Both the position numbers and the translations under genes were made by a program. Below the pieces are notes generated by a model, which was not told where the DNA came from, searched no databases, and saw only the letters and a list, made by a program, of their open reading frames with translations. A stretch of DNA of 64,000 nucleotides from Arenicola marina (lineage: Eukaryota > Annelida > Polychaeta > Arenicolidae): contig OZ025249.1 of NCBI GenBank assembly GCA_964019135.1, positions 17,385,088 to 17,449,087 of the forward strand. The letters are read 5' to 3'. Positions 1 to 64,000 of this stretch are shown in pieces. How positions within the stretch are numbered: position 1 is the first letter of the stretch; each line of letters opens with the position of its first letter.

Positions 1-3000
1 TGATATAAATTTCGCCCAGGCTTAGTTTTGGCGGGAAAGAACTCGACATGCAACTTTAACACCTACACCATAGTTAATCATAAATGTAATGAATAGAGAC
101 TTCTGGACAACAGTATGATACTAATTTATTAACGGACAGTCCAATCGCGGGTAGAAAATGAAACAGACGGCAGATTTATGCGGGCATAACTTCATAAGCC
201 CATGGCCATTGCCAACATGCATGCTGAAACTGTAAACAAATGAAACTATGCGTTCGCGTTTAGGTGGGGAAACCGTTAAACCGATTTTGAAACCGGTTTC
301 GGTTTCCAGTCGTTTCAGGTAAATCGAACACGCCCTTACTCTCGGGTACAGATAGCGAAAAGGCTGTAACTGTTGGAGTATCTCAGCGCAGAGGCGCAGG
401 TTGGAACGAGGTCTAGTTATGATTCCGTTATGACTGTTCTCAGTTATCATAATGCCCCCTTTGACGTAACTGTCATATTACCGTCATCATGCACTCAACC
501 ACCACCCTTGTGACGAAACATTGGGTCCCTTATGATGTCATATTGCACAGTCGCGTGGCAATAACGATACATGACATCTCGAATATCTGAATTTCTTGAC
601 AAAATTGACAATTGACAATAATAAACTATCACTATGTGCGATACCCTATAACTCACAATAATATTAAACGGACGGCGCCTCAATAATTTTGTGCGTGTCG
701 TTATACCAAAGGATTGGTGGTCCAAACAGTCGGTATTGGGCAATATTAGTCAAAGCGGGTTACGCCGACCACAAAAGAATTACGTTCATACCTCTGTTAA
801 TATTTAGGTTATTGAGACCGCATCAGCTCTTTCGGCTTCTTATGCACTGATATATTGTATTGAATGGAATCCACAAACGCAAAGTATACACTTACGTGGT
901 ATATGTATATGGTACATTGTTCAGAGTACATCAAGCATAGATGGATTTTTATTAGCTGTTCAAATCAGGGGCAGGGGAGGGGTGATTAGGGAGAAGGGAG
1001 GGGCCAGGATGTAGGTTGAGGTACCACTTGCATCTTTACAACCGCCATCCCCACCCACCCCCGCCCTCTCCAGAGGCAATTACCAGGAGGCTCCGTTTGT
1101 ATATTGATGTTCACAACAAATAGTCATGATGTACACCAAAAATATTCATGACCCTCACAGAACTGATGTAAACCAACACTAAATATGTATAGACGATTGG
1201 GAAATTGTGTTGTCATCTTGGGGGAAGACACCAGTGGCTGTAGGGAGGGGGGGGGGGGGCGGGGGTTGACGGGAGAAAAAGAATAACTGCTTGGAAATGC
1301 GACGTTTATAGATATAGCTTCAGAACGAATTTTGTAGGTGAAAAGTTGTGTGTGTGTGCAGGGTGGGGGTGGAGGGGGGAGTGCTCTCACAAACTCAGCG
1401 ATATATTCAGTACCCCAACTCCGCCGTCTGGTCCGGGCTTACGATGAACCTTTCTGTCCGAATAGCTCACGTATTACTCACGCCTTCCATTTCTTCTAAA
1501 ATTTATTTTGTGGGATCTGCCAAAGATGCGCCAATACACTGAATATGCATATAATTAACCCCTCTGTAAATCTCCGTTTACTGTCGAATTATCTTGAAAA
1601 ATGGGCTACCTGTCTAGAGACGACGACAGAATTTAATTAATTATCGTAATTTGTTTCATTTATTTCAATCAGCATAGCATTGCATTGCCGATTGCGTATT
1701 GATGGTTCACAGATGGATGCAGGGTACCTGGGTACAAACCCGCCAGCTCAGACAGCGCCAATACACTGAATATGCATGTGAAAGCCCCAGCGGTAACGAG
1801 GTCAGAGACTGCCATATATGGCAATGGCCGTTTCGATTGACGCGGGGTTAGCTGTGACACAGGTAGTGCGGTGGCAGAGACCGCCTATAAATTAAGCACA
1901 TGGAACTGGGTCAGACTTTCAACCTTTACAGGCGGCCCAACAACTGTCTGGTGTGCAGCTATGTCAGATAAAACGCAGGGTTGTGGCCGGAAGGCAGCTG
2001 ACCATGACAGACTACAAACGCAAAGGAAATAACTCTGAAAACAGCCCACATAGAACTATCGTACGGGCAGACGGCGCTTGGATCTAAAACCTGGTAGGAC
2101 GACAGTTATATTTACCACAGTGTCACGTATAGTCGAGGCAGCTGAGGTTTTGTTCAAATGAGCCAACGGGTGAACTGTGATGTAGGCCCATCTTGGCGTC
2201 GTATGGTGTTGGTGGTGAGGGTCTATATCGACATGGGTGAGTTCAAGGGCTACTATCAGTAGCCAGCTACCCCAGAGGAGAGGTCCAACTGTGTGCACCT
2301 GTACGCCTGCCGTACAAGCTGCAACAGAGACCGGGGTGGGCCCTATGTGTATCTCTGTATTAAGCTGAAGGGTCAAGGCGTACAAAACGTGCAATGCCTA
2401 CCGCAATCTGCTGATTGATCAGTGTATGTGGCAGATGCATGCGTAAATATACTGTATTAGGAGTGGTGCCGATTGCGCGAGCGTCTCGCCGCACTTGAAA
2501 GGATAATATCTAAAACTTGGAACTATAGTGATTGTAACCAGAAACGGTAAGCAAGTGTGCCGACAGAGTACGTTGGCTAACGTGTACTATACTGTACAAC
2601 GATTGTGTATATCACGGCCTTGGATCTAAGCTCTGCGTCGTGGAATGACTTACTAACGACCCTGGCGAGACCCAAATATATTATAAGGAAGATTCGAGAT
2701 AGCGAATATTTTTCATTAAACTAGTGCAGGCATTGTGTCTCCTTATATGTAGCCTTAAGAACCTTTATCAATTAAATAAAAAAATAATCAGTCATACATA
2801 TGACGATAACTTAATTGGTAACATTGACAAAGATGGGTTTGTTCCCTCAGCTATAATAACAAGAAATAATGTCCTATGTGTGTACCAAGTCAAGACCCAA
2901 AGTCACACAAAAGGAATGTGACTTAATTGATTGCGAAATGTTGTATCTCGGGTCCCAGACCAATTGGCGATCGTAAAAATGAAATTGAATGCAAGAATGC

Positions 3001-5690
3001 TTGCACGAATGTTTTGTTTTTTTGGTTTTTCGTGGTAGGCATGCCGAAGCAATTAGCAATTTACGTAGGTGTCACCATTCAGCAATGTGCAATGAGCCAA
3101 TGTCTCAAACAACAACAGTCTGACAGTAGTGCGTATTGGTTTGTGTTACATGCTATAGGCCTACAAGAGAGGGGGCATGGTGTGGTTTGTTGGGGGGAGG
3201 GGAGGGGAGGGGGACACAGCCTCTGTGTTGTTGTGGGAGTGCAGCATGCAGCACGGCAGTGGTGTGCACCCGCCTCCCGTGCACACGTGTTGGCAAGGTA
3301 GTGCGACACAGGTATGGAGGGGCGGGGGTTGGAGTGGGGTGGGGGGTGGGGGTGATGGTTGGAGTCAACCAGCAGCTCTGGGTAAGCACCTATTGCCACA
3401 TGAATAGCTTACGTAATCGGCTTGTGCTACGTACGAGTAGCTTGGTATACAGCCGGCCCCAATAAGCTCTACCCCACCACGTTGTTGAGCCGAGGAAGAA
3501 TGTGGTGTCCTGGGGGGGGGGGGGGGTCACAGGGGATATGTGCCCCCCCTTTCCTTTCAGACCCTAAGATATACATTACCCTCCTGCCCCTTTCAAATTT
3601 TGTGCACCACGGCCTTTTACGTCTCGGGCTTTTACCCCCCCCCCCCCTCTCCCCCCACCCAATAGACCGGTCCAGGCCGATCCTCCAACCACCTTCACGT
3701 AACTCATTAAACTGCAATCTCGGTTGATGCTCAAACAATGCCGTGGAGTCGTTCTACGGGGACGACACGTTCCGTTTCCGGAGAGCGTGCATAACAAAAT
3801 ATGTGAAGACTGTGACTTAGGTGACCATGGCAAGGTATCAATTTTCAGCCATCAGGCGGGGACGATGGTGTTCCTGCATCTTACACTTCTATCCCACAGA
3901 GCCATAAATTGATAATACGTGAGCTATTATATATTGGGGGGTGGCGGCGGTGCACAATTCCGATCCTTTCTATCCTTGGGTCGTCTCTGAACATTATAGC
4001 TCATTTCAAAGTCGGACGAAGTGAGCTGTTGGGCCTATCCCGCGGAGCTTTACTTGTTGTGTGGCGTCGTACGTGGACGGTGGAGAAATCTTTGCGGGTT
4101 CGGGTTTTTTTATGAGTGGAACGCTACTCGAACTGACACTGACTACACGATACATCGGCGTCTGTCCGTTGCGGTAATAGTGTATGCCCTGGGTGGGACA
4201 GAGGGTGAAACTCGTCTCCGGACAGTGCTCTGATGCAATTTGGCTGAGCGGTGGCCAATTTTGCCGTTTCCAGCTACAGATGCCATTGAGAGTGAGGCTC
4301 GTGTACGCACCCCCTCCCCCCCCCCCTCGCCTCCAACCGCTCTAAAACTCCCACCTAACCCGCCTTCCAGTCAGACACCCAGACATATACGCTTCCTTTA
4401 AACTATGTCATTATAATTAATGATATATACAAAAAGGGGGAGAAGCAATGGATTGACCCAGGGGTTACCAGTGGTAACCACTCTTTCACGCCATGTGAAC
4501 TTATACCAGGACCATGCGTTGGTCAGACCCTCTCCCCACCCATCCCCCAAAGGCGAGGGAGGAGGTAGGGGAGGGGACGCAGCTGGGGCTGGGCCTGGGG
4601 ATGCGGGCTGGCCTATGTGGGTGTCGCTAACGGAGAGGAGAGGCCACTCTCCCTTAGTTAAACCCCGGGCCCCACATCCCCGAAACCAGTCTTTGTTCAT
4701 CTCACCACGCGTTGCAAACGAAGTGTTCAAATTGGTAATGTGATTATGAGGAGCCTCACTATGGCAGGGGGTGGGGGGGGGGGGGTCGATGGGCACTTGC
4801 TGCTGCGGCTCCTGGGTGGGGGAAAGTTTGAACAGCAGGCCCCCCGGGTGACTCATCAGACTCCTCCATCCACCACCACTCCCCCGGGCTGCTGTCATAA
4901 TTCGCGCTGACCCCCCCCCCCGTCAGCTGTCAGATACAGCGACCGCTAAACGCCCTGGGGCGCTGGGCAACCCTGGTAACCCAGGCAAGTGGGGTGTGTC
5001 TCTCAGACCTCAGGGATTGACTTTGATCTTCAACAGCTTTATCAGTTTCAAGTCCTTAAATATATGTAATAAATATATAAATTAAATTGTAAAATGTTTT
5101 TCCAGTTTTATGCTTGGCGATATAGCGGTCTTTGTTCCTTGCTCAGAGGATGGCGGAATAGTCTTGGTGTTTGGGGTGGGAGAGGGGGTGGGGGGGGGGG
5201 CTTGGAGTGGCGGGAGGGAGGCCAGAAGGGGGGTGTTTATCTTGGACGCCTTTTCCGTGCCCTACCCCCACCACCCACAGTCCCTTGTCGGTTGGCGTTC
5301 CAAGTGACTGGCTCAGCATCCCACCCCACCCCACCACAATAACGCCCGATAATTCCCCACGAGGGACAAAGCTGAACTCGGGAACGGGCTGGCTGGCACT
5401 GATGTAAGGTTTGATACAGTGGTCTGCTGGGCACCCGGTCAGTCGGGATGAGGTATCTGAGAGGCCGGGTGGCCCTCTGGTCACCGGGGTCGACCGGACA
5501 CATGTTGCCATGGTGTTGTTTCGCGTCACAGCGATCGAGGTAAGTCTTATACAGTTGACACACGAACTGGTTTAATCAGACTAAGGATGCCCCGGTTGTA
5601 ACTTGGTGAACATTACATTGACTGATAATTAACCGGTTAATGTCGATGTTGGCATTGGTTGAGCTCCAGTTTGAATCCCGCAGCTCCAAG
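1..5690. other. Upstream DNA, no gene supported
   Basis: Contains G- and C-homopolymer tracts (near 1245, 3511, 3637 and 4770), GT/GA-rich low-complexity blocks and only short unconserved open frames. The PLK start exon could lie here, but nothing identifies it. Confidence 0.5.
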
Positions 5691-5699
5691 CCGGACACC

Positions 5700-5876
5700 A
5701 GGTGTTCCAGGCCATTATTTTGCAGATGAAGGCTAAATGGGACCAAGACACCTCCCGGGATAATGAAATGGGTGTTAAATAAAGTGTCCCAGATCAGATG
5801 CTGGTGCCGAGGTTGTTGCCCGCGACCTGTTGATCTGCAGCTCAGCCTGCTAACCAACTGAGCTAAGGGGAGGAAC
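5700..5876 (-). mobile_element. Degraded tRNA-derived SINE, minus strand
   Basis: Read on the minus strand, it starts TTAGCTCAGTTGGTTAGCAG (box A-like). It then has a tail half, CCCGGGAGGTGTCTTGGTCC to AATGGCCTGGAACACC. This resembles the 3' half of the intact SINEs at 37941 and 61555. Confidence 0.6.
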
Positions 5877-7977
5877 CACGATGGTAGGATCTTATCACCG
5901 TCGCTGGCGTAACTGTTTACAAACTAATGTGAACATTTTTCAGTAGTTGATGACTGACCTAGGTAAATCATCCATACGAGTTCTGTCAACCTTTGCGGCC
6001 TGGGTCATCCAGACAAACAGGTCTCTGGCTGCACTAAGCGGACCACTGGCTACCATCTGGATACAATCCAGGACAGCACTGCATGGGTCTGCCGGTGGGC
6101 ACGAGGCAAATGATGTATGGTGTATCGCCAAATTGCATCTCATTTCGAGATTCGCCTAAGCAGTATATGGTGGTTGTTCCATGTTGCATTTGTTTCTGCT
6201 TCTGGAGTCATTGTGCAGTCAGTCCATACCAGACGTGCATACAAACGGGTATACCCATGGGTACATGTCAAGGCTATGGTAAACTTTAGTCCAGTGCGGG
6301 GAAGTTGAGCATGAATTTGACAAATTAATCAAATGTGGAGTAGATGCTTACAGTAAACACAGAACGATGACGAGAACGCCTTGTACATTTCCATGTAACT
6401 GTTGCCAATGCGTGTGTGTGTACTGCACGTTTTCAACTCGGGACCGTCACGGACAGATATTGCATCAACAATCTCAATGTTCACAACTGCAAAGCTTCAA
6501 TCAAGAATCATGCCCACACTTAGTTGATGTGTTCACCTTATAGGCGTGTTAACTTCCACGGGACAGCTCTGCAGGTGGAGTTCATCAGAGGGAATGATTG
6601 TGTGAGGTTGGCGGGGTGGGGGGGGGGGGGGTGGTAGTTGACTTCAGCCAGCGTTTGACCACCAAGTGGACAGAACACACGTGCACTGACCGGCTAACAG
6701 TGGCGCCACATGGCGGGAGTAAGGTGTCTTGTGGACGCCTCCTTTGTGAGGCCCGTTCTATACCCGCTCGGGTACTCGGTTCGCTCTATGGGACAGTGGT
6801 CCACAATTTCCAGTCATCAAGTTAAAAAAAGGCAATTGCTACGGCCTGTCACACTCCCCTCCCCCCCGCCCTGTTCCCCCCGATGTCAGTGATGAAGCCC
6901 TGTGACCTTCATTGGTATTGGCCAGAGAGAGAGAGAGAGAAAGAGCCAAACGACTCATCGCCTTTCGCGCTGGCCGCTTTCTCAAGCGTAAGCTTTCATG
7001 CCGGCGCGCCATATTTGGTCATATTCTCTTCCGGTGTCGAGCCGGACGTGCCGCTCGATCGGTGGTTACTCAGTGGCCGGTGTGCATTTCGAGTCACACA
7101 TTTCGCTGCCCCAAAAATTGTAGTTTTGTACATGGGGCCGTCTTTAAGTTGATCTATTTTTGCGTAGAGCAGTAATGTTTTCTGTACCTATATATTGTGT
7201 ATAGTTTTTTAACAGGACAAATTCCAAGGACTTTTTTGCTGAGATAATATGTGTTTGCCTCGTATATTGAATTGGCTCCGAGTGAGATAAAGAGAAGCTC
7301 CCAATTTAAACAGTGCTAGGCCCCCAACCCCCTGCCCTCACCGCCCCCTTCCCAATCTCCTGGCACAGGATCCACCAATACGCGTTTCACGCCTGGCTGA
7401 TTGCTAGTCCAAAGAGGCGGGCGGACTGAATGAGTCTTGTCAGCTTTCCTGAATCGCGGACTTGGGAACCGGAATAGGCCGTCAGCAATAACCACTTGCA
7501 CTTTATCCGCTTGCGACATCAGCGTACTTGAGAGTGGCGACCGCGGGCCATTGCAACCACTGTACGCGCAGTTCAGGCGTGAGTTCTCGCGAGTGGACAG
7601 TGTGTGGGTAGTGTGCACTGGGCGTATGTACAGACAAGACGCGCCGGTTTAGAGTTGTGAAATGCTGTCTTAGTTTACTCGGGAACCGACGATCAATTGG
7701 TGATATCTCATTAGAGGTAGGTGGTCAGCTATTTAATAACTGCCGTCTTGATTTGGTTTGTCTGACGGTCTCTACCCGTTTACTTAAACTTCGGCGGAAT
7801 GAGTGAAGCTCGTCGTTGTAACGTTCCGACCTTATTTACGTTACAATACTATAATCTGGTTCACTTTAGCCGTCATTAGGACCAAAGTGGCAGAACACAC
7901 CGACAACCACTGTTGGTAGGGGTGTGGAGATAACAGCCGACGTTTAGATGTTTGCATGTCGTCCCCTTGTTTCCGGC
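5877..7977. other. Noncoding stretch, no gene supported
   Basis: Unique-looking sequence with a G tract near 6616 and a short GA repeat near 6927. 6950-7140 is CpG-rich, and a promoter or leader of the PLK gene here is possible but unsupported. Confidence 0.4.
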
Positions 7978-8192
7978 TGCCTCGATAGCTCAGTGGGTTA
8001 GAGTTCACCTAGAGTGTTCTGGCCACCTGAGAGCCTAACGGACCGTGGATCGGTGGTTCGCGCCCCGCTTTGGCCATGTCTGTGTGGTCGCAGGATAAAG
8101 ATCCCACGTCCTTCTTCGCAGAGACTAGGGGGTTCCCCCCGGGGGCATGGCTCCTCTCTCTCTTCCTTCTCCCATTGACACGATATGACCAA
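7978..8192 (+). mobile_element. tRNA-like SINE (second family)
   Basis: CTCGATAGCTCAGTGGGTTA is a box A-like start and GGTGGTTCGCGCCCC is a box B-like segment. A related start, CCGATAGCTCAGTGGGTTA, occurs at 43017. The folded structure is not a clean tRNA. Confidence 0.55.
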
Positions 8193-8329
8193 AAGTGGTC
8201 AAAGGGTCCTGAATATCCAACCAATCCCCTGCTTCCCCACCTTCCCGCGTTCTATTGGTCCATAACCGACCCTTCTATTAATTAATTTCCTAAATGTTAT
8301 TACATACTCACGTTAGATCTATATAACTG

Positions 8330-9400
8330 TTTACTGATACTGGCGGCCGGGTCTGGTCCGGGGGGTTTCCGACTAGGCCAAGACAGTCGTGTCAGACGGC
8401 ACGTCTAGCTCCCAGGATACAGCCCCGATCCGGATGACACAGGATCCGGATGTGGGCGGGATTACTCGGATCACGTGTCCGGTTTAGCCGCAACAGGATC
8501 GAATCCTGTCGCGAATAAACAACCCACGGCGGTGTGGGTTCCGGAACTCAATCAATTCCCACGAGCGAGAGACGGAGCGAGACTCGTTCAATTACTTACG
8601 TGAGCGTACGAGTCGACCACGTATGCGTGGATCTAGACGCACCGGTCGCTGGTGCCCAGTGCTACCACCACAGCCACGTCTGGTGTTTGATTGGTATCCA
8701 AGCAACCAGGTTGGGATTACGAGGATCAAAGTTTGCGAGCTTTCCCAGTTAGTTGTGAGGGTGGCAGGAAGGGCTTTTCGCTGAAGACAAGGGACGATGT
8801 GGTGATAAGATGATACTTGGAAGGCCGAGAGCGTATTTGGGTATGTGTTATCACGGCATTTGCCACCTCTCCGTTTAGAGGGAACCAATAATTGATGAAA
8901 GTGAACGTTTTTCTACCACCAAGAACTAACTGTGACTGACAGTTAATGTTTCAAATCGAGGTCCTTTGCAGTTACAGTAGTTGTAAGTTCGCAGTTAAAA
9001 CTTTCCGGCGCTATCTGGTTATAACTTTAGCCCCCTCCGACCCCCCCCCCCCCCCCCCCGGCTTCACACACTAGTATATAACTATCAACGCATGAAGACA
9101 ACGACTGATCCTCTGATACGCAGTGGTTAACGCTACATTTGCCAGTAAAAAAATAACACCGAACCCGCCACTGCAGTCAAGTTACATATTGGATCTTGTA
9201 TATATAGATAGATAGATATTGTATATACTATCGGGCCCCAGCGGTGTGATTGGACAGAAGGATGTATATTACATGCCTTAGAGAGTGGAGCAGTCTTCCT
9301 CTTTCCGATTCAGATAAAAACCGACTCAGTGACTGGCCTATCAGGAGGCTCGGGCAGCGGACAGAGCGATTTCACAACTCAGTAAAGGCACATGACCGTC
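8330..9400. other. Noncoding stretch with a C19 tract
   Basis: No gene seen. 9041-9059 is a run of 19 C. A short hairpin ACAGGAT/ATCCTGT lies near 8493. A GATA microsatellite lies near 9205. Confidence 0.5.
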
Positions 9401-9407
9401 TATCGGA

Positions 9408-9640
9408 CCGACACTAAATCGGCTGGTCTGATACAGACCGACACTATATCGGCTGGTCTGATACAGACCGACACTATATCGGCTGGTCTGATACAGAGCG
9501 ACGCTGACACTATATCGGCTGGTCTGATACAGACCGACACTATATCGGCTGGTCTGATACAGAGCGACGCTGACACTATATCGGCTGGTCTGATACAGAC
9601 CGACACTATATCGGCTGGTCTGATACAGAGCGACGCTAAT
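9408..9640 (+). repeat. 30/36-bp alternating minisatellite
   Basis: Units share ACTATATCGGCTGGTCTGAT. They end either ACAGACCGAC (30 bp) or ACAGAGCGACGCTGAC (36 bp) and partly alternate, giving a 66-bp higher-order period. Both lengths are multiples of three, so a frame stays open (ISAGLIQTD-like), but no protein is supported. Confidence 0.9.
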
Positions 9641-10124
9641 TTGCGACGCTGGTTTGCTTAGGTGTTTAGGAGTGTCGCATTATGTGGTATACCGTGCGGG
9701 TCCTGGACTAATTGCCTGATTGTTTCCGGCGGCAAGGTTATATCCTGCTCCGGGCTGACGGTATAAATCTAAGTGCGCATGAATAAAGGTGGTGAATTAA
9801 TTCAGGAGTTGTGATCTGCATGTGTCCGTAGCGTATGGAGGCTGGCTGGTCGTGGGTGTACAGCATGGGGCAGTTACCGCTAGACCTTCAACTGTTCTGC
9901 CTGTCTTGCCTATACACCTGCGGTACAGCATGTGTAATTATACAATACCACTGGTCTTAATTGAGGTATTGCCAATGAATGGTGTGATGAGTGTGTGTCC
10001 CAGGTAGGATGATATTTCGCCAGAGGCCGTCCTGATGTTGTGGGCGGTACCGCCTCGACGGGGTTGAACCTCTAGTCATTGATTTTCCCCAGCCTAACGT
10101 GTGCCATTCTCTCTCTCTCTGCAG

Positions 10125-34049
<23,925 letters not shown>

Positions 34050-36680
34050 ACGCCGGACCGGATGTTCCCAAGACTTCCTAACGGGCGATAATAGGCCGCC
34101 TCCGTAGCGATAAGGAGCACTGTTACGGGTATTATGGGATGCACCAACACGCACTGCGCACTCCTGCCACGCCAGTTTAGGCTCCTCTTCAGCTGCACAC
34201 TCGAAATGTGCCAAGCACGTGATGCGCCCCGGCTCGATGGCCGTATTAGTTATGCACGCATGCGCACACGGGATAGTGTGTCGTGTGTTGTTTATAATTT
34301 GCGCGGTGGTGCTAGTGAACGGATACCAGGCGTTGCCATGGAGACCCATGAGTATAACGGTGAAACAAGCGTTACTTTCGGTCCGAACGAGAGGTACACA
34401 CAGCAGAGATGGAGAGCTTTGTACCAAGTGGACGCTGGAGATACCGGCCAGGTCAAAGTCTGCAGCTCGGAGCCCAGACCGCAAGTAGATAAATATCATA
34501 TCTGCGGGAAACGTTCGACCGGAGGCTCCAGATCGGAGCTCGCACCGCCACTGGATCGCGGCTATGCCAGAAAGACATCTTCCATGGGAGCGGAGATAAA
34601 GATGTATAGAATGCATGGACCTTTGCCATAATCATCTTTGCTAGTTTCATGTTTATTCGCATCAATGCTTGAAAGAAGTAAATGACACACGTCGCTGCCA
34701 TTACTAAACAAAGCGCATCACGACTGTAGAGCCGTAGCAGATCGTTCAGTAAAGAAGTCGTTACCAGTCTTCACTGTACACTATGGACACCAGGGACATA
34801 TTGGTGAAGCGGACTGGGATCATATGCTGTGTTATAAAGTGTCCTTGTTAAATACACCGATCACCAGTTGAACTTCATGCTGCGAGGTCCATGGAGAGTG
34901 GTGCAGTCCATGGAGTGTGTCGGTCTACAAGGTGAACGTTGCGTGATGGACAACCATCGACCACTGCATGTTTCATATGGGCGAGAAAATGTATATCGTC
35001 TTAGCATTCTTTAGTTTTAACATTCCCAAGAACATATCAATTCGTCGTTCCAATATCGCATTTTGGCATATCTAGAGGTAGTGTCATTCTGTCTGAAGGA
35101 AAGTCGTCTTTTGGCGACTAAGTCTATGTTACCAGTTCTTTGCCAGTAGGACGTTACCCAGGTTAAGTGAAGCGAGGTCACGCTGCGTGACAGCTGTCGG
35201 TAAGCAATCCTTGTTTTCTGGTGCCTTTGCTGTATTGGGGACCTGCAAAACTCGCAATGGTGGGAGACTTTGTCCATTTGGGTGTCACGTGACATTGCTG
35301 TGTTGCTATGGTTACCCGACGTCCGGGTCTGTTCTTTCGTCGCGAAAGATACGGATCCACGACTCCAGGCGTCAAAATGTTACATGTAGAAATGGTGTGG
35401 CAGCCATCTTGGTTCTGACCCACCGATGGTGACACGTGACTTAGCTATCCAATGACAAAGCCTTCCTGCATTGACCGCGGCTTGTGCTTGACAGACATGG
35501 TATTAATCAAAGTAGTATCACTCTTTTATACCCAACTCATCTTTGTATGCTTCCATATGTTATTTAATAAGAACGTCAGCCAAATATCTCTCTGCGAATC
35601 ATTGAAACATTCCCATATATTAGTATAGATTATATAGAACAGTTAAAATTTGTGAGGAGGTCACTGAGTGATATACGCAGTTCCGATATCTCGTGAAGAC
35701 ACCGGGTAATGCTATGCCCCCCACCCCTCTCCCCTGCTGACATAATACAGTGAGAAATGTAGAAAACGTATGATCTGCATTACGAGGTAAATCAAGTTAG
35801 GGTAAAACAAATGATATGCATGTGTGTGGGGAATGAACTCACGAACGAGAACAGGTGTCCGTTCAAGTGTTGTGTGTGCGTTATGATATGTCTATAGCAT
35901 GGCGCCGACTGATGGTATCGGATGCATGCTAATGTGTGTGCTGATTGGTCTTGATAGGATCCCTGTTAAATTGTCTGTCTTGCGTCTTAGCTATAGATAT
36001 AAGGTTCCTGCTGAATTTTCCGTTGATTGACAATATCATTTCTTGCATTACTTTTATATTACAAAAATGCCATCTAATGGCGGATGTTAATTGTCTCGTC
36101 TACCAAGAAAGTGATCATATATATCTAAACCAAAGTAACATTATTTTAACAGCTATACGATATAGACATTTATAAAGGAGGGATCGAACATGTCTATATA
36201 TTATCAAAGAGGGGCCAAAGATATTCTAACGGATGTTAACATTAAGCAATATGTGTATATACATGTGATATATAGAGTTAACTGTAGACGTTTTGAGGTG
36301 ACAGCACGAAGGACTATTCCGCGTCCCCACCAGGGCTGCGTATCGCAGGGCATGCCGACATTCCAAGAGTTAGTATACATTATATACATAGCCAAGTAGA
36401 AGGATAGGTAACTGAGGATTCTTAGCGCATTCGTCTCATTGGACCAAATTGTACATAGACAACACTCAGTTGAGCGATGTTTGATATGTGAGTTTATTTG
36501 TTGATCGCGTTTGTACAGGATCCGTTGAGCTGGTATGTACACAGCTTTGGTTGAGAGAGGGGATGGCTGAAGCACAGTTCTATGCAGATGTCTTCATACG
36601 ATAGTTAAATTTTGATAAAAGACTTCATTGAAACAGTTAGTTATGTATTATTTTGAAATAAAATATTTTGCATATGAATG
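34050..36680 (+). other. Probable long 3' UTR of the PLK gene
   Basis: No coding sequence was recognised. The first AATAAA after the stop codon that I found is at 36657-36662, followed by T/G-rich sequence. If it is used, the 3' UTR is about 2.6 kb. The open frames in 34134-34631 are not conserved in any family I know. Confidence 0.45.
36657..36662 (+). terminator. Candidate polyadenylation signal AATAAA
   Basis: Perfect AATAAA, the first one seen downstream of the PLK stop. GT-rich stretches follow within 60-120 bases. Whether it is used is unproven. Confidence 0.4.
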
Positions 36681-36689
36681 TCTCGGGAC

Positions 36690-37927
36690 TTTATTGAATT
36701 ATTGCCTCGTGATTGTATTTGCCATTACGCCCAGCAAGTCTGAGTGTATTATATTGCGGCTTTAGGCACGGAGAGAGTCCGTTGTTTGTCATTTTAACTT
36801 TTGCAGTGACGTCCAGTGAATTTTACAAGAACTAACATTAATGGACGGTGTATTACTATACCACCAACAGCAGCGACCTCACCACCATGGCTCCATGTAT
36901 TCTGAATAGTATTGGGCACTAGAATACAGTTGATTAGTAACAGAAAAGAGCGTGGGCGACATCGGAAGTATTATTTTATTTTTTTGTCATATACGAAAAC
37001 CTAACTAAATCGAACACTGTGCACATCCGTCCCACAAAGAAACGAGATTGTCAAGCATAGCTTGAGAAAAAAGACTAAAATCGGGCGATAGGAGCAACTT
37101 GAACGTGTTAGTACCGACTGCGACTATGTACATGCAATATCGATATGGTTATAGGCCGAAACGTCACCACGCCATGAGTCATTTGGCGTCTCGAGGCTTT
37201 ATAATGGGCTTGGCCATGTTAAAGTGCGATTATTTGCTAGCGTCCCAATCACTGCTTCGATTTTGACGCCATTTGGCAAAGATGATGCCAATAATATGGG
37301 TACATATTCCACCACATATGAATCATCTACCTGCATTCATGTAGTCACAGCGATTTTTTGGCACTTTCGGCTGTGTCAAAATTGATCATCCAATAACTCA
37401 AAGACTATAAATGTGAGGTAAACTCTAAGTCGATAGTGCGTTTCCGCCTCTCTCTGCAGAATACTCTCAAAGAAACAGCGAATCTCTAGACCTAATATTT
37501 ACGAAATTACGCGAGAAAACATGAGCCAACATTTCGCGACCTTGACCTTGATGTGACCTTGGCATTGGATGCGTGACCTTGATCAATGTAGTCACAAGCG
37601 CCTAAATACTAATGTTATGTCTTAGGCAGTGTCGTTTGTCTGATTCTTCCCTTTAAGGGACGAATTTCCCGCCAAAATGCTCTCGTAGGGTCCCATTTTA
37701 AACTTATTTTTTTGTAGAAAACTATGCTATACAAGGTATTTATGGGCCCAACACGTGAATTAATTTTGAGCGTGATTTATTGAAAACTGTGAACGTTATA
37801 GTGATCTTCCCGATTGTTGGTCCTATCTTTCCATGGTTAACTTGACCTTTGTCCTACATGACCCATCTACGAACTTAGCCTGACAATGGTCATTCCGCAT
37901 CTTTTTGTGAATTTGGAAGTCGATATC
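36690..37927. other. Intergenic, no gene supported
   Basis: AT-rich. 37535-37580 contains GACCTTGACCTTGATGTGAC, a repeat style seen in old DNA elements of many invertebrates; family not determined. Confidence 0.4.
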
Positions 37928-38147
37928 TTAAGGCATTTGAGGGGGCCTCCCTGGTGTAGTGGTTAGCGCACTAGACCGCAGATCAATAGGTCCTGGGTTC
38001 GAATCCGGGCTCGGGCACCTAATCTGGGGCATGTTTCATTCCTTCATCCTTCATCGTCTCGGGAGGTTCCTTGGCCCAATTTAGCCTGTATGTGCACAAA
38101 AGTGGCCTAAAACACCAACATTCCATTCCATTCCTTAAGTCATTTGA
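37928..38147 (+). mobile_element. Intact tRNA-derived SINE with target-site duplication
   Basis: The element is 37941-38134 (194 bp). Box A-like TGGTGTAGTGGTTAGCGCA and box B-like GGTTCGAATCC are present, then a body with TCGGGAGGTTCCTTGGCCCA and a TTCCATTCCATTCC tail. It is flanked by TTAAGGCATTTGA and TTAAGTCATTTGA (13 bp, one mismatch). It is about 98% like the copy at 61555. Confidence 0.93.
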
Positions 38148-41100
38148 AAGATAATGCGTTGCGTTCTTACAGAGAGACACACACACAGCCACACCGAACA
38201 CACAGACACACCGAACACACCGACATCAGACGAAATCGGAGATTTTCGTCTTAAAGAATCCCAAGCATGTACTCTGGTCTGATGTGGAAGCGGAAACTCG
38301 CCCCCATGATCAAACTGGAATTTAGGCGAAATATATAGTTCGACCTGGCCCGGCGATTGGCGATCGATCTTTGTCATAACGCACACCTGGAGTGCGTACC
38401 GTACACTATTATGGCTTTCGATCGCGGTCGCACGACGTACGCAACGACCGTGATAAGACTGTGACTTGGCGGATTGCTACTTCCAAATAAGGGTTACGTA
38501 TTTAGTTCATATGCGTTCGCTCTGACCATTGTCGTTCCATAATGAGTTCAGAGTTATACGCGGCGGTCGACCGTGATGCGGAACTCAGCCCCGCATGCCA
38601 GATCTGCATCCCAACCCGACTTAATACTTTACCATTGTCGATACTTCCATTCGCTCTCGCCTCGTGTATTGTTCTAAAAAAGATTATTATTGTGATTCTT
38701 CAATTCCTTTGCGAGAGGATATAGGCCGAACGCCGGAAAATGTGACCTGAAAAACACCTTTCCATTTGTGAAAAAACTACAGCGCTTTGACAGAATATTT
38801 AGGATGGGCTAATATTTTTAGTTATTTAATTTTGAAATACTACTATGCATAGAACAAATTGTTATAAGCACTAATTAAGGTAAATGTTGAGCCAAAGCGT
38901 GCACAGATTTTGTGGATCGACAGAGGTGTGAGGAAAACGTCTAAATAAGCAATGGCGAATTAGATGCTAGGATAAGATAAAAAGGCATAGGGCCTATATG
39001 TTTTTTAATATTTTTATAGACACGAATTTAAAAACGGATATAAGCCGGACCTGCGCAGATTACAATCTCTTATGGTGAGCGGAAGTTTCGAAACTAAAAG
39101 CTGACTTGTCTGTTTTGACGTTTGAACTTTAGTTAGTAAAGGTATTAAGTTCGAAGTGAAGTATTTACTTTTCAGGTAAACTGTCTAAGATAGGCACCGA
39201 CGTTGTGTATGAGTTGTCAACGCGGAAAAATGTATTATCGAGTCAGACACATCTGAGTGCCATTCATGAATCGTTACAATAGGCCTACACTGCACTGCAG
39301 CACAATACTCAATAGTCAATTTGTAACGTCGAGTTGGGCCCTCGTTATTTTCCGCACCATGACTTTGGACCCGGGTATGTTGGGAGTTTGCAAGGACGGA
39401 TGCATGGGTGGTTTCCACGAGGTATAACCCCCCACCCCCCCCCCCCCACCCCTTTTTGAGGAAGAATGCTGTTTTTCAATGCAACATCGTTATCAGGTTT
39501 TAAAACAATTGGTGGGTACCATTGGTGGATCCCCCGGTCACAATTTTGTTCAGAGCCCCAGGCCCTGACCCCCCCTCCCCTGCCACGTCGCAATTTTGAC
39601 CACCCATCATTTATTATAGGTATAATGTAAATTCGCCTAAACTTAGATCCATAGCTTAGTTTAGTTTTGGTGCATATGACTCTCCGTTAGAGGGCCTTGT
39701 CAGTTGCTCACTTTGAACATAAGGACCTGGGGGCACTTGCGCCTCTGTCACAGGTAATTGACTGTTGCAAAAAGTTTGGGACCCAGGCTACAAATGGTTG
39801 AAATGGTGGTGGGATTCGCCAGGTGGCGCTGCATACTCATGGCGGTTGGTAGGGAAAAGTCGCATGCTCCAACATTTGTTTGCGAAAATATGATTGCAAC
39901 AATTTAGTGTTGACACACTTTCTTGATGTCAGAAGATAGAACAAGGTATATAGAATATGTAAGCACTATTATTAGATGTGCCCACATTATAATAAAAGCT
40001 ACAGTCGATTCCCTACTAACGTCGAAGGATTTTAACTTTGTTACTGTTGTGCCCCTAGAGAAGCGGGCTTGCCTGGGGGCACTTGCGCCAAAGTTTAGTT
40101 CATCCGGAGGGCTAATAACTGCCACTGTAGTAATGTAATAACAAAGTAATAACAAAGTCACTGGCTTCATGCTATCTGCCAATAAGCATGGGCAGAGGTG
40201 GGGGCTGAAATCACAGTGCAGAAATTAATGAGGGCTGAACAGATACTGTCAATAGGCCTACATGTGTTTTGATTCAATATCACAGAATTGTGGCTCACAG
40301 GTGTAAGATAACAGCTGTAACAAGTTACATCGACTGCCATTACTCGAACCATGACGTGCCATTCTAGAACTCAAGTCAAAATTGGGCACCCTGCCAACGA
40401 TGACAATGGGCCCCTCACTCCACCTCCTTCCTGAGTTAAATACAGGCAATAGTAAACAATGGCAGGCACATGTCAGAATATCAAGTGTGGCTTCCGCAAG
40501 GCAGAACCGTGGAAATATACCGATGCCCACCAAAAAGGTCTGGTTCAGACTTGCAAACTGAGTGAGAAGGGCAGTGAATTTGTATATATGTAAGATGTAC
40601 AAATATTATGTAATTAGTCAAGATTATAAACCCAAATTACAATGCTTATAGTTGCTGTCTGCATTTACAAATCAATCTGTTCTGTAACATAATGTTATTT
40701 CAACCTCATCACCATGCATACAGTGCATCAATGTGTGGGTGAAATCTTCTATGAAAGACTTCTAGACTGGTGTGACTTATACCCTGGAAATTATAGTATT
40801 GTAAAGATTTCCATTGAAAAGTTTCATTATATGGCAATGGAATAATACATATAGGTTATATCATCTATAATGGTCTCTGCACTATATTACAACCTCCATT
40901 CCAGTAGCCTCAAAACCTTATATTGTACCGGTAGGTAGAGTTAAATAAAATGTAGGTTATGTAGGTACACATATGTATAACATCCAATTCCATCAATTAT
41001 AACATATTACCAATGCAAAAGATGTTATCCTGCACCTGACCAGCAATCTGTTGTTTTTACATTTCCACCAATGCCTGGCAAAGTGTTAACCATAACAGCA

Positions 41101-41639
41101 ACAGCGTGTGTTGCTGCAGCATGAAGTCTGTATTGCTTCCAACCTACTGTCTCAGTTATTTGTATCATCTCAGTGTTGCCATCTTAGTCTGTGAAAATGT
41201 TATCGTCTACATCATCCCCCGAGCTAACAAGAAGATGGAAATTCAGTTACATATGCTAGTTGTGTAACTACTTCAAACATTATTTGTAATGACCTCTGGG
41301 AGGGGGTCGTATAATAAAAGGGCTTTGGCAAGTAATACTATTTTGTGCGAGGCAAAACTGCTATATGATGACTTGTCTGATAAAAGGAATATATATTTAG
41401 TTGTACAGACGTAATATAATTTCAACTTTATTGGAAATCAAAAAGTTAGTGACATTTCAATGCATGGTGACTATGTTGTATTTAATAGCAGTATAGTGTT
41501 AACATTGAGGCATTGTGTGGTGTGGGGACCATTGCAGCTTTAAATGTCATTGGGCAATGATTTCTCTATATCATACATTTTGCAGAGGACATCCACTGAC
41601 AATATTTTCCAGTGTGACAAACCAGTATCTCTCGGAAAA
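38148..41639. other. Intergenic between the PLK gene and RAD17
   Basis: CA-rich at 38165-38225 and a C-rich tract near 39428-39452. GGGGCACTTGCGCC occurs at 39730 and 40077, which hints at an old interspersed element. Otherwise AT-rich. The RAD17 promoter should lie near the end of this stretch, but no core element stands out. Confidence 0.45.
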
Positions 41640-41756
41640 ATGATGGAAGATGATGACTTTGATTGGACATTGGAAGAGATGCAGCCTTGCAAACTACAGA
41701 AGATCAGTTCAAAGTCAAGAAGCAAGAAGTCTGCTGGGGTAACATCATCTCAAAAG
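41640..41756 (+). CDS. RAD17: RAD17 exon 1 (first coding exon)
   Basis: It begins MMEDDDFDWTLEEMQPCKLQ and ends SSQK at donor AAG|GTATGA, phase 0. The frame is open upstream to 41544, so a 5' extension or noncoding leader is possible. The acidic start with a Trp and the basic Ser/Lys-rich tail suit the disordered RAD17 N-terminus, but residue-level similarity is weak. Confidence 0.72.
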
Positions 41757-44700
41757 GTATGACACATTATTTATTTTGATCTCTCTCATTGGCTATGTAG
41801 GTTTATGCAATACTGATGGGACGTACTTATATTTATCTATCTTATTTGGACTAAATATGCATTTTTTGGTTGTATTATCTTAAAGCTTGCTTTCTTATCT
41901 TGGCAACCTCTTTTTGAAGACTAAATCAAGTTGGGTCAGTTCCGCATTCGGCGATTTTGACTGCAATCCACCGAAAAAAAGCTCCTCCCAGCAAGCATCG
42001 AAGGCGTCTGCTTCAACGTCTGTGGCAAGCTTATTCAAGAAGACAAGCTCGAAGAAGAGTGTTTATGCGGCCTCCTCAGGCCTCAGCTCCTGGACTGGGA
42101 AAGTCTATGAGAATAATGACTTGTGGGCTGACAAACATAGACCCAAAACTGAGGTATATAAAGGAAATATGTCTTCCCAGAATAAGAGTTTTACCTAAAG
42201 TACGAAATGTCTCTGGATCCATATTCTTTATTTGGAGTTACTCGTAAGGATCTATTGCGCTCAAAGTTAGAGCAGAGTTATGATGCTAGGAAAGGAGATA
42301 CTTATCCTGCCAAAATATAGATATTTGGAACGTTCGCATAATAGTAATGTCATTTTGTGTCACAATCTATAAAGGCTGACCTGGCTGTACATAAGAAGAA
42401 GGTGGCGGAGGTGCAGGATTGGATACAACATAGCTTTAATGTAAAACTGAAGCACCAGGTGAGTCTTAATTTATAAGATGAACACCAAATTGATATTGGT
42501 TACAATATGTGTACGCAGGTAACTTTCATGCAAACAGTTTCATTTAAGATATTTAAGATCACCCAACTTCCTATGTTTTGATGGTATACATTTCTTTGGT
42601 GTTTTCTCTTCCTCTTCCTGGAGACCATAGAAATGTGTTATATATATATATACATGTCAATGATATAAATATATAATCTGCAAGTGACGGCTATGAAATT
42701 AATTTGATTACATATACCTACATATGGTTTGTACCTCGGGTGTACAGGTGGTACTCAGTATCTTGTTGACGCATTGAAGTCTCCCCCCTTCCCACTACCC
42801 TCCTGTCGCAGGCTCCCATGCTGCTGCTGACCGGGCCCTCGGGGGTCGGGAAGACGGCCACGGTGGGGGTGTTGGGCCGCCAGATGGGGGTGCAGATCCA
42901 GGACTGGGTCAGCCCGGAGACTGCCGCCACCTACGGGGCCGACGACTGGCAGGCGCAGCGGCCAGGTCAGCCAGTCTTACTCACAGCATTCGATTTGTAT
43001 ATATAGTCAGGACCGCCCCGATAGCTCAGTGGGTTATTATGATCATGTTATAGAAGCTTTAGATAGTCCATCTTGCATGTTAGAGCTCATAAAAAAGATT
43101 ATTATAGTAACTGGTATACGTGAGTCGTATGTGAGCTTTGTTGAAACAAATGGTTGGCCCCTACATGGGAAACGAACCCTTAGATACTGGATATCATCCT
43201 TGACCTTGACCTAAATGTCATCATTGTTATGAGCGCCGTAACGGATAAAGCAACTGAACATAACCGTGGTATGCAGCAATCCCTGTGATACGCATTTACG
43301 ACTCCGTTATACGACATTTTATCCACTCGACATTATAATACAGGACGAGAATAATAATATTGGTAATGTTGGCAAGTGACTACGGATGTACCGGCACCCC
43401 TTGTAAAGGGATGACAAGTAAAAGGGTTCGCATCTTCTGATCGTCACGCCGCCTCGCATTGACAGACTACTCCCGTGTGGCCGGGCCCGTCAACCAGTCA
43501 CAGGCCGCACAGTTCCAAGACTTCCTGCTCCGAGCAGATAAATACCCGTCTCTCCAGATCTTCAATCAGGATCAGCTCCACAGGAAACTCATCTTGGTCG
43601 AGGTAGGTGTGTGCTGAGGTTGATGCTTTTCTGTAATCCTGCTTCCCGCCCCCCCCCCCCGTTGACATGTGCAAGAAGCCAAAACGTCACAGTGACGAAA
43701 ATGTCATGGTAGAATGAAATATACAGGGTTTTGACTTGAACCCTTCCGGTTATCGCTCACCCAACGCTGCGTGGCATTTCTGTAGGAGACAGGGCGGAAC
43801 CACTTGGGGTTAAAGAAGTCAGTGACTGACAATTGGTGACCTCATAGAGGTCAACATTCGCGACTCCGCCACGCAGCATCTACCCTTTTCATTTGAGGTT
43901 TCTATCTCTAGAAGGCGTTAAGGGATAGACGCTTATGAAAACACTTATATATATCTGAAACTGAAGTGTTACTACCTCATATTCACTGCCCCATCATCAG
44001 TGGATATAATATGTAGCCTGGCGAAACTGGAGTGGTGCTCCATGCGCGAGCTCACGACACGACGATCGAGGCGCAGCGTGAAACTGAACATTTGCTCCTA
44101 GTCGGTGCAGGCCGCTTGCTATGACGTTTTCGTCACTATGGCATTTTGGGTTTTTACAGACGTGCGTCTCTGGCATGGTAGAAAAACCTCAGGGGAAACT
44201 TCTCAAACCAAGGCAACTGACATGTGAATGAAATATGTGACAGGCCCAACAATGGAAGCTCTGCGCCATATGGGTTATATGTTGTGATGGGAAAACAATT
44301 TCCCAGTTATTTAATTATATTTCAACCACCTTTCTTTGACAGGACTTCCCCAACGCATTTTATAGAGACGCCAAAGAGTTCCACACCATTCTAAGGTACT
44401 TCCTCGCTTTTCAATCTTCTTCAAATGCTTCTTCTCTAATACGATCTCTCGCTACATTTATTTCGAATATTTTTAAGGTTGCCATTTGAAATCGAATATT
44501 CTCCACTAAAATATCTGACAAAACGAGTAACTTTGCGGTACTTATGGATACCGACAACGTAACGTACGAACTGTTTTGTCCTCGGGACTGGAACATAAAC
44601 TGCAATACAAGGCGACTGTGTTTCCTAGCTGTCCACATTGTTGTGCCATCGCCGGGTAATTAAGTCTTGTGCCTTGACTCCTGGGGTCCCCACCCCCTTG

Positions 44701-47700
44701 CCCTGTAGGAATTACCGTTGGAAGGGCCAGAGTCCTGTGATCTTCATAGTGAGCGACAGTCCTGGCGGGGACTCCTCGGAGAGACGACTGTTCCCGAAGG
44801 AGCTGCAGACCGAGCTTGGCATATCCAACATAGGGTTGGTGTTTGGCCCCAGAGGTCATTGCTCATGTTATTTAGGTGCTAATTTAACACGAAGTGAACC
44901 GTTGATACTTACTATGCTTTAGAGATATCGATTGATTACGTTTGTGCTTAACCTCTGTATCGTAACATCATAATATATGTTGTTATAATTACATAACTAG
45001 CATTAAGAGTTAACCCTGTATCTCCCAATGACGTGTCTATGGGTTTAGCCCTACATCTCCCAATAACGTGTCTATGGGTTTAGCCCTACATCTCCCAATA
45101 ACGTGTCTATGAGTTTAGCCCTACATCTCCCAATAACGTGTCTATGGGTTTAACCCTATATCTCCCAATAACGTGTCTATGGGTTTAGCCCTACATCTCC
45201 CAATAACGTGTCTATGGGTTTAGCCCTACATCTCCCAATAACGTGTCTATGGGTTTAACCCTATATCTCCCAATAACGTGTCTATGGGTTTAACCCTATA
45301 TCTCCCAATAACGTGTCTATGGGTTTAGCCCTACATCTCCCAATAACGTGTCTATGGGTTTAGCCCTATATCTCCCAATAACGTGTCTATGGGTTTAACC
45401 CTATATCTCCCAATAACGTGTCTATGGGTTTAACCCTATATCTCCCAATAACGTGTCTATGGGTTTAGCCCTACATCTCCCAATAACGTGTCTATGGGTT
45501 TAACCCTATATCTCCCAATAACGTGTCTATGGGTTTAGCCCTATATCTCCCAATAACGTGTCTATGGGTTTAGCCCTACATCTCCCAATAACGTGTCTAT
45601 GGGTTTAGCCCTATATCTCCCAATAACGTGTCTATGGGTTTAACCCTATATCTCCCAATAACGTGTCTATGGGTTTAGCCCTACATCTCCCAATAACGTG
45701 TCTATGGGTTTAACCCTACATCTCCCAATAACGTGTCTATGGGTTTAGCCCTGTATCTCCCAATAACGTGTCTATGGGTTTAGCCCTACATCTCCCAATA
45801 ACGTGTCTATGGGTTTAACCCTATATCTCCCAATAACGTGTCTATCGTTCCCGACATGGTGTCCGCGGGATTGACCACATGTTGATTCCCAATACCGATT
45901 AACTCGCGGGTTCAACCCTATGGTTCCCACTATCGTACTCACGGGTTTAATCCTATGGTTCCCACTATCGTACTTACGGGTTTAATCCTATGGTTCCCAC
46001 TATCGTACTCACGGGTTTAATCCTATGGTTCCCACTATCGTACTCACGGGTTTAATCCTATGGTTCCCACTATCGTACTTACGGGTTTAACCCTATGGTT
46101 CCCACTATCGTACTCACGGGTTTAATCCTATGGTTCCCACTATCGTACTTACGGGTTTAATCCTATGGTTCCCACTATCGTACTTACGGGTTTAATCCTA
46201 TGGTTCCCACTATCGTACTCACGGGTTTAATCCTATGGTTCCCACTATCGTACTTACGGGTTTAATCCTATGGTTCCCACTATCGTACTCACGGGTTTAA
46301 TCCTATGGTTCCCACTATCGTACTCACGGGTTTAATCCTATGGTTCCCACTATCGTACTCACGGGTTTAATCCTATGGTTCCCACTATCGTACTTACGGG
46401 TTTAATCCTATGGTTCCCACTATCGTACTTACGGGTTTAATCCTATGGTTCCCACTATCGTACTTACGGGTTTAATCCTATGGTTCCCACTATCGTACTT
46501 ACGGGTTTAATCCTATGGTTCCCACTATCGTACTTACGGGTTTAATCCTATGGTTCCCGCTGTCGTACTTACGGGTTTAATCCTATGGTTCCCGCTGTCG
46601 TACTTACGGGTTTAATCCTATGGTTCCCACTATCGTACTCACGGGTTTAATCCTATGGTTCCCACTATCGTACTTACGGGTTTAATCCTATGGTTCCCAC
46701 TATCGTACTCACGGGTTTAATCCTATGGTTCCCACTATCGTACTCACGGGTTTAATCCTATGGTTCCCACTATCGTACTTACGGGTTTAACCCTATGGTT
46801 CCCACTATCGTACTTACGGGTTTAATCCTATGGTTCCCACTATCGTACTTACGGGTTTAATCCTATGGTTCCCACTATCGTACTTACGGGTTTAATCCTA
46901 TGGTTCCCGCTGTCGTACTTACGGGTTTAATCCTATGGTTCCCGCTATCGCACTCACGAGTTTAATCCTATGGTTCCCACTATCGTACTTACGGGTTTAA
47001 TCCTATGGTTCCCACTATCGTACTCACTTGTTTAATCCTATGGTTCCCACTATCGTACTCACGGGTTTAATCCTATGGTTCCCACTATCGTACTCACGGG
47101 TTTAACCCTATGGTTCCCACTATCGTACTTACGGGTTTAATCCTATGGTTCCCACTATCGTACTTACGGGTTTAATCCTATGGTTCCCACTATCGTACTT
47201 ACGGGTTTAATCCTATGGTTCCCGCTGTCGTACTTACGAGTTTAATCCTATGGTTCCCACTATCGTACTCACGGGTTTAACCCTATGGTTCCCGATACTA
47301 TGCCCGCGGGGTTAACCCTATGTCCGAGGGTTTCGCTACGGCTCTCAACTGAAACCGGGGGTTGCCTGCCAATAATTGTATACACCATTTTTACTCCATG
47401 CCCACCGTTACCTCTATCCACGGGTTTAACCCCGTGGCTCCAATTGCAATATTCACAGGTTTTACCCCAGTGGCTCCCATAACTCCATCCGCAGGTTTAA
47501 CCCCGTGGCTCCGACTGTAATGACCAAGACGTTGACTAGAGTTGCCACTGAGGAAGCGTCCAAGGTAGGTTTACTGGCCCGACCTTTGGACTAGCCGTTT
47601 TTTCATGTATAAGCCACTTCCACCCAGAATCGATTTCTGAAATGAACATTTAGGATTGATGTTACTCCTGGGCAATTTGACTTCATTTTTAATGAGTTTT

Positions 47701-48037
47701 ATAAAGGTATTTGACGTTGGTATGATGATTGTCAATTTCATGCTCACGATTAAGGAAAAAGGCGTGGTCGGGGCTTAGTGTCGGAGTGTGGATCCGTGTT
47801 ACCTGTTGCCGGGGACGGTGATCCGGCCATTTCGGTCCCGATATGCATCTTGTAGAGTTCCCATATCCTGCCACGTATATTTCACGTTCGCCTTTCGTAC
47901 TGTGTTGCTCTGATGTATATTTCAGAGCGGTCACATGTACAAGGCTCCCAGCAAGTCTGTGGTTGACAGTCTGGCGGCGACCTGCTCCGGGGACATCCGT
48001 GGTGCTATCAACAATCTGCAGTTCGCTTGCCTCAAAG
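41640..48037 (+). CDS. RAD17: RAD17 checkpoint clamp loader, spliced gene, N-terminal half in 9 exons
   Basis: RAD17 replaces RFC1 in a clamp-loader complex that loads the 9-1-1 ring at damaged DNA and promotes ATR-CHK1 signalling in the nucleus. Exon join: 41640-41756, 41920-42153, 42375-42458, 42812-42965, 43466-43602, 44343-44395, 44709-44834, 47495-47564, 47926-48037. The frame is continuous through all junctions (about 362 codons). Seen: SWVSSAFGDFD (human WVDPSFDDF), WADKHRPKTE, Walker A GPSGVGKT, QDW, FLLRADKYPSLQ, Walker B region LILVE|DFPNAFYRD, VIFIVSDSPGGD, RRLFPKELQ, SNIGFNPVAPT, and CSGDIRGAINNLQF near the sensor 2 region. Human RAD17 is about 670-680 residues; the C-terminal half is not seen. 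The start is the ATG pair at 41640/41643; the second has the better context. Confidence 0.93.
41920..42153 (+). CDS. RAD17: RAD17 exon 2
   Basis: The acceptor is CTCTTTTTGAAG at 41908-41919; the donor is GAG|GTATAT. It encodes TKSSWVSSAFGDFD, a Ser/Lys-rich stretch, and NDLWADKHRPKTE. The last matches human NEPWVDKYKPETQ, the conserved start of the clamp-loader domain. Confidence 0.87.
42375..42458 (+). CDS. RAD17: RAD17 exon 3
   Basis: The acceptor TCTATAAAG is weak in pyrimidines; the donor is CAG|GTGAGT. It encodes ADLAVHKKKVAEVQDWIQ, directly comparable with human ELAVHKKKIEEVETWL. 28 codons, phase 0 at both ends. Confidence 0.93.
42812..42965 (+). CDS. RAD17: RAD17 exon 4: Walker A
   Basis: The acceptor is CCTCCTGTCGCAG and the donor is G|GTCAGC. 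It encodes APMLLLTGPSGVGKTATVGV with the P-loop GPSGVGKT, then GVQIQDWVSPE (human GIQVQEWINPV). Confidence 0.96.
43017..43036 (+). mobile_element. tRNA-like SINE 5' fragment
   Basis: CCGATAGCTCAGTGGGTTAT repeats the start of the element at 7978. It breaks off directly, so it is a truncated or decayed copy in RAD17 intron 4. Confidence 0.45.
43466..43602 (+). CDS. RAD17: RAD17 exon 5
   Basis: The acceptor is GCATTGACAG and the donor is GAG|GTAGGT. It encodes QSQAAQFQDFLLRADKYPSL and ends HRKLILVE, the first part of Walker B. Human has AVFKEFLLRATKYNKLQ and KKIILVED. Confidence 0.95.
43678..44150. mobile_element. MITE-like element in RAD17 intron 5
   Basis: Inverted arms of about 30 bp: GCCAAAACGTCACAGTGACG near 43678, and CGTTTTCGTCACTATGGCAT near 44125 on the other arm; about 25 of 30 positions pair. 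Inner repeats GCTGCGTGGC/GCCACGCAGC add to the foldback character. No transposase. Confidence 0.6.
44343..44395 (+). CDS. RAD17: RAD17 exon 6
   Basis: The acceptor is TTTCTTTGACAG and the donor is AG|GTACTT; 53 bp. It encodes DFPNAFYRDAKEFHTIL, completing the Walker B ED pair (human EDLPNQFYRDSHTLHEVL). Confidence 0.95.
44709..44834 (+). CDS. RAD17: RAD17 exon 7
   Basis: The acceptor is TTGCCCTGTAG. It encodes SPVIFIVSDSPGGDSSERRL and FPKELQTELGISNIG. The donor is GG|GTTGGT, a weak GT site. It is chosen because it gives phase 2 and joins exon 8 as SNIGFNPVAPT (human SNISFNPVAPT). Confidence 0.92.
45008..45846 (+). repeat. 35-bp minisatellite A in RAD17 intron 7
   Basis: About 24 copies of GGGTTTAGCCCTACATCTCC plus CAATAACGTGTCTAT. 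The AGCCCTACA/AACCCTATA variants are mixed. It aligns in register with array B (about 23 of 35 positions). Confidence 0.96.
45905..47290 (+). repeat. 35-bp minisatellite B in RAD17 intron 7
   Basis: About 39 copies of GGGTTTAATCCTATGGTTCC plus CACTATCGTACTTAC. Each unit can be read GFNPMVPTIVLT, close to the exon 8 start GFNPVAPTVMT. Confidence 0.97.
47291..47494 (+). repeat. Degenerate 35-36-bp units joining array B to RAD17 exon 8
   Basis: Eroded units include GGGTTTAACCCCGTGGCTCC at 47422 and GGTTTTACCCCAGTGGCTCC at 47458. The next unit in series is the real exon start, GGTTTAACCCCGTGGCTCC, at 47494. Confidence 0.85.
47495..47564 (+). CDS. RAD17: RAD17 exon 8
   Basis: The acceptor is CCATCCGCAG at 47485-47494 and the donor is AAG|GTAGGT; 70 bp. 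It encodes FNPVAPTVMTKTLTRVATEE followed by ASK; human has FNPVAPTIMMKFLNRIVTIE. The first 35 bases of this junction have the same period and pattern as the tandem repeat filling the preceding intron. Confidence 0.94.
47926..48037 (+). CDS. RAD17: RAD17 exon 9 (last one visible)
   Basis: The acceptor is TGTATATTTCAG and the donor is AAAG|GTCGGT, a non-consensus but GT site. It encodes SGHMYKAPSKSVVDSLAATC and SGDIRGAINNLQFACLKG, matching human CSGDIRSAINSLQFSSSKG. It ends in phase 1. No continuation exon was recognised downstream. Confidence 0.94.
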
Positions 48038-50060
48038 GTCGGTTTAAATTCGCTTGAAGTCAACCTCTATGCTTATTTGAAATGCACACACCGTTCACAT
48101 CCGGTGCACGTAGGGGCACTGGCACCAACCTTCTCTCATCAATCACCTTTCAATCAGCCACCATCTTCTCCCGATTGTTCCGTGCTGTTTGGAACGAGTC
48201 ACATCGGCATACCGAATGGATGCGCGCGCATCCATACCCGGGTGAAAGAAGTGTCGGGCGGTGAATGTGGTAAATGCAGGCGTGAGTAATACGTGAGCTA
48301 TATTGAAACAAGTTTAGCTTGAGGTATTGTCTCGTTATAGCTCGCACATTTCTCCTGTGCTACAGTAATTGATTTTGTGGACCCGTAAAGATAATCTCCG
48401 TGGACACAATAACCCCTCCAGAACCATGGACGGGCGCGCTATGATATGGTTTGGATACTGATCGAATCCAAGATATCAACCTCATCGTTGTAACCTCACG
48501 TGGGCAGGTTGATCTTGGCTATCTGTTCTCTAGACCCTGTTTTGTTGTCATGTCTAGATATGGCGATGAACATCTGATTGTTATTCCATTACAGTCTAAA
48601 GAATTCGATTACTTGACAGTTTCTGTGGTTTGGACCTGTATTTCATTAGAGCTTAGACTCATCGAATTCTCACACGAAACGTGTAGTCGGCATGTATTGA
48701 CTGGCCTTTATGTGGATGAAGTATTGTTTTACCCTACGACAACGCGCATTTACTGATTATTCTCGGCCGGAGTTCACTAGGCCAAGGTCAAGGTCAATAG
48801 TGACATGGACCCGGGCAGACATATATAGGGCGATAAACGGCGCACACACATTATTGAATACATAATGCAGGAGTTTGTTAATCTATCGCTGTCTTTGTAT
48901 CCACAATTCCGTCCCCCAAAATGAGATTCTGTGTTGCTTGCCGTTGTTTTTGTTGCCTGGCCTGACCCATAATCAGAAAACGACGGGTCTCGTACGATGA
49001 AGACATTTTGATGAATAGCTTTAAGTTCTTAATGTGGCGTTGGTTGGCCAGAACCTCCACCGTGTCTCCTTTAGTCGTCAGGTTGAACGCTTAAAACGAC
49101 CCAAGAATAACGGCTCAATAATCGCGTCTCGTCTTCCTTAATATGACACACTCGGATGCATTTAAAGGCATGGCGGTTTACATGGCATCCCACTGCTCCT
49201 CTCACCGTCAGACTACACCCCCCCCCCCCCGCCCACGTCCTCTTCCCCTCCCCGCTTCTCCCTTCCGCCAAAAGGGGAAAAACAGGGGTCCGGTTGTCAT
49301 TGTGACCGGTTTTGCTGGTTCTTATTGGTGTGTAGGGACCCATGTAGTAGAGTTGGTGGAGGTTGCGGTGAGGGAAAAAAGGAGGCCGCGGATTAAGAAG
49401 ATAGAGATGGCGGGAAAGCCGAGTTGTCTTGTCGGGTGGTTGCGACGCAAGGAACGCCGGGTCGGGCTGATTGAGGCGTGGTTAAGTGATGAACCGCCTC
49501 GGAGCACGGTACTGATGGGCCATGTCACTGCCGCCCCATGAACCCCCCCCCCCCCACTCACGTCCTCACGTCCCCGTCCCCCGCGTCTCCGGCCGATTGT
49601 GCTAAGTAAGTGACTGTGGGGGGTAGTGGGTCAAACACCGATATTAAGGCTGCCTTGCTTCCTGTGTTTTGCTGCCTTCCTTCTGGTGCGGATCCTGGTG
49701 GCCGCCTCCGCGCTGGCTGGTCTCCCCCCCTCCCCCCCGGCCTTTTATGTGGTTCTTGTTGGTTCTGGGTGCGGCAGACTTCAACCCATTTCCATGGGAA
49801 TTAATTCTTCTCGGGAAGCGTATCAATTGCTTGTTGGCCCGTCTGATGCCGGTGTAATGTCCCCCCCCCCCAGTTCGGTCGTATCCCCCCCCCCCTCGCC
49901 CACACCGCCTGCCGTCTGCCGCTTCCCTGCCTCCGCCCGCCCGCCCGCCCGCCTACCCACCTCATGGCCTTTGTCCCACCCACCGGGCCGCACGCTAAGC
50001 TCGGATATACGACCTGATTGGGGATTAGAACGCCTCGGTCGTCTACAGCATGGCGGCTGA
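48038..50060. other. RAD17 intron 9 or downstream DNA, first part
   Basis: No exon recognised. C-homopolymer and C/T-rich tracts at 49207, 49542, 49860 and 49880-49970. Confidence 0.45.
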
Positions 50061-50069
50061 CCGAATCCC

Positions 50070-52690
50070 AAGGACCGGCCCGCCGAACCTCAAGCCCCGG
50101 CCCACCGTGCCTCAAGGACCGGCCCCCGTGCCTCAAAGACCGGCCCGCCGTGCCTCAAGCCCCGGCCCACCGTGCCTCAAGGACCGGGCCCCGTACCTCA
50201 AGCCCCGGCCCACCGTGCCTCAAGGACCGGCCCCCGTGCCTCAAGCCCCGGCCCGCCGTGCCTCAAGCCCCGGCCCACCGTGCCTCAAGGACCGGGCCCC
50301 GTACCTCAAGCCCCGGCCCACCGTGCCTCAAGGACCGGCCCCCGTGCCTCAAGCCCCGGCCCACCGTGCCTCAAGGACCGGCCCACCGTGCCTCAAGGAC
50401 CGGCCCGCCCTGCCTCAAGGACCGGCCCGCCGTACCTCAAGGACCGGCCCGCCGTGCCTCAAGGACCGGCCCGCCGTGCCTCAAGGACCGGCCCACCGTA
50501 CCTCAAGCCCCGGCCCACCGTGCCTCAAGGACCGGCCCGCCCTGCCTCAAGCCCCGGCCCACCGTGCCTCAAGGACCGGCCCGCCCTGCCTCAAGGACCG
50601 GCCCGCCGTACCTCAGGCCCCGGCCCACCGTGCCTCAAGGACCGGCCCGCCCTGCCTCAAGGACCGGCCCCCGTGCCTCAAGAACCGGCCCGCCGTGCCT
50701 CAAGGACGGACCCGCTGTACCTCAAAGACCGGCCCGCCCTGCCTCAAGGACCGGCCCGCCCTGCCTCAAGGACCGGCCCACCGTGCCTCAAGGACCGGCC
50801 CGCCGTGCCTCAAGCCCCGGCCCACCGTGCCTCAAGGACCGGCCCGCCCTGCCTCAAGCCCCGGCCCGCCGTGCCTCAAGCCCCGGCCCACCGTGCCTCA
50901 AGGACCGGCCCGCCCTGCCTCAAGGACCGGCCCGCCGTGCCTCAAGCCCCGGCCCGCCCTGCCTCAAGGACCGGCCCGCCCTGCCTCAAGGACCGGCCCG
51001 CCGTGCCTCAAGCCCCGGCCCGCCCTGCCTCAAGGACCGGCCCGCCCTGCCTCAAGGACCGGCCCGCCGTGCCTCAAGGACCGGCCCGCCGTGCCTCAAG
51101 CCCCGGCCCACCGTGCCTCAAGGACCGGCCCGCCCTGCCTCAAGCCCCGGCCCGCCGTACCTCAAGGACCGGCCCGCCCTGCCTCAAGCCCCGGCCCGCC
51201 GTACCTCAAGCCCCGGCCCACCGAGCCTCAAGGACCGGCCCGCCCTGCCTCAAGGACCGGCCCGCCGTACCTCAGGCCCCGGCCCACCGTGCCTCAAGGA
51301 CCGGCCCGCCCTGCCTCAAGGACCGGCCCCCGTGCCTCAAGGACCGGCCCCCGTGCCTCAAGGACCGGCCCCCGTGCCTCAAGGACCGGCCCGCCGTGCC
51401 TCAAGGACGGACCCGCTGTACCTCAAAGACCGGCCCGCCCTGCCTCAAGGACCGGCCTGCCGTACCTCAAGGACCGGCCCGCTGTGCCTCAAAGACCGGC
51501 CCGCCCTGCCTGAAGGACCGGCCCCCCTGCCTCAAGGACCGACCCGCCGTACCTCAAGGACCGGCCCGCCCTGCCTCAAAGACCGGCCGTTGTACCTCAA
51601 GGACCGGCCCGCCCTGCCTCAAGGACCGGCCCGCCCTGCCTCAAGGACCGGCCCGCCCTGCCTCAAAGACCGGCCCGCCCTGCCTCAAAGACCGGCCCGC
51701 CCTGCCTCAAGGACCGGCCCGCCCTGCCTGAAGGACCGGCCCCCCTGCCTCAAGGACCGACCCGCCGTACCTCACGGACCGGCCCGCCCTGCCTCAAAGA
51801 CCGGCCGTTGTACCTCAAGGACCGGCCCGCCCTGCCTCAAGGACCGGCCCGCCCTGCCTCAAGGACCGGCCCGCCCTGCCTCAAGGACGGACCCGCCGTA
51901 CCTCAAAGACCGGCCCGCCCTGCCTCAAGGACCGGCCCGCCCTGCCTCAAGGACCGGCCCGCCCTGCCTCAAGGACCGGCCCGCCCTGCCTCAAGGACGG
52001 ACCCGCCGTACCTCAAGGACCGACCCGCCCTGCCTCAAGGACCGGCCCGCCCTGCCTCAAGGACCGGCCCGCCGTACCTCAAAGACCGGCCCCCCTGCCT
52101 CAAGGACCGACCCGCCGTACCTCAAGGACCGGCCCGCCCTGCCTCAAAGACCGGCCGTTGTACCTCAAGGACCGGCCCGCCCTGCCTCAAGGACCGGCCC
52201 GCCCTGCCTCAAGGACCGGCCCGCCCTGCCTCAAGGACCGGCCCGCCCTGCCTCAAGGACGGACCCGCCGTACCTCAAAGACCGGCCCGCCCTGCCTCAA
52301 GGACCGGCCTGACGTACCTCAAGGACCAGCCCGCTGTGACTCAAGGACCGGCCCGCCTTACCTCAAGGACCGGCCCGCCCTGCCTCAAGAACCGGCCCGC
52401 CCTGCCTCAAAGACCGGCCCGCCCTGCCTCAAGGACCGGCCCGCCCTGCCTCAAGGACCGGCCCGCTGTACCTCAAAGACCAGCCCACCGTGCCTCAAGG
52501 ACCAGCCCACCGTGCCTCAAGGACCAACCCGCCGTGCCCCAAAGACCGGCCCGCCCTGCCTCAAGGACCGGCCCGCCCTGCCTCAAGGACCGGCCCGCCC
52601 TGCCTCAAGGACCGGCCCGCTGTACCTCAAAGACCAGCCCGCCGTGCCTCAAGGACCAACCCGCCGTGCCCCAAGAACCAGCCCGCACTT
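50070..52690 (+). repeat. 22-bp GC-rich satellite, about 120 copies
   Basis: Unit GGACCGGCCCGCCCTGCCTC plus AA, with variants (GGCCCACCGTGCCTC, AGCCCCGGCC, CCGTACCTC). Because 22 is not a multiple of three and the unit has no stop in any + frame, very long open frames arise in all three frames. Confidence 0.97.
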
Positions 52691-52734
52691 GTCTGTGGGT
52701 TGGTCTTCGGCTCAGTCTACCGGCTGGTCTTTTG

Positions 52735-52985
52735 TCTAGTCTACGGCCTGGTTCACGCCTATTCTACGGCGTGGTCTACGGCGTGGTCTACAGCCTAGTC
52801 TACAATCTGGTCTACGGCCTGGTCCACGGCGTGGTCTACAGCCTGGTCTACGGCCTGGTCTACGGCCTGGTCTGCGGCCTGGTCTACGGCCTGGTCTACG
52901 GCCTGGTCTACGGCCTGGTCTACGGCCTTGTCTACGGCCTGGTCTACGGCCTGGTCTACGGCCTGGTCTACGGCCTAATAGTCTA
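52735..52985 (+). repeat. 12-bp minisatellite CTGGTCTACGGC
   Basis: About 20 copies immediately after the 22-bp array, with a few CCTAGTCTACAA-type variants. It reads as YGLV repeats in one frame, which is not evidence for a protein. Confidence 0.95.
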
Positions 52986-53187
52986 CTGCCTAATAGTCCA
53001 CGCCTGGTCTCCCAGTGGCTGGGCGGCCTTGCCATCACGCATGCGTAGAGGGTCGCCTGACTCAATGTGGACGCCTTAATTAAAATAAATGAAAAGCATT
53101 TGCCTTATTGCCTGGGAGTGCCTGCCTACCAAGTTAACGTTTTGTATTGCATCGTATGGCTCTCTCCGTATCCCGAATTGCACAAAC

Positions 53188-53280
53188 GGGGCTTAGTCGG
53201 CTAAAGTTACCATGTAAATGATAGGCGATTTTAGCCGTCTAAGCCCCATAGTCGGCTGAACTACGTTAACTAAGCCACAG
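53188..53280. repeat. Nested palindromic element, copy 2
   Basis: Arms GGGGCTTAGTCGGCTAAA and TTTTAGCCGTCTAAGCCCC pair with one mismatch, followed by GTCGGCTGAACTACGTTAAC. The order of motifs matches the element at 26381, including a trailing GCCACAG. Confidence 0.75.
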
Positions 53281-56155
53281 TAGGCGTTTGGCTCGTACAG
53301 AGGTGTACATAGTTCACTCCGTCATTGCCAACTATTTATGTCGCGTTTTGTCTTGCGATTGCTTGATGTGTCTGTAGTTGGCAGGTATCGGTTGTCAGTT
53401 TGGAGACGATGCACTTAGCTTATTCCGCAGCCAATCCGCGACGAGATTTCACATTCATCACACTGCTACCCATTCTAGTAGCAGGAAATGTACCAAATTA
53501 GGGCCCATCCACGTAGCAGCTGAGAAATCTGCACTTTGGCAACATCTACTATGACGAATATCCTTAGGATCGCATACCTTATATATATAAGCAACTGGCT
53601 TGGCTTGGCGCTTGCCTCCCTTGACATTGCGTCAGTTAAACCAACAAACTGTTTCATAATTTTTTTGAAGCACCAAATCAAACCCTCTACAACTTGAAAA
53701 TTGAGCGGACCCATTGGCGTACCAACTCCCCCCCCCCCCTTACCTGTAATGTAGACCCATGCGGGTACCAAAAGTGCATAATTTAGGACCCATTGGCGTA
53801 CCAAACTGCACGAAAAAGACCAGCAGTCAATTACCTTGAGATACCCCCCGGGGTATGGGAAAACCGTCTGGACAAACCCATGTCGAGTGGAATAGAACAT
53901 GTATGCTCTATTCGTTAGGGCAAACCTATAGGTCATAAAGTCTCTGGCCAATCAGTCCATGTCTTTCTGTCACGTCATAGAAACGAACTGTGATTCGGTA
54001 ATAAGGATATGACCTATGGGGTATTCCTGTCGTGTGGACAGCGAAGTGTGGGGCAGACCTATAGGTCTACCGTCTGGACGGGGCTTTATTCAGACAACGT
54101 TGGTTCATCTCATTGTCCAGGGAGGTTCCTGCGTCCGATGTCCCTAAATGTAGCGCAAATGTGGCGTAAAACAACGATTCATCCGCCCCCGCAACACATA
54201 CCACGTGACTGGAGAAAATCATCAAACACTCTAGCCAATGAAGAGAATTAATCGCGCTTCCCTGGTGGGCTATATCCTTGACCACTCGGAGGCCGGGGCT
54301 TCCTCCGCCCCCGACAGTGTGCGGTTGCCCCCCACTGACAAACCTTTGCCTATCGCCGCATCCATTGACCCTGGAGCCGTGGTCCGCGGCCCGTGCTAAA
54401 GCCGTGGTCTTTACCCGCTCACCCCCATGGCCGGGGCGCCCTGTTATAAACGCGGTCAGTAGGCCAGAGACCCCCGCCCTAGCGGCGGAACAAAGCCGGA
54501 AGTCGCCAGAACGGAAGTGGCTGTGCGGTCTTTGTGTGCCGCGGCAGGGGGTCGGTGAGGGTGGCGGGGGCGGTGGACTCCAGCCATATCCAGCTCATTC
54601 CTAAATGAAGGATTCATGTTTCCTTTGACCTTTCCCTGGAGTTCGCCGGACGGGGGAACCCCCTTTTGCATCCCATCTGAATCAATGCTTCCCCCGGGAA
54701 GGGCGCCCTGGCGTACTGAGCTTTACTGAGCTGTGGCGCCCTATTTCCTCCTCGTCCTCCTCCTCATTCTATACCACCCTCCTCTCCCACCGCCCTCCTC
54801 CCATTCCACCCTCTTCCTCTACCACTCTCCTCTACAACCCTCTTCCTCTACCACCCTCCTCTACCACCCTCCTCCTCTACCACCCTCCTCTACCACCCTA
54901 CTCTACCAGCCTCCTATATCACCCTTCTCTACACTCCTCTACTGTCACCGCCAGAGATAGTAATCGCCCCTTGCCTCCCGTTCCTCGAGCTCGCAACTCC
55001 CCAAATAAATTCTGTCCCCGTGTCCTTTGTCCGTACAGCCGCCCCCCCCCCCACCCCCTCACATCCACTCCACGCCAACCCCCCCCCCCCTCCCCCCCCT
55101 CACGTGGCGTCTGAGCAGCAGTCGGCTTTGTGACTGAAACAATAAAGCAATAACACTAGATTTCCACTGCGTCAACTTTCTGACGCCGGGGTAGACAGCT
55201 TAATGGCGCAACATGTCCCGCTCCTCGACGCTGGCAAGCTTGCTTTCTTTCAGTTTCTTGGCTGTTCAGTTAAGAAAAGTCGCTGGCTCCACCTCCATGA
55301 GGGGGGGAGGGGGTAGGTGCTGGTGTGGGGGGAGGGGGGAGGGGGGGTACTGGAGGTGGTGTGGGGGGGAAGTGGAGGTGGTGTGGGGGGTTAGAACGTG
55401 ATATTAAGGGGTCCCGCTGCAATGTGACAGACATGTCTATCCAGCCACGTACCGATGGAATCAATATTTTACGACCCACCTAAGTAATATTACCTTATAA
55501 CCAACTCTTTATCTTATTTATTGTCCGCATATGCCTTACAAAGACATTGTGGGTTTTCTGTGCCGTTTGTCAGCGTGGTTGTTATAACTGACAAATAGCG
55601 CTGTATTTGTTATTCCACATTGAAACACCGAAGACTTCTGCGTTGGACCAATAACACGAATCATCAGAAGATGATTAAGACGCAGTTTCCATAGCGACCC
55701 CGGCCAGCAGCGTCTCCCGAGAGTCCAGCACTACTAGCTGACCCCTTAGATGTCACTTATGATATTTCTCACAGTCGATCGATCATCCTGAACCAATTCT
55801 AAAACAATTCTGACTACCTCGATATAAAGCGAGGTACACGGTACACGATTTGTTAAAGAAGGGGTGGGTCCAAGTATATTTTATCTCGTATTTGCCTGCT
55901 CATGTGGGACTCGCTATGTTCGTGTGCCCCATAGAAAACAAAAATGTTATTATAGTAAGAGGCGATCTCATAAATGTTGCATCCACTCTGATGTGACGCA
56001 GGAAACATGTGTCAAATCACGGGCAGCCGCGAATTTCACTCGGGATTTTTCAGATGTGTTTTGCCGTGGACAACAGGGTTGTCTCCGGCGCTAGAAGTGC
56101 GTCAATAATTGAATACTTTGATGATACACGAGGCAGGTGATGGCAGCTGATGATT
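53281..56155. other. Noncoding stretch
   Basis: Includes a possible SINE 3' remnant at 54095-54175 (CCAGGGAGGTTCCTGCGTCC, GTGGCGTAAAACAAC), a CTCTACCACCCTCCT-type block at 54745-54945, C tracts at 55037-55100 and a G-rich block at 55298-55390. No exon recognised. Confidence 0.45.
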
Positions 56156-56175
56156 GGGGTTAGGGTTAGGGTGAG
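56156..56175 (+). repeat. Short telomere-like motif
   Basis: GGGGTTAGGGTTAGGGTGAG: two perfect TTAGGG units and one variant directly before the 58-64-bp array. Too short to call an interstitial telomere. Confidence 0.4.
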
Positions 56176-56179
56176 GGTT

Positions 56180-57290
56180 GAGCTGCCGGGCCAGTGGCTT
56201 GGCCAAGGGAATACACCAGTGTATGGATGGGGTGTCCTGGCTTCCGGGCCACGTGGCCTGGCCAAGGGAATACACCAGTGTATGGATGGGGTGTCCTGGC
56301 TGTCGGGCCACGTGGCCTGGTCAAGGGAATACACCAATGTATTGATGGGGTGTCCTGGCTGCTGGTCCACGTGGCCTGGCAAAGGGAATACATCAGTGTA
56401 TGGATGGGGTGTCCTGGCTGTCGGGCCACGTGGCCTAGCCAAGGGAATACACCAGTGTATGGATGGGGTGTCCTGGTTCCTGGGCCACGTGGCGTGGCCA
56501 AGTTAATACACCAGTCTATGGATGGGGTGTCCGGGCAGCCGGGCCACGTGGCCTGGCCTGGGCAAGGGAATACATCAGTGTATGGATGGGGTGTCCTGGC
56601 TGCCGGGCCACGTGGCCTGGCCTGGCCAAGGGAATACACCAGTGTATGGATGGGGTGTCCGGGCTGCCGGGCCACGTGGCCTGGCCTGGCCAAGGGAATA
56701 CACCAGTGTATGGATGGGGTGTCCTGGCTGCCGGGCCACGTAGCCTGGCCTGGGCAAGGGAATACACCAGTGTATGGATGGGGTGTCCTGGCTGCCGGGC
56801 CACGTGGCCTGGCCTGGCCAAGGGAATACACCAGTGTATGGATGGGGTGTCCTGGCTGCCGGGCCACGTGGCCTGGCCTGGCCAAGGGAATACACCAGTG
56901 TGTGGATGGGGTGTCCTGGCTGCCGGGCCACGTGGCCTGGCCTGGCCAAGGGAATACACCAGTGTATGGATGGGGTGTCCTGGCTGCCGGGCCACGTGGC
57001 CTGGCCTGGGCAAGGGAATACACCAGTGTATGGATGGGGTGTCTTGTCTGCCGGGCCACGTGGACTGGCCAAGGGAATACACCAGTGTATGGATGGGGTG
57101 TCCTGGCTGCCGGGCCACGTGTCCTGGCCAAGGGAATACACCAGTGTATGGATGGGGTGTCCTGGCTGCCGGGCCACGTGGACTGGCTGAGGGAATACAC
57201 CAGTGTATAGATGGGGTGTCCTGGCTGCTGGGCCACGTGGCCTGGCTAAGAGAATACACCAGTGTATGGATGGGGTGCCTTGGCTACTGG
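56180..57290 (+). repeat. 58-64-bp minisatellite with one CACGTG per unit
   Basis: About 18 units of GGGAATACACCAGTGTATGG, ATGGGGTGTCCTGGCTGCCG, GGCCACGTGGCCTGG(CCTGG)CCAA. The longer 64-bp form carries an extra CTGGC-type duplication. Most units hold the perfect palindrome GGCCACGTGGCC or a one-base variant. Confidence 0.96.
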
Positions 57291-58559
57291 GTTTAACCCG
57301 ATATCATTAACTGCTGTATATCCGCCTGTACCGCTTGTAACGACACGCTGGCTTTAGGCTTCATGTCATCCTTTATTTACATCCAGCCGTCTGATGAACG
57401 AAAAGTAAAGTAGTTATTTGCCCCCGATGCTCACCGCGGAAGGATACAATAATCACAGTTGGCTCGGGTTAACACTGGAGCAGGATGTTGTTGGTCCGGG
57501 ACGTGATCTGCCTGGCGGTGGCAGATGGACGCTTAGGGGGTTCGGCAGTCGGGGGAAATCAACTCCACCCGCCAGACCGCCGTCCACGGGGACAAGTGCC
57601 GTGAGCAGGGCGCCATTTACCGACCACGTGGTGCTCGCCACGTGGGGGGCGGAGCCATAAGTCACACTTAGGCTTGATTGTGTATAACGTCGAGCTGTTT
57701 GGTGGGGGTCGGGCGCCTGGGATGGAGCCCACAGGCCATCCCAAGCTGGGGTCGTCGCCCGAGGTCGTCGGATCTTTTCATTATTGGCCGTCTCTTCTAC
57801 TTGATATGTCCGGGCTGAGGTTAAGTGGATGGCACCGGCTCGTTGTGGATTCAATTTCGCTGTCTAAGATGGAGGTGTGGGAGGGTTTAATCAGACCACC
57901 CCAGTGTAATGGATTGAATAGGGCCATAGAATCCGGCGTAAAGGGAGACTTTGTGGCCGACTGGGGCGCAGTGTCAGATATGCTACATCGGTTTGATTAC
58001 TACATAGTGTAAAATGCTAGTAAATGTTGCCATCGAAGACGGTTGAAGTACGTGTAACCCACGAAGGTTCTCCGGCAAAAATATTACATCAATCCTTTGA
58101 TGTTTCTCTGTCCATTATGGCTGTACAGGCGTCTGAGCTGTTCAGGCAGGAGTGTGTCGCTTCGTCCCACCAGCTTGCAATTTGTAATAGAACTCCATAT
58201 GAGGAAGATAAAACGTGTCAGTGCCATAGTCTTGCAATGACAGCCGCGGCGGTAGGCTGTAAGCTGAACCGATCCAAGAAGCCCTGAGGACTAGGTTGGG
58301 AGGATGGGGCAGGAGAGGGGGCCGGGGTGGGGGGGGGCGGAGGTTGCCGTGAGCCGCAGGACATAAGACCTGCTGGCTTGATCCGCTTTACACAAAAGTG
58401 GGCTAGAACAGTAGTTTATCCAATTAGGCCTATTCTTTACGTTATCTTGTGGAAGTTGACCGCCGCAACGTTTCAAATGGTCATTCAATCTTTCGTCGTT
58501 TTTTATTATTATTCTGAATTAAATCTCCAGCGTTTTACTCACCACTGAAACGTTCTGAA
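57291..58559. other. Noncoding stretch
   Basis: No recognised exon. 58390-58415 (CACAAAAGTGGGCTAGAACA) may be another SINE 3' remnant. Confidence 0.4.
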
Positions 58560-58830
58560 CGGTCATTCACTCATCCATTCATTCATACATTCATTCATTC
58601 TTATATTCAATCATTCCTTCGTGACTGGACACAGAAGCTCGGACGATTATTCTTTCATTATTTTTTGCAATCATTATTTCATCCAGTTTGACCCTTTGTC
58701 TGAACTGACCACCGAACCGTTGCGGACGGTCATTCATTGATTCATATATGTTTTATTAATTCCTTCGGTTCTTCTTTTATTCATTCATTCATTCATTCAT
58801 TCATTCATTCGCTCATTCTTTCATTCATCA
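58560..58830 (+). repeat. ATTC-type tetranucleotide repeat region
   Basis: CATTCATTCATTCATTC runs, purest at 58783-58828, interrupted by unique sequence containing TGACCACCGA twice. Confidence 0.85.
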
Positions 58831-59254
58831 GTGACCCCCTGTGCCTGGACTGACCACCGAGGCGTTCCTGACCCCCGTGATGGTGGGCATGGAGGGGATC
58901 GCCTGCTCGGTGCTGTTACCCTGCCCCGCCCCATAAACACGTCCTGGGGCGGACCAACCGCCCCCACCCCTGTCCCCCCACTGCCTCTGGTTCGCCCTTT
59001 ACGAGGCACCCGCCATGCATTATAATGTGACTCGGGGTAACGCGTGCGGCTCTTGAGGACTGAAAACCGTCTGGGGGAGGGCGGGAGCCGGAAGGGGGGG
59101 GGGACGGGAGGGGGGTCGTCGGATGAGGGGTTGGGGAGATGGAAGGAAGGGAATCTGCGGACGAAGGGGCGGCGGGGGTTGTGTTTTTGGTCTCTCCCCC
59201 CGCCCCCCCCCACCCCCGATGGCTGTTGGTGTGATTGGCGAGGCCATTTAGCTA
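58831..59254. other. GC-rich noncoding stretch
   Basis: One frame reads GLTTEAFLTPVMVGMEGIAC after an AG, but no family match is evident. The rest is G-rich low complexity. Confidence 0.35.
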
Positions 59255-60245
59255 ATCCCGGCTGATGACACGGGTCTGGAGTACGCTGGCTGATGACACG
59301 CGCCTGGAGTCCGCTGGCTGATGACACGGGCCTGGAGTACGCCGGCTGATGACACGGGCCTGGAGTACGCCGGCTGATGACATGGGTCTGGAGTACGCTG
59401 GCTGATGACACGGGCCTGGATTACGCTGGCTGATGACACGGGCCTGGAGTACGCCGGCTGATGACACGGGCTTGGAGTACGCCGGGTGATGACACGGGTC
59501 TGGAGTACGCCGGCTGATGACACGGGCCTGGAGTACGCTGGCTGATGACACGGGCCTGGAGTACGCCGGCTGATGACTCGGGTCTGGAGTACGCCGGCTG
59601 ATGACACGGGCCTGGAGTACGCCGGCTGATGACACGGGTCTGGAGTACGCCGGCTGATGACACGGGCCTGGAGTACGCCGGCTGATGACACGGGTCTGGA
59701 GTACGCCGGCTGATGAAACGGGCCTGGAGTACGCCGGCTGATGACACGGGTCTGGAGTACGCCGGCTGATGACACGGGTCTGGAGTACGCCGGCTGATGA
59801 CACAGGCCTGGAGTACGCCGGCTGATGACACGGGCCTGGAGTACGCTGGCTGATGACACGGGCCTGGAGGACGCCGGCTGATGACACGGGCCTGGAGTAC
59901 GCTGGCTGATGACACGGGCCTGGAGTACGCCGGCTGATGACACGGGCCTGGAGTACGCTGGCTGATGACACGGGTCTGGAGTACGCCGGCTGATGACACG
60001 GGCCTGGAATACACCGGCTGATGACACGGGCCTGGAGTACGCAGGCTGATGACACGGGCCTGGGGTACGCTGGCTGATGACACGGGCCTGGCGTACGCCG
60101 GCTGATGACACGTGCCTGGAGTACGCCGGCTGATGACACGGGTCTGGAGTACGCCGGCTGATGACACGGGCCTGGAGTACGCCGGCTGATAACACGGGCC
60201 TGGAGTACGCCGGTTGATGACGCGGGCCTGGAGTACGCCGGCTGA
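59255..60245 (+). repeat. 28-bp satellite, about 35 copies
   Basis: Unit GGCTGATGACACGGGCCTGG plus AGTACGCC, with CT/CC and TCTGG/CCTGG variants. Open frames on the minus strand are repeat artefacts. Confidence 0.97.
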
Positions 60246-60944
60246 TGCTCCCCATTCCGGCCCTGTTATTGAAAGCGATAACCCTCTCAGCGGGGAGCTC
60301 TGTGCCGTGGCCAATGGCGTCCCCCATGGCAGCGAGACGGCCGCTTTGTTACCCAGGCAATTAATATTTTACTCACGTTTTTTTCACCGTCTGTGCATCA
60401 CGGACTCTTTGTGTAAACATTAGTTGTATTTATTACTTTAGTTTTGATTTTTGTTCGTTATTGCATTATCGCAATCACTGTGTTAAAACGCCTCCCACGT
60501 GGTGTCAGGGCACCGCGAGCGCTGGGAATTGTGTTTTGTACAGTCTGTAATCCAGTTATCTGGGACACGATGGTTGCCACACCGTTAAATAACGCCATCT
60601 CTGTGAGGTTTATCGATTTATGGCTCACCTATCTCTCGTCCATAGGACAAGAGTACCATCATAAATTAGCTCTCCTGTGGAGTGGGTGTTACAGGATGTC
60701 TGTGTCTGAGCACTCACTTTGTCCGGACATAGAACACTGACAAATTGTCCACATTCCAACCGTACGTGTTTGCGCCATTGGAGGTTGTTGAAGGTCTTTA
60801 CAAACAGACTGTGGATCTCTTCATGGTTTGGAACGCTGAACGAACAGATTATTATTATAGCAATACGAGGGTAAGATTCGTGATTAAATAAAAGTGAAGG
60901 TCGCCTGAAGGACACGGGGCGGAGCGAGTCGAAGAGGGTGTGCG
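60246..60944. other. Noncoding stretch
   Basis: Nothing recognised. Confidence 0.4.
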
Positions 60945-60947
60945 GCA

Positions 60948-61120
60948 GTATCGGCACCAGTGAGTGAAGCTATTCACCCTATATTCGGCACCAGTGAGTG
61001 AAGCTATTCACCCTATAATCGGCACCAGTGAGTGAAGCTATTCACCCTATAATCGGCACCAGTGAGTGAAGCTATTCACCCTATCATCGGCACCAGTGAG
61101 TGAAGCTATTCACCCTGTCA
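60948..61120 (+). repeat. 34-bp tandem repeat, 5 copies
   Basis: Unit ATCGGCACCAGTGAGTGAAG plus CTATTCACCCTATA, nearly identical. Confidence 0.95.
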
Positions 61121-61542
61121 TCGACCACATGTCAACCTAATAGCCACTTGTAATTATAACATTGTTTACGAGTAGCTTCATTCCTCGCGACACCCAGACA
61201 CATTGCCGCCTGTCGATACCGCGTTTAAAAGTAAACGTCTACAATATTATCAAATGTCGTCTGCTCCAAATGGAAGGCGACCGGATGTAAATCTCATTTC
61301 CGGCTGACGGTTGACAAGACTTACTAATAAGGTGACGAATGTCTTGGTTACGTCATTTTGTGTTCCGTTAGTTGAGTCTTTGGGAATCTTGAGAGATTTG
61401 ATCCAGTTGAAGGTTTCAATATCTGAGACCCCCGCCCCCCCCCCCCCCCCCCGCATGGTTGGTTCGCATCGTCCCGCCCGCATTTCCCGACGTTCAGTAA
61501 CAGTTTACTAGCACTCCTTTGTCCGAGCTCTGCTCCTCGCCC
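61121..61542. other. Noncoding stretch with a C18 tract
   Basis: 61435-61452 is a run of 18 C. No gene seen. Confidence 0.45.
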
Positions 61543-61760
61543 AAAGTCTGTCTGAGGGGCCTCCCTGGTGTAGTGGTTAGCGCACTAGACCGCAGATCAA
61601 TAGGTCCTGGGTTCGAATCCGGGCTCGGGCACCTAATCTAGGGCATGTTTCATTCCTTCATCCTTCATCGTCTCGGGAGGTTCCTTGGCCCAATTTAGCC
61701 TGTATGTGCACAACAGTGGCCTAAAACACCAACATTCCATTCCATTCCAAAGTCTGTCTG
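61543..61760 (+). mobile_element. Intact tRNA-derived SINE, second copy, perfect 12-bp TSD
   Basis: The element is 61555-61748 (194 bp), the same length as the copy at 37941 with only a few substitutions. It is flanked on both sides by AAAGTCTGTCTG, a perfect target-site duplication, so the insertion is young. Confidence 0.95.
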
Positions 61761-62344
61761 GCACATAATGCAATTTTCGGCTTGGACACCCCGAGGCGGT
61801 ATACAAAAACACACCGTTGCCGCTCTTCTCCGCGCTTGGCCACTTCGGGACTCTGTCGGGAGGGTCTTGGCGTTTCGGGGAGATTTGCTGTGTTTTCGGC
61901 CCGCTGCCCACCCGTTGTTGAGCGGGAGGCGGTTCATGTCTCTGGGGGGTGGGGGGGGGGGGTGTCCTGCTCGAGGTGGTTGAGACTGGAGGGCAGAGTA
62001 CACCCCCACTCCCTCTCGCCCGGTGGTGCGGGTGGTGACTGATGGCTGCCAGTATCTGACGTGGCGCCGACTCGCCCCGTTATGTCCCCGCTATCGGTGG
62101 CCGTCCCATTTGGAAATAGCTTGACTCGCCGGGATCCGTAGGTGTCGCGGTAAGTGGGCGGGGGAGGGTGGAGGGGGGCGAGGTGTGGGCGGGTGAACTG
62201 GGAGGTTGGGAAGCGGAGAGGAAATTCTCCGTCCTCCAGGCGATTTTTTGTCGGTGTTTTTTGCCGCGTAAGGGAGACGGATGAGACCCGTTGTAGAAAG
62301 GGGTGTGAGGGTGGTGTGAGGAGGTGTGAGTGGGGCGAGTGGCT
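61761..62344. other. Noncoding stretch
   Basis: Contains a G tract near 61945-61960. No exon recognised. Confidence 0.4.
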
Positions 62345-62810
62345 GGAGAGTGCCCTCTGGCGCATGGGGTACCAGGGGTGATGTGGATGGCGCCCTCTGG
62401 TGAATGGGGTACTAGGGGGATATGTGGAGGGCGCCCTCTGATGAATGGATTAGGTGAGGGTGCTTTTGAGGGCGCCCTCTGGTGAATGGATTAGCTGAGG
62501 GTGATTTTGAGGGCGCCCTCTGATTAATGGATTAGGTGAGGGTGTTTTTGAGGGCGCCCTCTGGTGAATGGATTAGCTGAGGTTGATTTTGAGGGCGCCC
62601 TCTGGTGAATGGATTAGCTGGGGGTGATGTGGAGGGCGCCCTCTGGTGAACGGGGCACTAGGGGTTGATGTGGAGGGCGCCCTCTGGTGAATGGATTAGC
62701 TGAGAGTGATGTTGAAGGCGCCCTCTGGTAAATGGATTAGTTGAGGGTGATTGTAGAGGGCGCCCCCTGGTGAACGGATTAGCTGAGGGTGATATAGAGG
62801 GCCTATACAA
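62345..62810 (+). repeat. 41-bp minisatellite with a CTCF-core-like motif per unit
   Basis: About 11-12 units of GAGGGCGCCCTCTGGTGAAT plus GGATTAGCTGAGGGTGATTTT-type sequence. Each starts with the palindrome GAGGGCGCCCTC. GCGCCCTCTGGTG or GCGCCCCCTGGTG is intact in about seven units. Confidence 0.93.
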
Positions 62811-63516
62811 TAGGATGACACACCATAAGTGACGCAGATAGCCCACGCTCTACACATACCAATATCCACCTGAACCCGACCGAAAAACGTTGTAGAGGTG
62901 ATTATCGTCGCTCAGCAGTATGTATACCTTCAAGCTATATAGGCTATATGTGTAATGTTATACGTCCCCAGACTGCGGTCTCAATCGACTGATCGTCACC
63001 ACGGTCAAATAATGTAATAGAACCCAACATTTCTGGCTTTCATTGGAATAAAAAGAGTGGGTAGTCCTGATACCCAATTGACTTCCCTAAATTGTTAAGG
63101 GCCGCCTCGGCCCGGGGTGGGACGGACTTATTGGCGGGGGGTAGAGGGCAAGGGCCGCTGGGGTCCGGGTGGGACGGACCTACTGGCTGTGGATAGAGGG
63201 TCAGAAGGGTCACTGAGGCCTGGGGGCCGGAGTTTTTTACACCTCACCCGGGGTTTGATAACGAGGCTGACCCTGGCAGATATAGCGCCGTGCCCTGCAC
63301 CGCTGGGCACCTCGCTTCTCTGTCTCCCGGGGGTCGTGCTGGACCCCCTCCCCCCTCCTCCAGAGACCCTGGGCGGCGGCGATAGACACCCCCCCCCGGG
63401 GGTGTGAGGAGCGGGGGGGGGATGGTGGTGGGTGTTCAAGGCGAGCCACCTGTGGTGTATATTCCGCCCTTTAAAAGATTTAAATGGTATGGAGGACGTA
63501 GGGAAGATTGGGAGGA

Positions 63517-64000
63517 AGCGCTGATATCGGTGGTTAGAGGGTTCCATGGTCAGAAAGGGTTGAAGCCGTCACGCTGATATCGGTGGTTAGAGGGTTCCAT
63601 GGTCAGAAAGGGTTAAAGCCACCACGCTGATATCGGTGGTTAGAGGGTTCCATAGTCAGAAAGGGTTGAAGCCGTCACGCTGATATCGGTGGTTAGAGGG
63701 TTGCATGGTCAGAAAGGGTTGAAGCAACCACTCTGATATCGGTGGTTAGAGGGTTCCATGGTCAGAAAGGGTTGAAGCCGCCACGCTGATATCGGTGGTT
63801 AGAGGGTTGCATGGTCAGAAAGGGTTGAAGCAACCACGCTGATATCGGTGGTTAGAGGGTTCCATGGTCAGAAAGGGTTGAAGCCACCACGCTGATATCA
63901 GTAGTTAGAGGGTTCCATGGTCAGAAAGGGTTAAAGCCACCACGCTGATATCGGTGGTTAGAGGGTTCCGTGGTCAGAAAGGGTTGAAGCCACCACGCTG
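63517..64000 (+). repeat. 53-bp satellite running off the window end
   Basis: About 9 copies of CGCTGATATCGGTGGTTAGA, GGGTTCCATGGTCAGAAAGG, GTTGAAGCCACCA. Copies differ mainly at GCCGTCA/GCCACCA/GCAACCA. Confidence 0.97.

Follow-up and report, generated by a model that had tools for sequence, protein, structure and literature searches.

A mirage-type minisatellite at a splice junction of RAD17, and similar arrays at other exon edges, in the annelid Arenicola marina

Introduction

The term mirages was coined in amphioxus for tandem repeats that lie over intron-exon boundaries; the genes reported to carry them there are Adh3, the globin genes BflGb6 and BflGb9, and TnC (PMC3087553, PMC3902484). 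In the available text of these papers, mirages occur on the acceptor or the donor side, their units measure from 10 to about 160 bp, and many units carry the AG or GT. Two haplotypes of BflGb6 differ in their mirage, one having 6 units and the other 3 (PMC3087553). RT-PCR was reported to suggest that mirages do not interfere with regular splicing, and they were proposed as a source of new introns (PMC3087553). A second lancelet paper, which cites TnC, adds PGBD5, whose imperfect tandem repeats of 60 and 108 bp likewise coincide with or overlap splice sites (PMC3902484).

Two further systems are related in part, as far as the accessible portions of the reports go. The potato RdRp gene gained an intron through one duplication over a junction, reaching from the 3' end of an intron into the beginning of the following exon (PMC4974935). 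Intron 1 of the earthworm metallothionein gene contains minisatellites, for which the accessible portion of the report states no exon-edge origin (PMC12783039). Among the papers listed by searches of the open-licence literature we recognised no report of mirages outside lancelets or in annelids.

Here we describe a minisatellite in intron 7 of RAD17 of the polychaete Arenicola marina, together with a small survey of exon edges in the same genome. The RAD17 array is a long mirage in another phylum. The original prediction, made from the letters of this DNA alone, had regarded a minisatellite grown from a coding exon's own splice junction as a class not yet described; the class is in fact already known, as the amphioxus mirages are of the same kind, minisatellite-like and spanning the host's own intron-exon boundary (PMC3087553, PMC3902484). 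By the published text available for those mirages, the RAD17 array differs in being from an annelid, in its roughly 63 copies compared with the 6 and 3 of BflGb6, and in the loss of the AG. Moreover, the amphioxus mirages were described from single genes whereas the annelid has them at many exon edges in a small survey, and the 108-bp repeat of PGBD5 differs in being a triplication, in a lancelet (PMC3902484). The junction crossed in potato RdRp is of the same type as in RAD17, but there the result was described as a new spliced intron, while in RAD17 the copies remain within the existing intron and no new intron is evident (PMC4974935). The earthworm minisatellites resemble the RAD17 array in being both annelid and intronic (PMC12783039).

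Results

RAD17 and its longest intron

The window, that is, the whole stretch of 64,000 nucleotides that was analysed (contig OZ025249.1 of assembly GCA_964019135.1), holds the RAD17 gene at positions 42-48 kb. An annelid host, and not a lancelet, is supported by a 15.9-kb contig of the assembly, which encodes a COX1 with its best hits among polychaete annelids (best Pilargis wolfi, 91%) and an ND4 closest to Abarenicola (72%). When compared with human RAD17 (7z6h), the joined exon translations of the RAD17 gene gave an E value of 1e-71. In the RAD17 HMM, exons 7, 8 and 9 lie end to end at 201-243, 244-266 and 267-305, and across exon 8 the human sequence SFNPVAPT is aligned with GFNPVAPT, so that FNPVAPT is common to both. 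Exon 8 is therefore a real exon. The features of this part of the gene, all on the forward strand, are as follows.

44709..44834, + strand: RAD17 exon 7, ending ...LGISNI (human RAD17 alignment, RAD17 HMM)
44835..47494, + strand: RAD17 intron 7, 2660 nt
47493..47494, + strand: acceptor AG of exon 8
47495..47564, + strand: RAD17 exon 8, FNPVAPTVMTKTLTRVATEEASK, the apparent source of the repeats (human RAD17 alignment, RAD17 HMM)
47928..48038, + strand: RAD17 exon 9, adjoining exon 8 in the RAD17 HMM, with approximate limits

Intron 7 is the longest of the seven RAD17 introns that were modelled, the other six measuring approximately 0.2-0.75 kb, and two 35-bp minisatellites, which we call arrays A and B, make up the bulk of it. 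The window as a whole is rich in minisatellites (48 rows from Tandem Repeats Finder, TRF, for example 50069-52686, 22 bp x 119.7, and 28011-30505, 74 bp x 34.3). It also contains a near-identical stretch twice, at about 37944-38110 and 61555-61724 (open reading frames VVVSALDRRSIGPGFESGLGHLI and RTRPQINRSWVRIRARAPNLGHVSFLHP); we take its GPGFES part to resemble a tRNA B box, and the stretch may be a tRNA-derived dispersed repeat.

Homology of the repeats to the exon 8 junction

The repeats and the sequence between them and exon 8 were divided as follows.

45010..45845, + strand: array A, 35 bp x 23.9, consensus GGGTTTAGCCCTATATCTCCCAATAACGTGTCTAT (TRF)
45846..45906, + strand: degenerate stretch between the arrays, weak (score reached by 8/300 shuffles for A and 31/300 for B)
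45907..47293, + strand: array B, 35 bp x 39.6, consensus GGGTTTAATCCTATGGTTCCCACTATCGTACTTAC (TRF)
47294..47421, + strand: degenerate stretch 3' of array B, most of it without clear repeat origin
47423..47457, + strand: unit -2, identical to the start of exon 8 at 24 of 27 nt, with the acceptor AG now GG
47458..47493, + strand: unit -1, 36 nt and thus one base longer, starting at the G of the AG at 47457-47458; a second AG lies inside it at 47469-47470

With 63.5 copies over 2.2 kb in A and B together (TRF), the array has nearly the size originally predicted, about 65 units and 2.4 kb. Its units are not identical to each other and carry interspersed variants.

Array B is homologous to the junction. 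Its consensus aligned to positions 47490-47525 with a local score of 13, which was equalled by none of 1000 dinucleotide shuffles, and its translation in the frame of exon 8 is FNPMVPTIV. Of the first 23 nt of exon 8, B units match 18-19 positions, compared with 16 at the best site outside the region. Unit -2 is closer still: it aligned to the exon 8 junction over 42 nt (15 intronic and 27 exonic) at 83% identity (E 0.002), and its translation retains FNPVAP. When we searched both strands of the window outside the arrays for 35-mers resembling the B unit, position 47422 was the best (23/35) and the junction itself, at 47493, the second (21/35); taken alone this ranking is weak, as several unrelated sites in the window reach 20/35. 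Finally, a 120-bp query spanning the acceptor, run against the animal's own 867-Mb assembly (762 contigs), gave only itself and unit -2 among the matches reported, in a search that scores the best candidates only and skips common words.

The link of array A to the junction is weak taken by itself (score 9, equalled by 41 of 1000 shuffles). Array A is, on the other hand, clearly related to array B as judged from their sequences: the two scored 28 against each other, with a maximum of 23 among 500 shuffles. The expectation that the units would align to the exon better than shuffled sequence was thus borne out for array B and less firmly for array A. Likewise, the prediction that repeats in a common register continue up to the exon held for array B and the last two units, but 47305-47421 is not clearly derived from the repeat: its score was reached by 16 of 300 shuffles for B, 20 of 300 for A and 49 of 300 for unit -2. 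As a mirage, then, the locus is a minisatellite-like tandem array (35 bp x 23.9 and x 39.6 by TRF) whose unit spans the host's intron-exon boundary in array B and unit -2, and does so weakly in array A.

Since FNPVAPT is present in human RAD17, exon 8 is the source of the array and the exonic copy is the ancestral one, as originally proposed. Array B departs from the first 23 nt of exon 8 at five positions, four of them C>T or G>A, which fits the decay of a copy. These comparisons support the descent of the intron 7 array from the splice junction of exon 8.

Arrays at exon edges of other genes

The survey covered two gene families with their flanking DNA, AAA (21 HMM matches) and kinesin (133 matches, of which the 67 in sampled sequence were used). 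Exons were picked without regard to repeats; ten regions and a myosin region were selected by exon density with their sequence unseen. From 88 exons we removed one near-identical duplicate and eight on the foreign-looking contigs C356, C390, C465, C504, C536 and C747, leaving 79; the similarity test also took in six RAD17 exons. Contigs C390, C536 and C747 (L034, L035/L037 and L014) have in-frame TAA or TAG where glutamate is expected in kinesin or AAA motifs (LVDLAGS*RVSK in C390 and C536, LLS*MDGF in C747), and in-frame TAA or TAG was also present in C356, C465 and C504. We take C390, C536 and C747 to look ciliate, with stops read as glutamate as in a peritrich-type code; the ciliate-like contigs probably represent an epibiont or a contaminant in the assembly.

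The 45 nt at either end of each match were compared with as much as 2 kb of neighbouring DNA, the reverse complement of which served as a control, with a cut-off score of 16. Acceptor edges scored at least 16 in 9/85 cases in direct orientation and 1/85 inverted, donor edges in 12/85 and 0/85, and exon middles in 3/75 and 0/75. Four of the 21 high-scoring edges are probably not mirages, which would leave 17 of 170 edges. Three of these were judged by their coordinates, namely two edges from a pair of neighbouring AAA exons on C1 and the kinesin edge C12:22841529; the fourth, C13:39079656, is an intron-only array. Conversely, an array of about 18 copies at C13:32060930 escaped the test, as the HMM match stops short of the exon end there.

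The edges form a series from one extra copy up to about 47 copies. A single extra copy was seen at the AAA edges C18:27253252 and C10:11281908 and, in partial form, at the kinesin edge C14:31502052, and a few degenerate copies at C17:1217539 and C14:31495142. Among the long arrays, C14:6742300 has 29 copies of KLNLVDLAGSERQGKTG plus the donor gt, and C14:21551797 has an array on each side, 16 copies of LANLGNVIMALANK plus the donor at 99% identity and 46.7 copies at the acceptor. In another array the P-loop end YGQTGSGKSY is repeated in 7.6 copies. The structure found at RAD17 thus recurs at exon edges elsewhere in the genome.

Separately, we counted TRF arrays, 59 of them in 160,483 bp, and called an array a straddler if it overlapped an exon edge by at least 8 nt. 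Twelve of the 59 were straddlers as counted and 11 without one repeat that is intronic only. A model of uniform birth predicts about 2.0 (Poisson 8e-6); it is a simple null and takes no account of selection or of how long arrays last. At a looser TRF threshold 13 of 86 arrays straddled, and 11 against the 3.3 expected there gives P = 6e-4. All 11 contain exonic bases (8-66 nt, measured in nine and visible in the sequence of the other two). The count comes from few genes, with 5 of the 11 straddlers in two kinesin genes. Some other arrays start about 3-10 nt from the matched exon end and contain no exon sequence (C2:59066542, C6:1064697).

In a myosin gene, two donor-straddling arrays were found among seven exons (7 of 77 myosin matches were used). 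Neither reached a score of 16 in the 45-mer comparison, which therefore misses short exonic parts. At C4:367768-384767, myosin-head HMM segments of about 89-154 and 590-640 each recur four to five times at intervals of about 1 kb, a pattern resembling clustered alternative exons of muscle myosin.

These data suggest that arrays start or persist at exon edges more often than elsewhere in introns, in the three gene families and RAD17 that make up our small sample. One explanation is a pure boundary effect, in which duplications arise uniformly and are purged in exons, those that cross a junction survive by being spliced out, and the edges themselves are not special. It concerns the preference for junctions and not the origin of the RAD17 array. 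Several observations agree with it: intron-only arrays are common, with TRF arrays covering about 24% of the sequence outside exons in the AAA and kinesin regions sampled (for example L060 and L057); GC content is alike (mean 0.55 in straddlers, 0.50 in intron-only arrays); and periods modulo 3 are evenly distributed in both classes, so that no preference for frame-preserving unit lengths was seen in either. The excess of straddlers over the uniform expectation at both thresholds speaks against it, with the proviso that the null ignores array lifetime. We regard a pure boundary effect as quite plausible, a little short of probable. A G/C homopolymer run of at least 7 as a trigger was unsupported (2 of 11 straddlers and 1 of 48 other arrays, P = 0.086).

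Splice dinucleotides in the repeat copies

To compare the dinucleotide at the splice position, RAD17 sites were scored at 62% identity to the junction and sites in the other arrays at 72% or more, the true site being included in each case. The 57 RAD17 sites had AG at the true acceptor only (53 GG, 2 GA and 1 TT); the AG of unit -1 sits one base outside the scored register. The predicted loss of the acceptor AG from the RAD17 units is therefore confirmed. In contrast, the other exon-edge arrays mostly kept theirs: donor GT was retained in 28/29, 17/17, 30/30, 15/15, 17/18, 3/3, 3/4, 3/4 and 5/11 scored sites, and acceptor AG in 36/43, 12/14, 6/9, 2/3 and 1/5. Given this retention, the accompanying idea that AG loss prevents mis-splicing is unsupported as a general safeguard. 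Splice-site decay is one fate among exon-edge arrays and not a rule.

It could also be speculated that the upstream copies serve splicing as alternative or decoy acceptors, which in RAD17 would add 12 or 8 residues through the AGs at 47457 and 47469. Both of these AGs are in frame and free of stops (+36 nt, LGISNIGFYPSGSHNSIRRFNPVAPT, and +24 nt, LGISNIGGSHNSIRRFNPVAPT), and the retention of most splice dinucleotides in the other arrays would suit such a role. This is nevertheless improbable, as no scored RAD17 site other than the true acceptor has an AG in register, the 35-bp period is not divisible by 3, and the amphioxus mirages are said, in the available text, to leave splicing undisturbed (PMC3087553).

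Discussion

The RAD17 array is very probably a mirage-type minisatellite that arose by near-neutral tandem duplication and expansion while selection held the exon copy. We infer that an error of replication or repair would have copied about 35 bp, made up of the acceptor end of intron 7 and some 25 nt from the start of exon 8. Such copies would fall on the intron side, where splicing at the exon-proximal acceptor would remove them, and they would for this reason be nearly neutral. Arrays A and B may then have grown from them, and become homogeneous, by slippage or unequal exchange, while the exonic copy would have stayed unchanged under purifying selection on FNPVAPT.

Two other explanations of the exon-edge repeats have little to recommend them. 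The assembler might have created or over-expanded them, and the copy numbers of the long arrays are uncheckable from an assembly without reads; the variants interspersed between units, the cases that consist of a single diverged duplication, and the locus-specific periods make such an artefact very unlikely. A chance resemblance of an unrelated intronic minisatellite to the start of exon 8 might be entertained from the result for array A alone, from the unrelated sites that match the B unit almost as well as the exon does (20/35 and 21/35) and from the occurrence of the GGGTTTAACCC word elsewhere in the window (57289), but its probability is negligible given the shuffle result for array B, the 24/27 exonic identity of the exon-adjacent unit -2, the lack of any further match reported in the genome, and the similar pattern at other exons.

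A more general reading can be offered tentatively, as a possibility we do not favour. Exon-intron junctions may be preferred birthplaces of minisatellites in this annelid, through a junction-linked process that would repeatedly duplicate exon edges, seed a sizeable share of the intronic repeats and drive intron growth; stalling of replication or transcription, R-loops and splicing-linked breaks are candidates for this process. If it is true, the spliceosome would have to single out one donor from as many as about 30 nearly identical copies, and the annelid arrays would be a convergent, genome-scale counterpart of the lancelet mirages.

Exon-edge arrays also carry a warning for gene predictors, as they hold real coding sequence. 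Mirages have so far come from a handful of lancelet genes and have been proposed as raw material for new introns. Their presence at about one in ten exon edges in our small annelid sample, with anything from a single extra copy to dozens, makes intron growth testable, and likewise the way in which the spliceosome settles on the right site where an exon end occurs with its GT in 17-30 tandem copies.
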